From assembly GCF_011082085.1 (NCBI RefSeq), contig NZ_CP041063.1, positions 372,001 through 436,000 on the forward strand: DNA of 64,000 nucleotides, given 5' to 3'. Below the pieces are notes generated by a model that saw only the letters and a list, made by a program, of their open reading frames with translations, made no database searches and was not told the origin of the DNA. Position 1 is the stretch's first letter, and the number at the start of each line of letters is the position of its first letter. A program made the position numbers and the translations under genes. Shown piece by piece: positions 1 to 64,000 of this stretch. Origin of the DNA: Bacillus sp. Cs-700. GTDB lineage: Bacteria; Bacillota; Bacilli; Bacillales; Guptibacillaceae.

Positions 1-263
1 TCTTTATTTCGACTGAACTTAACAGTGAAATCTTGATTCTCAAAGAACCAGATGTCTTTTTGTTCTACAAAAAAGGTAATGCCTTCTTCTTCAAGCATAA
101 GAGCAGGCTCAGTTGGCTCTTCAACAGTCATGCCAAGTGAAAATCCATCTTGTACAGTACTGCATCCACCTACGCGTACAAAAAAGCGGAGGTGATCCCC
201 TTTTTCAAGGTCCATTTCTCTTTTAAACCAGTTCATAGCCGGTTTTGTAATTGTCATTTTCAA
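1..263 (-). CDS. HesB/IscA-like family protein (YneR-like), 3' end outside window
   Basis: The reading frame enters on the minus strand and leaves at the window edge, so the C-terminus is missing. About 87 residues are visible. The segments NWFKREMDLEKGDHLRF, VRVGGCSTVQDGFSLG and GITFFVEQKD match the small HesB/YadR-type proteins of Bacillus (YneR in B. subtilis). These are related to A-type Fe-S carriers but usually lack the full cysteine set; only the GGCS cysteine is visible here. I place the start at a TTG (263) because AGGAGG lies 9 nt upstream; the ATG at 257 would be 15 nt away. The function of this subfamily is unknown. Confidence 0.7.
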   Translation of the reverse strand, partial: MKMTITKPAMNWFKREMDLEKGDHLRFFVRVGGCSTVQDGFSLGMTVEEPTEPALMLEEEGITFFVEQKDIWFFENQDFTVKFSRNK

Positions 264-389
264 GTGTCATTTCCTCCTTTGCCGAACGGGTCTACTCATA
301 CTATTATAAAGAAGTAGCAGGAACTTGCAAAAAGAAAAAGGTTATTGCGCGAAAAAATGGCATTAAATCCATATCTTGAATAGAAGCAT

Positions 390-419
390 TTCGTATTTTG
401 CGTTAATTCTTCATACAAT
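390..419 (+). promoter_or_regulatory. Possible sigma-E-type promoter before the first GDSL lipase
   Basis: TTCGTATTT, 13 nt, then CATACAAT. The -10 is an exact sigma-E match (CATACAMT) and the -35 resembles the sigma-E GTCATATTT element. It lies 38 nt upstream of the ATG at 458. This suggests mother-cell expression but is untested. Confidence 0.4.
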
Positions 420-457
420 AAGGGTATAAAGAGAATTGTAATGAGGAGGTTTTTTAA

Positions 458-1384
458 ATGAAAAAACAGAGAGTATGGCTGTTTTTATTCCTCATTCTTG
501 CTGGAGGTATTTTATTAAGCATTAAGCCAATAATGGAATACCGCAGTCAGCGTTTGAATGAAATAAAGCAAGCAGCATCCATGATGGTGATAAGTGAAGC
601 ACCAAATGAAACCGTCATTTCATCAATAGCAAATAAAAATGATCAAGCTAAAACGGATATAGAACCAGAAATAACTGCTACCAAAGAAGAACAAAAGCCT
701 GAGAAAGTTGAAAAAGCAGTAACTGATCCAGATATTCGTATTGTAGGCATCGGTGATTCTCTCACTAAAGGTAGCGGGGATTCCACAGATCAAGGATACA
801 TCGGAAGACTTGCAGCGAATCTTGAGCGTGATACGGATACATCGATTTTAGTTGAAAATTACGCGGTTCATGGTAGACAAACTCCTAAATTATATAAAAT
901 GTTAGTAGAAAATAATGCGAAGGCTTCGCTTGCAGAAGCTGATTTGATCGTCATGAGCATTGGTGGAAATGATTTAATGAAAGTTGTGAAAGAACATTTT
1001 CTAGACTTACAGATCGATGTTTTCCAGCGTGAACAAACAAGCTATGTTGAACGACTTGATGCGATTATGAAACGTCTTCGAAGCATCAATTCTGATGCAC
1101 CGATTTTATTTATTGGCCTATATAATCCTTTACTAGAGAATTTTCAATCGGTGACAGAAATTGATCAAATTGTACAAAGGTGGAATGGCGCAAGTCAAGA
1201 TACAGTAGAGAAGGATAATCGTACGACATTTGTACCGATATATGAATTGTTTAGTTCAGTTGATGAGAATTTATTTTTTGAAGATGGATTTCATCCGAAC
1301 GATCAAGGATATGAACTCATTGCAAGACAGATTCAATATCGATTGAAGCAAGACGCTATTGTCGAAGAAATCCCTTTTGAATAG
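458..1384 (+). CDS. SGNH/GDSL-family lipase/esterase, membrane anchored (YpmR-like), copy 1
   Basis: 308 aa. Residues about 5-22 form a hydrophobic signal anchor, followed by a polar, Glu/Lys-rich linker to about residue 92. The SGNH hydrolase core then begins with GIGDSLTKG (nucleophile Ser101). Block III (GGNDL) and the C-terminal DGFHPNDQGY block, with the catalytic Asp and His, are all present. The protein should be an active extracytoplasmic esterase or lipase of the YpmR type. GAGGAGG lies 8 nt before the ATG. A clear paralogue follows directly, so the pair looks like a tandem duplication. The linker is longer here than in copy 2. Substrate unknown. Confidence 0.85.
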   Translation: MKKQRVWLFLFLILAGGILLSIKPIMEYRSQRLNEIKQAASMMVISEAPNETVISSIANKNDQAKTDIEPEITATKEEQKPEKVEKAVTDPDIRIVGIGDSLTKGSGDSTDQGYIGRLAANLERDTDTSILVENYAVHGRQTPKLYKMLVENNAKASLAEADLIVMSIGGNDLMKVVKEHFLDLQIDVFQREQTSYVERLDAIMKRLRSINSDAPILFIGLYNPLLENFQSVTEIDQIVQRWNGASQDTVEKDNRTTFVPIYELFSSVDENLFFEDGFHPNDQGYELIARQIQYRLKQDAIVEEIPFE

Positions 1385-1452
1385 TACGTGTACGAGATAT
1401 CCTCCTTTTGATAGAATAGTAGTAACAATGGATAGAGAAAAGGAAAATGATT

Positions 1453-2277
1453 ATGAAGCGATGGATGAAATGGTTGTTGATCACCCTGATTCTTTTAGTT
1501 TTTAGTGGGGCAGGGACGTTCACTTATTTTTATTTCAACACGGATTCGCACCCTGAACAAACGAATTCACTCCCATTGAGTGATAAAATACAGGAAGCGT
1601 TTCAAGAGGAACCGAATCTTGAGGAGCCAAAAGAAATTCGAATTGTAGGACTTGGAGACTCCTTAACAAAAGGAGTTGGAGACCAGGCAAAAGAAGGATA
1701 CATTGGCTATGTAAGTGACAAGTATTTTGAAAAGGATCAAGATGCAACTGTCACGCTTAAGAATTATGCCATTACAGGAAGTGAAACAGAGGACTTATTA
1801 AAACGACTTGAACAAAAAAATGTGCGGAATGGGGTTCAAAAGGCTGATTATATCTTTATAACGATCGGTGGAAATGATCTATTCGGTGTTGTGAAAAATC
1901 ACTTTATGAATTTGGATCAGCAGTATTTCACCCTTCAAAAGAAAATCTACCTAGAAAATCTGACGACTATTTTAGCTACTATACGTAACCTTAATCCTGA
2001 TGCGCCAATTTATTTTACGGGTTTATTCAATCCCTTTTCGAAAGCCTTTGGGGATATTCCTGAAATGAATGAAATTGTGGATGATTGGAATCAAGGAAGT
2101 CGCTCAACTGTTTCAGATACAACTGATGCAACATTTGTACCTGTTGCTGATTTGTTTCTTGAAAGTGAGGAGAACTTATTATACGAAGACGCTTTTCATC
2201 CTAATGATGAGGGTTATCATTTGATGGGAGATCGAATAGTGTCTTATTTAAAAGAAAATAACGTAGCAAATCGATAA
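1453..2277 (+). CDS. SGNH/GDSL-family lipase/esterase, membrane anchored (YpmR-like), copy 2
   Basis: 274 aa from the ATG at 1453. The earlier in-frame ATG at 1447 lies only 3 nt from the AGG motif, so 1453 fits better. The design matches copy 1: an N-terminal membrane anchor, a short linker, GLGDSLTKGVGD with the Ser nucleophile near residue 70, the GGNDLFG block, and a terminal DAFHPNDEGYHL block with Asp and His. Conserved stretches between the two proteins (VKNHF, NPDAPI, FHPND) support recent duplication. Copy 2 starts 68 nt after copy 1 and 16 nt before the next gene, so the three may form one operon. Confidence 0.85.
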   Translation: MKRWMKWLLITLILLVFSGAGTFTYFYFNTDSHPEQTNSLPLSDKIQEAFQEEPNLEEPKEIRIVGLGDSLTKGVGDQAKEGYIGYVSDKYFEKDQDATVTLKNYAITGSETEDLLKRLEQKNVRNGVQKADYIFITIGGNDLFGVVKNHFMNLDQQYFTLQKKIYLENLTTILATIRNLNPDAPIYFTGLFNPFSKAFGDIPEMNEIVDDWNQGSRSTVSDTTDATFVPVADLFLESEENLLYEDAFHPNDEGYHLMGDRIVSYLKENNVANR

Positions 2278-2293
2278 AGGCAGGGAATGGTTT

Positions 2294-2947
2294 ATGGATG
2301 CATCAGAAAAATTTGAACGGCAATATCAAGCACTCGCGAAAAATTACGAAGTGCCAGAAGTCATCTCATCGAAAACAAAGCTTATTTTTATATTAGAATC
2401 TCCACACGTAGCGGAAGTGAAAAACGGCGTACCCGTTGCTGGTCCTTCAGGGGCGACGATGTCAAAGAAGCTTTTTGGACCAGACTATGCAAAGCCTCTT
2501 GGACTATTATTGAAAAAGCATCGAGAAGAAGAGTTGGAAAGACCTTCTCTTGATGTAGTCGGTTTGCTAAATGTGTGTAATATACCAATGCAAGCTAGAC
2601 CTTATGCATCTGAAGATCTAGAAAGCAACCGTGAGTTACTAGATTGCTTGGGTACAATTCGAACATCTGCAAAGAAAACGCCTTTTAAAGATGAAGCGTT
2701 AGTTAAGGTTAATGAACTTCTTTTAACAAAATTCAAAAACCGTTTGATGGAATTGATCGATCGAGAAGTGACGCTCGTCCCCTGTGGACGGTTTGCTCAA
2801 AAGTATTTTGAACTCGCAAATGTAATGAGTGATAAATGGACGATCGTACAGGACGTTCCTCATCCTAGTTATAATTCTTGGAGTCGTGAGCGTTATCAGG
2901 AGCCTGTCAATAGGGTAGTTGATGCGTTTAATTGTCATAAAATATAA
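2294..2947 (+). CDS. Uracil-DNA-glycosylase-superfamily-like protein of unknown function
   Basis: 217 aa, soluble, no signal peptide. Four segments line up in order with the UDG fold. FILESPHVAEVKNGVPVAG-PSG (about 30-52) resembles motif 1 (GEAPGxxEDxxGxPFVGxSG). VVGLLNVCNIPMQ (about 88-100) resembles the 'TNVVKCRPP' strand. LVPCGRFAQKYF (about 160-171) resembles the 'ALGNxA' strand. VPHPSYNSW (about 186-194) resembles the motif-2 HPS loop. The usual catalytic Asp/Asn/Glu segment is changed to ESPH, so glycosylase activity is not assured. Role in uracil or damaged-base repair is inference. A perfect 32-bp palindromic terminator follows. Confidence 0.55.
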   Translation: MDASEKFERQYQALAKNYEVPEVISSKTKLIFILESPHVAEVKNGVPVAGPSGATMSKKLFGPDYAKPLGLLLKKHREEELERPSLDVVGLLNVCNIPMQARPYASEDLESNRELLDCLGTIRTSAKKTPFKDEALVKVNELLLTKFKNRLMELIDREVTLVPCGRFAQKYFELANVMSDKWTIVQDVPHPSYNSWSRERYQEPVNRVVDAFNCHKI

Positions 2948-2968
2948 GGATGTTTATTGATTAGAACG

Positions 2969-3002
2969 AAAAGCCCCATTCGAATTCGAATGGGGCTTTT
3001 TC
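2969..3002. terminator. Bidirectional intrinsic terminator
   Basis: A perfect 32-bp palindrome with core AAAAGCCCCATTCGAA and its complement, ending in a T run. It ends the GDSL/UDG-like operon and insulates the peptide gene downstream. Confidence 0.85.
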
Positions 3003-3082
3003 TATGAAATAAGAGAGCACATAGAGCGAATGCATAAATATTGGCTCCGTTGTAATATAAATGTAATGAAAGGAGGGTTGAC

Positions 3083-3223
3083 ATGATGAAAAAATGGGCA
3101 GCTTTACTTCTCGTCTCGTTGGTATTCATGAGTGGATATGCGATCACCCCTCATCATTCGACTGACATGATTCAAGCATCAGCATATGTTGTACAAGATG
3201 AAGATCTACCTTATTGTCATTAA
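3083..3223 (+). CDS. Small secreted peptide, candidate PapR-like signalling prepeptide
   Basis: 46 aa, too short for routine ORF calling. AGGAGGG lies just upstream; start at 3083 or the adjacent ATG at 3086. The N-terminus is a typical signal sequence: MMKKWAALLL, then a hydrophobic stretch to about residue 22. A short polar middle follows, and the protein ends EDLPYCH. B. cereus PapR is a 48-aa secreted prepeptide whose C-terminal heptapeptide (ADLPFEF, SDLPFEH and variants) re-enters the cell and activates PlcR. The D-L-P-aromatic core, the final His (as in SDLPFEH) and the overall size agree. A PlcR-like regulator lies 190 bp away in convergent orientation. The assignment is inference from motif and context. 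Confidence 0.6.
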   Translation: MMKKWAALLLVSLVFMSGYAITPHHSTDMIQASAYVVQDEDLPYCH

Positions 3224-3316
3224 TTAATGAAAAGGGGTCTGTCGTGTGTCTGCACCTTTCCAATTTATATTAAACCGAATGAATAGTCCATGATCTCTTT
3301 GAAAGGAGGACATGCT

Positions 3317-3412
3317 ATGGAAGAACTCACATTGTTTATCACGGCAGGACTTTTCTTCGTGTCTCTCTTTAATTTCATCGTTATCTTGATTGAAAAGACA
3401 AAGCATAAATAA
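3317..3412 (+). CDS. Putative holin-like / type I toxin peptide (BsrE/BsrH-like)
   Basis: 31 aa with AAAGGAGG 7 nt upstream. It is MEELTLFITAGLFF..., one transmembrane helix and a basic tail EKTKHK. This matches Bacillus 'putative holin-like toxins' and the BsrE/BsrG/BsrH type I toxins in length, single helix, the FIVILI segment and the charged C-terminus. Its stop (3410-3412) is 1 nt from the stop of the convergent regulator gene and no hairpin lies between. A long regulator transcript would therefore run antisense across this ORF, an arrangement seen in type I toxin-antitoxin loci. Toxicity is inferred only from family resemblance. Confidence 0.6.
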   Translation: MEELTLFITAGLFFVSLFNFIVILIEKTKHK

Positions 3413-3413
3413 G

Positions 3414-4307
3414 CTACGCATTTTGTATCATTCCAATTTTCTTTGCATAATGATCGACATGTTCTTTAAAAACCTGGTTTTTATCAAGTTCAAATATGGT
3501 GGAGGCTGTCGCGAGATATTCATAAGCTAACTCTTGCTTGCCAAGTAGATAGTGAAGCTTGCCACACTGATAGCTCAGTTCGCCAAAAAGATAGAGGCGC
3601 TGTTTCTCGCGACAAAGTAAAAATCCTTCTCGTGCAATGGACAGAGCTTTTTCGTAGTTTCGGCAAGTGGATAGCGCTTTGGAATAATTATAATAGAGAC
3701 GGATTTCAATCGTTTCATCATTAATTATGGGGAAAAAGCGAACATGATAGAGCGCTTTATGAAATAATGGTAGCGCGCGTTCCCAATCTTTTTCCTCACT
3801 ATACAAGATCGCCATGCTAATGAGTAGTTCAATTTCACGTTCTGAGTAATTCTTGGAAGTAGTCGTTGTAAGGCGTAGGGCTTCATCTAGAAGTTGAAGT
3901 GCAGAGTGGGGGTCTCGTTCTAAATAATAAGTGCAAATTGCCTTGTGCCAGAGATAGAATTGTTTATTCTTTACTGTTCGAAATAAGGGGTTCGTTTCTT
4001 CTGCTTCAAGGATTTCAGCAACTTCACGATACTCGCGTCGTTTAATGTGTTTTCTAACCTGTCGAATCACTTCATTCACATAATCAAGGCGAGGTGTCTC
4101 TTTCATATGAAAAAAATAATTAATATCAACGCCGAGTCTTGATGCCAATTGATAAAGAAGCTCTGCGGAAGGTGATACATCATTGTTTTCAATCTGGCTT
4201 ATTAACGCTTGTGTACAGATGCCTTCTGATAAATCGGACTGTGATAGTCCAAGGTACAATCGAAGTTCGCGCAACGCATATCCGAGTGTATCCTGACGCA
4301 CCTGCAA
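3414..4307 (-). CDS. PlcR-like (RNPP family) peptide-sensing transcriptional regulator
   Basis: 297 aa. Residues about 11-66 are an XRE-type helix-turn-helix (LRLYLGLSQSDLSEGICTQ, then ISQIENNDVSPSAELLYQLA). The rest is helical TPR-like repeats to residue 290. Recognisable PlcR-style segments are LSEGIC-Q near the HTH, the IRLYYNYSKALS repeat helix and the ELSYQCGKLHYLLG repeat. PlcR of B. cereus is 285 aa with the same layout and binds its PapR heptapeptide in the TPR groove. The gene is convergent with the small secreted peptide gene at 3083 and divergent from the SDR gene at 4477. NprR or another RNPP member is an alternative. Confidence 0.75.
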   Translation of the reverse strand: MQVRQDTLGYALRELRLYLGLSQSDLSEGICTQALISQIENNDVSPSAELLYQLASRLGVDINYFFHMKETPRLDYVNEVIRQVRKHIKRREYREVAEILEAEETNPLFRTVKNKQFYLWHKAICTYYLERDPHSALQLLDEALRLTTTTSKNYSEREIELLISMAILYSEEKDWERALPLFHKALYHVRFFPIINDETIEIRLYYNYSKALSTCRNYEKALSIAREGFLLCREKQRLYLFGELSYQCGKLHYLLGKQELAYEYLATASTIFELDKNQVFKEHVDHYAKKIGMIQNA

Positions 4308-4385
4308 TCCCCCTTTTTTGACCTCATTGTATCACGATTCTCTTTTAAATACATATTTTTCTAAATTAAAATACAGTAATATTAT

Positions 4386-4405
4386 TATGTAAACTATTAT
4401 GTTTG
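4386..4405. promoter_or_regulatory. Possible operator between PlcR-like gene and SDR gene
   Basis: TTATGT-AAACTA-TTATGT gives two direct TATGT half-sites 12 bp apart. One half, read on the minus strand as TTTACATA, fits the TnCATA half of the PlcR box (TATGnAnnnnTnCATA); the other half does not. A second isolated TGCATA half-site lies at 3031-3036 before the peptide gene. Weak evidence. Confidence 0.3.
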
Positions 4406-4476
4406 AAGGAATTTTTCACTTGGTCGAGAAACTCTTTATTATAAGGCTAAGTTAGCTGTTATAAAGAGGAGGAGAA

Positions 4477-5253
4477 ATGTTGTCTTATTTACCATCATTT
4501 GAATTAACCAATCAAGTCGTTGTCGTGACAGGTGCAGGAAAAGGAATTGGGAGAGCACTTGCTATAGGAGCGGCAGAAGCAGGGGCTGATGTTGTGGTCC
4601 TAGCAAGAACAGAAGCGGATATTCAAGAAACAGCTGGACTTGTTCGGGATGTTGGTCGAAAAGCTTATCCCATTCAAGCTGACATAACAAAAGCGAGCGA
4701 AGTAACAGAAGCTGTTCAACAAATTGAAAAAGAAGCGGGAAAGATTAATGTGTTAATTAATAACGCGGGAATGAATATCCGTTCAAAAGCGAGCGATGTT
4801 ACGGAAGTGGAGTGGACGCAAATTTTCCAAACAAACTTGCAGGGCGCTTTTTTTATGTCGCAAAAGTGTGCAGAAGTAATGAAAGAAGGTGGAGGGGGAA
4901 AGATTATTAACATCTCTTCTGTTGCGGGACACGTTGCGTTAAGAACAGGAGTCGTATACGCAGCATCTAAAGCAGGTATGATTCAGATGACAAAAAACCT
5001 TGCACTAGAATGGGCTGACAATGGTATTACAGTTAATGCAATTGGGCCATGGTATTTTAGGACACCACTTACAGAAAAGTTACTGCAAGATGAGCAGTAC
5101 TTAGCAGATATTCTAAGTCGTACTCCAATGAAAAGAGTGGGTGAACTAAAGGATTTAGTTGGAGCAGCCGTATTTTTGTCCTCTGAGGCATCAAATTACA
5201 TAACAGGTCAAACGCTGTTTGTAGATGGTGGAATGACGAGCTATGGATTTTAG
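4477..5253 (+). CDS. Short-chain dehydrogenase/reductase (SDR)
   Basis: 258 aa classical SDR. TGAGKGIG (18-25) is the NAD(P)-binding glycine motif and NNAG is at 95-98. The catalytic residues are Ser148, Tyr161 and Lys165 (YAASK). The C-terminal GQTLFVDGGMTSYGF is typical of gluconate 5-dehydrogenase, glucose dehydrogenase or 3-oxoacyl-ACP-reductase-like members. Substrate cannot be told from sequence. GAGGAGG precedes the ATG. It is transcribed away from the PlcR-like regulator, so it could be one of its targets. A 30-bp palindromic terminator follows and is shared with the convergent lipoprotein gene. Confidence 0.85.
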   Translation: MLSYLPSFELTNQVVVVTGAGKGIGRALAIGAAEAGADVVVLARTEADIQETAGLVRDVGRKAYPIQADITKASEVTEAVQQIEKEAGKINVLINNAGMNIRSKASDVTEVEWTQIFQTNLQGAFFMSQKCAEVMKEGGGGKIINISSVAGHVALRTGVVYAASKAGMIQMTKNLALEWADNGITVNAIGPWYFRTPLTEKLLQDEQYLADILSRTPMKRVGELKDLVGAAVFLSSEASNYITGQTLFVDGGMTSYGF

Positions 5254-5256
5254 AAA

Positions 5257-5287
5257 AAAACCGTTACTCAGCTGAGTAACGGTTTTC
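5257..5287. terminator. Bidirectional terminator
   Basis: Perfect palindrome AAAACCGTTACTCAG and its complement, between the convergent SDR and lipoprotein genes. Confidence 0.85.
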
Positions 5288-5290
5288 CTA

Positions 5291-5836
5291 TTAGTCGACT
5301 AAATCAGCTGAAAAGCTTGGCGCTGTAAGGCCAGCATCTTCGTAAACTGTAGCCATTTTTTCTTCAAAAGAAGCGAATTGTGCATCAGATTCTTCATAAG
5401 TTGCTTCAGGCTCGTCAGAAAGATTAGCTGCACGTGTTTCGTAAGATTTAGCAAGATCCTCTAATGCTGGTTCAATGTCGCTTTTGTAAGTGTCCAGCTC
5501 AGCTGGGACTTCGACAGCACGAACATCTTCAGCAACGGTTTTAGCAGCTGCTTCTGCATCAGCTTTCATTGTAGCAAGCTCTTCATCAGACGGTTTTTCT
5601 TCCGCTACTTTAGCAGCTTCAAAAGCGTAGATAGGGCTATCATTCTTATTAACTGTTTGAATTAAATTCATTTGAAAGTCGAGAAGATCACTTTTTACAT
5701 CCGTTTCACTCGCATCACTTGTTTCTTCTGTGCTTCCTGAATTATTCGTAGCGCCGCCTTCGTTTGCTTCATTGTTGCTACAAGCAGCTACAAAAACGAA
5801 AACAAGCAGCATCGCTAGCGGTAAAAATCGTTTCAT
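5291..5836 (-). CDS. Putative lipoprotein of unknown function
   Basis: 181 aa. A lipoprotein signal peptide ends in the lipobox VAAC with Cys19 as the lipidation site. A Ser/Thr/Glu-rich linker (about 20-50) and a strongly acidic, mostly helical domain rich in Ala and Glu follow. No catalytic motif is visible and I do not recognise the family. It is probably anchored to the outer face of the membrane. AGGAGGG lies upstream on the minus strand. Confidence 0.75.
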   Translation of the reverse strand: MKRFLPLAMLLVFVFVAACSNNEANEGGATNNSGSTEETSDASETDVKSDLLDFQMNLIQTVNKNDSPIYAFEAAKVAEEKPSDEELATMKADAEAAAKTVAEDVRAVEVPAELDTYKSDIEPALEDLAKSYETRAANLSDEPEATYEESDAQFASFEEKMATVYEDAGLTAPSFSADLVD

Positions 5837-6032
5837 TCAAAACCCTCCTAATTTTTAGAAAATTCCCTTTCGAATACAAATTTTAGTGTATTCAATGCTA
5901 TTTGTAAACTAGAAAAAGATAAACTTGGCATAAATTGTAATAAGTAAAACTATTCAGAAAAATATAGGTGAAGGCAAGCAGCCGAATATGTTATTGTGGA
6001 GAGGGAAAAAAATGGCTGGAGGAGTGGGCATG

Positions 6033-6854
6033 ATGATTTTAGTAAACAACGATTTAATGACAAGAGATCAGGCAACAATAGATATTGAAGATCGAGGTTA
6101 CCAATTTGGTGACGGCGTTTATGAAGTCGTACGAATTTACAATGGTGTTTTTTTCGAATTGGATGCACACCTTGATCGATTAGAAAGAAGTGCAGGTGAG
6201 ATTAAAATTGTTTTACCATTTACTCAAGAAAAATTAAAAGCCAATTTAAACAAGCTCATTCAGCAAGTCCCTGTGCAAAGTGGGCATGTTTACATGCAGG
6301 TGACAAGGGGTGTTGCTCCGAGAAATCATCCGTTTCCGACAAAGACAGAACCTGTCTTTGTAGCTTATACAAAAGAATACGAGAAAGAGCCATCACGCTC
6401 ACCAGGACGAGCTGTTTTCACAGAAGATATTCGCTGGTTAAGGTGTGATATTAAAAGCTTGAATTTACTCGGGAATGTACTTGGAAAACAGTTTGCAAAC
6501 GAACAGAATGTCGATGAAGCGATTTTTCATCGAGGGGAATGGGTAACGGAAGGAAGTTCTACGAATGTATTTATCGTAAAAAACAACGTACTTTATACAC
6601 ACCCTGCCAACCATTTTATTCTGGATGGAATTACGAGAAAAGTTATTCTTTCTGATGCCAATGAACTGGGAATACAAGTAGAGGAAGAAGCGTTTACAAA
6701 GCGGGATCTACTTAATAGTGATGAGGTGTTTATCTCAAGTACGACGCAAGAAGTAAGACCGATAGTAGAAGTAAACGGTCAACCGATTGGAACTGGAAAA
6801 GAAGGCGAGATCACTTCTTCTCTTCATGCGAAATTCACTAGTCGTTTAAGGTGA
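6033..6854 (+). CDS. dat: D-amino acid aminotransferase
   Basis: 273 aa fold-type IV PLP enzyme. It interconverts D-alanine/2-oxoglutarate and D-glutamate/pyruvate, supplying D-amino acids for cell-wall peptide. DIEDRGYQFGDGVYEVVR (about 17-34), TRGVAPRNHPFP and RWLRCDIKSLNLL carry the family signature, with Lys141 as the Schiff-base lysine (Lys145 in the studied Bacillus enzyme). VTEGSSTNVF and FISSTTQEV are the PLP-phosphate-binding and C-terminal blocks. The frame is open back to 5988, but GGAGGAG 8 nt before 6033 fixes the start there or at the adjacent ATG 6030. It stands alone between a lipoprotein gene and cshA. Confidence 0.92.
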   Translation: MILVNNDLMTRDQATIDIEDRGYQFGDGVYEVVRIYNGVFFELDAHLDRLERSAGEIKIVLPFTQEKLKANLNKLIQQVPVQSGHVYMQVTRGVAPRNHPFPTKTEPVFVAYTKEYEKEPSRSPGRAVFTEDIRWLRCDIKSLNLLGNVLGKQFANEQNVDEAIFHRGEWVTEGSSTNVFIVKNNVLYTHPANHFILDGITRKVILSDANELGIQVEEEAFTKRDLLNSDEVFISSTTQEVRPIVEVNGQPIGTGKEGEITSSLHAKFTSRLR

Positions 6855-6960
6855 TTAATTGGTTTAAACAAAAATCTTTTTATTTTGTTTAGTTGAATTT
6901 TGCGCGAAACAGTGGTACTGTTAACTTTGGCTATATGTGAATGAAGAGTTGCTTGTTCCG

Positions 6961-6993
6961 AGCGTTTTCCAACATTAGGAAAATGCTTTTTTT
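6961..6993 (+). terminator. Terminator of dat, or attenuator in the cshA leader
   Basis: AGCGTTTTCC, a 7-nt loop, GGAAAATGCT, then seven T. It lies 107 nt after dat and 75 nt before cshA. A possible promoter upstream of it (TTGAAT, 17 nt, TACTGT, near 6895-6923) would place it inside the cshA leader. Confidence 0.7.
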
Positions 6994-7067
6994 GAACATT
7001 ATCAGGAGATTTTTCTCCCGTCTATAGCATTTAATGCATTTTAAAAGTAAAAAGGAGTTTTTAAAAG

Positions 7068-8558
7068 TTGAAAAAATTTCAAGATCTAGGTTTAAGTAAT
7101 ACACTGCTAGAAGCAGTTAATCAAATGGGATTCGAAGAAACAACACCAATTCAAGCAGGAACAATTCCTCTAGCGCTTGAAGGCAACGACGTTATCGGTC
7201 AGGCTCAAACTGGTACTGGTAAAACAGCTGCTTTTGGTATCCCAATGATTGAAAAGATCGACACTTCTCTATCTCATGTACAGGGAATCATTCTTGCGCC
7301 AACACGTGAGCTTGCTGTACAGGTTGCAGAAGAATTGAACCGTATTGGTCAAGCAAAAGGCGTGCGTGCCCTTCCTATATACGGTGGACAAAGCATCGTT
7401 CACCAAATTAAAGCACTTAAAAAGAGACCTCAGCTCGTTGTAGCGACGCCAGGCCGTCTTATCGACCATATGGAACGTAAAACGATTCGTCTTTCAGAAG
7501 TTTCATTTGTTGTTCTTGACGAAGCAGACGAAATGCTTAACATGGGCTTTATTGAAGATATCGAAAAGATTCTTAAAGGTGTTCCTGAAAAGCGTCAAAC
7601 GCTTCTATTCTCAGCGACAATGCCGAAACGTATCGCAATTCTTGCAGAGAAATTCATGAGCAACCCTGAAACAGTTAGAACGAAATCAAAAGAAATGACT
7701 GTTCCATCAATTGAACAGCATTACTATGAAGTTCGTGATTCTAAGAAATTCGATATTCTTTGTCGCCTTCTTGATACTCAGTCTCCTGAGCTTGCAATTG
7801 TGTTTGCAAGAACTAAGAAACGCGTTGATGAAGTATCTGAAGGACTTAAGAAACGTGGCTACATGGCTGAAGGAATTCACGGTGACCTTCCACAGGGTAA
7901 ACGTGATCAAGTTATTAAACAGTTTAAAGACAGCACAATTGACATCATGGTAGCAACAGACGTTGCTGCACGTGGACTTGACATCAGTGGTGTGACGCAC
8001 GTTTATAACTTTGACATTCCTCAAGATCCTGAAAGCTACGTTCACAGAATCGGTCGTACTGGCCGTGCAGGTAAGTCAGGTCTTGCTTCGACGTTTATTA
8101 CTCCACGTGAGTACGATCACCTTAAAGTGATTGAAAAAATTACGAAGAAGTCTATGCAAAAACGCACGATCCCAAGCTTTGCTGAAGCAATGGAAGGCCA
8201 GCAGCAAATGGCGATTCAACAGCTTCAAAGCACAATTGAAGAGCAGGATCACTCAGTATACCGTTCATCAGCTGAACAACTTCTTGATGATCACGATTCA
8301 GTAACGCTTCTTTCTGCAGCTCTTAAGTTGCTAACAAAAGAGCCGGATACCACTCCAGTTAAAATTACTGAAATTGCACCACTTCGTGCTAAAAAAGCTC
8401 ATGGCCGTGGCGGCAGTGGCGGTGGAAACCGCAACCGTAACCGCAGTAATGATCGCGGAGGCCGTAAAGGTGGAAGCGGTGGCGGATATCGCGGAGATCG
8501 TAGTAACAGCGGAGGCGCTAGCAAGCGTCGTAAGTTTAACGACAAAGGAAATAAATAA
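7068..8558 (+). CDS. cshA: DEAD-box ATP-dependent RNA helicase CshA
   Basis: 496 aa, starting at TTG with AAAGGAG upstream. All helicase motifs are present: the Q motif ([11 protein letters not shown]), motif [11 protein letters not shown], Ia PTRELA, II DEAD ([10 protein letters not shown]), III SAT, V ARGLDI and [12 protein letters not shown]. After the two RecA domains (to about 360) there is a dimerisation-type region. A basic Gly/Arg/Ser-rich tail from about residue 445 includes [15 protein letters not shown]. CshA unwinds RNA in ribosome assembly and mRNA decay and binds the RNase Y degradosome. The 213-nt upstream region holds several hairpins, as in cold-inducible leaders. A strong terminator follows. 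Confidence 0.93.
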
Positions 8559-8569
8559 GAAATACCAAA

Positions 8570-8597
8570 AAGTCGGGAGAAATCCCGGCTTTTTTTA
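8570..8597 (+). terminator. Terminator of cshA
   Basis: AGTCGGGA, GAAA loop, TCCCGGCT, then a run of eight T. Confidence 0.9.
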
Positions 8598-8749
8598 TTT
8601 GTTATGATCAATAAGTGTGAATAACCCAATCAAGTTCATTTCTGGTTTCATTGATGATAAGAGAGAATATTTTTAGACAATACTGGGAAAATGTCACTGA
8701 AAGCGTTATTCTTAGAGAGACACTATTTACGGAAAGGCAGCGGGATATT

Positions 8750-11700
8750 ATGAAGCATGATTACCAGTCACAGACCAAAGTAAAAGAAGACGTCCTGCTA
8801 GAACGTCTTGCTCTCATTCAAACAGAGTTAGCGCCTGCAGAAGCATCGAAAATGAAACAATTAAGCGATAAATTGATGAATGGTGAACAGCACTTTCTTT
8901 TCTCGGGGCATTTTTCTGCAGGAAAGTCATCATTAATTAATGCGTTATTTGAATCCAATTTACTGCCATCAAGTCCTATTCCTGCAAGTGCGAATACGGT
9001 TCGTATCCGGTCTGGACAATCAGGCGCTTCTGTTCATTTTATCAATGGCAAAAAAATGATTTTTAAAGCGCCATATGATATCGATCAAGTAAAAGGTTAC
9101 TGCCTGAATGGAGAAGAAGTAGAGCGAGTGGAATTATCTGCGCCATCTAAAATCGAAAAAGATGTTATTTTCATTGATACACCTGGAATTGATTCAACTG
9201 ATGAGGCTCATAGGCTCTCGACCGAGTCATCGATGTATTTAGCAGATGTCGTTTTCTACGTGATGGATTATAACCATGTTCAATCGGAAGTAAACTATCA
9301 GTTTATTCGAGAGTTATATCGTCAAAATAAGAAAATCATACTAATTGTGAACCAAATTGACAAACATAACGAAGCTGAGATTTCATTCAAATCCTTCAGG
9401 AAATCAGTTGTGGAGTCTTTTGAGACGTGGGGGATGTCACTCGAATCGTTTTTCTTTATCTCCTTACGTGATCTAAACCATCCTCAAAACCAATTTCATC
9501 AGTTGAAAACCTACATTGAAGGCCTTTCCAAGAAAACGCCTGAGGATAAAGTTAAGCGAGTTTACGATGCGGCGATCGAACTTATTGAAAACATTGATAC
9601 GGTTGATGAGGATAGTGAGGTGATCCAAGCTTATGAGGAGATGGAAACCAAACTATCTTTTTCAAAGGAGCGCATCAAGCTGATTGAAGAGGAGTTTCAA
9701 TCTGAAGCTTCAACGATCCAAAAAAGCGCGATTCTAATGCCTTATGAAGTAAGGGAGGCAGGGCGTGCCTATCTAGAATCTTTACAATCTGGATTTAAGG
9801 TAGGGCTCATTTTTCGTGACAAAAAAACACAGCAGGAACGTTCGAACCGATACGATGAATTTGTATCAGGTTTAGAGGAACAAGTGAAGTCACAGCTTGA
9901 ATGGCATTTTAAGGAGCTGCTTCAGGAGCTAAAATCGACTGCAGCCTTAACGAAAGTCGACCCTCCAGTTTTAGATGATTCATTCCACGTCGATTTTACT
10001 GTTATTCAAGAAGAAGCAAAAAAGGGAAACGGTGCAACGGGTGAAGCGGTACTTCATTATACCGAAAATGTCGCGCATAGCTTGAAGACTCAAATCAAGC
10101 AGCAAGCAGAAAAACGAAAGAATTTGCTCATTGATCAGGTGAATAAAGAGCATGAACAAATCGTGATGGATGTCCAAAAAGCTTTTGAAACTCAAGTTGG
10201 AGAAAAAGATTCCGAAGTCTTCTTAGCGAAGATGGAATTGGTGAGTGAGAAAGCTAACGGCCTATGGGCAATCCTTGAAGGAAGTCGTGATGAAGAAGCT
10301 AGACGCATAGCGAACAGTGAAGATCGACAAGAGGATCGCCAGCAGGTCATTATTGTGGAGTCCGTCGAAAAAACAAGCAATAAAATTCACAGCGAAAATG
10401 AGCGCTCTGTAGAAGAGGAAGTTGTTAAAAAGCATGATGATGACCTTCCTACTTCTGAAATGACTGTACAGGCGCTTCAAAACATCGCGACTGAACTAAC
10501 CGATCTTCCAGGTTTCGATCATACGAAGCAAAATTTAATTAAAAAAGCGAGTAAACTTACGGATCAATCCTACACAGTTGCATTGTTTGGTGCATTTAGT
10601 GCTGGTAAATCATCTTTCGCGAATGCTCTAATAGGTGAGAAGATCTTACCTTCGTCGCCGAATCCAACGACGGCAACGCTTAACCGCATTTGTCCTGTTA
10701 CATCTGGGCACGCACATAAAACGGCAATGATTCATTACAAGACGGAAGAGGAGCTTCTTGAAGACTTAAATCATTCTCTTTCTTATTTTGGAGAACAGAC
10801 TTTTTCGCTTCGAGACAGTTTGCAAATTATATCAGCTGGTAAGCTGTTCAAGCGGGAGTCGGCCGAAACAAAACCTCACGCGTTATTTTTACGTGCGGTC
10901 GTTAAGGGAGAAAGGGAGCTTTCGTATCTTGGAATGGACCGAGAAGTAACGTTAACAGAATACGAAGATATGGTTGTAAACGAATCGAAAGCAGCTTTTA
11001 TTGCTTCCATTTCTTTATATTACGATTGTCCTCTAACGAGAGAAGGTATAACGCTTGTGGACACACCTGGAGCGGATTCGATCAATGCTCGACATACGGG
11101 CGTCGCTTTTCAATATATGAAAGCAGCTGACGCAATTCTGTATGTGACCTATTACAATCACGCCTTCTCAAAAGCAGATCGAGAATTCTTAATTCAGCTT
11201 GGGCGGGTGAAAGATGTGTTTGAGATGGATAAGATGTTCTTTCTTCTGAATGCTTCTGATCTTGCAGAAAACGACGGGGAACTTCGCACTGTACTTGATC
11301 ACGTGAATAAACAGCTGCAGCAGTATGGTATTCGCTATCCATCCCTTTATCCGGTTTCAAGCCTTGCGGGAATGCTCTCATCAGAAACGCTAAGTGAGGA
11401 GGATGAAGCGTTTCTTTCAAAATTACCAAAACAACTTAGAAACAAAGGTGGACTTGCTTCTTTTGAAGAACGCTTTTATCGCTTTATTCGTACAGATCTA
11501 TCGAAAATGGCCGTTGAAGCAAGCCTAAGCGAAATAACCCGTATCAGAGAAGAAATCGCCCATTGGATCGAGCATTTTGAATTGAATGCCAATCAAAAAG
11601 AAGAGCAGCTGAAGCGCTTGTACCTTCAAAGTGATGAGGCGATTGAAGAAGTGGAGCAATATGCCGTTTTAACCTCCTTACAACAAATTGAACAGGAGTT

Positions 11701-12364
11701 AACAGAACTTGTGCACTACGTGCCGCAACGCCTTTTCTACCGTTTTAATGACTTCTTTAAGGAAGCATTTAACCCTGCTATCATTCAAAGCCGCGATGGA
11801 TTAAATGCTGCATCGCGTTCACTTCTAGAAGATATTGAACAAGATCTTCTTCAAGAGTTGAGAGCGGCGTCACTCCGGATCGATCGGTTTATAAAGCGAG
11901 AGCTTCAAAAGAATGAGAAAGACATGCAGATGACAATTCGTAACCACTTAACAGATTTCCGCTATGTGTCTAACGAATCAAGGGATATGGCGACACCTGC
12001 ATTTTCAGCTTCACTCACAACCTGGATCAGCATTGAAGCAATTGTAAAGTTGGCACGGAGTTCTTTCAAATCTTCAAAACAATTTTTTGAACAAAACGGA
12101 AGAGATAACTTACACGACGTACTGAAAAAGGAATTTCAACAGCCTGTTAGTGACTATTTAGCTACGGAACAACAGGTGATTGCATCAATGGCGACGAATT
12201 TTTATGAAGAAAACCTTGATGAAATGAAGGACGAGATCCAAAACGAAATAAGAGAGTACATTGAAACGAGAACAACCATGCTAAATAGTAATTTATCAAA
12301 AGCTTTCTTACAAACGAAACAGTCAAATGTAGCAAGAATTCAAACGAACTTATTGGGGGAATAG
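8750..12364 (+). CDS. dynA: Dynamin-like GTPase with two GTPase heads (DynA/YpbR type)
   Basis: 1204 aa from the ATG at 8750. The frame is open back to a TTG at 8651, but that has no ribosome site, and the chosen length fits B. subtilis DynA (1193 aa). Head 1 has GHFSAGKSS (53-61), switch segment DTPGIDST and NQID. Head 2 has GAFSAGKSS (614-622), DTPGADS and the G4-like segment LNASD. Long coiled-coil stalks follow each head. DynA is a head-to-head fused membrane dynamin that tethers and fuses membranes and protects against pore formers and phages. The stop is 3 nt before the sulfurtransferase ATG, so the two are cotranscribed. Confidence 0.9.
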   Translation: MKHDYQSQTKVKEDVLLERLALIQTELAPAEASKMKQLSDKLMNGEQHFLFSGHFSAGKSSLINALFESNLLPSSPIPASANTVRIRSGQSGASVHFINGKKMIFKAPYDIDQVKGYCLNGEEVERVELSAPSKIEKDVIFIDTPGIDSTDEAHRLSTESSMYLADVVFYVMDYNHVQSEVNYQFIRELYRQNKKIILIVNQIDKHNEAEISFKSFRKSVVESFETWGMSLESFFFISLRDLNHPQNQFHQLKTYIEGLSKKTPEDKVKRVYDAAIELIENIDTVDEDSEVIQAYEEMETKLSFSKERIKLIEEEFQSEASTIQKSAILMPYEVREAGRAYLESLQSGFKVGLIFRDKKTQQERSNRYDEFVSGLEEQVKSQLEWHFKELLQELKSTAALTKVDPPVLDDSFHVDFTVIQEEAKKGNGATGEAVLHYTENVAHSLKTQIKQQAEKRKNLLIDQVNKEHEQIVMDVQKAFETQVGEKDSEVFLAKMELVSEKANGLWAILEGSRDEEARRIANSEDRQEDRQQVIIVESVEKTSNKIHSENERSVEEEVVKKHDDDLPTSEMTVQALQNIATELTDLPGFDHTKQNLIKKASKLTDQSYTVALFGAFSAGKSSFANALIGEKILPSSPNPTTATLNRICPVTSGHAHKTAMIHYKTEEELLEDLNHSLSYFGEQTFSLRDSLQIISAGKLFKRESAETKPHALFLRAVVKGERELSYLGMDREVTLTEYEDMVVNESKAAFIASISLYYDCPLTREGITLVDTPGADSINARHTGVAFQYMKAADAILYVTYYNHAFSKADREFLIQLGRVKDVFEMDKMFFLLNASDLAENDGELRTVLDHVNKQLQQYGIRYPSLYPVSSLAGMLSSETLSEEDEAFLSKLPKQLRNKGGLASFEERFYRFIRTDLSKMAVEASLSEITRIREEIAHWIEHFELNANQKEEQLKRLYLQSDEAIEEVEQYAVLTSLQQIEQELTELVHYVPQRLFYRFNDFFKEAFNPAIIQSRDGLNAASRSLLEDIEQDLLQELRAASLRIDRFIKRELQKNEKDMQMTIRNHLTDFRYVSNESRDMATPAFSASLTTWISIEAIVKLARSSFKSSKQFFEQNGRDNLHDVLKKEFQQPVSDYLATEQQVIASMATNFYEENLDEMKDEIQNEIREYIETRTTMLNSNLSKAFLQTKQSNVARIQTNLLGE

Positions 12365-12367
12365 GCG

Positions 12368-13183
12368 ATGAAAAATCTTGTTTCTGTTGAATGGCTCGCG
12401 AATCATTTATACGATGAACATTTTGTGATTGTTGATTGCCAGTTTGAATTAGGCAAGCCTGAAAGTGGCTTTGCTGCTTATGTAGAAGGGCATATCCCTG
12501 GGGCTCTATATGCTGACCTTGAAAAGGATTTATCGGGTGAAGTCGGAGAGCACGGTGGGAGACACCCGTTACCAGATCAAGAACAGCTTCAGGAACTCGT
12601 TGAAAGGTTAGGGATCCAGCAGGATTCAAAAGTGATTGTATATGACCATGAATATGGGGCAATGGCTGCAAGATTATGGTTTTTACTTGGTTTTGCTGGT
12701 CATAAGGAGCGAGCTATACTTGATGGAGGACTGAAAGCGTGGAGAGGGGAGGGGCATAAGCTTGAGACGAAGGTTCCGGAAGTTAGCCGCTCTGAATATC
12801 CAATTAGCCTAGATAAATCAATGATTGTTTCGATGAACGATGTGAAGCAGGCGCAACAAGAAGGGAGAACGATTATTGATTCTCGTGCTCCAGAGCGTTT
12901 TAATGGAGAAAAAGAGCCGATTGATCAAAAAGCGGGCCATATCCCTGGGGCAATCAACTATTTTTGGAAAGATAACTTGAACGAAGATCAAAAATGGAAA
13001 GACCCTGAAGAGAGAGTAGGGATAAACGAGCACGGTCAGGAGCCAATTGTTTACTGTGGGTCTGGGGTAACTGCTTGTGTGAATTTGCTCGCTCTACAAG
13101 AAGCCGGGGTTCATGCAAAGCTTTACCCAGGTAGCTATAGTGATTGGGTGTCTTATCAAAACAATCCAATTGATTCAAACTAA
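12368..13183 (+). CDS. Sulfurtransferase, 3-mercaptopyruvate type (two rhodanese domains)
   Basis: 271 aa with two tandem rhodanese domains. The N-terminal one (about 5-130) is inactive in type. The C-terminal one carries the active-site loop CGSGVTAC with Cys230. A CGSGVT loop is typical of 3-mercaptopyruvate sulfurtransferases (SseA-like), whereas thiosulfate sulfurtransferases have CRKGVT. GHIPGA occurs in both halves. It likely moves sulfane sulfur from mercaptopyruvate to thiol acceptors. It starts 3 nt after the dynamin gene and ends at a strong terminator. Confidence 0.88.
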   Translation: MKNLVSVEWLANHLYDEHFVIVDCQFELGKPESGFAAYVEGHIPGALYADLEKDLSGEVGEHGGRHPLPDQEQLQELVERLGIQQDSKVIVYDHEYGAMAARLWFLLGFAGHKERAILDGGLKAWRGEGHKLETKVPEVSRSEYPISLDKSMIVSMNDVKQAQQEGRTIIDSRAPERFNGEKEPIDQKAGHIPGAINYFWKDNLNEDQKWKDPEERVGINEHGQEPIVYCGSGVTACVNLLALQEAGVHAKLYPGSYSDWVSYQNNPIDSN

Positions 13184-13186
13184 ATG

Positions 13187-13223
13187 AAAGCCAGCCCGAA
13201 ACACATGTAGGGCTGGCTTTTTT
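13187..13223 (+). terminator. Terminator of the dynA-sulfurtransferase operon
   Basis: AAAGCCAGCCC, 12-nt loop, GGGCTGGCTTT, then T's. Confidence 0.9.
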
Positions 13224-13241
13224 CTGTGCATTTATATGGGC

Positions 13242-14396
13242 TTAAAGAGTAGAGAGAAATCGTTCTAGTCGATCCATTCCTTCTTTTAACACATCGAGAT
13301 TATAAGCGAAGGAAATTCGAACATATCCTTCTCCGAATGTGGAAAAAGCGCTGCCTGGCACAACAGCAACATTGCCTTCTTTTGCGAGTTTCATGGCAAA
13401 ATCAAAAGAGGTTAAGCCAAATTGTTTAATAGAAGGAAGGATATAGAATGCACCGTCAGGCTTGATTGGTGATAGCCCCATTCCGACTAATCGATCAAAT
13501 ACATAGTTCATTCTTTTTGAGTATTCCGTTCTCATTTCAATGGGATCATCAAGTCCGTTATCCAACGCTTCGAGAGCAGCATACTGAGAGACAGAAGAAG
13601 CGCAGGAAACATTATATTGGTGCACTTTCAAAATGTGTTTTGCGAGCGCTTCTGGTGCAAATAAAAATCCAATTCGCCATCCTGTCATTGCGTGGGACTT
13701 GGAAAGTCCATTGATGACGATTGTCTTTTCTCGCATGCTAGCAAATTGAGCGATGGAAGCGTGATCGCCTGAGAAGGTTAGTTCTGAATAAATTTCGTCA
13801 GAGAGAACAAAAATGTTTTTATCTTCCAATAGTGCCGCAAGATCCTCAAGTTCAGCTGCAGACATGGCGACGCCTGTTGGGTTGGACGGTGATGGAAGAA
13901 TGATGCATTTTGTTCGTTCTGTCAGCGCTGATTCAACTAGTGAGCGTGACAACTTAAAGCCATTTTCCGTCGTATCAACGTGAACAGGAACAGCGCCACA
14001 TAGCGTAATGATTGGTTCGTATCCGGGATATACTGGTCCAGGTAATATTACCTCATCGCCTTCAGTGAGAAGAGTACGAAGTGTTACATCAATTGCCTGG
14101 CTAGCGCCTGAAGTAGTGATGACCTCTGATTCTGCCTTGTATGTTAGGTTGTACTTTGTTTTTAGAAAATGGGATGCCGCTTTTCGGAGTTCAAGTATGC
14201 CAGCATTGTGTGTATACGTCGTCTTATTTTGATCAATGGCCGTTTGAGCCGCTTCCTTAATGTGACCGGGGGTTTCAAAATCTGGCTGACCGATTGTTAA
14301 CGAAATCATGTTTTCATAATCTGCCACCATATTAAAAAAAGTACGGATACCTGAAATTTCAATGTTGTTTACTCGAGGGTTTAATAAATGTTCCAT
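13242..14396 (-). CDS. patA: Aminotransferase PatA (N-acetyl-LL-diaminopimelate aminotransferase)
   Basis: 384 aa class I/II PLP aminotransferase. It starts MEHLLNPRVNNIEISGIR, nearly identical in pattern to B. subtilis PatA. The enzyme acts in the acetylated branch of lysine and diaminopimelate synthesis. Visible motifs are GQPDFETPGHI, TTSGASQAID, PSPSNPTGVAMS, LSDEIYSEL and the PLP-lysine segment LSKSHAMTGWRIGF; VRISFAYN is the Arg block for the substrate carboxylate. Length fits the family. It stands alone, facing the dynA operon and followed upstream by the DnaA-box-rich spacer. Confidence 0.93.
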   Translation of the reverse strand: MEHLLNPRVNNIEISGIRTFFNMVADYENMISLTIGQPDFETPGHIKEAAQTAIDQNKTTYTHNAGILELRKAASHFLKTKYNLTYKAESEVITTSGASQAIDVTLRTLLTEGDEVILPGPVYPGYEPIITLCGAVPVHVDTTENGFKLSRSLVESALTERTKCIILPSPSNPTGVAMSAAELEDLAALLEDKNIFVLSDEIYSELTFSGDHASIAQFASMREKTIVINGLSKSHAMTGWRIGFLFAPEALAKHILKVHQYNVSCASSVSQYAALEALDNGLDDPIEMRTEYSKRMNYVFDRLVGMGLSPIKPDGAFYILPSIKQFGLTSFDFAMKLAKEGNVAVVPGSAFSTFGEGYVRISFAYNLDVLKEGMDRLERFLSTL

Positions 14397-14479
14397 AGGG
14401 CTGTCTTCCTTTCCGTCTCAACTTCTCATAAACATCATTGTAGCATAATTTTTAAACTATCGTCGAAATGAAGTTCTTT

Positions 14480-14657
14480 TGCGGATAAGTTCCAAAGTTG
14501 ATTAAAAATGTAGGTGTTGATAACTCGGCTAAGTACTGGTAGTATTGGTTTTCTGAGACTTATCAACAGATGAAAGTATATACCCACACCCGGTATTTTC
14601 ATTTCGCTCGGGGGTATGGTAGGGGGATATAGGTTACCCACAAAATTCTGTGGATAA
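14480..14657. other. Cluster of DnaA-box-like 9-mers in a gene-free spacer
   Basis: The spacer 14397-14744 has no convincing gene. It holds six sites close to the DnaA box TTATCCACA: 14480-14488 (minus, TTATCCGCA), 14515-14523 (minus, TTATCAACA), 14560-14568 (plus, TTATCAACA), 14580-14588 (plus, ATACCCACA, two mismatches), 14634-14642 (plus, TTACCCACA) and 14649-14657 (minus, TTATCCACA, perfect). The density resembles the DnaA-box clusters of B. subtilis that restrain replication initiation. A G/T-rich stretch (14608-14633) lies between sites. Confidence 0.65.
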
Positions 14658-14707
14658 CCAATATTCAGATAATTTAGGGCGGATCACCAAAATCTTTCAT
14701 GATACAC

Positions 14708-14745
14708 AAAAGACCAGATTCCAGGGTAGTGGAATCTGGTCTTTT
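14708..14745. terminator. Terminator of the PucR-type regulator gene
   Basis: AAAAGACCAGATTCC, 9-nt loop, GGAATCTGGTCTTTT. The minus-strand reading ends in a T run directly after the regulator stop codon. Confidence 0.85.
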
Positions 14746-16199
14746 TAGTTTGATGACAAAATACTGTCTGTCAAATAAGCTAATAAAGCGAATTGAACGT
14801 GGATGCGCTGTTCATAAGAGTAAATATCAATTCCCGTTAGTTTTTCTAATTGTTTAATTCGATAATTTAGCGTATGCCTGTGTATGAAAAGTTTATCCGC
14901 TGTGCGATTAATCACAAGGTTATTTTCCAAAAAAGCTTCAAGCGTTCTCATTAGTTGAGAATGGTGTTTCTGATCATACGACACAATCGGTGATAAAAGA
15001 GGTTCATAATAAGCCGTAAGATCCTCTCCATTTTCTTTTAAGCGAATGAATACCTGGTAAGCTCCTAAGGATTTAAATTGAATGAGAGATTCTTTTCGAT
15101 ACCGGGCAAAATGATGAGCAACTAACGCTTCTTTAAGAGCAGATTCAAGCTCCCGAATTCCTGTAGCTGTGCTCACACCTGCCGTAGATAAAGACGATTC
15201 TTGCTCGTCTATAAAAGGTTCAAAATCACCGCATAAAAGAACGACAACGTGATCCATTTTCCTTTTGATTAAGCCTTTTGTTCTTGTTGAAATCAACGTT
15301 TGCTGACACTGCAGTTCGAGCTCAGATAGATTGGGGGAGGAAAGAACAGCTACGCAGTTAAGACCGGTTAAATCATACCCCATTTCTTTGCTTTTCTTGA
15401 GAATCGTTTTCTCGTCTTCATACGAATGCGAAAAGAGGATATCAAGAAAATCCGCTTCCATTTGTGATCGTGTATCTTCAATAATTCGTAACTTAAGAAA
15501 TTCAATCGCAAAGATATTCGCTGCTTGTTTAAGCGCAAGCTGATCAAGTGACGTGAGAGGAGTCTGTTTTTGAATGAAGATCGTGCCGATGGTTTGCCCT
15601 TCTGTCACGATCGGATAAGCGTGTTCGACTGGATATTGTCGGTTTGTTATATATGACCCTGCTAAAAGAGCTTGATTCGAATCATAGAGCGATACATTGC
15701 AGTGAAGTAATTTTGAAAGCGCATCTGTTAACGATGAAAAACCGGTATTTTTAATGACGAGAGCTGTTAATTCATCTTGAATGCGCTGTGCTTGCGTGAG
15801 CATACTAAGCTGCTTATTAACAAGCTGTTCTAGAATGCTTCTAGTAACGGTTGAAAAGTTCATCGTTCTTGGAATTTCAAGGAGTGGCAAGCCAGTTCGG
15901 TTTGCGGCTTCAATCATCGCTAAAGGAACAACATCCAGGTAAAATCCCGTGTGGATCGCAACTGCGGAAAGCTGCCGATTTGAAAGTGCATGGATGAGCA
16001 TTGAGTAAGAGTCGGATTTTTCATGCCAACCGTATGCCGTAGTAATTAAGAATTCACCTTCATGAAGACGTGTGACATCCTCCATAACTTCCACAATCGT
16101 TAACCACTTAATATCGCGATCGATTCCTTGTTTTCCAGCAATTAATTTAATTTCCCTCATTTCGGATAGTTGTAACGCCTCTCTAACGGATAGTCCCAT
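14745..16199 (-). CDS. PucR-family transcriptional regulator, likely of the lysine catabolic cluster
   Basis: 484 aa from the ATG at 16199, preceded by TTGGGGGA; the frame is open further back to 16292 without a ribosome site. An N-terminal PucR-like sensory domain (MGLSVREALQLSEM, about 1-125) leads through a GGDEF-like central part to a C-terminal helix-turn-helix: LENNLVINRTADKLFIHRHTLNYRI, the HTH_30 block. PucR proteins often control purine, amino-acid or GABA catabolism. It is divergent from the aminotransferase gene at 16335 across 135 bp, so it most likely regulates the yodTRSQP homologues. The effector is unknown. Confidence 0.85.
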   Translation of the reverse strand: MGLSVREALQLSEMREIKLIAGKQGIDRDIKWLTIVEVMEDVTRLHEGEFLITTAYGWHEKSDSYSMLIHALSNRQLSAVAIHTGFYLDVVPLAMIEAANRTGLPLLEIPRTMNFSTVTRSILEQLVNKQLSMLTQAQRIQDELTALVIKNTGFSSLTDALSKLLHCNVSLYDSNQALLAGSYITNRQYPVEHAYPIVTEGQTIGTIFIQKQTPLTSLDQLALKQAANIFAIEFLKLRIIEDTRSQMEADFLDILFSHSYEDEKTILKKSKEMGYDLTGLNCVAVLSSPNLSELELQCQQTLISTRTKGLIKRKMDHVVVLLCGDFEPFIDEQESSLSTAGVSTATGIRELESALKEALVAHHFARYRKESLIQFKSLGAYQVFIRLKENGEDLTAYYEPLLSPIVSYDQKHHSQLMRTLEAFLENNLVINRTADKLFIHRHTLNYRIKQLEKLTGIDIYSYEQRIHVQFALLAYLTDSILSSN

Positions 16200-16334
16200 C
16201 GATGTGTCCCCCAATCCTCTTATCCAAATCGTACAACAAAGTCTGAATTTTTTGTAGATGGTGTGGAATAGAATTTTCAAGCTTTCCCACATAGGCTAGA
16301 GATATAGACAAAAAAGTGAGGTGACCAATCCGAA

Positions 16335-17705
16335 ATGACGAAAAGAACCCACTTGATCAAACCTTTGCTTGGAATGGATTATGCTGTTATTTCTCACGGA
16401 AAAGGAATTTATTTATACGATGAACAAGGTCATGCCTTTATTGATGGATGCTCAGGGGCTGTCACTGCGAACATTGGGCATGCCGTTCCAGAAATTAAAG
16501 AAGCGATGGTGGCGCAGGCAGATCAGGTATCATTTGTGTATCGTTCCCAGTTTACAAGCAATTCAGCTGAGCAACTCGCAGAACGTCTTTGTCAATCGGC
16601 ACCTGGTGATCTTGACTGGGTGTTTTTTGTGAACAGTGGATCTGAAGCGATGGAAACGGCATTAAAAATAGCTGTGCAGTACTGGCAGGAACTTGGTCGT
16701 CCAACGAAGAACAGAATCATATCACGGTGGATGAGCTACCATGGAATTACAATGGGAGCGCTATCGATGTCAGGCCATGTGATTCGTAGAAGTCGTTTTA
16801 ATGCGATGCTTGAACATTATCCAGCACTATCGCCTCCTTATTGTTACCGATGCTCTTTCCATGATCATTGTCCAAATTGTTCGAAACAATATGCGTTTGA
16901 ATTTGAACAAACCATTCAACGGCTCGGTGCCGAAACTATCGCAGCCTTTGTTTGTGAGCCTGTGATTGGTGCAGCTGGAGGAGCTGTGGTACCACCTGAT
17001 CGTTATTTTCAAGAAATGAAAGCCGTTTGTGAACGCTATGACATACTCTTTATCGCGGATGAAGTTATGACAGGTATAGGTCGAACAGGGAAGATGTATG
17101 CGATGGAACATTGGGGAGTTGCCCCGGATATTTTAGCACTTGGTAAAGGAATGAGTGCCGGTTACACACCGATGGCAGCAACGCTAGTTTCGGATCGAAT
17201 CATCCAAGTAATTGAACGAGGGTCAAAGGTCGTCTTAAGCGGACATACGTTTAGTGCAAACCCATTATCATCCGCTATTTGTCTTGCTGTTCTCGACTAT
17301 ATCGATAAAAACGATGTTGTTCAAAATGCTTCCAAAAGTGGGGCCGTTCTTATAAAAGGATTAAAAGAGTTACAAGCACAATATCCCATTATCGGAGATG
17401 TGAGAGGGCTCGGTTTACTAACGGCCATTGAATTTGTTCAAGATCAAGTAACAAAAGAGCCGTTTTCGCTTCAACATGAAGTGACAAATCGTTTTATTCG
17501 GAAATGTTATGAAGCTGGTCTTCTAGTATATACAGCTGCAGGTGGCCTAAACGGGATGGCTGGTGACGCTGTCATTGTGGCACCTCCGCTTGTGATTAAA
17601 GAACATGAAGTTCAACTTCTCTTATCCAAGCTGACCGTAGGGTTGATTGAATTGGAGAAGGAACTTGAAGCAGAAGGACTCTACCAAAAGCGCTCGATAA
17701 GCTGA
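16335..17705 (+). CDS. yodT: Class III aminotransferase (YodT-like)
   Basis: 456 aa PLP-dependent class III aminotransferase. Key segments are NSGSEAMETALK (phosphate contact), MSYHGITMGALSMSGH, FIADEVMTGIGRTG (the Asp that pairs with PLP nitrogen) and LALGKGMSAGYTPMAA with the Schiff-base Lys. An insertion with CYRCSFHDHCPNC (about 170-182) is cysteine-rich and could bind a metal. It heads an operon with CoA-transferase subunits, a deacetylase-like enzyme and a beta-lysine acetyltransferase, the set called yodPQRST in B. subtilis next to kamA. Inferred role: transamination of a beta-lysine-derived amine. Confidence 0.85.
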   Translation: MTKRTHLIKPLLGMDYAVISHGKGIYLYDEQGHAFIDGCSGAVTANIGHAVPEIKEAMVAQADQVSFVYRSQFTSNSAEQLAERLCQSAPGDLDWVFFVNSGSEAMETALKIAVQYWQELGRPTKNRIISRWMSYHGITMGALSMSGHVIRRSRFNAMLEHYPALSPPYCYRCSFHDHCPNCSKQYAFEFEQTIQRLGAETIAAFVCEPVIGAAGGAVVPPDRYFQEMKAVCERYDILFIADEVMTGIGRTGKMYAMEHWGVAPDILALGKGMSAGYTPMAATLVSDRIIQVIERGSKVVLSGHTFSANPLSSAICLAVLDYIDKNDVVQNASKSGAVLIKGLKELQAQYPIIGDVRGLGLLTAIEFVQDQVTKEPFSLQHEVTNRFIRKCYEAGLLVYTAAGGLNGMAGDAVIVAPPLVIKEHEVQLLLSKLTVGLIELEKELEAEGLYQKRSIS

Positions 17706-17724
17706 TGATCGGAGGAAGCTGACT

Positions 17725-18417
17725 ATGCGAAGTAAGGCATGCGATTTGTCAGAACTAGATATTTTGAAAGATAACATGACCATCATGTGCGGTGGTTTTG
17801 GGGGAGTCGGTTCACCGCCATTGCTTATTGAATGGATACTAGATTCCGGCATTAAAAACATCACACTGATTTGTAACGATGCAGGATTCCCTTGGATAGG
17901 ACCGGGCAAGCTTGTAACGGAAAAAAGGGTTTCAACACTTATTGCCTCGCATATTGGATCTAATCCTGAAGCGGGGAAACAAATGCATCGAGGAGAGCTT
18001 AATGTTCAATTTTATCCTCAGGGTACGCTGGCTGAGAAGATTCGTGCAGGCGGAATGGGGCTTGGTGGCATATTAGTCGATGTTGGACTTGGAACTTCCG
18101 TTGAAGAAGGAAAAGAAAAGACATTTGTCCATGGAAAGGAATATATGATTGAACCAGCTTTAACGGCAGATCTATCGATTGTGTCCTGTAAGCAAGCTGA
18201 TTTATACGGGAACTTGCTTTATGATCAAAGCGCGAGGAACACGAATCCGCTTGTGGCGCAGGCTGGTGATCTGACGATAGCGGAAGCAGCTGAAATCGTC
18301 CAAATAGGTGAGCTTGATCCTGAACAAATTGTAACGCAAGGTGTTTTCGTTGATCACGTGATCAAAAGCAAAGGGGTTGATTGGAAGTGGGTATGGGAGC
18401 TGAAACGAGAAGGTTGA
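17725..18417 (+). CDS. yodR: CoA transferase subunit A (YodR-like)
   Basis: 230 aa, class I CoA-transferase alpha subunit (AtoD/ScoA type). GGFGGVGSPPLLIEW near the N-terminus is the glycine-rich CoA-binding region and FYPQGTLAEKIRAGGMGLGG is a family block. It acts with the beta subunit encoded by the next gene, which it overlaps by about 25 nt. The pair should activate an acid from lysine/beta-lysine breakdown as a CoA ester. GGAGG stands before the ATG. The specific acid is unknown. Confidence 0.85.
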   Translation: MRSKACDLSELDILKDNMTIMCGGFGGVGSPPLLIEWILDSGIKNITLICNDAGFPWIGPGKLVTEKRVSTLIASHIGSNPEAGKQMHRGELNVQFYPQGTLAEKIRAGGMGLGGILVDVGLGTSVEEGKEKTFVHGKEYMIEPALTADLSIVSCKQADLYGNLLYDQSARNTNPLVAQAGDLTIAEAAEIVQIGELDPEQIVTQGVFVDHVIKSKGVDWKWVWELKREG

Positions 18418-19049
18418 TCGCAGAAAGAGCTGCACGAGAAGTAACGTATGGCATGATGGTTAACCTTGGGATCGGTATTCCTACGCTAGTAGCCGACTAT
18501 ATTCCAGCTTCCCTGGACGTTATGCTTCATACAGAGAACGGCATTCTAGGCATGGGAGGTAGCCCGGATCCTGGTCATGAGGACGGCAACCTTTCAAACG
18601 CCGGAGGTTACCCAGTCACGATTCAACCCGGTGCTTCTTTTTTTGATAGTGCAGAAGCGTTTGGAATGGTGAGAAGGGGTTATCTCGATTTAACGATTCT
18701 CGGTGCTCTTGAGGTAAGTGGTAAAGGAGACATTGCCAATTGGATTGTTCCGGGAAAAAGGGTTCCAGGGATGGGGGGAGCGATTGATCTTGCCCAAAAA
18801 GCTAAGAAAGTGATTGTTTTAATGAGCCATACAACAAAGGAAGGTCATCCTAAAATTGTACAAGAATGCTCCTTACCTTTAACGGTTAAAGAGGGCGCTG
18901 ATATGATTATGACTGAGCGAGCAGTGATGAAGGTGGAAAAGGGTATACTTTATCTCTTAGAAGTGATGCCAGGCTACTCCTTGACCGATGTGTTAAACGC
19001 TACAGAAGCGCACGTAAATGTTGATCATGTAAGGAGGCAAACGTATTGA
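18393..19049 (+). CDS. yodS: CoA transferase subunit B (YodS-like)
   Basis: 218 aa from the ATG at 18393. An in-frame TTG at 18381 is possible, but GGAAG sits well before 18393. It is the beta subunit of a class I CoA transferase. LGIGIPTLVADYI is the N-terminal block. HTENGILGMG carries the catalytic Glu that forms the glutamyl-CoA thioester. NWIVPGKRVPGMGGAIDL matches family members. The ATTGA overlap with the next gene indicates translational coupling. Confidence 0.85.
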   Translation: MGAETRRLIAERAAREVTYGMMVNLGIGIPTLVADYIPASLDVMLHTENGILGMGGSPDPGHEDGNLSNAGGYPVTIQPGASFFDSAEAFGMVRRGYLDLTILGALEVSGKGDIANWIVPGKRVPGMGGAIDLAQKAKKVIVLMSHTTKEGHPKIVQECSLPLTVKEGADMIMTERAVMKVEKGILYLLEVMPGYSLTDVLNATEAHVNVDHVRRQTY

Positions 19050-20296
19050 AGAGTAAAATCAAAAAATGGATGGACGATCATCAAAACAGCGGCATAAACC
19101 TGCTTCAACGTTTTGTGCAGTGTGATAGTGTACAGGGGAATGAAGTAGAAGTACAGCGTCTTGTGGAGGCTGAGCTCAAACGATTAGAAATGAAAGTCGA
19201 TCGCTTCTTTCCAGGTCCTGAGACGATCAATCATCCTGCCTTTTGTGCGAACCGCACTGATTTTTCGGAAAGTCCTAATATTGTCGGTGTTTGGAGGGGC
19301 AGTGGTGGTGGTCGATCCCTTATATTAAATGGCCACATTGACGTAGTACCACCGGGGAATAGGAACGATTGGGAAGAGGATCCCTATAGTGGTTTAGTGA
19401 AGGATGGTCGACTTTTTGGAAGAGGCGCCACGGATATGAAAGGCGGAAATACATCTATGCTTCTCGCCTTAAAATGCATAAAGGAATTGGGAATTGTATT
19501 AAAAGGCGATGTTATTTTTGAGAGCGTTGTTGAAGAAGAAAGTGGTGGAACAGGTACGCTTGCAGCAATTGAGCGCGGGTATCAAGCGGATGCCGCGCTT
19601 ATTCCCGAGCCTACTAAAATGAAAATTTTTCCGAAACAACAGGGGTCAATGTGGTTTCGCTTAAACATAAGCGGTCGAGGCGCGCATGGAGGAACACGGT
19701 ATGAAGGGGTTTCAGCGATTGAGAAAACGATGTTAGTCATTACAGCAATCCAGGAGCTCGAGCAAAAGCGAAATGACGCGATTACCGATCCCCTTTATCA
19801 AAATATACCAATCCCTGTCCCGATTAATATCGGAAAAATTTCTGGTGGGGACTGGCCATCCTCAGTGCCTGATCAGGTAGTTGTCGAAGGGAGAATGGGA
19901 GTTATTCCTGGTGAAGAGCTAGATCATGCAAAAGAAGAAATGACGCGTGCGTTAAAGGAAGTGGACGACGCCTGGTTATCGGAAAACCCAGTTGGAATCG
20001 AATGGTTTGGAGCGAGATGGCTTCCTGGTGAAGTATCGGAAGATTATCCACTCGTTACAATTATTCGTGATAGATACAAGGAAATAACGGGAGAAGAAGT
20101 GGTTGTTGAAGCGTCTCCGTGGGGGACGGATGGAGGGTTGTTGCAAGAAGTAGGAAAGACGCCTTCGATTGTGTTTGGTCCTGGCGAGACGGCTGTTGCT
20201 CATTTTCCTAATGAATACATTGAGATCGAGCAGATGATGCTAGCGGCAGAACTTTATGTTCATATCATAATGGAATGGTGCGGATTTAACGATTAA
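19046..20296 (+). CDS. yodQ: M20-family deacylase/peptidase (YodQ-like)
   Basis: 416 aa metal-dependent hydrolase of the ArgE/DapE/CPG2 family, starting at TTG with AAGGAGG upstream and overlapping yodS. Metal-site motifs are GHIDVVPPG (His and Asp), GATDMKGG (bridging Asp), VVEEESGG (Glu-Glu pair) and a late His in AVAHFPNEY. The domain between them carries GRGAHGGTRYEG. Its place between acetyl-beta-lysine synthesis and CoA-transferase genes suggests removal of an acyl group from a beta-lysine derivative, but this is inferred. A short GC hairpin with T's follows. Confidence 0.82.
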   Translation: MKSKIKKWMDDHQNSGINLLQRFVQCDSVQGNEVEVQRLVEAELKRLEMKVDRFFPGPETINHPAFCANRTDFSESPNIVGVWRGSGGGRSLILNGHIDVVPPGNRNDWEEDPYSGLVKDGRLFGRGATDMKGGNTSMLLALKCIKELGIVLKGDVIFESVVEEESGGTGTLAAIERGYQADAALIPEPTKMKIFPKQQGSMWFRLNISGRGAHGGTRYEGVSAIEKTMLVITAIQELEQKRNDAITDPLYQNIPIPVPINIGKISGGDWPSSVPDQVVVEGRMGVIPGEELDHAKEEMTRALKEVDDAWLSENPVGIEWFGARWLPGEVSEDYPLVTIIRDRYKEITGEEVVVEASPWGTDGGLLQEVGKTPSIVFGPGETAVAHFPNEYIEIEQMMLAAELYVHIIMEWCGFND

Positions 20297-20321
20297 GAGC
20301 GGCGGCGCTCTTTTTTCTTTT
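20296..20321 (+). terminator. Weak terminator after yodQ
   Basis: GAGCG, GCGG loop, CGCTC, then TTTTTTCTTTTTT. The stem is only 5 bp, so read-through to yodP is likely. Confidence 0.55.
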
Positions 20322-20382
20322 TTAAAGGAGTTCCTTCTAAGAAAGAAGAAATACTGTGTAGGAAGTGTGGGAGGGATTGCGG

Positions 20383-21237
20383 GTGAATCAAAAACAATTA
20401 GAAGCGGTGGACCAAGTGTATCATGGTGAGGACTATACGTTTACTTGTACGCTTGATCGCTTTAATGAGCGAATTCGTGTGGATCATTATGATGGTAATC
20501 TTCGTTCCATTGCTGCTCAAATTCAGAGAATCTTTACAAATGAGTATACAAAATTCATTGTGAAAGCAAAAGGTGAACACGTTCCGTTCTTTCTTTCCGA
20601 ATGCTACACGTATGAAGGCGTCATTCAATCCTACTATTCAGGCAGTGATGCTCATTTAATGACGTTATATAACGGAGCTTGGCGTCGAAATAGCCAATCG
20701 TGGTTGGAAGAGGATCAGTTACTAGCTGCTGTTCGTCAGAAGCAAGTCTCTCCGCTTAAGGAAAAGCCTCTTATGCGAAAAGGGACGGAAGCAGATGCAG
20801 AGAAACTTGCAGCTCTCTACCAAACGGTATTTGCCGTTTACCCAACCCCGATGGATAACCCAAACTATATTAAGAAAGTGATGAGGAGTGATACGATTTT
20901 CTTTCTGATTGAAGAGAGTGACCGGATTGTGAGTGCTGCTTCAGCGGAAGTGAACCGCACATATAAAAACGCGGAAATGACAGATTGCGCCACGCTCCCA
21001 GAATACAGAAAAGGAGGTACGATGCGCCACTTAATTATGGCGTTGGAACAAGAACTGCTTCGAGAAAATATTTATTACGCATACTCGATTGCGAGAAGCC
21101 GATCGTTTGGCATGAACGCTGTTTTACATCAGCTTGATTATAAATACGGAGGAAGGCTTGTCAACAATGTGAAAATTTTTCAAGATTGGGAGAATATGAA
21201 TCTTTGGAGTAAGCTTCTTATTAAAAGTGCTGAATAA
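20383..21237 (+). CDS. yodP: Beta-lysine N6-acetyltransferase (AblB/YodP-like)
   Basis: 284 aa from GTG 20383, with GGGAGGG 7 nt upstream. The C-terminal half (about 130-284) is a GNAT acetyltransferase domain: RKGTEADAEKLAALY at its start, ATLPEYRKGGTMRHLI as the acetyl-CoA loop region and YSIARSRSFGMN-VLHQLDYKYGGRLVNN near the end, the AblB signature. AblB acetylates beta-lysine made by KamA; in archaea and some bacteria N-epsilon-acetyl-beta-lysine is an osmolyte. Here the cluster also has catabolic genes. The stop lies in a 20-nt sequence repeated at the end of the next gene. Confidence 0.85.
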   Translation: MNQKQLEAVDQVYHGEDYTFTCTLDRFNERIRVDHYDGNLRSIAAQIQRIFTNEYTKFIVKAKGEHVPFFLSECYTYEGVIQSYYSGSDAHLMTLYNGAWRRNSQSWLEEDQLLAAVRQKQVSPLKEKPLMRKGTEADAEKLAALYQTVFAVYPTPMDNPNYIKKVMRSDTIFFLIEESDRIVSAASAEVNRTYKNAEMTDCATLPEYRKGGTMRHLIMALEQELLRENIYYAYSIARSRSFGMNAVLHQLDYKYGGRLVNNVKIFQDWENMNLWSKLLIKSAE

Positions 21238-21279
21238 TGGGCACTAATAGATGAATTTCTGGCATTAAGGAGGACGTCT

Positions 21280-22653
21280 ATGAGGAATACGTTAACTGAA
21301 GGCATGTTTGAAGCCATTTTAGAAAGTATTGATGAGGGCATTCACGTTGTAGATAATCAAGGTGTCACGATATACTACAATGAAATTGCGGCAAAACACG
21401 ATGGATTACTTGTGGAAGATGTGTTAGGAAAGCATTATTTAGAAGCGTTTCCATCTCTTTCAAAAGAAACGAGTACGCTCTCACACGTTCTGATGACAAG
21501 AAAAGCGATTTTTAATAAGGATCAAACTTATCGAAACATGAAAGGGAAACTTATCTCAACAATTAATACAACATTGCCTATTGTCGTTAAAGGTCATTTA
21601 GAAGGTGCTGTAGAAATTGCTCGTGACATTTCCCGTATTAAAACATTATCGGATAAAGTAATGGAGTTACAATCAAAAATGAACAAGAAAACAGCGAAAG
21701 AATTTGATAATGGGACCAGTTACACATTTGATCACATTCGAACAAATGATCCAGTGTTTATGCAGGTAAAGGAGCGGGCATTGAAAGCTTCAGCTCTAAA
21801 CTCTCCTATTCTTGTTTATGGTGAAACAGGTACTGGAAAGGAGCTAATTGTGCAGTCAATTCACAATGCTTCAAAACGACCGGGACCATTTATCGCCCAA
21901 AACTGTGCAGCCTTACCGGCATCGATTCTCGAGTCAATTCTTTTTGGAACGGCAAAAGGGAGTTTTACTGGTGCGGAGGAACGAGAAGGTTTATTTGAGC
22001 TTGCGAATGGGGGAACGCTTTTTCTTGATGAAATCAATTCGATGCCAATTGATGTTCAAGCAAAACTACTTCGCGTATTAGAAGATGGGGTGATCCGACG
22101 AGTAGGCGCAGGCAAAACAAGAAAAGTAGATGTCCGTATCATTGCAGCGATCAATGAAGAACCGGAAGTAGCCCTTGAAGACAGGCGCTTACGTGTTGAT
22201 TTGTTTTATCGTCTCAATGTGATTTACCTTCGAATACCTCCCCTTCGTGCGCGACGTGGAGACATTCCTGATTTAATTGCCCATTTTATCGAAAAGTATA
22301 ATAAGAAGTTCCAGAAGCACATTGTTTCTATTGATGAGAAAGCAGAGTTCCGATTGTATCATCGAAGTTGGCAGGGAAACGTACGAGAGCTAGAGCATGT
22401 GATTCAATCAGCGATGAATTTTGCAGAAGGCGATATATTAGTTGAAAAGGACTTTGCGATGTTACTTTCAGAACCGATGCGAGAAATGGTCCAGTCTCTT
22501 CCGGAGATCTTACTTAATACAGAGGCAGATCTTATCCAGCAAGCGATGAAAAATTGCCTTGGCAATGTGAAAAAAGCAGCAGAGCAGCTCGGTATTCCTA
22601 GACAAACGCTCCAATATAAACTTTCAAAACATCAAAGTCAGAGTGCCGAATAA
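21280..22653 (+). CDS. kamR: Sigma-54-dependent activator (KamR-like)
   Basis: 457 aa. An N-terminal PAS domain (about 5-115) is followed by the AAA+ domain (about 155-375) with Walker A GETGTGKE, GSFTGA (variant of the sigma-54-contacting GAFTGA loop), Walker B GGTLFLDEI and an arginine-finger region. The C-terminal Fis-type HTH is NVKKAAEQLGIPRQTLQYKL. It belongs to the RocR/BkdR/KamR class. A perfect sigma-54 promoter lies 79 nt after its stop, before kamA. In B. thuringiensis a KamR of this type is reported to drive the kam genes. AAGGAGG precedes the ATG. The PAS ligand is not known. Confidence 0.88.
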   Translation: MRNTLTEGMFEAILESIDEGIHVVDNQGVTIYYNEIAAKHDGLLVEDVLGKHYLEAFPSLSKETSTLSHVLMTRKAIFNKDQTYRNMKGKLISTINTTLPIVVKGHLEGAVEIARDISRIKTLSDKVMELQSKMNKKTAKEFDNGTSYTFDHIRTNDPVFMQVKERALKASALNSPILVYGETGTGKELIVQSIHNASKRPGPFIAQNCAALPASILESILFGTAKGSFTGAEEREGLFELANGGTLFLDEINSMPIDVQAKLLRVLEDGVIRRVGAGKTRKVDVRIIAAINEEPEVALEDRRLRVDLFYRLNVIYLRIPPLRARRGDIPDLIAHFIEKYNKKFQKHIVSIDEKAEFRLYHRSWQGNVRELEHVIQSAMNFAEGDILVEKDFAMLLSEPMREMVQSLPEILLNTEADLIQQAMKNCLGNVKKAAEQLGIPRQTLQYKLSKHQSQSAE

Positions 22654-22674
22654 TGGGCACCTCTGGCTTTTTTT
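22637..22674 (+). terminator. Terminator of kamR enclosing its stop codon
   Basis: GTCAGAGTGCC pairs with GGCACCTCTGGC (one bulged C), followed by TTTTTTT. The kamR TAA sits in the loop. It insulates kamA from upstream transcription. Confidence 0.8.
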
Positions 22675-22731
22675 ATTGCACGTTACACCCTAAAGCGAGG
22701 CACTCTGCTTTGTCGAAAGAAATGATGGAGC

Positions 22732-22747
22732 TGGCACGCTACTTGCA
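22732..22747 (+). promoter_or_regulatory. Sigma-54 (-24/-12) promoter of kamA
   Basis: TGGCACGCTACTTGCA is a full match to TGGCACN5TTGCA. It lies 38 nt before the kamA start and just after the kamR terminator, and it fits activation by the adjacent KamR-like protein. Confidence 0.88.
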
Positions 22748-22784
22748 TAGTATAGAAGTAGATTACATGAAGGGGGAATGTATG

Positions 22785-24188
22785 ATGCTAATGCAACTTT
22801 ATAAGCCTGGTCGTCATTGGAAAGATATTGAACTGTGGAAGGATGTAACCGAAGATCAGTGGAATGATTGGATCTGGCAGCTCACGAATACGATTCGAAC
22901 GCTAGATGATTTAAAGAAAGTCGTTAATTTAACACCGGACGAAGAAGAAGGTGTCAAGATTGCGACAAAAACCATTCCATTAAACATAACACCTTACTAT
23001 GCTTCGTTAATGAATCCTGATGATCCTCGCTGCCCGGTACGCATGCAGTCAGTGCCAATTTCTCAAGAGATGTATAAAACAAGGTACGACCTTGAAGACC
23101 CTCTTCATGAAGATGAAGATTCGCCCGTTCCAGGGTTAACGCATCGTTATCCGGATCGCGTTCTTTTTCTAGTAACAAATCAGTGTTCTATGTACTGCCG
23201 TTATTGTACGAGAAGGCGCTTTTCTGGGCAAATAGGAATGGGCGTTCCAAAAAAACAGCTGGATGAAGCGATTCAGTACATTTCGAATACGCCTGAAGTG
23301 AGGGATGTTCTCATTTCTGGCGGAGATGGGTTATTGATTAATGATAAGATTCTTGAGTACGTTTTGAAAAATTTACGAGCAATTCCACACGTTGAAATTA
23401 TTCGAATCGGAACGAGAGCGCCTGTCGTCTTTCCGCAGCGAATAACGGAAGATTTATGTAATATTCTTAAGAAGTATCATCCTGTTTGGTTAAATACCCA
23501 CTTTAATACAAGTATTGAAATTACCGAGGAATCCAAAAAAGCATGTGAAATGCTGGCAGATGCGGGTGTTCCAGTTGGAAATCAAGCAGTTATTCTTGCA
23601 GGTATTAATGATAGCGTCCCTATCATGAAGAAGTTGATGCATGATCTCGTGAAAATAAGAGTAAGACCTTACTATATTTATCAATGTGACTTATCAGAAG
23701 GAATCGGGCATTTTCGTGCTCCAGTTTCCAAAGGATTGGAAATTATTGAAGGATTGCGAGGACATACGTCAGGTTATGCCGTGCCGACCTTTGTGGTAGA
23801 TGCACCTGGTGGTGGTGGGAAGATCGCTCTACAGCCAAATTACATGATTTCCCAAAGTGCAGATAAAGTTATTTTACGAAACTTTGAGGGAGTTATTACC
23901 TCTTATCCAGAGCCTGAAAATTATACACCTGGCACAGCCGATACGTATTTTAATCAGGTTTATGAAATGAAGAAAAAACCTGCAATTGGGATCCATTCCT
24001 TGATGACGGATGAACGGTTTAATCTTGTTCCAGAGGGGATACAGCGTTTTGATCGAAGGTCGAAGTATGAACAAGATGCGGCGCACAGCTCATTAAAAGA
24101 TAAACGTGATAAGCGAGACTTAATGAAAGAAAAGAAATTTAATGCAGAGCAGCAGAAGTACAGTGAGAAAGGAGAAGAAAGCGTATGA
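22785..24188 (+). CDS. kamA: L-lysine 2,3-aminomutase
   Basis: 467 aa radical-SAM, PLP enzyme converting L-lysine to L-beta-lysine. The frame is open to 22653, but that part covers the terminator and the sigma-54 promoter. AGGGGG 8 nt before 22785 sets the start (22782 also possible). CSMYCRYCTRRRFSG carries the CxxxCxxC cluster ligands. Other signatures are DPLHEDEDSPVPGLTHRYPD, LISGGDGLL, NTHFNTSIE, YYIYQCDLSEGIGHFR and FVVDAPGGGGKI. The C-terminal tail is Lys/Arg/Glu-rich as in B. subtilis KamA (471 aa). It is translationally coupled to yokU (ATGA overlap). Confidence 0.95.
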   Translation: MLMQLYKPGRHWKDIELWKDVTEDQWNDWIWQLTNTIRTLDDLKKVVNLTPDEEEGVKIATKTIPLNITPYYASLMNPDDPRCPVRMQSVPISQEMYKTRYDLEDPLHEDEDSPVPGLTHRYPDRVLFLVTNQCSMYCRYCTRRRFSGQIGMGVPKKQLDEAIQYISNTPEVRDVLISGGDGLLINDKILEYVLKNLRAIPHVEIIRIGTRAPVVFPQRITEDLCNILKKYHPVWLNTHFNTSIEITEESKKACEMLADAGVPVGNQAVILAGINDSVPIMKKLMHDLVKIRVRPYYIYQCDLSEGIGHFRAPVSKGLEIIEGLRGHTSGYAVPTFVVDAPGGGGKIALQPNYMISQSADKVILRNFEGVITSYPEPENYTPGTADTYFNQVYEMKKKPAIGIHSLMTDERFNLVPEGIQRFDRRSKYEQDAAHSSLKDKRDKRDLMKEKKFNAEQQKYSEKGEESV

Positions 24189-24472
24189 TCTGCAAATGGT
24201 GCGAGCAACAGGGCGCATTTGAAACGCTTGATAAAGGGTATTGGGAGCTCCCAGACGGATCTAGAGCTGTAGAAATAAGTGATTTGCCGTCAATTCAATG
24301 TAGTGACTGTGGGATGTGTTACCAAACGGACGAATTAGTTGGTGATGTGGAGGAACAGCTTATGCTAATTGATACGTCGCAATTACCTCCTTCTTTTTCT
24401 TACAAAGAATTAATGAGTCAGGAGAGACTTTTAAAGAAAAACTATTTTGACATTAAGCGATATCCACTTTAA
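24185..24472 (+). CDS. yokU: YokU-family zinc-finger-like protein
   Basis: 95 aa. Two CxxC pairs, CKWC near residue 3 and CSDCGMC near 39-45, suggest a zinc ribbon. The C-terminal half is helical. This is the YokU family, found next to kamA in many bacilli; function unknown. Its ATG overlaps the kamA stop by 4 nt, so it is probably made together with KamA and could assist it. Confidence 0.85.
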   Translation: MICKWCEQQGAFETLDKGYWELPDGSRAVEISDLPSIQCSDCGMCYQTDELVGDVEEQLMLIDTSQLPPSFSYKELMSQERLLKKNYFDIKRYPL

Positions 24473-24535
24473 AAAGGACTTTCAAAGACAAAAATATGAA
24501 TTAAAAAAAGTTATATCGGAATATTCTGAAAAATA

Positions 24536-24564
24536 TTGATATTTTGACGATTCCCTCGTATAAT
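24536..24564 (+). promoter_or_regulatory. Sigma-A promoter of the IDEAL-domain gene
   Basis: TTGATA, 17 nt, TATAAT, about 33 nt before the ATG at 24598. Confidence 0.75.
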
Positions 24565-24597
24565 AGAAAAAAGAGCTTCAGAGGGGGGAGAGCTAGC

Positions 24598-24855
24598 ATG
24601 AACAATCATCATAAGTCGTATAAAGACAATATGAAACAACGTGCTATGAAAAAGAAACAAGAACAGGAAACGTTTGAGTTGGAATTGTACGCCCAATTAA
24701 TCCTTGATGAAGCTGTCTTTACTTTCCAGGAAGAACGTTATCAGCAAACCATTGATCAAGCTCTAGACCGACGAGACGAGAAGGCATTTGAAGAAGCGTC
24801 AAGACAGTATGTTGCGTTTCTCCGTTCTTACAAACAGGAGCTTCATTTCGACTGA
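24598..24855 (+). CDS. IDEAL-domain protein (YozD-like)
   Basis: 85 aa from the ATG after GAGGGGGGAG. The N-terminus is very basic (HHKSYKDNMKQRAMKKKQEQ). The C-terminal half contains LYAQLILDEAVFTFQEERY and IDQALDRRDEKAFEEASR, matching the IDEAL domain of small Bacillus proteins such as YozD. The domain may mediate protein interactions; its role is unknown. In B. subtilis yozD also lies near yokU-kamA, which supports the assignment. Confidence 0.75.
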   Translation: MNNHHKSYKDNMKQRAMKKKQEQETFELELYAQLILDEAVFTFQEERYQQTIDQALDRRDEKAFEEASRQYVAFLRSYKQELHFD

Positions 24856-24915
24856 ATAGAATGAGACCTAACTGACACAAACTAGAGAAGAATTACTTTC
24901 TAAAGGAGTGTCACG

Positions 24916-25038
24916 ATGGGCAGACAGAAAAAAGGCAATCCAAATGCACAGCGTAATAATAATGCAAAACAGCAAAAAGCGAAACAAATGCCATCCTATG
25001 CAGAGATGGAAGCAGAAAAGCTCAAAAATCCGCAGTAA
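24916..25038 (+). CDS. Small basic protein of unknown function
   Basis: 40 aa, starting MGRQKKGNPNAQRNNN, then a Lys/Gln-rich middle and PSYAEMEAEKLKNPQ at the end. AAAGGAG is 9 nt upstream and a strong terminator starts 4 nt after the stop, so it is a real expression unit. The Asn/Gln/Lys-rich, low-complexity composition recalls minor spore proteins, but I do not recognise the family. Confidence 0.65.
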   Translation: MGRQKKGNPNAQRNNNAKQQKAKQMPSYAEMEAEKLKNPQ

Positions 25039-25040
25039 AG

Positions 25041-25079
25041 AAAGAAGCCTCCAATTCATTTTGGAGGTTTCTTCTTTTG
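25041..25079 (+). terminator. Terminator after the 40-aa ORF
   Basis: AAGAAGCCTCCAA, short loop, TTGGAGGTTTCTTCTTTT. Confidence 0.85.
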
Positions 25080-25158
25080 CGCTCAAAACGTACTTTCTGA
25101 ATCTATGTTACCATTACAAAAGAAAATAGGTTTTTTGAGCGAAGGGAAGATCAGAAAC

Positions 25159-26037
25159 ATGGGAAGACTAATCTTAATTGATGGGTTTAATTTATTAAGT
25201 AGGGGTTATTTTGCTACCGCATATGGAAAGTCAGAAGAGCAGCTTTCAAAAACCTCTGAAGGACTTTTCACAAATGCTTTAAGAGTGAAGCTACAAAAAA
25301 TAATGTCTCTTATCAATGATTATGAACCAACTCATTTTGTTGTCACATGGGACGTAAAACGAAATGAAGTAAAGCGTAAAGCGCTATATGAAGACTATAA
25401 AGGTACAAGAGACGATCTACCAGCTCCTTTGATTCAGCAATATGAAACAGCAGTGAATTTGTTTAATGCAACAGGAATTCCCCAGATGAGTGTAGAAGGA
25501 TTTGAAGCGGATGATGTTATCGGCACACTTTCAGAAAGATGGACAAAAGAGGGGCATGGCGATTGTTACATCTACAGTAACGATAAGGACTTGCTTCAGC
25601 TTTTAAATCCTGCCGTCTCACAAATCATCGCGGTTCGAAAAGAAGGAGACCGGGTATATACAGAAGATCATTTTAAAACAGAGTATGGCATTACTCCTAG
25701 TCAGTGGATTGATGTGAAAGCTCTCTTAGGTGATAAGAGTGATAATATTCCTGGTGTTGCAGGTGTAGGGGACAAAGCAGCGTTACCACTTATTCAGCAA
25801 TATGGATCGGTTCAAGGTGTGTATGAAAGTATTGGTGTACTAGACAGCAAATATAATCGCTATCGAAAAAAACTGACTGAGGGTGAGGAATTGGCGAAAT
25901 TAAGTTTAGAGCTCGTTACAATTGAGCGCGCGATTCCTGAACTTGATCTATATTCTTTTGCGGAGTGCAAGTTAGATCTTGATGTTAACCAAATGAAATC
26001 CGAGCTTGATAAGCTAGGGTTACGTATCCGTATGTAA
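25159..26037 (+). CDS. ypcP: 5'-3' exonuclease (YpcP-like)
   Basis: 292 aa from MGRLILIDGFNLL; a longer frame from 25105 lacks a ribosome site. This is a free-standing flap/5'-3' exonuclease homologous to the N-terminal domain of DNA polymerase I. Metal-binding acidic residues appear in LIDGFN, VVTWDVKRN, VEGFEADDVIGT, YSNDKDLLQL and LLGDKSDNIPGVAGVGDKAA (H3TH region). It removes RNA primers or flaps. RNase H-like genes lie next to it, as in B. subtilis, and together they fit primer processing. Confidence 0.88.
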   Translation: MGRLILIDGFNLLSRGYFATAYGKSEEQLSKTSEGLFTNALRVKLQKIMSLINDYEPTHFVVTWDVKRNEVKRKALYEDYKGTRDDLPAPLIQQYETAVNLFNATGIPQMSVEGFEADDVIGTLSERWTKEGHGDCYIYSNDKDLLQLLNPAVSQIIAVRKEGDRVYTEDHFKTEYGITPSQWIDVKALLGDKSDNIPGVAGVGDKAALPLIQQYGSVQGVYESIGVLDSKYNRYRKKLTEGEELAKLSLELVTIERAIPELDLYSFAECKLDLDVNQMKSELDKLGLRIRM

Positions 26038-26100
26038 AGAAAAAGAACATAAGAACAGCGCCTTTGCATGAAAAGGCGCTCGTTTTGTTCGGTTAAAGGA

Positions 26101-26502
26101 TTATTGTTCTTTCTGTTCGTTTTGTTGAATTGCTTTTCGAGCGAGTTCGTCTGCCATTTTATTTTTAGAACTAGGAATCCACTTAATAAAACAGAGGTCA
26201 AACTGATCCACTAATTCAAGACATCGAGTTAAATAGGGTAGATAATTTTTATTTTTGACGTACCTTCCATCTACAGCGCTGCTGACGAGCTGTGAGTCTG
26301 TTCGTATGGATAGGGTACGGTACTGTTTCTCTTTACAGATGGAGAGCGCGTGAATTAAGGCTTCAAATTCTGCTTCATGGTTTGATAGCATGCCAAGCGG
26401 AAGAGCAGATTTAATAACGCTACCTTCAGCTTTAATAAAAACACCGGCGCCGGAAGGACCTGGATTACCTGCGCTTGCTCCATCTACATAGACTTCAATC
26501 AT
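26101..26502 (-). CDS. RNase HI-like protein (YpdQ/RnhP-like)
   Basis: 133 aa RNase H fold. The four acidic residues of the active site are all visible: Asp in VYVDGASAGNPG, Glu in NHEAEFEAL, Asp in IRTDSQLV and Asp in KMADELA. It should cleave RNA in RNA/DNA hybrids, though the B. subtilis homologue is reported to have little activity in vitro. It faces the exonuclease gene and is divergent from a zinc-finger gene and a second RNase H-like gene. Confidence 0.85.
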   Translation of the reverse strand: MIEVYVDGASAGNPGPSGAGVFIKAEGSVIKSALPLGMLSNHEAEFEALIHALSICKEKQYRTLSIRTDSQLVSSAVDGRYVKNKNYLPYLTRCLELVDQFDLCFIKWIPSSKNKMADELARKAIQQNEQKEQ

Positions 26503-26628
26503 ATGGTGCTCCTCTCTGTGGACTGGTCTTGCTGTATTTTATCATAATCATGTTCGTAGAGAGAAGACATACATTTAAGATAAAAGGAGAAAGCTGTATA
26601 GAAGGGACTGTGTGTAGGAGTGAAAAGT

Positions 26629-26805
26629 ATGAAGAAAAAAGAAGTGATGATGGAAGTTGGATTAATCCTTGATACATATTGTCAGGATTGCTTATTAAAA
26701 CGAGTCAACCAGCATGATTACGGTAAGTGTCACGCCCAGCGTTTTTGCATTACCGAATGCACGGTTGGAGATGAACTAAAACAATTAGGCAAACATTTGA
26801 CATAA
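26629..26805 (+). CDS. Small zinc-finger protein (YpeQ-like)
   Basis: 58 aa from the ATG at 26629 (GTAGGAG 8 nt upstream; a GTG at 26620 overlaps that site). It has YCQDCLLKR and then GKCHAQRFCITEC, five cysteines plus histidines, a likely zinc site. This is the YpeQ type that precedes the RNase H-like ypeP in B. subtilis; the next gene starts 12 nt later here too. Function unknown. Confidence 0.75.
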   Translation: MKKKEVMMEVGLILDTYCQDCLLKRVNQHDYGKCHAQRFCITECTVGDELKQLGKHLT

Positions 26806-26817
26806 GGAGGACCAATG

Positions 26818-27480
26818 ATGGATGTAATTGTAAAATGGAAATACAAAACGCCTAGAGGTATTTCCTCCTGGATGACATCTGATGAAATGCCATTTAATGA
26901 AGCGATGTTAATGGCGCGTGATATTGCTAAAACGGGTCGCTCCATTGATTTATACTTTTTAGATAACAGAGGCACAAAATGGTCTGTGAAAGAATTAGAA
27001 ACCTATATGACAAAAAAACAAGAACGTCCTGCTTCTATTGAAATTATTTTTGATGGTAGCTTTGATAAACAAACAAAGAAGGCTGGGTGTGGCGCAGTCA
27101 TTTATTATTATGAGGGAAGAAAACGAAAACGGATTCGTATCAATAAAGCGCTGGATTATCTCGAGAACAATAATGAAGCTGAATACGCTGCTTTATGGCT
27201 AGGACTTCAGGAAATTAAAACGATTGATGTAGAAGATACAGAAATCCTGATTAAAGGGGATTCTCAAGTTGTCATCAATCAACTGGCAGGCGAGTGGGCT
27301 GTCTATGAACCGCTCTTTACGAGATGGATGGATCGAATTGAAGACACGCTCCAACAACTTAGACTCCAACCGGTGTACAAGCATATTTCTCGCGATGAAA
27401 ATAAAGAGTCTCATCGCTTAGCGAAGCAAGCGTTGAATGGAACAGAAATTAGTAGCTCGATTGAGCTGGATAACGAATAA
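26818..27480 (+). CDS. RNase H-like protein with degenerate active site (YpeP-like)
   Basis: 220 aa; ATG 26818 is 7 nt after AAGGAGG (26815 also possible). An N-terminal part of about 75 residues precedes the RNase H fold. IFDGSFDKQTK (Asp), NNEAEYAALW (Glu) and IKGDSQVVINQL (Asp) are kept, but the fourth position, usually ADxLA, reads ESHRLAKQAL, replacing Asp by His. It may bind hybrids or act poorly as a nuclease. It is cotranscribed with the zinc-finger gene and ends in a 16-bp perfect hairpin. Confidence 0.8.
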   Translation: MDVIVKWKYKTPRGISSWMTSDEMPFNEAMLMARDIAKTGRSIDLYFLDNRGTKWSVKELETYMTKKQERPASIEIIFDGSFDKQTKKAGCGAVIYYYEGRKRKRIRINKALDYLENNNEAEYAALWLGLQEIKTIDVEDTEILIKGDSQVVINQLAGEWAVYEPLFTRWMDRIEDTLQQLRLQPVYKHISRDENKESHRLAKQALNGTEISSSIELDNE

Positions 27481-27512
27481 GAGAAGCAGCCTAATTGCTG
27501 CTTCTCTTATTC
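27475..27512. terminator. Bidirectional terminator
   Basis: Perfect 16-bp stem GAATAAGAGAAGCAGC with a 6-nt loop; it overlaps the stop codon of the RNase H-like gene. Confidence 0.8.
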
Positions 27513-27521
27513 GTTCGCTTC

Positions 27522-27755
27522 TCATAATTGAGTTTCGCATTTTTCAATCAATTCACTTGAGAATTCATAAAATTGTTCATTAGTACCAGATTTGTGTGAA
27601 AGTGCCTGCTGAAATTGCTCTTTGGCCTGGTTAATCGCGTCCTGAGCTGCTTTCAATTGATTCCCATTCATACTTTTTGTAGCCTGGCCAACTAGATGCT
27701 GTGCTGATTTAATGGACATTTCAATTTGTTGTAAATCAGAATATGGTTCTGACAT
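27522..27755 (-). CDS. DUF2564-family protein
   Basis: 77 aa, helical and polar: DLQQIEMSIKSAQHLVGQAT, then LKAAQDAINQAKEQFQQAL and a C-terminal helix with LIEKCETQL. The pattern matches the small Bacillus DUF2564 family. Function unknown. It is a single gene with GGTGGGAT upstream on the minus strand. Confidence 0.7.
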   Translation of the reverse strand: MSEPYSDLQQIEMSIKSAQHLVGQATKSMNGNQLKAAQDAINQAKEQFQQALSHKSGTNEQFYEFSSELIEKCETQL

Positions 27756-27826
27756 GTCATCCCACCTTTATCAATCATTCAAGCATAGTATGGCCACAAC
27801 TAATGGGAATTAATCGAAAAAAGACG

Positions 27827-27861
27827 CAAAAAAAGGAACTGATGTAGGCATCAGTTCCTTT
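27827..27861 (-). terminator. Terminator of the cold-shock gene
   Basis: On the minus strand AAAGGAACTGATG, 4-nt loop, CATCAGTTCC, then T's. Confidence 0.85.
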
Positions 27862-27872
27862 GAGGTTTATAA

Positions 27873-28073
27873 TTAAAGTTTGTTAACGTTAGCAGCTTGA
27901 GGTCCGCGGTTTCCTTCAACGATTTCGAAAGAAACTTCTTGGCCTTCTTCTAGTGTTTTGAAACCTTCGTCATTGATTGCTGAGAAGTGTACGAATACAT
28001 CGTCAGCTCCTTCGATTTCGATGAAACCGAATCCTTTTTCTGCATTAAACCATTTTACTTTACCGTTTTGCAT
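27873..28073 (-). CDS. cspD: Cold-shock protein (CspB/CspD family)
   Basis: 66 aa, complete: [19 protein letters not shown] holds RNP1 (KGFGFI), and DVFVHFSAI is RNP2. [10 protein letters not shown] is the usual C-terminus. It is an RNA chaperone that keeps mRNAs unstructured in the cold. AGGAGG precedes the start. It has a leader of about 150 nt from a strong promoter, with a GCACAA-GGA-TTGTGC hairpin close to the ribosome site, the layout of cold-inducible csp mRNAs. The cspD symbol is by similarity; it could equally be cspB. Confidence 0.93.
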
Positions 28074-28231
28074 GTTTGTTCCTCCTAAAAGCTTAGCACA
28101 ATCCTTGTGCACTTTAAATTTCAACCATTCACCGGATGTTGAAGATGAGATATTCGATGTGTACGAGAAGTGCACAAAAAATCGAATTCAAATTCTCAAT
28201 CAAATATCCTATGTGATAAATGGTTAATTTA

Positions 28232-28260
28232 ACTATAACGTCTCACTATAAAAATGTCAA
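28232..28260 (-). promoter_or_regulatory. Sigma-A promoter of the cold-shock gene
   Basis: Minus strand TTGACA, 17 nt, TATAGT. It predicts a leader of about 150 nt. Confidence 0.8.
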
Positions 28261-28287
28261 CACTACCTAGAGAATAGCACATAATCC

Positions 28288-28316
28288 TTAACGTAGAGAA
28301 TAAAGTTGGGTAAGAT
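28288..28316 (+). promoter_or_regulatory. Possible promoter of fhs
   Basis: TTAACG, 17 nt, TAAGAT, 40 nt before the fhs ATG. Confidence 0.5.
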
Positions 28317-28355
28317 GGAAATTGGAGTTATGCAATTTAATTATGGAGGGGTTTT

Positions 28356-30044
28356 ATGAAGCCGGGACTAACATATAAGAGTGATATCGAAATTGCACAA
28401 GAATCGAAAATGACGCGAATTAAATCGATCGCTGCACAATTAGGGTTACATGAAGATGAATGGGAGCCATATGGTCATTATAAAGCGAAAATTTCATTGA
28501 ATACGATGAAACGTTTGAATACTCACCCTTCTGGTAAAGTTGTGCTTGTTACTGCAATCAACCCGACCCCTGCAGGAGAAGGGAAAAGTACGGTAACAGT
28601 CGGTCTTGCTCAAGCTTTAAATCGAATCGGTGAAAAAGCCATTGTCGCCATGAGAGAACCTTCACTAGGGCCAAGCATGGGTATTAAAGGTGGTGCAGCT
28701 GGGGGAGGATATTCTCAAGTTATGCCAATGGAAGACATTAATCTCCATTTTACAGGAGATCTACATGCGATAACTTCTGCTCACAATGCTCTTTCTGCTC
28801 TTATTGATAATCACATTCATCAAGGAAATGAAGTCGGATTTGATACTAGACGCGTAACGTGGAAGCGAGTTGTGGATCTGAACGACCGGGCGTTAAGAAA
28901 CATTATTGTTGGTTTAGGCGGTCCTACGCAAGGAGTGCCCCGTGAAGATGGATTTGATATCACAGTAGCGTCAGAGATCATGGCCATTCTTTGTCTAGCA
29001 TCCGACTTATCAGATTTGAAGAAGCGGATTGCTTCAATTGTTATCGGATATCGTTCAACAAAAGAGCCGATTACAGCTGGCGACTTAGGTGTAGAAGGGG
29101 CGATTACACTTCTATTAAAAGATGCCATGAACCCAAATCTCGTTCAGACGTTAGAAAATACACCTGCGCTCATCCATGGGGGCCCATTCGCAAACATTGC
29201 TCATGGGTGCAATAGCGTCGTTGCAACGAAAATGGCTCAAAAGCTTTCTGATTATGTGATCACAGAAGCTGGTTTTGGGGCTGATTTGGGCGCTGAGAAG
29301 TTCTTCGATATTAAAACGAGAGCAGGAGAAATTGAACCAGCAGCAACCGTTATCGTTGCCACAATTCGTGCTCTTAAAATGCACGGCGGCGTAGCGAAAG
29401 ATCAGCTTAAAAAAGAAGATGTTGGTGCATTACAAGCAGGGCTCGTTAATCTTGAGCATCATGTATCTTCCGTTAAAAAATTTGGCGTTCCTTTTGTAGT
29501 GGCGATTAACCGGTTTGTCACTGATACCGAACTTGAAGTAAATGCATTGCTTCAATGGTGCAAGGAAAAGGACATACCAGTGGCTTTAACAGACGTATGG
29601 GCAAATGGTGGAGAAGGTGGCGTAGAACTTGCTAAAACGTTATTAAACGAAATGGAGCAAAATGAGAACCATTTCAAACCTCTCTATGACCTTGAAAGCA
29701 CCATTGAAGAAAAGTTGGAAAAAATCGCAACAGAAATTTATGGAGCTGAAGGCGTCGATTTATCCGCTAAAGCAAAAAAGCAAATGCAAGAATTTAAGGA
29801 AAATGGGTGGGGGCATCTGCCAATTTGTATGGCAAAAACACAGTATTCACTTTCGGACGATCCTTCACTACTCGGACGGCCATCTGGCTTTCGAATAACG
29901 ATCCGTGAATTTCGCCCTTCCATTGGAGCCGGATTTATCGTAGCATTAACCGGTAACGTGATGACCATGCCAGGATTACCTAAAAAACCAGCAGCTCTTA
30001 ATATGGATGTTTCAGAAGATGGAACCGCAATTGGGCTTTTCTAG
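28356..30044 (+). CDS. fhs: Formate-tetrahydrofolate ligase
   Basis: 562 aa, full length. It makes 10-formyl-THF from formate, THF and [22 protein letters not shown] is the ATP-binding P-loop block, and [23 protein letters not shown] is the family signature; [20 protein letters not shown] and [15 protein letters not shown] are further conserved blocks. GGAGGGG precedes the ATG. B. subtilis lacks this gene, so its presence helps separate this organism from it. A thioesterase gene follows 16 nt later and may share the transcript. Confidence 0.95.
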
Positions 30045-30060
30045 AAAGTGTGGCTAAAAA

Positions 30061-30576
30061 ATGTCGAATGCTTTATCAAAGAAATTAATACGTGATTCTA
30101 GAACGACAAAATCAAGCTTTGTATTACCCTCAGACACGAATACACACGGAACACTATTTGGTGGTAAACTAATGTCTTACATAGATGACATTGCGGCGAT
30201 TTCAGCGTCAAAACACGCTAGATCCGCTGTTGTCACTGCATCAGCGGACTCCATTGATTTTCTAAGTCCGATTCGTGAAGGAGAAGTCGTTAGCTTAGAA
30301 GCCTATGTAAGCTGGACGCATAATACATCAATGGAAGTGTTTGTGAAAATCTTTGCGGAAAATGTAATTTCGAGTAAAAAGAAAGTATGTGCTACGTCCT
30401 TTTTAACGTTTGTGGCGCTAGATGAAGAAAGCGTTCCAGCAAGGGTGCCAGAAGCCATTCCTGAAACGGAAGAAGAGAAGTTCGTGCACGATGGTGGTTA
30501 CGAACGTATGAAAGCGAGAAAGGCTAGAAGGAAACATTCACAGACGTTAGCAAGTGAGTTTGGCGTTTTTTCTTAA
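30061..30576 (+). CDS. Acyl-CoA thioesterase (YkhA-like, hotdog fold)
   Basis: 171 aa. PSDTNTHGTLFGGKLMSYIDDIAAISASKHA is the hot-dog catalytic helix region (in the BFIT/Acot family the Asn-His-Gly and Asp are active). DFLSPIREGEVVSLEAYVSW follows, and a Lys/Arg-rich tail ends the protein. It hydrolyses acyl-CoA esters; YkhA of B. subtilis is the nearest named relative I know. It lies 16 nt after fhs. Confidence 0.85.
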   Translation: MSNALSKKLIRDSRTTKSSFVLPSDTNTHGTLFGGKLMSYIDDIAAISASKHARSAVVTASADSIDFLSPIREGEVVSLEAYVSWTHNTSMEVFVKIFAENVISSKKKVCATSFLTFVALDEESVPARVPEAIPETEEEKFVHDGGYERMKARKARRKHSQTLASEFGVFS

Positions 30577-30585
30577 GCTTATCCA

Positions 30586-30615
30586 CAAAAAAAGATCTGC
30601 TATTAGCAGATCTCA
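30586..30615 (-). terminator. Terminator of ytzC overlapping its stop codon
   Basis: AGATCTGCT, 3-nt loop, AGCAGATCT, followed by seven T on the minus strand. Confidence 0.8.
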
Positions 30616-30882
30616 TGTTTCAAATCCAAGAATGAAATTATTCTGTCGATCCTGAATTTGCTGTTGCGCTCTGTGAAGCGCGTCACGCTGTTCAGGATTT
30701 GCACTGTGAATCATTTTATCAAGTTCAACAGACATACGTTCAAGCAATTGTTGGGTTTCTGTATAACCCTTATCATTGACCGCTGATTGTTGCTTTGTAG
30801 CTAGTTGAAGCTGCTCGTCAGCATATTCAGTTAGTTCATGAGCGTTTTTTAACATTTCTTCTACTTTACGGTACGTGGACAT
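30613..30882 (-). CDS. ytzC: YtzC-family protein (DUF2524)
   Basis: 89 aa from the ATG at 30882 (AAGGAGAGG upstream); the longer frame to 31011 lacks signals. It is predicted almost all helical: RKVEEMLKNAHELTEYADEQ, LQLATKQQ and HRAQQQIQDRQNNFIL. The pattern matches YtzC of B. subtilis. Function unknown. Confidence 0.75.
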   Translation of the reverse strand: MSTYRKVEEMLKNAHELTEYADEQLQLATKQQSAVNDKGYTETQQLLERMSVELDKMIHSANPEQRDALHRAQQQIQDRQNNFILGFET

Positions 30883-31012
30883 GAGGAACCTCTCCTTTTG
30901 TATTGTTTCATGATTAGTATTGACAGGAAAGATACTTTTATGAGAACGAAGGGGAAATAACAGAAGTGAAAGTGATATAATAAGATGAGAAACAAGAAAG
31001 GCGTGAATCAAG

Positions 31013-31873
31013 TTGGCAAGTGAATTACATGCAGGAGAAATGACTACGTTACGTGTCGCACGTATGCAAGAATACGGCTATTTTTTAACAAACGGATATG
31101 AAGATGTCATGCTTCATAAAAAAGAAGCTAAAAATCACTACGAAGAAGATGATGAAGTAGAGGTGTTTTTATACCACGATCATCAAGGGAGACTTTCAGC
31201 CACTGAAACAGTTCCGCTCGTAACAATGGATTCCTTTTCGATTCTAAAGGTTGTAGAAGTGAAGCGAAGCCTCGGTGTATTTGTGGATATTGGCATTCAA
31301 AAGGACATGCTTTTATCAAAAGATGACCTTCCTTATGACTGGGCTACGTGGCCAGCTATTGGTGATGAGCTCTATTGTGGGCTAAAGCTTGATAAAAAGC
31401 AGCGTCTTTTTGCTGATTTAAGTAAATTTGAAGAAATACAGGAACTTTCTGTTGCAGCACCAGCCGATAGCAAAAATGCTGAAGTTGAAGGACTAGTTTT
31501 CCGCTTTCTTGATGATGGCGTTTCAATTCTGACAAGTGAAGGGTATCTTGCTTATTTGCATAAAGATGAGATGAAAGAACAAGTAAGACTTGGTCAGCGT
31601 CTTACAATGAGAATTACATTTGTAAGGGAAGATGGTCGTGTGAACGTATCGACAAGACCTCTTGTAAAAGAAGCAAGACTTGAGGACTCAGATCGCCTTG
31701 TGGCATATATGGAGAAGCACGGCAATCAAATGCCTTTTACTGATAAAAGTGATCCAGAAGCGATTAAGAATGAATTTAATATAAGTAAAGCAGCTTTTAA
31801 GCGCGCAATGGGAAAATTGATCAAAGAAAAGAAGGTTGAACAACAAGAAGGAGTCACCATTTTAAAATCCTAA
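31013..31873 (+). CDS. cvfB: S1-domain RNA-binding protein CvfB (YitL-like)
   Basis: 286 aa starting at TTG. Three S1-like OB domains occupy about 1-210 (RVARMQEYGYFLTNGYEDVMLHKKE; VEVKRSLGVFVDIGIQKDMLLS), and a C-terminal winged helix ends it (FNISKAAFKRAMGKLIKE). CvfB is an RNA-binding protein first linked to virulence gene control in Staphylococcus; YitL is the Bacillus form. The ribosome site is weak (AAAGG about 12 nt upstream). Confidence 0.85.
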   Translation: MASELHAGEMTTLRVARMQEYGYFLTNGYEDVMLHKKEAKNHYEEDDEVEVFLYHDHQGRLSATETVPLVTMDSFSILKVVEVKRSLGVFVDIGIQKDMLLSKDDLPYDWATWPAIGDELYCGLKLDKKQRLFADLSKFEEIQELSVAAPADSKNAEVEGLVFRFLDDGVSILTSEGYLAYLHKDEMKEQVRLGQRLTMRITFVREDGRVNVSTRPLVKEARLEDSDRLVAYMEKHGNQMPFTDKSDPEAIKNEFNISKAAFKRAMGKLIKEKKVEQQEGVTILKS

Positions 31874-31950
31874 TATGTCATCTTTTTCTTCGTGTAACTG
31901 GAGGTTACGGGCAAATACTATACCTAAGCTCCTAGAAAGGGGGCAAGTCA

Positions 31951-32208
31951 TTGGATATTACTGACTATGACAAAGCTCTATATTACACGCATCATTGTGC
32001 TTGCATTGATCTTAGCGTTTTGATGATGAAAACAGAGGATGACATCCTTTCGAAGCGAATTGAACAATTTGTTTATGCCTTTATACGTGAAACTGAATTT
32101 ATGAAGGTAAAGGAAGCACGAGATACACTTCTTTCCTACATTGATTACGTATATCGGATGGAACCTGACTTTAGTGAAATGGCTGCTATAAATCAGACTT
32201 TAGACTGA
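31951..32208 (+). CDS. Hypothetical 85-aa protein
   Basis: Starts at TTG with AAAGGGGG 9 nt upstream. It is soluble and mainly helical: DITDYDKALYYTHHCACIDL at the N-terminus (His-His-Cys-Ala-Cys), then RIEQFVYAFIRETEFM and a C-terminal SYIDYVYRMEPDFSEM. I do not recognise the family. It lies between cvfB and the glycogen genes. Confidence 0.65.
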   Translation: MDITDYDKALYYTHHCACIDLSVLMMKTEDDILSKRIEQFVYAFIRETEFMKVKEARDTLLSYIDYVYRMEPDFSEMAAINQTLD

Positions 32209-32255
32209 CCTCAAGCATATGGGGTCGGTTTTTTTATTGTTAAAAAGGTTTAAAA

Positions 32256-32274
32256 TTGTCGAAAAGGGTATAAT
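32256..32274 (+). promoter_or_regulatory. Spo0A-box-like site next to the -10 of the GH15 gene
   Basis: TTGTCGAA (32256-32263) matches the Spo0A box core TGTCGAA; TATAAT (32269-32274) follows after 5 nt. No good -35 is seen, which would suit an activated promoter. Confidence 0.45.
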
Positions 32275-32305
32275 TGTAGTAAAAAATGAGGAGCAGGTGA
32301 GAAAT

Positions 32306-33316
32306 ATGAATCAACAGCAGCTGCACAGTGTACTTGAAAGTATGCGACTACCGAATGGAGCTTATGTTGCAAGTACATCGGATGATTACGACTACGTTTG
32401 GATCAGAGATGTATGCTATGCGGTTATGCCATATTTAAATTCTAAATGTTCACGGTATGAAAAAGCGTACCATGCTTTACTCACACTACTTAGAAAATAT
32501 GAGTGGAAGCTTGATATTCATACGGAACAAAAGCCACATTATTTACATGAATACATTCATGCGCGTTATACAAGAAATTTAGAAGAAATTCCCGTTGAAT
32601 GGGGACATGCTCAAAATGATGCAGTTGGTATTATGTTATTTGGAATCGGTCAAGGAATTCAAAATGGGAAGCCGATGTTAAGAGACAAAGTAGACCATCG
32701 CATCGTACAAAAACTTGTAGATTATCTGGAATGTCTCGAATACTGGAAAAGCCCTGATAATGGCATGTGGGAAGAAAATGTAGAATTACATGCATCAAGC
32801 GTTGGAGCGTGTGTAGCGGGACTAAAAGCCGTTAAAACTCTCGTTAACGTACCTTCATATATGATTGAGGAAGGTGAAAAAGCTTTAGATAAACTTTTAC
32901 CTTGTGAAAGTGAAACGAAAGAAGCGGATTTAGCTCTATTATCATTAATTTATCCTTTAAATGTTGTATCAAGAGAACAAGCGATCCAAATTGTGGACAG
33001 GATCACAGAGCGCCTTGAGCGAGAACGAGGCATTATAAGGTATGAAAATGATGTGTATTATAACGAAGGTAGCGAAGCAGAATGGTGTTTTGGGTTCCCA
33101 TGGTTAGGTCTTTGCTATGAGCAACTAGGAGAACTTGATAAAATGAGTGAATACTGGTCGAAAACGATGAGTATAACACCTGAAAGTGGAAAAATTCCTG
33201 AACTTTATATTGGCGGTACGAATATACCAAATAAAAACACACCGCTAGCTTGGTCTATTTCCATGGCTTATCAACTTCAAGTACGGATGAATGAAATGCA
33301 GGAGAATGTATCTTAA
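32306..33316 (+). CDS. GH15-type glucoamylase-like protein
   Basis: 336 aa, starting after GAGGAGCAGGTGAG. The alpha/alpha-toroid signature of glycoside hydrolase family 15 is visible: PNGAYVASTSDDYDYVWIRD (substrate-binding WxRD) near the N-terminus, EWGHAQNDAVG with acidic residues, WEENVELHASSVGACVAGL (first catalytic Glu candidate) and EWCFGFPWLGLCYEQLG; GGTNIPNKNTPLAWS is near the end. It is shorter than secreted glucoamylases and has no signal peptide, so it likely trims intracellular glycogen. It stands ahead of glgBCDA, where no phosphorylase gene (glgP) is seen. Confidence 0.78.
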   Translation: MNQQQLHSVLESMRLPNGAYVASTSDDYDYVWIRDVCYAVMPYLNSKCSRYEKAYHALLTLLRKYEWKLDIHTEQKPHYLHEYIHARYTRNLEEIPVEWGHAQNDAVGIMLFGIGQGIQNGKPMLRDKVDHRIVQKLVDYLECLEYWKSPDNGMWEENVELHASSVGACVAGLKAVKTLVNVPSYMIEEGEKALDKLLPCESETKEADLALLSLIYPLNVVSREQAIQIVDRITERLERERGIIRYENDVYYNEGSEAEWCFGFPWLGLCYEQLGELDKMSEYWSKTMSITPESGKIPELYIGGTNIPNKNTPLAWSISMAYQLQVRMNEMQENVS

Positions 33317-33336
33317 GGTTTTTATTTATAAATGTG

Positions 33337-33368
33337 AAAGGTTGCGCTACGATGCGCAACCTTTTTTT
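33337..33368 (+). terminator. Terminator of the GH15 gene
   Basis: AAAGGTTGCGC, loop, GCGCAACCTTTTTTT. Confidence 0.88.
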
Positions 33369-33398
33369 ATTGCAATTTATGAAAAAATATTCCCTTAT

Positions 33399-33470
33399 TT
33401 GTCGAAAAACACATGTATTTTTCGACAATAAATTTTTTAAAAGGAAACCTAAAGGTACGTGTCGAATCTT
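33399..33470 (+). promoter_or_regulatory. Control region of the glg operon: paired Spo0A-like boxes and possible sigma-H promoter
   Basis: TTGTCGAAAAA (33399-33409) and TTTTTCGACAA (33418-33428) form a perfect 11-bp inverted repeat with an 8-nt spacer; each arm contains a Spo0A box. A third TGTCGAA is at 33460-33466. AAAGGAAAC (from about 33439), 12 nt, GTCGAATCT resembles a sigma-H promoter (RnAGGAwww, RnnGAATww). The glgB ATG is at 33533. Confidence 0.55.
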
Positions 33471-33532
33471 TAGGATGTAGAGGATAAGTATCGTGGAATC
33501 CCTCTATTTATCAATGAGAGCGAGGTGTCGCA

Positions 33533-35440
33533 ATGACTGTATCTATGCCGACAGAGTATGATCGGTATCTATTTCATCAGGGAAATTTATTTCAGGCTTA
33601 TCGTTCAATGGGCGCCCATTTAAGGGAAGAAGATGGACGGTTTGGAGTCAGGTTTACAGTCTGGGCTCCTCATGCTGTAGCAGTAGCCGTAACAGGGAAT
33701 TTTAATCAATGGGATACCACATCGCATCGTATGGAAAAAGTGGAAGAGTCAGGACTATGGTCGTTATTTGTAGAACACTTATCAGAAAATGAACTCTACA
33801 AATATGCTGTCGAAACAACTGCAGGGGAGACGCTTATGAAGTCTGATCCCTATGCTTTCTATTCGGAACTGAAACCGAAAACGGCTTCCATCGTAAAAAA
33901 AGTTGATCATTTTGACTGGCATGATACGAAGTGGATGGCGAAACGAAAAAAAACTGCCCCATATGATGGGCCGCTATCCATTTATGAAGTTCATCCAGGT
34001 TCCTGGCGTAGGAAAGAAGATGGTTCCTATTATTCCTATAAGGATCTGATGCATGAATTGATTCCTTATGTGAAGGAACATGGGTATACCCACATTGAAT
34101 TAATGCCGGTAATGGAGCATCCATTTGATCGCTCGTGGGGTTATCAAATTACAGGGTACTTTTCGGTCACAAGTCGTTTTGGTGAGCCTGATGATTTAAA
34201 GGCGTTTATCGATAAATGTCATCAGGAAGATATTGGCGTGATTTTTGATTGGGTCCCTGCTCATTTTTGTAAAGATGCCCACGGGCTCGGTCAGTTTGAC
34301 GGCGGACCGGTATTTGAACCGTCGGATCCGGCTCGAGCAGAACGGCATAATTGGGGAACGTATAATTTCGATTATAGTAAACCTGAAGTGGTCAGTTTTC
34401 TTATCTCGAATGCTGTCTTCTGGTTTGACTATTACCATATTGACGGGTTAAGGGTCGATGCAGTTTCACAGATGCTTCTTTATCACCATGACCATGAAAG
34501 CGGTGGCGTGGAAGGAGAGAATGCTGCAGCTAAGGAATTTATTCAGAAATTAAATCGAACAATCTTTGAACAATTCCCAAATGTTTTAATGATGGCAGAG
34601 GAGTCGACGGATTATCCGTTAGTAAGCGCACCTATTCATGAAGGTGGCCTCGGTTTCAATTATAAATGGAACATGGGATGGATGAATGATGTTCTGAAGT
34701 ACATGGAACTTCACATGGATGATCGTAAACACCATCATAACTTGTTAACGTTCTCTTTTTTCTACGCTTTTTCAGAAAACTATTTGTTGCCGCTTTCGCA
34801 TGATGAAGTGGTGCATGGGAAAAAGTCATTACTAAATAAGATGCCAGGTGACTATTGGCAAAAATTTGCCAATCTTCGAACGCTTTATGGGTACATGATG
34901 GCTCATCCCGGAAAAAAACTCCTCTTTATGGGAGGAGAATTTGGTCAATTCGTTGAATGGAAAGATTTATCTGAGCTTGACTGGTTGCTTTTTGACTATG
35001 ACATGCATAGGAAGATGAACGCTTATGTAAAAGAGCTCAATCATTTTTATCTTGATTCACGGGCAATGTGGCGCATTGATCATGAGTCTAAAGGTTTTGA
35101 ATGGATCGATGCGAACGATAACGCACAGTCTGTTCTCACCTTTATGAGAAAAGGCAAAGCAAAAGGAGATTGCGATATCGCGATTATTAATTTTTCTCCT
35201 AATGTGTACTATGATTATCGGATTGGCGTTCCATCTACTGGAACGTATATTGAAATGTTTAATAGCGATCAAGAAAAGTACGGTGGATCAGGTCAGTTAA
35301 ACGCAGACGAATTGCAAAGCGAAAAAACGCCCTATCACAATCAACCTTATAGCCTGATGCTTAAAGTACCACCGCTTGGAATTGTTGTTCTCGGCAAAAA
35401 AAATAAAAGCAACCTTGAAAGGAGAAATCGCTATGTCTAA
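33533..35440 (+). CDS. glgB: 1,4-alpha-glucan branching enzyme
   Basis: 635 aa GH13 enzyme that moves oligoglucan segments to make alpha-1,6 branches in glycogen. An N-terminal CBM48-like domain ([20 protein letters not shown], about 40-60) is followed by the TIM barrel with [31 protein letters not shown] (nucleophile Asp), MAEESTDYP (acid/base Glu) and [14 protein letters not shown] (stabilising Asp). GAGCGAGG precedes the ATG. First gene of glgBCDA, overlapping glgC by 8 nt. Confidence 0.95.
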
Positions 35441-36572
35441 AAAACGTTGTGTCGCCATGCTACTCGCAGGTGGTCAGGGGACAAGATTAGGAAAATTAAC
35501 GACTCGTCTTGCGAAGCCTGCCGTTCCGTTCGGAGGAAAATATCGCATTATTGATTTCACACTTAGTAATTGCAGCAATTCAGGTATTGATACGGTTGGC
35601 GTTCTCACTCAATATCAGCCGTACATACTCAATTCATATATCGGAATTGGCAGTTCATGGGATCTGGACCGGAAAAATGGAGGCGTTTCCGTTCTTCCCC
35701 CTTACATGGGCCAAAAGGGCGGCGAGTGGTACCGTGGCACAGCGAATGCGATTTACCAGAACATGTACTATATCAAGCAATATGACCCAGAATATGTTCT
35801 TGTTATTTCAGGGGACCACATTTATAAAATGGATTATTCTGAGATGCTTGATTATCATGAGCAGCGTGATGCGGATGCAACGATTGCGGTTCTTGAAGTA
35901 CCATGGAATGAAGCAAGTCGCTTCGGTATTATGAATACGGATGACGAAGATCGGATTGTTGAGTTTCAAGAGAAACCAGCTGAACCGAAAACAAATTTAG
36001 CATCGATGGGCATTTATATTTTCAATTGGAAAACGCTTCAAAAGTATCTAACAGAAGATGAGCAAAATCCTGGATCATCTAATGACTTTGGTAAAGATAT
36101 TATTCCAGCCATGATTGAAGACGAAAAGAACGTATTTGCTTACTCATTCAATGGATACTGGAAGGATGTTGGAACGTTACAAAGCTTGTGGGAAGCAAAC
36201 ATGGATCTTCTCGATGATGATCCAGCTTTGATTCTTAATGATCCAGCCTGGAAAATTTATTCGGTGAATCCAAATCAACCCCCACAATATATCGCTCCTC
36301 AAGCGAAAGTGACACGTTCACTAGTAAACGAAGGGTGCGTTGTCTATGGAGATGTTTATCGATCGGTTCTTTTCTACGGCGTGCACGTTGGACTTGGAAG
36401 TACGATTCGAAACTCAATCATTATGCCAAATGTAAAAATTGGAGCAAATGTAACGATTGAAAACGCGATTGTAGAAAGTGGCACTGTAGTAGAAGATGGT
36501 ATGTCATTAGGGTCAAGTGATGGTTCCATTTCTTTAATTGCTGATGGCGAAATCGTCTCGGTACCAAAATAG
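35433..36572 (+). CDS. glgC: Glucose-1-phosphate adenylyltransferase, catalytic subunit
   Basis: 379 aa from [20 protein letters not shown], with AAAGGAG upstream, inside the end of glgB. It makes ADP-glucose from glucose-1-P and [15 protein letters not shown] is the nucleotide loop, [19 protein letters not shown] the activator/substrate region, [10 protein letters not shown] the metal-Asp block and [11 protein letters not shown] the sugar-phosphate site. The C-terminal part is a left-handed beta-helix with hexapeptide repeats. It pairs with GlgD, encoded 17 nt downstream. Confidence 0.95.
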
Positions 36573-36589
36573 AGTAGGGGGATTAAACG

Positions 36590-37696
36590 ATGAAAAAAGT
36601 AGTAGGAGTTATTAACCTCGTAGATGAAAAAAACACACTAAGTGAATTAACCAATCATCGAAGCTTTGCCTCTGTTCCATTTGCAGGGCGGTATCGATTG
36701 ATCGATTTCTCTTTATCAAACTTAACCAATGCAGGTGTTAACACGGTAGCCGTTTTTACTCGTGAAAAATACCGTTCATTATTTGACCATTTAGGTTCAG
36801 GCCGAGAATGGGATCTCGATCGTCATCAGGGAGGGCTTTTCTTCCAGCCCCCTGCAGATGAAGAACGCAGAAATTCTGGTGACATCCATTCATTTTATGA
36901 AAACCTTTCCTTTTTTAAGAGAAGCCTTTCTCATTATGTTCTTGTAACGAACGGACAGCTTGTCTGGAACGTAGATTTCGATCAAATTATTGACGAACAT
37001 GAAGCCGAGAATGCTGATATAACGGTTGTATACAAACCTTGTGACGACCCTTATACGAGTGGCAGTCATTATAACGTGTTATATACGAACGATGATGAGC
37101 GGGTAGATCGGTTAAATTTAGGTGTTGAACCGTTGCCGGGAGATAACGTGTTTTTGAACACCTTCTTGATGAAATCATCTCTCCTTATTTCTCTTGTTGA
37201 AGATAGTATTGAGAGTGGGAAGCATGAGTCCATTAATGAAGCGATTGCTGCAAACTTAGATCGTTACCATGTACACGCGCATCATTTTGGTGGATATGTT
37301 ACCTTCATCGATAGTGTTGAGAGCTACTATCGCTATAGTATGGAAATGCTTGATCCAAATGTGACGCAGGAATTATTTTATAACACGGGTCCAATTTATA
37401 CGAAAGTAAAGCACGAATCTCCTGCGAAGTATTTAGAAAGCTCCAGCGTATCGAACTCCTTGATTGCAAACGGCTGTACGATTTCAGGGACGGTAGAAAA
37501 TAGTATTTTGTTTAGAGGAATTAGAGTTGGAAAAGGTGCAGTTATTAGAAACAGTATCATTATGCAAAAGTGTGAAATTGGTGAGGGTGCAGTGATTGAG
37601 AATGTGATTCTCGATAAAGACGTTTCCGTATCACCAAACGAGAAGGTCATTTCAGAAGATCAACCACGCGTTATCGCAAAATCGACTGTCATTTAG
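36590..37696 (+). CDS. glgD: Glucose-1-phosphate adenylyltransferase, GlgD subunit
   Basis: 368 aa. It keeps the fold of GlgC (PFAGRYRLIDFSLSN; beta-helix repeats NSILFRGIRVGKGAVIRNSI), but the N-terminal GGQGTRL loop is replaced by VINLVDEKNTLSEL and the SGDH block reads TNGQLVWNVDFD. These losses are normal for GlgD, the partner subunit that boosts GlgC activity in Bacillus. GTAGGGGG precedes the ATG. Confidence 0.93.
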   Translation: MKKVVGVINLVDEKNTLSELTNHRSFASVPFAGRYRLIDFSLSNLTNAGVNTVAVFTREKYRSLFDHLGSGREWDLDRHQGGLFFQPPADEERRNSGDIHSFYENLSFFKRSLSHYVLVTNGQLVWNVDFDQIIDEHEAENADITVVYKPCDDPYTSGSHYNVLYTNDDERVDRLNLGVEPLPGDNVFLNTFLMKSSLLISLVEDSIESGKHESINEAIAANLDRYHVHAHHFGGYVTFIDSVESYYRYSMEMLDPNVTQELFYNTGPIYTKVKHESPAKYLESSSVSNSLIANGCTISGTVENSILFRGIRVGKGAVIRNSIIMQKCEIGEGAVIENVILDKDVSVSPNEKVISEDQPRVIAKSTVI

Positions 37697-37711
37697 TAGG
37701 GGGAACTTGTA

Positions 37712-39142
37712 ATGAACGTACTATTTGCCGCATCTGAAGGTCATCCATTTATTAAAACGGGTGGTCTTGGTGATGTGATCGGCGCTCTTCCAAAAGCACT
37801 TCAAAAACAGGGAGCGAACGTTTCTGTTATCTTACCTAAATATCAAGATATGAATGAGACGTTTAAACGTCAGCTTGAATTAAAAGAGACGATTACCGTT
37901 TCAGTTGGCTGGCGTGATAAATATTGTGGAATTGAGATGCTTAAGTATGACGGCATCACCTATTATTTCGTTGACAATGAATATTATTTTAAGCGAAGTG
38001 GTAGCTATGGATACTTTGATGACGGTGAGCGCTTTTCATTTTTTTGTAAAGCCGTATTAGAAGCGATCCCATATCTTGAAGATCAGCCTGACATTCTCCA
38101 TTGCCACGATTGGCAAACTGGGATGATTCCTGTACTAAAGAAAGCCCATTATAGAAACCACCCTTACTATGAGGGAATTAAGGTTGTTTATACAATTCAT
38201 AATTTGCGTTATCAGGGAATTTTTCCGAAGTCCATTTTGCATGATTTGCTAGATTTAAGTGAACTTCATTTCAATAATGAAGGGGTAGAGTTTCATGGTA
38301 ATGTAAGCTTCATGAAAGGTGGACTGCTTTATGCAGATTACATTACAACTGTAAGTCCATCGTATGCGGATGAAATTAAGCAGCCTTATTTCGGTGAATA
38401 CTTGGATGGAGTAATGAGGAAAAGAGAAAATGAATTTACTGGAATTATTAACGGAATTGATACGGATCTTTATGATCCAGCCAGTGATTCGGCTCTTGCT
38501 TATACGTATCACGCCTCACACCTTCTAAAAGAAAAAAACAAAACCGACCTTCAAAAGAATCTCGGTCTACAAATAGGCGAAGGCATTCCAGTTATTGCCC
38601 TTATTACGCGACTTGTCGAACAAAAGGGAATTGATTTGTTCTTCAGAGTCTTACCTGAAATAATGGAGCAAAAAGTCCAAGTAGTTGTTCTTGGAACAGG
38701 TGATGAGCATTACGAGCATATGCTTCGAGAAGCAGAAGCACGCTATCCTGGTAGATTTTCAGCAAACATTTATTTTGATGATGGTTTTGCGCGCCAGCTT
38801 TATGCTGCATCTGATTTGTTCTTAATGCCTTCCCAATTTGAGCCATGTGGCATTAGTCAGCTGATCGCGCTACGATATGGTAGTCTTCCCATTGTACGAG
38901 AAACGGGCGGCTTAAAAGATACTGTCCAACCTTATAACAAGTTTACAGGGGAGGGGCATGGGTTTAGTTTTGCGAACTATAATGCGCACGAAATGTTAGA
39001 TACAATTCGTCTTGCTCTTGATCTCTATCATCATGATGACATCACATGGAAAAAACTAGTTGTAAGAGCGATGCGTCTTAACTATTCGTGGGAAGCTTCA
39101 TCAGTAAAATACTTAAATTTGTATCAAAACCTATTAAAATAA
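37712..39142 (+). CDS. glgA: Glycogen synthase (ADP-glucose type)
   Basis: 476 aa GT5 glycosyltransferase that extends alpha-1,4-glucan from ADP-glucose. KTGGLGDVIGALPKAL near the N-terminus is the KxGGL ADP-glucose site; HCHDWQTGMIPV, VYTIHNLRYQG and NGIDTDLYDPASD are family blocks; PSQFEPCGISQLIALRYG holds the catalytic EPCGLxQ-type motif. Last gene of glgBCDA; a terminator follows instead of glgP, which ends the B. subtilis operon. Confidence 0.95.
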   Translation: MNVLFAASEGHPFIKTGGLGDVIGALPKALQKQGANVSVILPKYQDMNETFKRQLELKETITVSVGWRDKYCGIEMLKYDGITYYFVDNEYYFKRSGSYGYFDDGERFSFFCKAVLEAIPYLEDQPDILHCHDWQTGMIPVLKKAHYRNHPYYEGIKVVYTIHNLRYQGIFPKSILHDLLDLSELHFNNEGVEFHGNVSFMKGGLLYADYITTVSPSYADEIKQPYFGEYLDGVMRKRENEFTGIINGIDTDLYDPASDSALAYTYHASHLLKEKNKTDLQKNLGLQIGEGIPVIALITRLVEQKGIDLFFRVLPEIMEQKVQVVVLGTGDEHYEHMLREAEARYPGRFSANIYFDDGFARQLYAASDLFLMPSQFEPCGISQLIALRYGSLPIVRETGGLKDTVQPYNKFTGEGHGFSFANYNAHEMLDTIRLALDLYHHDDITWKKLVVRAMRLNYSWEASSVKYLNLYQNLLK

Positions 39143-39162
39143 TTTCAAACTTTACCGATAAG

Positions 39163-39193
39163 AAAAGCAGAGGGGAAACTCTCTGCTTTTTTC
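39163..39193 (+). terminator. Terminator of the glg operon
   Basis: AAAAGCAGAG, 8-nt loop, CTCTGCTTTTTT. Confidence 0.88.
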
Positions 39194-39233
39194 GTTAAGA
39201 ATGCTACAAATTTAAGATAGGAGAAAATGACTG

Positions 39234-40268
39234 ATGATATCATGTACAAAGTGCCAAACTATACCAAACATTCATTCTGCTGGTTATATAGAAATTTTTA
39301 CTACCGTTCCTCAGCTTAATCAAAGTTTACATGACCTCATGGATCGAAAGCAGCTAGAGCCTTCGCTAGTCATTCCTTTTGTTGGTCAAGAAGCTTTAGC
39401 GGATGTTTGTCGCCTGATCGCTTCGAATTTTAATCAGGCAGCAGTTGACATGTTTTTTTGCTCAACATACTCAGAGAATGAAAGGGAAAAAAGTCAACCA
39501 CTCTCATTCTCGCAATTTTATTCAAGAGTCCAGCACCCTGATTACATAGAAATAATGAAACAATCACTCTTTACAAGCCATATGCAGCCGATCATCACGC
39601 TTGCTGATCAGAGTGTTACAGGTTATGAGTTTTTAATGCGGCCTACGAGTGAAGACTATCTTTTTTATCCGAACGAATTATTTGAAATGGCAAGACAATC
39701 TGGTTTGCAGTCTTTTCTTGATAGTGCTGCAAGAATTGCTTCACTTAAAGTAAGCGCCTCTCATCTCGAAAATGGGACGAAGCGATTTATTAACTTCTTA
39801 CCATCTTCAATTTATGATCCTGCTCACTGCCTTCGAACGACGTTTCAAGCAGTGAATGCTTTCAAAATTGATCCGAATGACCTTGTGTTTGAAGTAGTGG
39901 AAACGGAGAAAATTAATGAGATTGCTCATTTGAAGAAGATTTTTAAAACCTATCAACAAGAGGGTATGAAAATGGCGCTCGATGATGTGGGATCAGGTTT
40001 TGCAACAAGAGAAATATTATTAGAATTAAAACCGGATTATGCAAAGATTGATCGAAGTTTGATTTCCCACAGTGACCAGGACCCTGTTAAACAGAAGTAT
40101 TTAATTGAAATGGTATCGTTGTCAAAAGAGGAAGGCATTACATTGCTCGCTGAAGGGATTGAACGAAAAGAAGAAGTTGATTTTTGTAAGGAAATAGGAA
40201 TCCCACTTGGTCAGGGCTACTATTTTGGACGTCCTGCAAAGGAACCTGTTACAGCTCTAAAAGTATAA
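39234..40268 (+). CDS. EAL-domain protein with cysteine-containing N-terminal module
   Basis: 344 aa. The EAL domain spans about 105-340: YEFLMRP (EAL position reads EFL, Glu kept), FINFLPSSIYD (Asn), FEVVETEKI (Glu), ALDDVGSGFA (Asp-Asp), AKIDRSLI (Lys), LLAEGIE (Glu) and GQGYYFGRP (Gln). Nearly all metal and substrate residues of c-di-GMP phosphodiesterases are kept, so activity is plausible. The first 100 residues start MISCTKCQTIPNIHSAG; this CxxC module may bind a metal or react to redox. No transmembrane segment. It lies just after the glycogen operon behind a separate terminator. Confidence 0.82.
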   Translation: MISCTKCQTIPNIHSAGYIEIFTTVPQLNQSLHDLMDRKQLEPSLVIPFVGQEALADVCRLIASNFNQAAVDMFFCSTYSENEREKSQPLSFSQFYSRVQHPDYIEIMKQSLFTSHMQPIITLADQSVTGYEFLMRPTSEDYLFYPNELFEMARQSGLQSFLDSAARIASLKVSASHLENGTKRFINFLPSSIYDPAHCLRTTFQAVNAFKIDPNDLVFEVVETEKINEIAHLKKIFKTYQQEGMKMALDDVGSGFATREILLELKPDYAKIDRSLISHSDQDPVKQKYLIEMVSLSKEEGITLLAEGIERKEEVDFCKEIGIPLGQGYYFGRPAKEPVTALKV

Positions 40269-40338
40269 GTGGTGAGACCTGACTAAATTCAAGTGAGTGA
40301 CGCTTATGGTCAAAAGCTTCATAACTTCTCAAACTACT

Positions 40339-40370
40339 AAGAAAAAGAAGGGCGCTCCCTTCTTTTTCTT
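40339..40370. terminator. Terminator after the EAL gene
   Basis: Perfect 14-bp stem AAGAAAAAGAAGGG with loop CGCT. Confidence 0.85.
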
Positions 40371-40430
40371 ATGGAAATTTAGACTAAAAACCGATATGCT
40401 TACGACAGATTACAAAATTGGGGTGACGGA

Positions 40431-41534
40431 ATGTTAACGTTTTATCAACGCTATGCACGTACAGCTTTTGATATTGGACTTATCGTATTAACCGTATTTC
40501 TAATAATGTTAGTATCTAGTTTTTTATTTGATATTGCAGCACCCATTATCGTAGGATATGTTATTTTTTTAATCATTGAACCTTTCGCACGTTTTCTACA
40601 TCGAAAAGGAATTGGGAAGACAGCCGCAACGACCATCTCAACGCTTTTGTTTGTTCTTGTTGTTTTAAGTGTGGTTTTTCTAGCGGGAGCTATTTTTGTT
40701 CTTCAGTTACAAAATCTAATCGGCTTAATTCCTGGATATGTTGCGAAGTTTCAGGATCAGATTATGAATTATATTGAATGGGGGCAGCTTCAGATAAATG
40801 CTCTCCCACCTGATGTACTTGAAAAGGCCCAGGACTTTTCATTAACTCTTGTAGAAAAGGCTTCCCTTATGCTTACTGCATTCTTAAATAGTGTGTTTGC
40901 CTTCGTCACTTCAATCCCAACACTTGTCATTAATTTTATTGTCGGAATCGTACTTGCTTATTTTTTAAGTATCGAAATTGAAATGTGGAAGCGAATTGCA
41001 GTAAAACGCACGCCGAATACGTTTAAGACCGCGTACTACTTCTTAAAGGAGAATGTATTAAGCGGGATTGGAGCGTACTTAAAGGCGCAGTTAAAGCTCA
41101 TAACGATTACGTTTGTTCTCGTTCTCTGTGGATTATGGATCTTGCGAGTAGATAATGCGTTTACTCTTGCTCTATTATCAGCGTTTTTTGATTTATTACC
41201 GCTTCTCGGTGTTTCGGCCATTTTTATACCGTGGGCTATTTATCTCTTTGCGGTAGGCCAAACATCTCTTGCAGTTTCGCTATTAATTTTGCTTGGGGTT
41301 GTCATGCTTGTGAGACAGATTATGGAGCCGAAAATCACGGGTGATTCTCTTGGTGTGTCAGCTTTTACAATTTTATCTTTTATGATTATTTCACTCTCAT
41401 TATTTGGGATTTCAGGAGTTATAATTTCACCGATTTTACTCATATTGATCAAAGCTCTTTATGATCATGGATATTTAAGTAAGTGGATTCATCTTCCTAG
41501 TGAAGAATTTTCAAATCCACAGGATAGACGGTAG
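40431..41534 (+). CDS. AI-2E family (YtvI/TqsA-like) membrane protein
   Basis: 367 aa with about seven or eight membrane helices. Two lie at 15-55 and one at 65-90, followed by an amphipathic loop (about 90-150) and further pairs to residue 345. PLLGVSAIFIPWAIYLF and IMEPKITGDSLGVSAF are family hallmarks. The family is named for AI-2 export in E. coli but includes Na+/H+ antiporters and sporulation membrane proteins in bacilli; substrate here unknown. The stop is 15 nt before the lysozyme-like gene, so the two are probably an operon. Confidence 0.82.
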   Translation: MLTFYQRYARTAFDIGLIVLTVFLIMLVSSFLFDIAAPIIVGYVIFLIIEPFARFLHRKGIGKTAATTISTLLFVLVVLSVVFLAGAIFVLQLQNLIGLIPGYVAKFQDQIMNYIEWGQLQINALPPDVLEKAQDFSLTLVEKASLMLTAFLNSVFAFVTSIPTLVINFIVGIVLAYFLSIEIEMWKRIAVKRTPNTFKTAYYFLKENVLSGIGAYLKAQLKLITITFVLVLCGLWILRVDNAFTLALLSAFFDLLPLLGVSAIFIPWAIYLFAVGQTSLAVSLLILLGVVMLVRQIMEPKITGDSLGVSAFTILSFMIISLSLFGISGVIISPILLILIKALYDHGYLSKWIHLPSEEFSNPQDRR

Positions 41535-41549
41535 GAAGGAAGAACGAAT

Positions 41550-42143
41550 GTGAAACGAACGGGAAGCTTAATTATCGTAACGATTATCATTAGTGCTGTG
41601 ATTGGCTTGATTTTAAAGCAGTCACCGGATTCTTTTTCTCAGCCATTAAAAAAATCCGAGGTACCAGAGGAGTATATTGATCTCTACCGTGAAGCAGGAG
41701 ATGAATATGATGTGCAATGGGAGCTTCTCGCGGCTGTTCATCGTGTTGAAACAAAGTTCTCCACGATGTCGACATTAGAAAGTCCAAAAGGAGCAATCGG
41801 CCATTATCAATTTATGCCTTTAACCTGGATCGGTTGGAGTTATGGCGGCAGCCGTCTTGGTGAACTTGATAAGGATGATTTAGTGGATATTACGGATTTA
41901 GAGCTTATTCAAAAACACGGTGGATATGGAAAAGATGGAAACGGTGATGGAAAAGCGGATCCTTATAATCTTAAAGATGCTGCTTATACAGCAGCAAGCT
42001 ACCTTTCAGCCAATGGAGCTAGTGAGGGAAGACTGGAAAGCGCGCTGTTTGCTTACAACCAAAGCGATGAGTACGTCGAAGAAGTGCTATCATTCTATAA
42101 TGAATATAAAGAAAACGCTACAGTTGTGAAATTAGATCCTTGA
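41550..42143 (+). CDS. Lysozyme-like lytic transglycosylase, membrane anchored
   Basis: 197 aa starting at GTG after GGAAGGAAGAA. Residues about 5-24 are a hydrophobic anchor. The extracellular part is a lysozyme-like fold: LLAAVHRVETKFS (catalytic Glu candidate), GAIGHYQFMPLTWIGWS and an NGDGKADPYNLKDAAYTAASYL segment, also seen in the lysozyme-like domain of CwlT-type enzymes. Likely trims peptidoglycan at the membrane surface. Confidence 0.82.
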   Translation: MKRTGSLIIVTIIISAVIGLILKQSPDSFSQPLKKSEVPEEYIDLYREAGDEYDVQWELLAAVHRVETKFSTMSTLESPKGAIGHYQFMPLTWIGWSYGGSRLGELDKDDLVDITDLELIQKHGGYGKDGNGDGKADPYNLKDAAYTAASYLSANGASEGRLESALFAYNQSDEYVEEVLSFYNEYKENATVVKLDP

Positions 42144-42205
42144 TTCAATGTAATGGTACAGTGCTTTCACATATGATAAAATCACGATTAGAAGGGGGCG
42201 ATTGC

Positions 42206-43327
42206 GTGAAGATTATTTCAATCGAACCGACTCCAAGTCCAAATTCGATGAAAATTAATTTAAGTGAAGAGTTACCAGCTGGAGCCACAAGGCAGTATAA
42301 ACTTGAGACTGATCTCACAAATGCTCCAGCGTATATTCAGAAATTAATGGCCGTTCCAGGCGTAAAGGGCCTTTATCATGTGATGGATTTTATTGCTCTA
42401 GAACGAAATGCGAAATACGCCTGGGAAGATATTCTCCCAGGTGCAAGAGAGGCGTTCGGTGAAGTTGTTGAAGAATACAAAGCATTAGAGCAGGCTTCTG
42501 AAGATTTCGGTGAAATAAAAGTATCAATCCAAATGTTTCGTGGCATCCCAATGCAAGTGAAGCTAGAAGAAGGGGAATCTGAACAGCGCTTTGGATTACC
42601 TGAGCGCTTTATGCAAGCAGCAATGAAAGCCTCAGCAGCTTCAGAAAATATGGTGATGGAGCGACAGTGGAAGGAACAAAATCCAAGGTACGGTTCACCT
42701 GAAGAAATCGGACAAGAGGTTACAGAAGAAATTGCGGCTACTTACAGTGAAGAGCGTCTTGAAGCACTTGTAAAAGCAGCATTTTCAGATCAAAGTGAAT
42801 CAATTAAGCAAGAGAAAAAAGTGGTCACCCTTGCGATGCTTGATGATGCTGACTGGAAGGTCAGATACGCCGCACTTGACCGTATGGATCCAGAACTTAC
42901 TGATTTACCAGTGCTAGAAAAGGCATTGCAGGATGAAAAAGCTTCTGTACGACGCTTATCAGTCGTTTTCCTCGGTATGATTGAATCGAAGGAAGTGCTT
43001 CCGCTTCTTTATCAAGCATTGAAAGATAAGTCTGTTACAGTAAGACGAACAGCTGGAGATTGTTTGTCTGATCTAGGTTATGTTGAAGCCATTCCCGAAA
43101 TGATTGAATCGCTACAAGATCGTAACAAGCTTGTTCGATGGAGAGCGGCAATGTTCTTATATGAAGTGGGAGATGAAACAGCAATTCCGGCACTTGAACA
43201 AGCGGCAAATGATCCGGAGTTTGAAGTAAAGATGCAGGCTGGTATGGCGTTAGAGAGGATAAAAGGTGGAGAAGAAGCAAAAGGATCTGTCTGGCATCAA
43301 ATGACGCAAGCAAGAAAGTCAAATTAA
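42206..43327 (+). CDS. Conserved virulence factor C family protein (CvfC/YpgR-like)
   Basis: 373 aa from GTG 42206, with AAGGGGG 7 nt upstream; the frame is open to 42140. The first about 85 residues are a NifU/Nfu N-terminal-type domain: KIISIEPTPSPNSMKINL and VPGVKGLYHVMDFIAL. The C-terminal half has HEAT/PBS-lyase-like repeats (DWKVRYAALDRM; EKASVRRLSVVFLGM; VTVRRTAGDCLSDLG; NKLVRWRAAMFLYEVG). It may be a scaffold for Fe-S or redox proteins. A bacilliredoxin gene follows 20 nt later, which supports a thiol/redox role. Confidence 0.85.
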   Translation: MKIISIEPTPSPNSMKINLSEELPAGATRQYKLETDLTNAPAYIQKLMAVPGVKGLYHVMDFIALERNAKYAWEDILPGAREAFGEVVEEYKALEQASEDFGEIKVSIQMFRGIPMQVKLEEGESEQRFGLPERFMQAAMKASAASENMVMERQWKEQNPRYGSPEEIGQEVTEEIAATYSEERLEALVKAAFSDQSESIKQEKKVVTLAMLDDADWKVRYAALDRMDPELTDLPVLEKALQDEKASVRRLSVVFLGMIESKEVLPLLYQALKDKSVTVRRTAGDCLSDLGYVEAIPEMIESLQDRNKLVRWRAAMFLYEVGDETAIPALEQAANDPEFEVKMQAGMALERIKGGEEAKGSVWHQMTQARKSN

Positions 43328-43347
43328 ATTCACAGGAGGTATAGGAT

Positions 43348-43776
43348 ATGAATCCATACGAAGAATATATGCGCCAGATGGCACAGCCAATGCGTGATGA
43401 ATTAACATCAGCTGGTTTTGAAGAGCTTACAACACCGGATGAAGTAGCAAGCTTTATTACGGAGAAAAAGGGAACCTCACTTGTCTTTATCAACTCCGTG
43501 TGTGGTTGTGCAGCTGGTCTCGCTCGCCCTGCCGCTCGTGAAGCGATTGAGTATGAAAAGAAACCAGAACATCTTGTGACCGTTTTTGCAGGACAGGATC
43601 GTGAAGCAACTGGAAAAATGCGTGAATATCTAGAAGGTTATGAACCATCATCACCTTCCATCGCCCTTTTAAAAGATGGTCAGGTACTTCACTTTATTCC
43701 AAGAGAAGAAATTGAAGATCATGATGTGGAAGAAATCGTAGCAAACTTGACAGGAGCTTTTGAACAATATTGTTAA
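43348..43776 (+). CDS. brxA: Bacilliredoxin BrxA (YphP)
   Basis: 142 aa thioredoxin-fold protein with the CGC active site in INSVCGCAAGLARPA. It removes bacillithiol from S-bacillithiolated proteins after oxidative stress. The start MNPYEEYMRQMAQPMR, the VTVFAGQDREATGKMREY segment and the C-terminal Cys match B. subtilis YphP. CAGGAGG precedes the ATG. Cotranscribed with CvfC and followed by a perfect hairpin terminator. Confidence 0.93.
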   Translation: MNPYEEYMRQMAQPMRDELTSAGFEELTTPDEVASFITEKKGTSLVFINSVCGCAAGLARPAAREAIEYEKKPEHLVTVFAGQDREATGKMREYLEGYEPSSPSIALLKDGQVLHFIPREEIEDHDVEEIVANLTGAFEQYC

Positions 43777-43779
43777 TGA

Positions 43780-43810
43780 CAAAACTCCACTCATATGAGT
43801 GGAGTTTTGC
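43780..43810. terminator. Terminator after brxA
   Basis: Perfect palindrome CAAAACTCCACTCAT and its complement. Confidence 0.85.
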
Positions 43811-43834
43811 TCGAGTTAATAGGAGGTCGATAAA

Positions 43835-44275
43835 ATGGATCACGTATTTGAACTGCAAGGAAGCTGGAAGGGTGGCCTCTCTGGTGAAGGGATTGTTAAA
43901 ACGGAAAACCTTACGACAGACGTCTCGATCCCATCTTCAATGGGAGGAAGTGGAAAAGGAACGAATCCGGATGAATTGCTCTTAAGTTCGTCAGCTGCCT
44001 GTTATTTTATGACGATTGGCTTGTATTTAGAAAGAAATGAAATTCCTTTTGAAGATATTAAAATCTCATCTAAATTGACCGTAAGTGATAAAGGAAGGCT
44101 TCACGTTGCATCTATTCATCATTATCCAGTCATATACCTATCAAATGATCCTAATGAGGCACTGGCTGCACGAATTCATGACATTGCCCATCGAGCAGAG
44201 GAAGGCTGTATGATTACAAGAGCGATTAAAGGAAATGTTGATGTTGTCGTGGAACCATCTATAAAAAAAGTGTGA
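43835..44275 (+). CDS. OsmC/Ohr-family peroxidase-like protein
   Basis: 146 aa. The two redox cysteines of the family are present, in LLLSSSAACYFMTIGLYLER and EEGCMITRAIKGN. The protein should reduce organic hydroperoxides or related oxidants with a dithiol donor. Clearly in the OsmC superfamily, though neither a typical Ohr nor a typical OsmC. AGGAGG precedes the ATG. Its place after brxA fits an oxidative-stress theme. Confidence 0.83.
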   Translation: MDHVFELQGSWKGGLSGEGIVKTENLTTDVSIPSSMGGSGKGTNPDELLLSSSAACYFMTIGLYLERNEIPFEDIKISSKLTVSDKGRLHVASIHHYPVIYLSNDPNEALAARIHDIAHRAEEGCMITRAIKGNVDVVVEPSIKKV

Positions 44276-44454
44276 TGTTTTTCACTGAAATCGTTCATTT
44301 GTTTTGATAAGCTGACAAAACATGCCTGTCCTAACCATTTAGATCCTATAATGAATCTGACCCTTTGCATTTCTTGCGAAAATCATTATAATAAGGTTTT
44401 GGAACGGAACAGTAACGGGCAAAATGGAAACAGTGAAATAAAGGAGATAGAAGC

Positions 44455-45423
44455 ATGAATAAAGACTATCGTGTATTATTGTTTTATAAATATGTACAAA
44501 TTGATCAACCGGAAGAATATGTTGAAGAACACCTTGCTTTTTGTAAAGAGCATAATCTAAAAGGAAGAATCCTTATTGCAGAAGAAGGCATTAACGGAAC
44601 GCTTTCTGGAACATTTGAAGAAACGCAGCAATATATGAATATGATGCATGCGGATGAGCGTTTTGCTGACTTGTTCTTCAAGATTGACGAAGCTCCTGAG
44701 CATCCATTCAAAAAGATGCACGTCCGTCTAAGACCAGAGCTAGTTACGCTTCGTCTTGACGAAAACCATGATCCAAACCAGGTCGGTGGTAAGCACTTAA
44801 AGCCTGCTGAGTGGCGTGAAGCGATGCAGCAAGATGATGTCATTATTCTTGATACTCGGAATGATTACGAGTATGATGTCGGTCATTTCCGCGGTGCGAT
44901 TCGTCCCGATATTAAGAATTTCCGCGATTTGCCGGAGTGGGTACAAGAAAATCTTGCCGATCAAAAGGATAAGAAGATTCTTACGTATTGTACGGGCGGA
45001 ATACGCTGTGAAAAGTTCACAGGCTGGATGGTTAATCAAGGATTTGAGGATGTTAATCAGCTTGATGGTGGTATCGTGACATATGGTCAGGATGAAGACA
45101 CCAAAGGGGAACTTTGGGATGGACAGTGTTATGTGTTTGATGGCCGAATTACTGTTCCGATTAACCAAAAAGATCATGTTGTTGTTGGTAAAGATTACTT
45201 CACCGGTGAACCGTGTGAACGCTATGTTAATTGTGCAAGCCCTGAATGTAATAAACAAATTATTACATCAGAGGAGAACGAACATAAATACTTGCGTGGA
45301 TGTTCACATGAGTGTAGAACATCACCTCGCAACCGTTACGTAGCTGAACATGGCTTAACGCAAGAAGAAGTCAATGAACGCCTACAAAAATTAATGCAAG
45401 AGCATATTGAACAAGAGGTTTAA
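44455..45423 (+). CDS. trhO: tRNA uridine(34) hydroxylase TrhO (rhodanese family), copy 1
   Basis: 322 aa. An N-terminal acylphosphatase-like domain ([30 protein letters not shown]) and a rhodanese domain with active-site loop [13 protein letters not shown] are followed by a cysteine-rich C-terminus ([15 protein letters not shown] and CSHEC). TrhO makes 5-hydroxyuridine at the wobble position of tRNAs with prephenate-derived chemistry independent of oxygen. GGAGAT precedes the ATG. A close paralogue is encoded at 50371. Confidence 0.9.
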
Positions 45424-45426
45424 TCA

Positions 45427-45461
45427 AAAAAGCTAGCTGTCTTCAGACAGCTAGCTTTTTA
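45427..45461. terminator. Bidirectional terminator
   Basis: AAAAAGCTAGCTGTC, TTCA loop, perfect complement, between convergent genes. Confidence 0.9.
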
Positions 45462-46319
45462 TTTGTCATATCTGATTTTATTTACTTTAAGAAGATGATC
45501 TACTTTTGAAAGACGATGGTCTTCTATTTTTTCGAGGTATTGATGAAGCGTTAACTCCATTTGGCAAAGAGCTTGAAATAGGTCACGGTGCCGCAACTCG
45601 CGATTTTCTGCAGATAGAGCAGTAAAGCCTGTCAGTATGTTTGGTAGCTCAGTTGAAAGCATCCGCTTTACAACATGGCGTTCCTCAAGGTCAAGCGGTT
45701 CAAGTTCGGGTAAGATTTGACGGAAAAGGTGAATGAGCCTTGTCGCTCTAGAGTGAATAACGCCACTAATATAAGCATGTGTAGCCACTTGCTCTAAATG
45801 ATTTAACTGTTCTTTTAAAACCGGATCAATTGCTCCTTGTTCTTGCGTTGCATTTGTACCTAATAAGGCGTGATCTAATAATTTCATGCGCTGAAAAATC
45901 CCTTTAAAAAAAGGAGAGCGTTTAATACTTCGTTTAATAATTTTTCCTCGATCATTAATTAAAATGGTACCCTGCTTGCATTTACCTGAATCTCGTTTTG
46001 CAATCATTTGTCGTTCCCATTGAATGTAAAACTTTTTTGGTGTAGACGAACGGTCTTTTTGGCTGTCATATCCAGAAAATAAAATAAGGTTTCGTCGTAT
46101 TTTTAAATAAACAGTAAATCCTCGTTCTGTACGCTTCCATTTTTGTGGCTTATTTTCTAAAGGATCGAGCTTATCAATAAATTCATCTAACAACTGTTCC
46201 GCATATGAAAGGAAGTTTGTTGTACTCGTATCCTGAAGTAGTGATGCTTCCACCGTCTTGAATTGCGGTGGTAACAGCTTTTCAAGCCACTGGGGTTCAG
46301 AAGAATCGAAAAGCCCCAT
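45459..46319 (-). CDS. Uncharacterised partner of TelA
   Basis: 286 aa from MGLFDSSEPQW, with AGGAGGG 7 nt upstream; an in-frame ATG at 46337 overlaps the telA stop. No membrane helix. The middle has a basic, beta-rich part (GFTVYLKIRRNLILFSGYD; IQWERQMIAKRD; TILINDRGKIIKRS). The C-terminal 100 residues are helical with ELRHRDLFQALCQMELTLHQ. I do not recognise the family. XpaC, which accompanies the TelA homologue yaaN in B. subtilis, is a comparison to test, but length and motifs do not clearly match. Tight coupling to telA implies a joint role. Confidence 0.65.
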   Translation of the reverse strand: MGLFDSSEPQWLEKLLPPQFKTVEASLLQDTSTTNFLSYAEQLLDEFIDKLDPLENKPQKWKRTERGFTVYLKIRRNLILFSGYDSQKDRSSTPKKFYIQWERQMIAKRDSGKCKQGTILINDRGKIIKRSIKRSPFFKGIFQRMKLLDHALLGTNATQEQGAIDPVLKEQLNHLEQVATHAYISGVIHSRATRLIHLFRQILPELEPLDLEERHVVKRMLSTELPNILTGFTALSAENRELRHRDLFQALCQMELTLHQYLEKIEDHRLSKVDHLLKVNKIRYDK

Positions 46320-46336
46320 GGGATTCCCTCCTGTCA

Positions 46337-47407
46337 TTAAAGTCGATCGGCTGCATCAGATAGCTGCTTTTGCCTCGACGTTGTGCTATCCAATTTGGTT
46401 TTCATTTCTTTGTTTAACTGATCCATTTCTAGTATGAACTTTTTACCGCTATCAATAATGCGAACATTTGATTTCTCTGTAATCTCAATGGCTTCAAATA
46501 CATCTTGATAGGCTTTTCGGAAGGATTCAATCGCAATGGCCGGTTTTTCAAGTGTTTTGACCGTTTCCTCCGTATTTTGCTTTAGCATTTCAGCATTTCG
46601 AAGAAGCATTGACTCTGTTGCTTCGTTAACGTTTTGAACAGCGGAAATTACCTTCTGCTGGTTGCCGAGTGCTAACTGGATCGAAGCTGTAACCGTGATG
46701 ATGTTCTTCGTCATCGTAACGGCATTGAAGATAGCTTCCTCTAACTTTTCATTATTTTCCATAATCAAATCGACGGAAGCCATAGACTGACGAAGAACCA
46801 TGACAGCCTGTGACATATTCTTTACTCGACTAACGACTTTTTGTTGCGCCTTTTGGATTGGAAGAGGATTGTCTTTCCATTCGGTCTTAGCCGCTTCTTC
46901 ATCAAGCATTGTCATGAGCGTTTGACCCAGCTCCATTTGATCTTCTAAGCCAAAAATTCGATCTCTAGCCACATCTTTAAGTTCTTTTAACATCACATTA
47001 TCTTCTTGTAGCTTATCTTTACCGGTTAGAAGAGACTCAACAATGACTTCAACCTGAGATTCTACCGTTTTATATTTCTTCGCATATTGCTCAACTTCAT
47101 TGCGACCCATAACGCGATTTAGCAGTTTGTTAAATTTATTTTTCTTTAAGTAAGAGGGCTCAAGCTCTGAAACGTGCTCTCTAAGTTTGTGGAGATTATC
47201 AGGTAAATCGTTATTCGGTTGATCGATCATTCCTTTAACCGGTCGCTTTAATGCTTCTAATGACTCTCCAGCATCACGCTGGGCATCTTCACCTAGCCCA
47301 GATAAGGATTGAAGTATTTTATCTGCATCATCTTCATGATAAAAGCTTTGAATAATTTCCTCTGCTTTTTCACGTTGAGAGTTAACTTTTTCAGGCTGAT
47401 TACTCAT
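46337..47407 (-). CDS. TelA-family (toxic anion resistance) protein
   Basis: 356 aa from MSNQPEKVNSQ (GGAG upstream; the longer frame to 47458 lacks a site). All helical with long coiled coils. LRQSMASVDLIMENNEKLEEAI and NVNEATESMLLRNAEMLKQN are TelA family hallmarks. Members (YaaN and YceH in B. subtilis) are linked to tellurite or other stress and often sit with membrane or small partner genes. Mechanism unknown. It forms a two-gene operon with the uncharacterised protein downstream. Confidence 0.83.
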   Translation of the reverse strand: MSNQPEKVNSQREKAEEIIQSFYHEDDADKILQSLSGLGEDAQRDAGESLEALKRPVKGMIDQPNNDLPDNLHKLREHVSELEPSYLKKNKFNKLLNRVMGRNEVEQYAKKYKTVESQVEVIVESLLTGKDKLQEDNVMLKELKDVARDRIFGLEDQMELGQTLMTMLDEEAAKTEWKDNPLPIQKAQQKVVSRVKNMSQAVMVLRQSMASVDLIMENNEKLEEAIFNAVTMTKNIITVTASIQLALGNQQKVISAVQNVNEATESMLLRNAEMLKQNTEETVKTLEKPAIAIESFRKAYQDVFEAIEITEKSNVRIIDSGKKFILEMDQLNKEMKTKLDSTTSRQKQLSDAADRL

Positions 47408-47619
47408 ATATGACACTCCTTCAATAGAATGAAATCGTTTGGATATACTTCCTACCATTCTATACGAATAGATTTCGTGAAAAGTTTCAAAACACCTTCA
47501 GCAAAACCTTTCCCTTTGCGAAATAAGTACAAACGTATCGGATGTAAAATAGTTGAAAGATGATGAGAGGGGTGATATGTTTTAAACGGATTTATTTTAA
47601 CGTTAGGACGTGATGAAAG

Positions 47620-47874
47620 ATGAAAAACGTAAAGCTCTACACCCAACCGGCATGTCCACCGTGCGAGTTTGTGAAAAATTATTTTCAAATGCACGGTGTC
47701 AAATATGAACTGTTAAATATAAAAGAAAACCAGGTAGCGCGGAATGAGCTCATCAACGAGCACGGATCAATGTCCACGCCAACGATCGTCATTGATGGTG
47801 AAGTCATTATTGGATTTGAACAAGAACGGATTGATGAACTTCTTGATCTTTCGTCTTCTAAAATAAAGGATTGA
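47620..47874 (+). CDS. Glutaredoxin-family protein
   Basis: 84 aa thioredoxin-fold with the CPPC active site in LYTQPACPPCEFVKNYF and the cis-Pro segment MSTPTIVIDGEVIIGFE. CPPC rather than CPYC is common in Bacillus NrdH/YtnI-like glutaredoxins. It reduces disulfides of unknown partners. The stop is 27 nt before an acyl-CoA dehydrogenase gene, so they may be cotranscribed. Confidence 0.85.
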   Translation: MKNVKLYTQPACPPCEFVKNYFQMHGVKYELLNIKENQVARNELINEHGSMSTPTIVIDGEVIIGFEQERIDELLDLSSSKIKD

Positions 47875-47900
47875 TAACTTGTTGAAAGAGGGTGCATGAA

Positions 47901-49046
47901 ATGATTGAGAAATTTGTTCGAAATGATCGTCAGAAAGAACTTCTTCATCTAGCTAGTAAGCATAGCGCTGAGCTTAAAGAGAGCGCTGCGCAAATTGACG
48001 AGGAAGCGCGCATTCCTGAGTCCATTATAGCAAGTATGAAGGATTCAGGCTTTACTTCACTGCCCATTCCCGAAGAATTTGGTGGGAAAGGACTTTCCCT
48101 ATACGAACTAGTCCTTATTCAAGAGGAGCTTGGGAAAGGTGAAGGAGCAGGTGCATTATCGATTGGTTGGCACTTTGGTGTTCTAAAAGATCTTCAAGAT
48201 CGTCGACCTTGGAATGATCATACGTATGCGGAACTTTGTAAGGACGTCTTGAAAGGGGCGCTTGTGAATAGAGCTCAAACAGAAGAGGAGACTGGTGATC
48301 CAACGAGAGGAGGACTCCCTGCAACTATCGCTACAGAAGTTGAGGGGGGCTATCAGCTTACTGGCCGAAAAACATTCACAACATTAAGTCCACACCTTGA
48401 CTCTGTGATTGTAAAATCTACGTTAAATGGTGTGCCTGCTGACTTTTTAGTATCAATGAATCAAAAAGGTGTATCCCTTGAACAAACATGGGAGGTTTTG
48501 GGGATGAGAGGAACGAGAAGTGATGATCTCGTCTTAAAAGACGTCTTCGTTCCGTCTGAAGCTCTCCTTGAAATTTATGATAAGGAACGCAAAACGGCAT
48601 CCCTGCCTCCTGCTTGGTTACTTCATATCCCGGCTGTGTATCTTGGGATTGCTGAATCTGCACGAGAAGAGGCGGTGAAATTTGTTACTTCTTATCAACC
48701 GAACAGTCTAGATATTCCATTAAAAGATGTTCCCCATATCCAAGATAAGTTTGGTCGCATTTCCCTTGCGCTCTTAAGTGCTCGTCACTTTCTTTATTCT
48801 GTCGCAGAGCAGTGGGATCAGTATCCAGAAGAGCGAATGAACATGCAGGGACAGCTTTTTGCTGCAAAAACTCAGGCAGTGAAAGCTGCGATGGAAGCTG
48901 TCGACCTTTCTATGCGCATTGTTGGGGGACGGAGCTTAATGAAAAAGAATCAGTTGGAACGCTTGTACAGAGATGTTCGAGCGGGACTGCATAATCCTCC
49001 TAGTGATGAATTAACGCTACAAGTTCTTGCGATGAAGCAATTTTAA
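47901..49046 (+). CDS. Acyl-CoA dehydrogenase family protein (YdbM-like)
   Basis: 381 aa from ATG 47901, 8 nt after AGAGGG (a GTG at 47892 lies inside that site). The FAD-dependent acyl-CoA dehydrogenase fold is evident: PIPEEFGGKGLSLYELVLIQEELG, the middle domain with GRKTFTTLSPHLD and GMRGTRSDDLVLKDVFVP, and the C-terminal helical block with RIVGGRSLMKKNQLERLYRDVRAG. Length is normal. Substrate unknown; it resembles B. subtilis YdbM more than classic fatty-acid enzymes. Confidence 0.83.
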   Translation: MIEKFVRNDRQKELLHLASKHSAELKESAAQIDEEARIPESIIASMKDSGFTSLPIPEEFGGKGLSLYELVLIQEELGKGEGAGALSIGWHFGVLKDLQDRRPWNDHTYAELCKDVLKGALVNRAQTEEETGDPTRGGLPATIATEVEGGYQLTGRKTFTTLSPHLDSVIVKSTLNGVPADFLVSMNQKGVSLEQTWEVLGMRGTRSDDLVLKDVFVPSEALLEIYDKERKTASLPPAWLLHIPAVYLGIAESAREEAVKFVTSYQPNSLDIPLKDVPHIQDKFGRISLALLSARHFLYSVAEQWDQYPEERMNMQGQLFAAKTQAVKAAMEAVDLSMRIVGGRSLMKKNQLERLYRDVRAGLHNPPSDELTLQVLAMKQF

Positions 49047-49057
49047 GATGAGAGTTT

Positions 49058-49089
49058 ACTCCTTCCGTAATTGGAAGGAGTTTCTTTTT
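49058..49089 (+). terminator. Terminator of the acyl-CoA dehydrogenase gene
   Basis: ACTCCTTCC, 6-nt loop, GGAAGGAGT, then TTCTTTTT. Confidence 0.85.
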
Positions 49090-49191
49090 GTTCTTATATG
49101 TGGATCTCATCCCTATGACTCCCTATTGTAAGTATGCTGTTCTTCCTCTATCCTTTATGACGTGTTAAAAGCTACTGAAAGGATGAGGTGT

Positions 49192-49800
49192 ATGAAAAAG
49201 TCGGTTCTGACGATTTTAATGACAAGTCTCTTTTTTACGATGTTTTCTGCTCAGTCTCATCAAGTAGTGGCGGTTACTATGATGAAGGCACCTCTGATGA
49301 TCGAAGAAGAGCAAACTGCAATTCCTTCTAGTGAAACGCCTGAACCGGAAACGAAGCAGGATGTGGCACTATTGCTTAATCTTCCTGTTAAAAATATGAA
49401 TGATGTTAAGAAAGTAACGAAGGATCAATTTTCCGTTACCAACTATTCAATAGAAGAAATTGAAATGCTAGCCAAATTAGTTAATGGAGAAGCGAGAGGC
49501 GAAACGTTTGAAGGAAAAGTAGCGGTAGCTGCTGTAACCATCAATCGTGTTCTTTCTTCAAAATTTCCAAATAGCCTAAAAGAAGTAATCTTTGAAAGCG
49601 GCGCATATACGGCCGTATCAGATGGTCAATATGATCAGCGTCCAGGACCAGAGTCCTACAAAGCAGTTTATGCGGCACTTAGTGGACAAGATCCAAGTTC
49701 AGGCGCTTTGTTTTATTATAATCCTGATATTGCAACTGACGATTGGATTCGGACAAGACACATAATTAAAGAAATTGGCAAACATGTTTTCACAAGATAA
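49192..49800 (+). CDS. Secreted cell-wall hydrolase (SleB/CwlJ-type)
   Basis: 202 aa from MKKSVLTILMTSLFF, with AAAGGATGAGG upstream. A signal peptide (about 1-28) and an acidic, Pro-rich linker precede a Hydrolase_2 (SleB/CwlJ) domain: LAKLVNGEARGETFEGKVAVAAVTINRV with the catalytic Glu, and IFESGAYTAVSDGQY. It has no peptidoglycan-binding repeat, like CwlJ. Likely a cortex- or wall-lytic transglycosylase or amidase. Confidence 0.85.
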   Translation: MKKSVLTILMTSLFFTMFSAQSHQVVAVTMMKAPLMIEEEQTAIPSSETPEPETKQDVALLLNLPVKNMNDVKKVTKDQFSVTNYSIEEIEMLAKLVNGEARGETFEGKVAVAAVTINRVLSSKFPNSLKEVIFESGAYTAVSDGQYDQRPGPESYKAVYAALSGQDPSSGALFYYNPDIATDDWIRTRHIIKEIGKHVFTR

Positions 49801-49826
49801 AATCCTCCTGATGAAGGAGGATTTTA
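49798..49826. terminator. Terminator after the cell-wall hydrolase gene
   Basis: AAAATCCTCC, 7-nt loop, GGAGGATTTT; it starts on the stop codon. Confidence 0.8.
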
Positions 49827-49874
49827 TGATATCATCGACTTGTACCCACAGTTTGATGAAGGAGTGAAGCGAAA

Positions 49875-50270
49875 ATGACACAGAAAAAAACGTTTCAACC
49901 AGGTGAAATAGTCACAGCAGGATATAAGACAGGTAGGTATATTGGAGAGGTTGTAGACCTAAAGGATCCAAAAGCTGTTGTCAAAGTGCTTGCGGTGATG
50001 AAGCACCCAACACAGGGGGATCTTCATAATCCAAAACAGCTAGATGTTCCGCTTTTCCATCAACGTAAAGCCCTGGCACAATTTGAGAAGGCTCTTGTGC
50101 CGTTATCAGCTATTAACCATTATGAAGGGGACGTTCCGAATTACAACGAATCGTTGCAAGAAGCCCTTGGTACACAAGAAGCTGAGTTAAAGCATGAAGG
50201 CGGAAGATGGGCAGAGGCCTCTCTCATTGAAATTGAAAAACTTAAAGAAGAGTATTTTCCGACAAGATAG
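49875..50270 (+). CDS. kapB: Kinase-associated protein B (KapB)
   Basis: 131 aa SH3-like-barrel protein: FQPGEIVTAGYKTGRYIGEVVD, VKVLAVMKHPTQGDLHNPKQ, DVPLFHQRKALAQFEKALVP and a helical C-terminus with GGRWAEASLIEIEKLKEEYF. In B. subtilis KapB is needed for the KinB arm of the sporulation phosphorelay. No lipobox here. GAAGGAG precedes the ATG. Monocistronic in appearance. Confidence 0.9.
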   Translation: MTQKKTFQPGEIVTAGYKTGRYIGEVVDLKDPKAVVKVLAVMKHPTQGDLHNPKQLDVPLFHQRKALAQFEKALVPLSAINHYEGDVPNYNESLQEALGTQEAELKHEGGRWAEASLIEIEKLKEEYFPTR

Positions 50271-50370
50271 TCTTCTTTACATCACTATTTAAATCGGGTA
50301 AGATATAGTATTGATTTAGGCTTGCAATAAGAAGTACTAAGTGAAGAAGACGTAAAGGGTGGTTTTTGAT

Positions 50371-51273
50371 TTGCAATCAGAAGCTTCAGCATATCAAGTG
50401 CTGTTATATTATCAGTATGTAGAAATTGAAGATCCAGCTTATTTTGCTCGAAAGCATCTTAAGTTCTGTCAATCTTTGAATTTAAAAGGAAGAGTGCTTG
50501 TCGGTACAGAAGGAATTAATGGAACCGTTTCAGGAACCGTTCAGGATACAGAGCGGTATATGGAAGAACTAAAAGCTGACGAACGTTTTCACGATATGGT
50601 GTTTAAAATTGATGAAGCACACGGTCATACGTTTAAAAAGATGCACGTCCGACCACGTGAAGAGATTGTTTCATTAAGACTTGAGGAAGATGTTAATCCG
50701 AAAGAAATCACCGGAAACTACCTTGAGCCCAAGGAGTTTATGGAAGCACTAGAAGATGATGATGTGATTGTTATTGACGCTAGAAATGACTATGAGTATG
50801 ATATTGGCCATTTCCGTAATGCCATTCGTCCTGACATTAAAGCATTTCGTGATCTTCCAGACTGGATCGAGCAGAATCTTGCCGACCAAAAGGACAAAAA
50901 AGTATTAACGTATTGCACGGGCGGGATTCGCTGTGAGAAATTTTCAGGATATTTATTAAAGAAAGGGTTCTCTGATGTTTCTCAGCTTCATGGTGGGATT
51001 GTCACGTACGGTAAAGACCCAGAAGTACAAGGTAAATATTTCGACGGTAAGTGCTTTGTATTTGATGATCGCCTTGCTGTACCTGTGAACCGTACTGATG
51101 AAGATACGGTGGTAGGGAAATGCTATCATTGCGAGGAACCGGCAGATACGTACATTAATTGTGCCAATGTTACGTGTGACAAGCTTCATATCGTTTGTGA
51201 TTCTTGCAAAGAAGATCATCACCAATATTGTTCATCAACTTGTGAGGAAGAAGTTCACATGGCGCAAATGTAA
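50371..51273 (+). CDS. tRNA uridine(34) hydroxylase TrhO-like protein, copy 2
   Basis: 300 aa from TTG 50371, with AAAGGGTGG 8 nt upstream. Same domain order as the copy at 44455: acylphosphatase-like ([12 protein letters not shown]), rhodanese with [13 protein letters not shown], and a Cys-rich end. The C-terminus differs: [20 protein letters not shown], then [19 protein letters not shown], giving more zinc-knuckle-like pairs than copy 1. Identity across the rhodanese loop is very high. The two copies may have different tRNA targets, or one is a back-up. Confidence 0.88.
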
Positions 51274-51300
51274 CGCAGCGGATACCGCTGCGTTTTTTTT
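51272..51300 (+). terminator. Terminator of trhO copy 2
   Basis: AACGCAGCGG, ATA, CCGCTGCGTT, then T's. Confidence 0.9.
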
Positions 51301-51331
51301 ACACTTAACCAGGATGAGGAGGTACATAGAA

Positions 51332-52087
51332 GTGTGTTTAATTGCAGTAGCAATAAATGCTCATAAAAAATACCCTTTTATTTTAATCGCTAATCGAGAC
51401 GAGTTTTACGACCGCCCAACAATGCCTGCGCATTATTGGGAAGATGTGCCTGGATTACTGGGTGGTCGTGATTTGAAAGCAATGGGAACATGGCTTGGTG
51501 TTACAACAAAAGGGAAAATTGCGGCGCTTACAAATTATCGAGCTCCTGGTGAAGAACCTAAAAAGCATTCAAGAGGCGATTTAACTGCTGATTACTTGCG
51601 ACAGAATCAAACAGCAGAGGCATATTTAAAAAACGTTCAACAAAAGAAAGAGCAGTACAATGGATTTAATTTACTTGCGGGAGATTTTAACACCCTTTAT
51701 TATTATTCAAATAAACAGAACCAAATTTCCAGAATGGAAAGTGGCATTCATGCGGTTAGTAATCATTTATTGAATACGAACTGGCCGAAAGTAGAGCTGC
51801 TCAAGGAAGAGCTCATCCACTATATTCGAGAAGAAGACGAACTTGATCAGGAACGGCTTTTTGAAATGCTCTCGCATGCTGATCCAGCGCCGGATCATTT
51901 ATTACCTGAAACAGGGGTGCCAATCGAATGGGAGAGAATGCTTTCACCGATATTTATTTCATCTGAGAATTACGGTACAAGGGCGCAAACAATCATCACC
52001 GTTACACGAGATGGTCAAGTAACTTTTACCGAGCGATCAGGAAAGGAACAGGAAAACACGTACCAATTTATCCTGAATGAGGAATAA
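51332..52087 (+). CDS. NRDE-family protein (TANGO2-like)
   Basis: 251 aa from GTG after GAGGAGG. It starts MCLIAVAINAHKKYPF, with Cys2 in the position expected for an N-terminal nucleophile, then ILIANRDEFYDRPT (the NRDE motif), WEDVPGLLGGRDLKAMGTWLG and GIHAVSNHLLNTNWPK. The fold is Ntn-hydrolase-like; the biochemical role in bacteria is unknown, and the eukaryotic TANGO2 relative is linked to haem/lipid handling. The longer upstream frame overlaps trhO copy 2 and is rejected. Confidence 0.83.
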   Translation: MCLIAVAINAHKKYPFILIANRDEFYDRPTMPAHYWEDVPGLLGGRDLKAMGTWLGVTTKGKIAALTNYRAPGEEPKKHSRGDLTADYLRQNQTAEAYLKNVQQKKEQYNGFNLLAGDFNTLYYYSNKQNQISRMESGIHAVSNHLLNTNWPKVELLKEELIHYIREEDELDQERLFEMLSHADPAPDHLLPETGVPIEWERMLSPIFISSENYGTRAQTIITVTRDGQVTFTERSGKEQENTYQFILNEE

Positions 52088-52213
52088 AGTTTCAGGTGCT
52101 GAATAAATTATGTGTTACCTGTAACTTTTCGATCAAAAATAAAGTAATAGGTTCTAGTTTCAAAACGAGCATACAGGGGTATTGAAAGCTAATACTTATG
52201 AGGAGGGGTTTTT

Positions 52214-52369
52214 TTGAAAAGAAAGCGTCACTATCTCGAAGATCAGCTTTTGAGGGAATCACTTGATATGAAGGAATACCGAAAATATGATTCTGAAATG
52301 GTGACTAAAAAAAGACCAGTACTCCGGCAAAATAAGAAGAAAAAACCACTCATTCAAACTCCAGTATAA
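52214..52369 (+). CDS. Small basic protein of unknown function
   Basis: 51 aa starting at TTG, 7 nt after GAGGAGGGG. MKRKRHYLEDQLLRESLDMK leads to a very basic C-terminus (TKKRPVLRQNKKKKP). It could bind nucleic acid, but no family is recognised. A hairpin terminator follows at once. Confidence 0.6.
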   Translation: MKRKRHYLEDQLLRESLDMKEYRKYDSEMVTKKRPVLRQNKKKKPLIQTPV

Positions 52370-52397
52370 GTGAGGGAGAAATTCCTCGCTTTTTTTA
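52369..52397 (+). terminator. Terminator after the 51-aa ORF
   Basis: AGTGAGG, 8-nt loop, CCTCGCT, then T's. Confidence 0.8.
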
Positions 52398-52472
52398 TGG
52401 AAAAGGGTTGTGTTTTTTATAAAGCGATGATAAGATAAGTCTTGTCCTTGAAAAAACATATAAAATTAAGTG

Positions 52473-52502
52473 TTGACGAAGTAAAGGTATATATAGTATG
52501 AT
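52473..52502 (+). promoter_or_regulatory. Promoter of the tRNA array
   Basis: TTGACG, 18 nt, TATGAT, about 20 nt before the first tRNA. Confidence 0.7.
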
Positions 52503-52521
52503 TATGAAGTCGCTGTTTAAT

Positions 52522-52597
52522 GGAGGATTAGCTCAGCTGGGAGAGCATCTGCCTTACAAGCAGAGGGTCGGCGGTTCGAGCCCGTCATCCTCCACCA
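52522..52597 (+). tRNA. tRNA-Val(TAC)
   Basis: Full cloverleaf; anticodon loop CTTACAA; acceptor GGAGGAT/ATCCTCC; CCA encoded. Confidence 0.96.
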
Positions 52598-52631
52598 TTT
52601 CTTTTAAGTGTGTTATCACTAATAAAGTCAT

Positions 52632-52707
<76 letters not shown>

Positions 52708-52712
52708 CACAT

Positions 52713-52797
52713 GCGGGTGTGGCGGAATTGGCAGACGCGCTAGACTTAGGATCTAGTGTCTTACGACGTGGGGGTTCAAGTCCCTTCACCCGCACCA
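52713..52797 (+). tRNA. tRNA-Leu(TAG)
   Basis: 85 nt with a long variable arm; anticodon TAG in the loop between CTAGA and TCTAG; acceptor GCGGGTG/CACCCGC; CCA encoded. Confidence 0.95.
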
Positions 52798-52808
52798 TAT
52801 ATTTTTTT

Positions 52809-52885
<77 letters not shown>

Positions 52886-52891
52886 TATTTC

Positions 52892-52967
52892 GGGGCCTTA
52901 GCTCAGCTGGGAGAGCGCCTGCCTTGCACGCAGGAGGTCAGCGGTTCGATCCCGCTAGGCTCCACCA
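52892..52967 (+). tRNA. tRNA-Ala(TGC)
   Basis: Anticodon loop CTTGCAC; acceptor GGGGCCT with one G-U pair (G3-U70, the alanine identity element); CCA encoded. Confidence 0.96.
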
Positions 52968-52977
52968 ATTATATATC

Positions 52978-53070
52978 GGAGGAATACCCAAGTCTGGCTG
53001 AAGGGATCGGTCTTGAAAACCGACAGGGGCTTAGTCGCCCGCGGGGGTTCGAATCCCTCTTCCTCCTCCA
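52978..53070 (+). tRNA. tRNA-Ser(TGA)
   Basis: 93 nt with a long variable arm; anticodon loop CTTGAAA; acceptor GGAGGAA/TTCCTCC; CCA encoded. Confidence 0.95.
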
Positions 53071-53075
53071 TCTTT

Positions 53076-53149
53076 GCGGGTGTAGTTTAGTGGTAAAACC
53101 TCAGCCTTCCAAGCTGATGTCGTGGGTTCGATCCCCATCACCCGCTCCA
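53076..53149 (+). tRNA. tRNA-Gly(TCC)
   Basis: 74 nt; anticodon loop CTTCCAA; acceptor GCGGGTG/CACCCGC; CCA encoded. Confidence 0.96.
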
Positions 53150-53156
53150 TTTTGTT

Positions 53157-53231
53157 GGCCCGTTGGTCAAGCGGTTAAGACACCGCCCTTTCACGGCGGT
53201 AACACGGGTTCGAATCCCGTACGGGTCACCA
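53157..53231 (+). tRNA. tRNA-Glu(TTC)
   Basis: 75 nt; anticodon loop CTTTCAC; acceptor GGCCCGT with one G-U pair; CCA encoded. Last of eight tRNA genes. Confidence 0.95.
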
Positions 53232-53358
53232 GCATACTTTAATAAAATGATTTTTCTCAAGCATACTCAGGAGAGATGCTTTTTTTGTTGTTTTCATTTC
53301 GGTACATCTCACTTGGATAGCGCATACATTGCTGTATAAGAGAGAGGGGATGGACCGA

Positions 53359-53688
53359 ATGTATTATGAAGAACATGAGCATATTGCTTACCACTATGAC
53401 AATACTGATGCTTATCGCCAGCAGCCAGTAGCACCAACATCGAGCCCACCTGCATCACCGCCTCCAAGACCAATGTCATCTGCACAAGCAGGAACATTTG
53501 CTGTTGATCCTGGATCGATTAGAAGATGTATGTATCGATTTACGTATATTTGGATGAGGGGTGGCAATTCGTTCTGGTTTTGGCCGGTATTTGTAGGGCG
53601 TACGTCTGTATCCGGGTTTCGTTGGACTGGTAGAAGGTGGGTTTATACAGGAATTAGCTTAAGAAGAATTGACATGTTTCAATGCTAA
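53359..53688 (+). CDS. Conserved hypothetical protein with Trp/Arg-rich C-terminal domain
   Basis: 109 aa from MYYEEHEHIAYHYDNTDAYR, 9 nt after AGAGGGG. The first half is acidic and then Pro/Ser-rich (TSSPPASPPPRPMS). The last about 50 residues are aromatic and basic: RFTYIWMRGGNSFWFWPVFV and FRWTGRRWVYTGISLRRI, ending in Cys. I recall similar C-terminal domains in other bacilli but no known function. No signal peptide. A surface or spore-layer protein is one guess. Confidence 0.7.
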   Translation: MYYEEHEHIAYHYDNTDAYRQQPVAPTSSPPASPPPRPMSSAQAGTFAVDPGSIRRCMYRFTYIWMRGGNSFWFWPVFVGRTSVSGFRWTGRRWVYTGISLRRIDMFQC

Positions 53689-53694
53689 ATCGTG

Positions 53695-53720
53695 GAGCGC
53701 TTACATGAGGCGCTCTTTTT
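53695..53720 (+). terminator. Terminator after the Trp-rich protein gene
   Basis: GAGCGC, 9-nt loop, GCGCTC, then TTTTT. Confidence 0.85.
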
Positions 53721-53820
53721 CATGACCTCATTGTGAAAAATAACGTAAATATCTGGCTTTTTTTATTAGATCATGCGAAAATAAGACTAACTATTGATCT
53801 TCGAAAGTCAGGTGCACATA

Positions 53821-54465
53821 ATGAAATTTCCTCTATGGATGAGAAAGTTATTTGTAGCATTTGTCGCTGTTATGACGTTAGGAACGGTTATTCCTACTGG
53901 ATACCTGGCAGATGAAAAAAACGAGCCGTCAGAGACGTATCAGGAGGAAGGCCATCTTCTTCTCGATTCATTGGACGAGCCTGTAGGGTTATCGGAACCT
54001 ACGGAAGAAGAGGCTACAGATTGGCCGACAATTGCAGCCCAAGTTCCTTCTACTGAATTACTTGCGCATTTTGTCACTTATGCAAGTAGTCAGTCAGAAG
54101 AACAGGGATTATCAAAGTTTGGAGAAGCGATTTCAACTCGTGTTGGAAGTGAATATTCGGAGTCAATCGTTCCCAAAATGACAGAAGCCATTGTAGCATC
54201 CGTTGTAGATCTCGATATTGAAGAACTTAGGACACTTCGTTTAACGGAATCACCGTCTGGCGGATATGGAGAGCGCATTCTTCATGTATACAGCGAACAG
54301 AGTGGAGAAGATCTTTTGCGCTTTCACGTTCGAAGAGATCACCCACCTCAGGATGGCTACTGGTTTAACTTTCACTATCATTCAGCAGATGATAATTTTG
54401 AAGAGCATTATGAAGTAGGTAAAATTTATTGGGATAAAAACACTCCGCCTAAGTGGCTCTCTTAA
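53821..54465 (+). CDS. ypjP: YpjP-family protein
   Basis: 214 aa from MKFPLWMRKLFVAFVAVMTL, a signal peptide or anchor. An acidic linker and a C-terminal domain follow with FGEAISTRVGSEY, DLLRFHVRRDHPPQDGYWFN and YWDKNTPPKWLS, nearly identical to B. subtilis YpjP. Function unknown; in B. subtilis it lies close to the thymidylate synthase/DHFR genes, which are 2.5 kb downstream here. Its stop is inside the stem-loop of its own terminator. Confidence 0.88.
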   Translation: MKFPLWMRKLFVAFVAVMTLGTVIPTGYLADEKNEPSETYQEEGHLLLDSLDEPVGLSEPTEEEATDWPTIAAQVPSTELLAHFVTYASSQSEEQGLSKFGEAISTRVGSEYSESIVPKMTEAIVASVVDLDIEELRTLRLTESPSGGYGERILHVYSEQSGEDLLRFHVRRDHPPQDGYWFNFHYHSADDNFEEHYEVGKIYWDKNTPPKWLS

Positions 54466-54487
54466 GAGAGGTGCGCGGGGTGTTTTT
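54437..54487 (+). terminator. Terminator of ypjP overlapping its 3' end
   Basis: AACACTCCGC in the coding end pairs with GCGGGGTGTT after the stop, with an inner CTCTCTTAAGAGAG stem and trailing T's. Confidence 0.7.
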
Positions 54488-54521
54488 GGTTGGAGAGTAG
54501 TAAGGGAGGATTACAGCCTAG

Positions 54522-54749
54522 ATGGAACTTGTACAATGCATTAGAGATGTTTTTGAAGAAGAACCGCTTGTCGGTTCAGAAAACCCGTTTCAGCGGAAGT
54601 TATTTAAAGAGGGAAATTTTTATCCGGTTTACAGGGATGAACACAATAGTTGGATTACACTAGACGAAGAAGGCGAACAGCATATCATTGCAACAGGGGA
54701 TTTGTTGAATGATGATTTTTGGTTCACATTTCGGTTTCGAATCGCATAA
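54522..54749 (+). CDS. Hypothetical 75-aa protein
   Basis: Acidic and probably a small beta-fold: MELVQCIRDVFEEEP, then FYPVYRDEHNSWITLDEEGE and a WFTFRFRIA end. GGGAGG lies 12 nt before the ATG, rather far. No family recognised. It ends at a hairpin shared with the minus-strand gene. Confidence 0.6.
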   Translation: MELVQCIRDVFEEEPLVGSENPFQRKLFKEGNFYPVYRDEHNSWITLDEEGEQHIIATGDLLNDDFWFTFRFRIA

Positions 54750-54750
54750 G

Positions 54751-54774
54751 AAAAAGCCGCAGCATGCGGCTTTT
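54751..54774. terminator. Bidirectional terminator
   Basis: AAAAGCCGC, AGCAT, GCGGCTTTT, overlapping the stop of the minus-strand small gene. Confidence 0.85.
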
Positions 54775-54892
54775 ACTTCTTTTTAGGGCGCGCATTTTGC
54801 GGGCCTCTTTTTTTATTCATAAGAAGAGCGTCTTCGCCCTCTTTTTCGCCCTGGACCCCGTTTTTAGGATCATAAGCATTACGGTTTTTCAT
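54773..54892 (-). CDS. Small basic protein of unknown function
   Basis: 39 aa, MKNRNAYDPKNGVQGEKEGE, then DALLMNKKRGPQNARPKKK. GAGGAGG lies 8 nt before the ATG and a hairpin ends it. The composition (Asn, Lys, Gly, Gln; no Cys or Trp) recalls minor small spore proteins, but this is only a guess. Confidence 0.6.
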   Translation of the reverse strand: MKNRNAYDPKNGVQGEKEGEDALLMNKKRGPQNARPKKK

Positions 54893-54941
54893 ACAAGTGC
54901 CTCCTCTATGTGGATTCATCACTTAGTATATCCGATTCTCC

Positions 54942-55178
54942 TTAAAACATCGGGTTTTCTTCGATGAACTGGTAGACGTTATTAACAAGTTCATCTGGCG
55001 TTTCACCTGTCACACGTTCGCCGTTTACAAGGCAGTACATTTCCTGGCTACATAGCGTGCAATGGCCAAGACAGGAATATTCAAGGACGTCTAGGTCCGT
55101 ATCTTTTTCAAGTGTTTCCATTGCTTTATGTGAACCGCTTGAAAGATTGCTCATGCAAAATTCTACAATTGGATTCAT
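54942..55178 (-). CDS. yuzB: YuzB-family protein (DUF1450)
   Basis: 78 aa: MNPIVEFCMSNLSSG at the start and LDVLEYSCLGHCTLCSQEMY in the middle. The four cysteines (FC, SC, HC, LC) match the thioredoxin-like DUF1450 family, which resembles 2Fe-2S ferredoxin folds. Function unknown. AACTTGAGGTG precedes the start. Confidence 0.88.
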   Translation of the reverse strand: MNPIVEFCMSNLSSGSHKAMETLEKDTDLDVLEYSCLGHCTLCSQEMYCLVNGERVTGETPDELVNNVYQFIEENPMF

Positions 55179-55297
55179 TTCTATTCACCTCAAGTTTTCC
55201 TAACAAATTCATAACTGTTTCCATTCTACCAAGAAGGGAGGAAAATGGACAACCATTTGCATGAACGAAGAAACATATAGACTATGACTCATATAAT

Positions 55298-55327
55298 TTG
55301 TAAGAGAAGGGTTTATTTCTTTATAAT
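55298..55327 (+). promoter_or_regulatory. Possible promoter of the thioredoxin reductase gene
   Basis: TTGTAA, 18 nt, TATAAT, about 42 nt before the ATG. Confidence 0.5.
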
Positions 55328-55368
55328 TAGGAAAAATAACATAATGAAGTCGATAGAGGAGGGTCATT

Positions 55369-56310
55369 ATGCATAAAGCAGTTATTGTAGGAACAGGACC
55401 AGCCGGTTTAACAGCAGCAATTTACCTTGCGAGAGCAAATATGGATCCGCTTGTCATTGAAGGGCCGGAACCTGGTGGTCAGCTTACGTTAACAACTGAT
55501 GTAGAAAATTTCCCCGGGTTTCCAGATGGTGTTCTTGGTCCTGAATTGATGGAAAATATGAAGAAGCAGGCGCTCCGTTTCGGTGCAACGATCGAACGCG
55601 GCTGGGTGAAGGACATTGATTTTAGTGAACGTCCTTTTAAATTAACAACGGATACGCTTGGCGACATCATGGCAGAATCAGTTCTTATTTCTACTGGTGC
55701 TTCAGCGAAGCTACTTGGAATTCCAGGTGAATCAGAGAATATGGGCAGAGGTGTAAGTACATGTGCGACGTGTGATGGGTTTTTCTTTCGTAATAAGAAG
55801 ATTGTCGTCATTGGTGGAGGAGACTCTGCAATGGAAGAAGCCACTTTTTTAACAAAATTTGCTTCAGAAGTAACCATCCTTCATCGAAGAAAGGACTTAC
55901 GTGCATCAAAAATCATGCAAGAGCGCGCACGCACAAACGAAAAAATTAGCTGGAAACTCAATGCTTCACCTATTGAGGTTGTGGCCGAAAACAATAAAGT
56001 TAGTGGTATTAAAGTGAAGGATAGTGATTCTGGAAAAGAAGAAATTGTGAAAACGGATGGTATTTTCGTTGCCATAGGTCACCGTCCAAACACAGATTTT
56101 CTTCATGGTAAACTTAATATGGACGATAAAGGTTACATCAAAGTGGAACCGGGAACCACCAGAACGAATGTTGCAGGTGTATTTGCATGTGGCGATGTTC
56201 AGGACTTTACTTACCGACAAGCGATTACAGCAGCAGGAACAGGCTGTATGGCTGCGATGGATTGTGAGCGATTCTTAGAAGGAAACGCCTTTATTGATTG
56301 GAGTATGTAA
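55369..56310 (+). CDS. trxB: Thioredoxin reductase (NADPH)
   Basis: 313 aa FAD/NADPH disulfide reductase. GTGPAGLTAAIYLARA (about 8-23) binds FAD; ATCDGFFF with CATC is the redox site; VIGGGDSAMEEATFL binds NADPH; GVFACGDVQDFTYRQ is the C-terminal FAD block. It reduces thioredoxin or a thioredoxin-like partner. The sequence TYRQAITAAGTGCMAAMDCERFL is typical of TrxB. A second TrxB elsewhere in the genome cannot be excluded. GAGGAGGG precedes the ATG. Confidence 0.9.
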   Translation: MHKAVIVGTGPAGLTAAIYLARANMDPLVIEGPEPGGQLTLTTDVENFPGFPDGVLGPELMENMKKQALRFGATIERGWVKDIDFSERPFKLTTDTLGDIMAESVLISTGASAKLLGIPGESENMGRGVSTCATCDGFFFRNKKIVVIGGGDSAMEEATFLTKFASEVTILHRRKDLRASKIMQERARTNEKISWKLNASPIEVVAENNKVSGIKVKDSDSGKEEIVKTDGIFVAIGHRPNTDFLHGKLNMDDKGYIKVEPGTTRTNVAGVFACGDVQDFTYRQAITAAGTGCMAAMDCERFLEGNAFIDWSM

Positions 56311-56315
56311 ACATG

Positions 56316-56347
56316 AAAGCGGAGGGCATATGCCCTCCGCTTTTTTA
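56316..56347. terminator. Bidirectional terminator
   Basis: Perfect palindrome AAAGCGGAGGGCAT and its complement, then TTT; it lies between the convergent trxB and hsp20 genes. Confidence 0.9.
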
Positions 56348-56788
56348 ATGGATATCAATATAATTTGAATCATTTTGGATCCGGTCGGCTTTCGGTATTT
56401 TAATTTCAAGAATGCCGTTTTCGTATTTTCCCTTCACATTTTTCATTGAGAAGTGATAAGGCAGTTTGATTGTGCGACTCGTACTCGCATAGGAGCGTTC
56501 TTGTTTATAATACTTTTGCTTATCGTTTCGTGTTTCCTGATATTCTTTCGACTCGATTGAAATGCGCAGTCCATCTCCAAGCGGCTCAACCTTAATTTGT
56601 TCTTTTGAAATACCAGGTAACTCTGCCTCTACGATAAAAGCAGCATCCGTTTCATATAGGTCAACGCGAAACGACTGCGCAGGCAGCAGATTGGCAAACG
56701 GCTCTTTAAAAAAATCATCAAACGTATTCATCCAATTTTGAATAGCGGGATCTTGAAACAGTTTCGGCAATTTATCGCCTTTACCCAT
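56345..56788 (-). CDS. Small heat-shock protein Hsp20
   Basis: 147 aa with an alpha-crystallin domain (about 40-140): RVDLYETDAAFIVEAELPGI, RSYASTSRTIKLPYHF, and the C-terminal YENGILEIKIPKA containing the A-x-x-x-G-(I/V)-L signature; the short tail lacks a clear I-x-I. ATP-independent holdase chaperone. GGAAAGGATG precedes the start. Confidence 0.88.
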   Translation of the reverse strand: MGKGDKLPKLFQDPAIQNWMNTFDDFFKEPFANLLPAQSFRVDLYETDAAFIVEAELPGISKEQIKVEPLGDGLRISIESKEYQETRNDKQKYYKQERSYASTSRTIKLPYHFSMKNVKGKYENGILEIKIPKADRIQNDSNYIDIH

Positions 56789-56937
56789 TTGATATTCATC
56801 CTTTCCAACATTTCTGATATACAGTATGTATGCCTATGGAAAAGGTTCCTTTTGGATGTTTTTACAAGAGATTCTGAAGTTACTTCTCCACTTTCTTCAT
56901 GTTACAATGGTCTGTAGAGAATTAAAGGAGGAGTACG

Positions 56938-57732
56938 ATGAAGACTTATTTGCAGCTTTGCGAAGAAATATTACATAACGGAACAAAAAAATCTGATCGA
57001 ACTGGTACAGGAACAACAAGTGTATTTGGCCATCAAATGCGCTTTGATCTGCAGGAGGGTTTTCCAGCGTTAACAACAAAAAAACTTCACCTTAGATCAA
57101 TCATTCATGAACTACTTTGGTTTTTAAAAGGAGATACGAATGTGAAGTATCTTCAAGATAATGGGGTACGTATTTGGAATGAATGGGCCGATGAAAATGG
57201 AGAGCTTGGGCCCGTTTACGGTCACCAGTGGCGCTCATGGACAGGAGCAGACGGATCGACAGTTGATCAAATTGCAAAAGTGGTTGAGCAAATTAAAACA
57301 AATCCGGATTCCAGAAGAATGATCGTAACGGCATGGAACCCTTCTGAAGTTGATGAAATGGCTTTGCCTCCATGTCACTGTCTTTTCCAATTTTACGTAG
57401 CGGATGGTAAACTTTCTTGTCAGCTTTATCAGCGGTCTGCTGATGTTTTTCTTGGCGTACCATTTAACATTGCTTCATATGCGCTTCTTACTATGATGAT
57501 GGCACAAGTATGTGACTTAGAGCCCGGTGAGTTTATTCATACTTTAGGCGATGCTCACATTTATAACAACCATATCGAGCAAGTTCAGCTTCAACTTACG
57601 CGCGATACGAAAGCTCTTCCTAAAATGAAAATTAACCCAGAAGTGAAATCCATCTTTGATTTCTCATTTGAGGACTTTGAATTAACGGATTATCATCCTC
57701 ACCCTCATATTAAAGGAGAGGTTTCTGTATGA
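56938..57732 (+). CDS. thyA: Thymidylate synthase (ThyA type)
   Basis: 264 aa, the short form without the insertion of B. subtilis ThyA, so equivalent to E. coli ThyA and B. subtilis ThyB. It makes dTMP from dUMP with methylene-THF. [19 protein letters not shown] is the phosphate-binding Arg loop; [13 protein letters not shown] holds the catalytic Cys; [19 protein letters not shown] binds dUMP. AAAGGAGG precedes the ATG. Overlaps dfrA by 4 nt, so the enzyme that regenerates THF is coupled in translation. Confidence 0.96.
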
Positions 57733-58211
57733 TTTCATTTCTTCTTGCAATGGATGAAAAGCAGCTAATTGGTAAAGACAACGATCTTCCATGGCATCTG
57801 CCAGCTGATCTTGCTTACTTTAAACGAATGACCACTGGAAAGTCGATCGTGATGGGAAGAAAAACATTCGAATCGATTGGAAAAGCATTACCCGGACGTG
57901 AAAACTATCTGATTACGAGAAAAAATCTTGAATATGAAGGGGTTACTGTTCTCCATTCAATTGAAGCTTTTCTCGATCTTACAAAGCGTGAGGAAAAAGA
58001 GTGGTTCGTTATCGGTGGAGCGGAAATTTATCGGCAAATTCTGCCGCATGCGGATCGACTCTATATTACAGAAATTCATGAAACATTTAATGGGGATACT
58101 TATTTCCCTAACTTCTCTAAAGATGATTGGAAAGAAACATCGCGAGAAAAACATGAAAGCGATGAGCGAAATAAGCATGATTTTGATTTTGTTGTGTACG
58201 ATCGTACCTAA
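57729..58211 (+). CDS. dfrA: Dihydrofolate reductase
   Basis: 160 aa. [27 protein letters not shown] is the N-terminal loop with Met20-type segment and active-site Asp; [20 protein letters not shown] binds [21 protein letters not shown] is the second glycine motif. It regenerates THF after ThyA. Starts inside the thyA stop (ATGA). A strong terminator follows. Confidence 0.96.
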
Positions 58212-58218
58212 CTAAACC

Positions 58219-58248
58219 AATCCCCCGGTGAACGTCACCGGGGGATTA
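58219..58248. terminator. Bidirectional terminator
   Basis: AATCCCCCGGTGA, ACG, TCACCGGGGGATT, between convergent dfrA and the YitT gene. Confidence 0.9.
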
Positions 58249-58252
58249 TTTA

Positions 58253-59086
58253 CTATGTTTTTGGAAAGGTAAAACCTTCTCCAAAAACATCTCGCACGTC
58301 ATGAACGACAACAAAAGCCTTATCATCAACTTGCTGAATCATTTTTTTGAGAAGAAAAAGCTCCTGTTTGTTAATCACAACGTATAGAATGTCTTTTGAT
58401 TCATTGGAATAATGACCGCGTGCATTAATGACTGTAACGCCACGGTCCATTTCTTCGCTTACTTTTTCTGCGATTGCGACGGTGCTATTTGAAATAATCG
58501 TAACGGCTTTACGTGTATCAAATCCATCAATTAAATAGTCCAATATCTTCGTACTAATATAGATAGAAATACCCGTATACATCGTATTTTCAATTCCAAT
58601 TACGACAGAAGAACCGAGAACGACTAGAATATCGAATACAAACATCGATGTACTAACGCTCCATCCAAAGTGCTGGTTAAGCATTCTGGCTACAATCGTA
58701 GAGCCGCCGGTTGTTCCACCGGAGCGAAGAACAAGGCCAAGTCCGATCCCGATGAACACACCTGCAAAGACAGTACCTAGCATGATATCAAGAGGTTCGC
58801 CCATTCCCTCAGTGAGCTGGATAAATAAGGAGCTAAAGAAAATGGCAAGCATTGTGTACCATGTTACTCGTTTGTTTAGTACTTTGTATCCAATCGCTAA
58901 AAGGACAGCGTTCATTACAAAGTTCGTAATTCCCGGTGACCAATCAAGAATATAATATAGCGTCATGGAAATACCGGTTACGCCACCTTCACCTAATTCA
59001 TTCGGAATCGCAAACAAGTTTACTCCAAGAGCAAAGAATAGCGAACCAATAATAATTAAAGTGATTTCTTTTCCGGTGTTATTCAT
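58253..59086 (-). CDS. YitT-family membrane protein (DUF161/DUF2179)
   Basis: 277 aa from MNNTGKEITLIIIG (CGGAG 8 nt upstream; the frame is open to 59173). Five to six membrane helices span about 8-190, with repeated GEGGVTGISM and GSGGTTGGSTIVAR-type glycine motifs (the second read as RSGGTTGGST). A soluble C-terminal DUF2179 domain (about 200-277) has VTVINARGHYSNESKDILYVV. Transport function unproven. Divergent from a GntR regulator. Confidence 0.85.
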   Translation of the reverse strand: MNNTGKEITLIIIGSLFFALGVNLFAIPNELGEGGVTGISMTLYYILDWSPGITNFVMNAVLLAIGYKVLNKRVTWYTMLAIFFSSLFIQLTEGMGEPLDIMLGTVFAGVFIGIGLGLVLRSGGTTGGSTIVARMLNQHFGWSVSTSMFVFDILVVLGSSVVIGIENTMYTGISIYISTKILDYLIDGFDTRKAVTIISNSTVAIAEKVSEEMDRGVTVINARGHYSNESKDILYVVINKQELFLLKKMIQQVDDKAFVVVHDVRDVFGEGFTFPKT

Positions 59087-59229
59087 TTTATCACTCCGTT
59101 CTGTTCCTGAATACGTAGGATAATATATCATATCGGATAAAGTCGAACAAGATTGTTCAACAATATTGTTCAAAAAAACAATCCATATGTTAAAATGAGG
59201 GAAAAGAAAGGTAAGGCGGGTCTTGATAT

Positions 59230-59895
59230 ATGCGAAAAGAAACGGTCGAGCAAAAAGTATATCAGCTTATTAAGAATGCCATATTAAGGAGACAAATTGC
59301 ACCCGGAAATCAGCTGTTTGAAAGTGCAATTGCAGCGAAAGTAAATGCTAGTAGAACGCCGATTCGTAGTGCCATTTCGAAGTTAGAAGCAGAGGGACTT
59401 GTCGATGTCATTCCGAATAAAGGCGCATTTATCGTTCAACCGACAATGGAAGAGATGATTCAGGCTTTTGAAATGAGGAAGGTTTTAGAAGAAATGGCAA
59501 TCAAGGAAGGATACTCTAAACTAGTAAAAACACATATAGCGTTGTTAAAATCTCATACAGAGGAGATGAATAAAGCTTTTGAAGCGGGGGATATGCTCGT
59601 ATACCATGAGCAAAATAAAACATTTCATCTTATAATGGCAAATGCGAGTGGAAATCGTTATTTGATTGATTTTATGGAGAGGATATTAAACCAAATCACC
59701 ATATATATGATTTTGTATGATGTTTTTAGAGAAAATGATGAAAATGATCTGCTCGAACATCATCAAATGATCCAGCTTATAGAGAAGAACGATAAGGAAA
59801 GCCTTCTTGAAGTGGTTAAAGAACACCTTAATCATAGTTTAACAAAGCTCGAGAATGACAAGCACAAATATCAGTCGCTTACGAAATTATTTTAA
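59230..59895 (+). CDS. GntR-family regulator (FadR/FCD subfamily)
   Basis: 221 aa. N-terminal winged helix (VEQKVYQLIKNAILRRQIAPG, VNASRTPIRSAISKLEAEGLV), then an FCD-type helical ligand domain with AFEMRKVLEEMAI, an HEQNKTFHLIMANASGN metal-site-like segment and LLEHHQMIQLIEKN. Such regulators usually repress a nearby gene and respond to a small acid. It is divergent from the YitT gene across 143 bp, its likeliest target here. Confidence 0.85.
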   Translation: MRKETVEQKVYQLIKNAILRRQIAPGNQLFESAIAAKVNASRTPIRSAISKLEAEGLVDVIPNKGAFIVQPTMEEMIQAFEMRKVLEEMAIKEGYSKLVKTHIALLKSHTEEMNKAFEAGDMLVYHEQNKTFHLIMANASGNRYLIDFMERILNQITIYMILYDVFRENDENDLLEHHQMIQLIEKNDKESLLEVVKEHLNHSLTKLENDKHKYQSLTKLF

Positions 59896-59899
59896 AGAA

Positions 59900-59927
59900 A
59901 GACGAGCTGTGTATAGCTCGTCTAAGT
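59900..59927. terminator. Hairpin between GntR and ferredoxin genes
   Basis: GACGAGCT, 6-nt loop, AGCTCGTC; only a weak T tract. Confidence 0.6.
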
Positions 59928-59935
59928 AGGTTCCT

Positions 59936-60256
59936 TTATTCTGCAGGTCTCGGACCGGCATCCAGACCAGAACTCTCAACAGTCATCATCGGTTTTACTT
60001 CACAATCCCCGTTAACGCGAACTTGACAGGAGAGACGTAGGTTTTCTTCTACACCTTTTTTCTTGAATGCTTCCTGCTCAATTTCTGTTAGATCTCCAAA
60101 CTCCCCATTCATTACTTCAACACGGCAAGTCGTGCATTTTGCTTTGCCACCGCACCGATGAAGCACCTGAACTCCGTTATCTTCAAGTGCAAGAGTTAGC
60201 TTTGTCCCTTTTTCTACGTCAAATGATCCGTGATCTGGTACTGTTACTTTAGCCAA
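59936..60256 (-). CDS. [2Fe-2S] ferredoxin
   Basis: 106 aa from TTG 60256, preceded by AAAGGAGG; the longer frame to 60469 is spurious. Cluster ligands are seen as HRCGGKAKCTTCRVEV and LRLSCQVRV (C-x5-C-x2-C-xn-C). An electron carrier of the plant/adrenodoxin fold; partner unknown. The C-terminus is Pro/Gly-rich and ends DAGPRPAE. Confidence 0.88.
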   Translation of the reverse strand: MAKVTVPDHGSFDVEKGTKLTLALEDNGVQVLHRCGGKAKCTTCRVEVMNGEFGDLTEIEQEAFKKKGVEENLRLSCQVRVNGDCEVKPMMTVESSGLDAGPRPAE

Positions 60257-60419
60257 AGAAATTCCTCCTTTATAAATCGTTCCCCGTTCACTTACTATCA
60301 TATCGGAAATATGTATTCGTTTGAAGCACTCTTTTAATTGTAAAATTTCGTCGAATGATGTGTAAAGACTAGAAGGAAGGGTAAATAAGAAGTAGTAAAG
60401 ATGAACCAGGAGGAAAAAC

Positions 60420-60851
60420 ATGGATAAAAAATATTTTACTTTAGAGGAAGCGAATAATTTATTACCCATGATTAAAAGAGAGCTTGCCGGATTAAAGCGT
60501 TTAAAAGCCCAGTTTAATGAACATTATGATCAAATTGAGCAACATAAAAAAACGCTTCTTTATCGCCATAAAACCAAAGTAGATGAGGATATTCTATTTA
60601 AGAAAGAAGCGCGTATGGAGTTTATGGAATTAGAGGCACAAACGTTTATCAATAATCTTATGGCCCTCGGTGTCGAAATTAAAAACGTAGATGAAGGGTT
60701 AATTGATTTTCCAGCTGTTATCAATGGGAAAAAAGTGCTGCTTTGTTGGAAAGAAGGGGAAAGCGAGGTTTCCTTTTTTCATTCTGACTTCGGAGGGTTT
60801 AGCCAAAGAGAACCGATTGAAAATATCATTAAAGAAGAAGAGCAGGGCTGA
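60420..60851 (+). CDS. DUF2203-family protein
   Basis: 143 aa: YFTLEEANNLLPMIKREL at the N-terminus, a long coiled coil in the middle, and a C-terminal block GLIDFPAVINGKKVLLCWKE, then SFFHSDFGGFSQREPI. This matches the DUF2203 family of unknown function. GGAGG precedes the ATG. A hairpin with T's overlaps its stop codon. Confidence 0.85.
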   Translation: MDKKYFTLEEANNLLPMIKRELAGLKRLKAQFNEHYDQIEQHKKTLLYRHKTKVDEDILFKKEARMEFMELEAQTFINNLMALGVEIKNVDEGLIDFPAVINGKKVLLCWKEGESEVSFFHSDFGGFSQREPIENIIKEEEQG

Positions 60852-60873
60852 GGTCGTTCAGCCCCCCTTTTTT
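60844..60873 (+). terminator. Terminator of the DUF2203 gene
   Basis: GGGCTGA, 6-nt loop, TCAGCCC, then CCCTTTTTT. Confidence 0.75.
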
Positions 60874-60955
60874 GGACGAATCAATAAATTTCAATTACCG
60901 TACAAGTATAGAAAATAAAATATTGCTTACCTTAAGAAACAAGGGAGGTGAAGCA

Positions 60956-61072
60956 ATGAAAAACCCAAAGCAAAATCAAAAGCATGAGACGGAATTTGCG
61001 AGTGAGCTTGCAGCTGATCAGAACAATAATAAGAAACATAAGAAAAATAAAAAACAGAAAAAGAATGCCTAA
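60956..61072 (+). CDS. Short gamma-type-SASP-like protein
   Basis: 38 aa, MKNPKQNQKHETEFASELAA, then DQNNN and a poly-basic tail of Lys, Asn and Gln. GGGAGG is 6 nt upstream and a terminator follows. Gamma-type small acid-soluble spore proteins (SspE) are Gln/Asn-rich and repeat GTEFASET-type segments, where the spore protease GPR cuts. TEFASELAADQN here fits a single such repeat. If so, it is an unusually short member and a nitrogen store for germination. Confidence 0.5.
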   Translation: MKNPKQNQKHETEFASELAADQNNNKKHKKNKKQKKNA

Positions 61073-61074
61073 CA

Positions 61075-61106
61075 AAAAGAAGCTCTGAATGGAGCTTCTT
61101 TTCTTT
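61075..61106 (+). terminator. Terminator after the SASP-like gene
   Basis: AAGAAGCTC, 6-nt loop, GAGCTTCTT, then TTCTTT. Confidence 0.85.
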
Positions 61107-61188
61107 ATGATAGTAGTAGATTAGTTCCCTTCTATCTCTAAAACAGTTAAAATAGAAAGCAGACTAAAGAGAGAAAAGGATGAGGATC

Positions 61189-63075
61189 ATGAGCTTGTTA
61201 CAGGCTGAATCAATCACCAAGTCATATGGAGAAAAAACATTATTCGATGAAATATCTTTTTCGCTCGAAGATAAGCAAAGAATCGGATTAATCGGTGTTA
61301 ACGGGACTGGAAAATCATCATTGCTTAAAATCCTTGCAGGGCTTGAATCAATGGATCGTGGCAAACTTTATCACGCGAATCAATTTCATGTGGAATATTT
61401 ACCTCAAGACCCTGTGTTTATAGAGAAGAAGACGATTCTTGAAACGGTTTTTGATAGTGACGTACCGCTTTTTAATACGGTGCGGAAATATGAAGAGGCG
61501 CTTCAAACCGTTATGAATCATCCCGAAAAAGAATCTGCTCAAGAAAAGTTACTTCAAGCACAAGAAGACATGGATCGTCTTCAAGCATGGGATTTTAGTA
61601 CACAAGCTAAAACGATCTTAACGAAGCTAGGTCTCCATGATTTTGAGGCAAAGGTTAATGCATTATCGGGTGGTCAACAGAAGCGGGTGGCGCTTGCAAA
61701 AGCTTTTATCAACCCAGCCGATTTGTTAATTCTTGATGAGCCAACAAACCATATTGATAATGCTACAGTGGAGTGGTTAGAGCAGTATCTCGCGAGCTAT
61801 TCGGGTACTCTTTTACTTGTCACACACGACCGGTACTTTCTTAATCGCGTAACGAATCGTATATTTGAATTAGATAAAGGACGGTTATTTGAATATGATG
61901 GAAACTATGCGACATTTTTAGAACAGAAAGCGTTGCGAGAAGAACGTGAAGCAAAAGAAGAAGATAAGCATAACAAATTACTTAAGAGTGAACTCGAATG
62001 GCTAAAAAAGGGAGCTAAAGCAAGAACAACAAAACAAAAAGCCAGGAAACAAAGAATTGAAAACATGAAAGAAGTACCTGGGCGTACGACTGAAGGCAAC
62101 GTAGATATGGCATTAGGGGCTAGTCGACTAGGCAAAAAGGTGATTGAAGCAACTGACCTTACAAAAACCATTAATGGTCGCACCTTGACTGATCGGTTTA
62201 ATTATCTTGTCCTTCCTCAAGACCGAATTGGTATCATTGGACCCAATGGTTCTGGTAAAACAACGTTACTCAATATGCTTGCAGGTCGGATTGCACCTGA
62301 CTCTGGTCACGTTGAAATTGGGGTTACAGTTAAGCCTGGTTTTTACACCCAACAAAATGAAGGACTTGATGAATCTCTAAGAGTTATTGAGTACATTCGA
62401 GAAGGGGGAGAAGAGGTTCGCCTACGTAAAGGCGGTACCGTTTCAGCTTCCCAAATGCTTGAGCGATTTTTATTTTCACCTGATATGCAGTGGACTTACA
62501 TATCACGATTGTCCGGTGGAGAGAAAAGAAGATTATACTTGCTTCGCATTCTAATGGAAGAACCAAATGTCCTTTTTCTTGATGAACCTACGAACGATTT
62601 GGATGTTCAAACGTTAGCGGTATTAGAAGACTACCTTGCTGATTTCCCTGGGGCTGTTATTACCGTCTCTCACGATCGCTATTTCCTTGATAAGATCGCA
62701 GAACAGCTTTTTGTTTTTGATGGCACGGGAAAGATTAATCATTATTATGGCTCTTACTCTGATTACCTTGACGTTGTAAAAAGAGAAAAAGAACTTGAAG
62801 CACTTGATAAAAAGCAAACGAGTCAAAAAGAAGACATAGTAAATGAAAAGCCTAAGCAAGTGAAATTATCCTATAAAGAAAAGAAAGAATGGGAAACCAT
62901 TGGGGACACAATTGAGAAAATAGAGCAGCGCATTGAAGATGTGAAGAATGAAATTGCAGAATCAGGAAGTGATTTTGCCAAAGTAGACGAGCTCTATAAA
63001 GAAGAGCAGGCTCTTTCAATGGAGTTAGAAGAAAAAATTGAACGGTGGTCTGAGCTCTCGGAAAAAATGGAATAG
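61189..63075 (+). CDS. yfmR: ABC-F ATPase YfmR (Uup-like)
   Basis: 628 aa from MSLLQAESITKSYG, 8 nt after GAAAAGGA (ATG 61180 is in the ribosome site). Two ABC domains have Walker A GVNGTGKSS and GPNGSGKTT, signatures LSGGQQKRVALAKA and LSGGEKRRLYLLRI, and Walker B LLILDEPTNHID and LFLDEPTNDLD. The linker has EWLKKGAKARTTKQKARKQR, as in Uup/YfmR, and a C-terminal coiled coil spans about 560-628. YfmR acts on the ribosome, overlapping EF-P in rescuing stalled translation. No membrane domain. Confidence 0.92.
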   Translation: MSLLQAESITKSYGEKTLFDEISFSLEDKQRIGLIGVNGTGKSSLLKILAGLESMDRGKLYHANQFHVEYLPQDPVFIEKKTILETVFDSDVPLFNTVRKYEEALQTVMNHPEKESAQEKLLQAQEDMDRLQAWDFSTQAKTILTKLGLHDFEAKVNALSGGQQKRVALAKAFINPADLLILDEPTNHIDNATVEWLEQYLASYSGTLLLVTHDRYFLNRVTNRIFELDKGRLFEYDGNYATFLEQKALREEREAKEEDKHNKLLKSELEWLKKGAKARTTKQKARKQRIENMKEVPGRTTEGNVDMALGASRLGKKVIEATDLTKTINGRTLTDRFNYLVLPQDRIGIIGPNGSGKTTLLNMLAGRIAPDSGHVEIGVTVKPGFYTQQNEGLDESLRVIEYIREGGEEVRLRKGGTVSASQMLERFLFSPDMQWTYISRLSGGEKRRLYLLRILMEEPNVLFLDEPTNDLDVQTLAVLEDYLADFPGAVITVSHDRYFLDKIAEQLFVFDGTGKINHYYGSYSDYLDVVKREKELEALDKKQTSQKEDIVNEKPKQVKLSYKEKKEWETIGDTIEKIEQRIEDVKNEIAESGSDFAKVDELYKEEQALSMELEEKIERWSELSEKME

Positions 63076-63082
63076 TTAATAC

Positions 63083-63117
63083 AAAATCCTACCATTCACG
63101 CTGGTAGGATTTTTTTA
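63083..63117 (+). terminator. Terminator of yfmR
   Basis: AAATCCTACCA, 7-nt loop, TGGTAGGATTT, then T's. Confidence 0.9.
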
Positions 63118-63190
63118 TCGTCTTTATATCCTTTAATCGTTAGAGTTGCAAAAACTATGAAACAAAACTTCACAATCTCTTTAGAATATT

Positions 63191-63219
63191 TTGAGAAACG
63201 AAGTAAATAGTGGTATAAT
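63191..63219 (+). promoter_or_regulatory. Sigma-A promoter of the D-aminopeptidase gene
   Basis: TTGAGA, 17 nt, TATAAT, 41 nt before the GTG start. Confidence 0.75.
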
Positions 63220-63260
63220 AATTCAGAAAGTTACGAATCTAGAGAGAAAGGAGAAAATTT

Positions 63261-64000
63261 GTGAAGTTTTATTTATCAGTAGATATGGAAGGAATATCAG
63301 GACTTGTTGATGACTCGTTTATTGATTCGAGCAAGCGGAACTACGAACGCGGGCAGGAAATCATGACAAAGGAAGCCAATCATGTGATTGAAGCGGCGTT
63401 TGGGAGTGGATGTTCAGCGATAACGGTGAATGATAGTCATTCAAAAATGAACAACTTGCTTTTTGAGAAGCTTCATCCTGAAGCAAGGCTCATTTCAGGA
63501 GATGTGAAACCTTATTCAATGGTTCAAGGGTTGGACAGTACATATGAAGGAATGGGAATGATTGGCTATCACGCACGCGCAGGCACTCCGGGTGCAATGT
63601 CTCATTCCATGTTCCACAATGTAAGGAATTTCTACATAAACGAGCAAGTAGTTGGAGAACTGGGGATGAACGCTTACGTTGCAGGATATTTTGGCGTTCC
63701 AGTATTATTTGTCGCTGGTGATGATCGAGCAGCACTTGAAGCTGAACAGCTGATCCCAAATATTACAACTGCTGTAGTTAAAGAATCGATTTCGCGATCT
63801 TCTGCGCTTTTATTCTCTCCCCATAAAACAGAGGGGATTTTGCGTGAACAAACAGAGAAGGCGTTTATCAACAAACACAATGTCGAACCATTAGTCCCTC
63901 CTCGTGAGCCTGTTCTTCGTATCGAATTTACCAATTATGGACAGGCCGAGTGGGCGAGCCTTATGCCTGGTGTCGAGATTGAAGCAGAAACGACCGTTAA
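63261..64000 (+). CDS. dppA: M55-family D-aminopeptidase (DppA-like), truncated by the window
   Basis: About 246 residues visible from GTG 63261 (AAAGGAG 7 nt upstream); the 3' end lies beyond the window. KFYLSVDMEGISGLVD has the Asp-x-Glu zinc ligands, NDSHSKMNN and IGYHARAGTPGAMSHSM the further His ligands, and GELGMNAYVAGYFGVPVLFVAGDD the conserved core. DppA cleaves D-Ala-containing peptides in sporulating B. subtilis. The first gene of dppABCDE there; what follows here is unseen. Confidence 0.9.
   Translation, partial: MKFYLSVDMEGISGLVDDSFIDSSKRNYERGQEIMTKEANHVIEAAFGSGCSAITVNDSHSKMNNLLFEKLHPEARLISGDVKPYSMVQGLDSTYEGMGMIGYHARAGTPGAMSHSMFHNVRNFYINEQVVGELGMNAYVAGYFGVPVLFVAGDDRAALEAEQLIPNITTAVVKESISRSSALLFSPHKTEGILREQTEKAFINKHNVEPLVPPREPVLRIEFTNYGQAEWASLMPGVEIEAETTV

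What the first reader, a model, noticed from the sequence alone, without database searches (positions are those of the whole stretch)
3083..4307. Candidate PlcR/PapR-like quorum-sensing pair in convergent layout
A 46-aa signal-peptide-bearing ORF ends in EDLPYCH, close to the PapR pheromone ends (ADLPFEF, SDLPFEH). A 297-aa HTH-TPR protein with PlcR-like segments is encoded 190 bp away. In the B. cereus group papR follows plcR in the same direction; here they are convergent with a toxin-like ORF between, and the C-terminal Cys-His is new. This would extend the PlcR/PapR mode of signalling outside the B. cereus group with a distinct pherotype.
Basis: partly seen in the sequence, partly recalled or inferred. 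Interest (0 to 1): 0.85.

Follow-up and report, generated by a model that had tools for sequence, protein, structure and literature searches.

The report
PlcR-type pheromone cassette with toxin-like peptide
In the salt-loving Bacillus relative Pseudalkalibacillus, a secreted peptide signal (ending EDLPYCH), its intracellular sensor and a tiny toxin-like membrane protein are kept together as one gene cassette, so these bacteria very probably talk by a cousin of the PlcR/PapR quorum-sensing system with an unusual built-in third gene.

Summary
In detail: a 45/46-aa pre-peptide ending DEDLPYCH (3083-3223, +) faces a 295/297-aa HTH-TPR regulator (3414-4307, -). The regulator is an RNPP protein. PlcR is by far its nearest solved relative (profile E 6e-44; model Z 25-26), although it is only ~24% identical to PlcR and far from it in the tree. 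The genus is Pseudalkalibacillus. The pair is kept in all 14 genus genomes and P. caeni (DEDLPWCH), and in Alkalihalobacterium (EDLPHRH) and a third genus (EDIPFHH), always convergent. The last six codons vary only synonymously, while the linker evolves fast. PlcR-like genes across other Bacillaceae carry neighbouring precursors ending -LPxxx, in divergent or codirectional layouts, so the kind is widespread. Surveys already list a PlcR subfamily beyond B. cereus. It is a Hol_Tox-like 31-aa membrane peptide, present between pheromone and regulator in all 19 convergent-clade genomes, even where flanking genes differ. It is absent beside the divergent or codirectional relatives examined. I conclude it is a three-gene variant of PlcR/PapR signalling. 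Peptide identity, DNA targets and the function of the toxin-like gene remain untested.

The parts
2969..3000 (+). perfect 16+16 nt palindrome followed by T-run: probable terminator of the upstream gene, so the peptide gene needs its own promoter
   Evidence: inverted repeat, 100%; a comparable palindrome with T-run is seen in relatives
3032..3060 (+). conserved promoter/operator-like element GCATAAATATT-N8-TGTAATATAA upstream of the peptide gene; no good -35, so an activator-dependent promoter is plausible (inference)
   Evidence: conserved in 12 genus loci; only copy in the genome within 3 mismatches
3083..3223 (+). pheromone precursor gene (PapR-like), 46 aa by first ATG, 45 aa from the conserved ATG at 3086
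3086..3148 (+). N-terminal Sec-type signal sequence (KKW + hydrophobic core, GYA)
   Evidence: sequence; evolves pS 0.62 / pN 0.17
3200..3220 (+). predicted pheromone EDLPYCH (last 7 codons)
   Evidence: invariant DLPYCH in 14 genus genomes with synonymous changes only
3317..3412 (+). Hol_Tox-like 31-aa single-span membrane peptide, third gene of the cassette
   Evidence: Pfam PF16935 sub-threshold hits for this and its relatives; conserved between peptide and regulator in the whole convergent clade; pS 0.55 / pN 0.017
3414..4307 (-). PlcR-type RNPP receptor/transcription regulator; 297 aa from TTG 4307, more likely 295 aa from GTG 4301
4113..4274 (-). HTH_3 DNA-binding domain of the regulator
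   Evidence: Pfam PF01381 E 7.9e-12, residues 12-65
3462..4046 (-). five-TPR peptide-binding region (RNPP_C)
   Evidence: Pfam PF18768 E 4e-14, above cut-off, residues 88-282

Best explanation
This is a self-contained peptide quorum-sensing cassette of the PlcR/PapR kind, in a three-gene convergent variant. The precursor is exported by Sec and trimmed to its C-terminal end (about EDLPYCH). The peptide accumulates with cell density and is taken back up by an Opp-type permease. It then binds the TPR groove of the HTH-TPR regulator and switches its DNA binding. The most likely primary target is the cassette's own peptide promoter (positive feedback), which would also raise expression of the co-oriented 31-aa Hol_Tox-like membrane peptide; other targets are unknown. 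Shown here: the genes are real, under purifying selection and co-conserved, and the receptor is RNPP/PlcR-type by sequence and predicted fold. Inferred: export, processing, import, binding, activation of the peptide promoter, and co-transcription of the membrane-peptide gene.
For: Regulator: RNPP_C E 4e-14 and HTH_3; PlcR is the only RNPP hit by phmmer (E 1e-17), and by profile scores E 6e-44 against 7e-7 or worse for Rgg, ComR and Rap (one search's other better-scoring rows are generic TPR or HTH proteins); AF2 model pLDDT 88, top Foldseek hits all PlcR, TM 0.67-0.77, Z 25.8 and 25.2 with PlcR over 269-282 residues, against 21.2 for the next, TPR-only match. It is the only RNPP_C protein above cut-off in the genome. 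Peptide: signal sequence plus invariant DLPYCH with synonymous-only change. Pairing: 15/15 genus and family genomes and Alkalihalobacterium and a third genus; 56/80 against 3 in distant flanks for the -LP motif family-wide; the layout follows the receptor tree (10 changes against 28.7 in shuffles). Five Opp-type binding proteins (PF00496) in the genome. Third gene: found between the other two in all convergent-clade loci although GDSL/UDG/SDR neighbours are not shared outside the family; all 16 strong profile hits in 299 genomes lie beside such a regulator.
Against: No expression, peptide or binding data. Regulator only ~24% identical to PlcR; PapR-contact positions substituted (R91/E243/F280), and no clean covariation of receptor position 237 with pheromone position 6 was found. 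No PlcR box (TATGNAN4TNCATA) was recognised by eye upstream of either gene. The candidate promoter element occurs once in the genome, which could mean no regulon beyond the cassette, or that the element is not the operator. Pfam Hol_Tox hits are below the curated cut-off.
Confidence: 0.8

Rival explanations
1. The Hol_Tox-like peptide is a type I toxin whose antitoxin is the convergent regulator transcript (or an sRNA from its 3' part): RNA overlapping the toxin mRNA 3' end silences it, coupling receptor expression to toxin control. Quorum sensing would then gate a membrane-damaging peptide.
For: Stop codons of the two genes are 1 nt apart and no terminator was found in 2900-4500 by the pattern scan, which also missed the long palindrome at 2969-3000, so the transcripts probably overlap; B. 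subtilis type I antitoxins pair with toxin mRNA 3' ends (PMC6562991); Hol_Tox resemblance.
Against: The protein is extremely conserved in sequence (pN 0.017), unlike B. subtilis type I toxins such as BsrG, described as keeping only the transmembrane domain; no antisense promoter or sRNA was identified; related stand-alone ORFs exist without such a partner. The overlap could be a by-product of compact convergent genes.
Confidence: 0.25
2. The 31-aa membrane peptide is an accessory of the signalling pathway itself (export, processing or membrane recruitment of pheromone or receptor), not a toxin.
For: Near-invariant sequence and strict linkage to pheromone and receptor in the convergent clade; conserved LIEKxK tail.
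Against: Divergent and codirectional PlcR-like systems do without a neighbouring copy; similar ORFs occur elsewhere without a receptor next to them.
Confidence: 0.3
3. The regulator does not use the neighbouring peptide; the peptide serves another receptor or is a secreted bacteriocin-like product, and the regulator is an ordinary XRE/TPR repressor.
For: No direct binding evidence; contact residues differ from PlcR.
Against: It is the only RNPP_C receptor in the genome; strict co-conservation and tree-congruent -LP- C-termini across Bacillaceae; only the C-terminal six residues are frozen, as expected for a pheromone.
Confidence: 0.07

Closest known systems
PlcR/PapR (B. cereus group)
   Same: HTH + five-TPR RNPP receptor, similar length and fold (Z 25-26); neighbouring Sec-type precursor of about 45 aa with C-terminal heptapeptide of xDLPxxx type (ADLPFEF / SDLPFEH versus EDLPYCH).
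   Different: ~24% identity; precursor convergent instead of codirectional downstream; Cys in place of Glu6 and changed contact residues; an extra membrane-peptide gene; no recognisable PlcR box; different genus.
PlcRa/PapRa (B. cereus, CSIPYEY; PMC3519770)
   Same: PlcR paralogue at comparable distance (29% identity to PlcR), pheromone with [LI]PY core and a Cys, tested peptide-dependent DNA binding, no PlcR box.
   Different: 93-aa precursor upstream of the receptor, internal pheromone; no third gene reported.
PlcR-like/-LPxxx systems of Peribacillus, Cytobacillus, Rossellomorea, Priestia (this work; PlcR subfamily of RRNPP surveys PMC10075063, PMC12700828)
   Same: Regulators about 38-45% identical to the window's; small signal-peptide ORF ~200 nt away, -LP core, often several copies.
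   Different: Divergent or codirectional layout, shared operator-like 22-mer in the divergent group, no linked Hol_Tox-like ORF found.
TxpA/BsrG-BsrE type I toxins and Pfam Hol_Tox (PF16935)
   Same: ~30-aa single-span hydrophobic peptide with basic tail; convergent RNA over the 3' end is geometrically possible.
   Different: Below the Pfam cut-off; no antitoxin RNA identified; fixed partner of a quorum-sensing pair; much more conserved in sequence.

Membership tests
RNPP/RRNPPA receptor family | N-terminal HTH plus C-terminal TPR domain, 250-500 aa | tested here: met
   PF01381 and PF18768 above cut-offs; all-helical model matching PlcR over the full length
RNPP/RRNPPA receptor family | adjacent small Sec-exported propeptide gene | tested here: met
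   signal-like ORF 190 nt away, conserved with the receptor in all clade relatives; no SignalP available, judged by composition
RNPP/RRNPPA receptor family | peptide binding to the TPR groove alters activity | not testable with these tools
   needs biochemistry or a complex model
PlcR subfamily (PlcR/PapR) | receptor closer to PlcR than to other RNPP subfamilies | tested here: met
   PlcR E 6e-44 versus 7e-7 or worse for Rgg, ComR, Rap; top five Foldseek hits are PlcR. TprA and PlcRa were not compared
PlcR subfamily (PlcR/PapR) | C-terminal pheromone with xDLPxxx-type core | tested here: met
   EDLPYCH, frozen by selection
PlcR of the B. cereus group (PlcR sensu stricto) | groups with PlcR in a receptor tree | tested here: inconclusive
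   PlcR is on a very long end branch (5.3 changes per column); the window's regulator belongs to a well supported clade of its own (99/96 with one long-branch intruder)
PlcR of the B. cereus group (PlcR sensu stricto) | PapR-contact residues K89, Q237, Y275 | tested here: not met
   aligned residues R91, E243, F280 (alignment-based)
PlcR of the B. cereus group (PlcR sensu stricto) | papR codirectional immediately downstream of plcR | tested here: not met
   convergent
PlcR of the B. cereus group (PlcR sensu stricto) | PlcR box TATGNAN4TNCATA at target promoters | tested here: inconclusive
   none recognised by eye upstream of peptide or regulator; no whole-genome box scan was run
Hol_Tox (PF16935) small toxins | Pfam match above gathering score | tested here: not met
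   18.1, 15.2, 16.8 and 21.9 bits against 23.3
Type I toxin-antitoxin system | toxic peptide silenced by antisense RNA | not testable with these tools
   geometry permits overlap; no RNA data

The most novel reading that the evidence does not exclude
A quorum-sensing receptor gene and a pheromone gene enclose a holin-like membrane peptide as a single heritable module, in which the pheromone induces the membrane peptide and the convergent receptor transcript restrains it: a density-gated toxin-antitoxin switch built into a PlcR/PapR-type system.
Probability: 0.2. Interest if true: 0.75.

Novelty: new variant of a known kind. Interest (0 to 1): 0.52.

Why it matters
It supplies a concrete, testable pheromone (EDLPYCH) and receptor for a genus outside the B. 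cereus group. It shows that PlcR-type signalling is a general Bacillaceae theme with changing gene order. It also identifies a third, nearly invariant membrane-peptide gene that any model of this variant must explain. If that peptide is the output, quorum sensing would control a membrane-active peptide at the signalling locus itself.

Tried and rejected
Covariation between receptor position 237 (PlcR numbering) and pheromone position 6: an early hint vanished, because receptors with E237 occur with both Glu6 and non-Glu6 peptides. Operator of the divergent relatives (AAATAT-N10-ATATTT) sought upstream of the window genes: only weak 13-nt-gap matches, not credited. RNA structure of the peptide/membrane-peptide transcript: not more stable than shuffles (z -0.63). 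Rfam: only sub-threshold hits, taken as chance. Hol_Tox ribosome-site sequestration by upstream CCTTTC: not conserved in macyae-type sequences. PHROGs: nothing significant. Phage origin: only distant (<28% identity) phage relatives. RNPP survey supplements could not be opened, so it is unknown whether the Pseudalkalibacillus pair is already listed there.

Full report
Observation. From left to right: a perfect 32-nt palindrome with a T-run (2969-3000) closes the upstream gene; a pre-peptide gene follows (3083-3223, +); then a 31-aa ORF (3317-3412, +); and, facing both, a regulator gene (3414-4307, -). The stop codons of the 31-aa ORF and the regulator are one nucleotide apart. Alignments with relatives suggest that translation starts at 3086 for the peptide and at the GTG 4301 for the regulator.

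Organism and distribution. The named matches place the window in Pseudalkalibacillus, with 98-99% identical regulators in its closest relatives, one of which is a P. hwajinpoensis strain. All 14 genus genomes and P. caeni carry the regulator (58-100% identity), and each has the convergent pre-peptide. It ends DEDLPYCH, with DEDDLPYCH in two species and DEDLPWCH in P. caeni. Two Alkalihalobacterium genomes (QEDLPHRH) and two genomes of another genus (DEDIPFHH; one is a MAG labelled A. macyae) have the same convergent arrangement. That makes 19 genomes in all.

Selection. Over the 14 genus genomes pS is about 0.55-0.65 everywhere. pN is 0.17 in the signal sequence, 0.34 in the linker, 0.03 in the last eight codons, 0.006 in the last six, and 0.017 in the 31-aa ORF. 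This is what a secreted precursor with a C-terminal pheromone should look like, and it shows that the 31-aa ORF is a protein-coding gene.

Receptor identity. Pfam finds HTH_3 and RNPP_C above cut-off. By phmmer, PlcR is the only RNPP protein in the PDB that matches (E 1e-17). With a 22-sequence profile PlcR scores E 6e-44, while Rgg, ComR and Rap score 7e-7 or worse. The AlphaFold2 model (pLDDT 88, pTM 0.71) matches PlcR best by Foldseek and by VIA-align (Z 25.8 and 25.2 over 269-282 residues; next, TPR-only matches about 21). Identity to PlcR is only about 24%. PlcR sits on a very long branch in a tree of 71 receptors, where the convergent clade is supported at 99/96 with a single long-branch intruder. 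The residues aligned with PlcR K89, Q237 and Y275, reported to contact PapR Glu6 (PMC6568020), are R91, E243 and F280; K87 and N201 are kept as K89 and N207. So it looks like PlcR by sequence, fold and gene pairing, but is not PlcR sensu stricto. It is the only RNPP_C protein over cut-off in the genome, and five Opp-type binding proteins are available for import.

The wider family. Eighty named PlcR-like loci were fetched. A short ORF with signal sequence, Shine-Dalgarno and a C-terminus of the form [LI]P plus two or three residues lies within 600 nt of the regulator in 56 of them. The rest of the flanks beyond 1.5 kb, several times more sequence, holds three such ORFs. Several of the 24 'misses' are Peribacillus loci whose repeated ELPGLY ends in an extra K. 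Layout follows the receptor tree (10 changes against 28.7 for shuffled labels): convergent in the window's clade, divergent in Peribacillus, Cytobacillus and Rossellomorea, codirectional in Priestia and Thermoactinomycetaceae. In the divergent group a 22-mer, AAATATAAYTnTAGGmATATTT, lies usually about 40 nt before the regulator in most loci, with only two matches per genome (up to two mismatches) in three genomes examined. It is probably the operator of those systems. No equivalent was found in the window's clade. There the peptide promoter instead carries a conserved GCATAAATATT-N8-TGTAATATAA element that is unique in the genome.

The third gene. Comparing the window's neighbours with other loci showed that the flanking GDSL, UDG-like, SDR and aminotransferase genes are conserved in the genus and P. 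caeni but absent in Alkalihalobacterium and the MAG. The 31-aa ORF is still there, between pheromone and regulator (MEGITIFLTTGLFLLSLLNFIIILIEKTKK, MDAMTVFLATSMFLLTLVNLVILLIEKIKK, MDGLTIVLSTGLFLVALLNFIVLLIEKIKR). A profile of it run over 299 genomes of the order gives 16 matches below 1e-15. All are beside such a regulator. Weaker relatives are stand-alone ORFs elsewhere. All versions resemble Hol_Tox (PF16935) below its cut-off. None was found beside the divergent or codirectional relatives. The cassette therefore has three constant parts.

Mechanism. By homology to PlcR/PapR and PlcRa/PapRa (peptide-dependent DNA binding shown for the latter, PMC3519770): Sec export, trimming to about EDLPYCH, Opp import, TPR binding, changed DNA binding. 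That the first target is the peptide promoter is inferred from its isolation behind a terminator, the poor -35 and the conserved element. The role of the 31-aa peptide is open. It may be an accessory of the pathway, or a toxin-like output possibly restrained by the convergent regulator transcript, as the 3'-overlapping antitoxin RNAs of B. subtilis do (PMC6562991). The strong protein conservation argues somewhat against an ordinary type I toxin.

Novelty. Surveys have described a PlcR subfamily in Bacillaceae (PMC9765709, PMC10075063, PMC12700828), one of them stating that Bacillales systems encode the pheromone immediately downstream of the receptor gene (PMC9765709). I found no paper on this genus, the convergent layout or the third gene, but the survey supplements were not readable here. 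I therefore rate it a new variant of a known kind.

Noticed in passing
L052-L111 (divergent Bacillaceae loci), ~20-55 nt upstream of the regulator start: A strikingly conserved 22-mer AAATATAAYTnTAGGmATATTT in most divergent PlcR-like loci, two matches per genome in the three genomes scanned (up to two mismatches); probably the operator of these systems.
   Followed up: partly
L075, L086, L088, L095, L097, L107 and Peribacillus loci: Pheromone precursors with two to five copies of the -LPxxY unit in one precursor (e.g. five ELPPVY copies in L088).
   Followed up: no
L074, L077, L081, L094: Second PlcR-like regulators in some Pseudalkalibacillus genomes, forming their own clade, with no recognisable pheromone gene nearby.
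   Followed up: partly
L045:2419-2529 and L018:1257-1367: A second small membrane ORF of related type (MRTFMAVGTFLITFFQFVIMLIEKI...) on the other, upstream side of the regulator.
   Followed up: no
L160, L164 (Sutcliffiella-group genomes): Stand-alone relative of the 31-aa peptide (MSELQLFLTSGLFLFALVNLVIVLIREMTKK) between genes resembling pheT and rnhC (identified by eye), far from any PlcR-like regulator.
   Followed up: no
window 458-1384 and 1447-2277: Tandem pair of GDSL-type lipase/acylhydrolases, about 42% identical to each other; several genus relatives keep only one copy in this place.
   Followed up: partly
plasmid records H1-H40: PlcR-like regulators occur on plasmids of Alkalihalophilus, Niallia, Priestia, Rossellomorea and, more distantly, Enterococcus, Carnobacterium and Streptococcus.
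   Followed up: no
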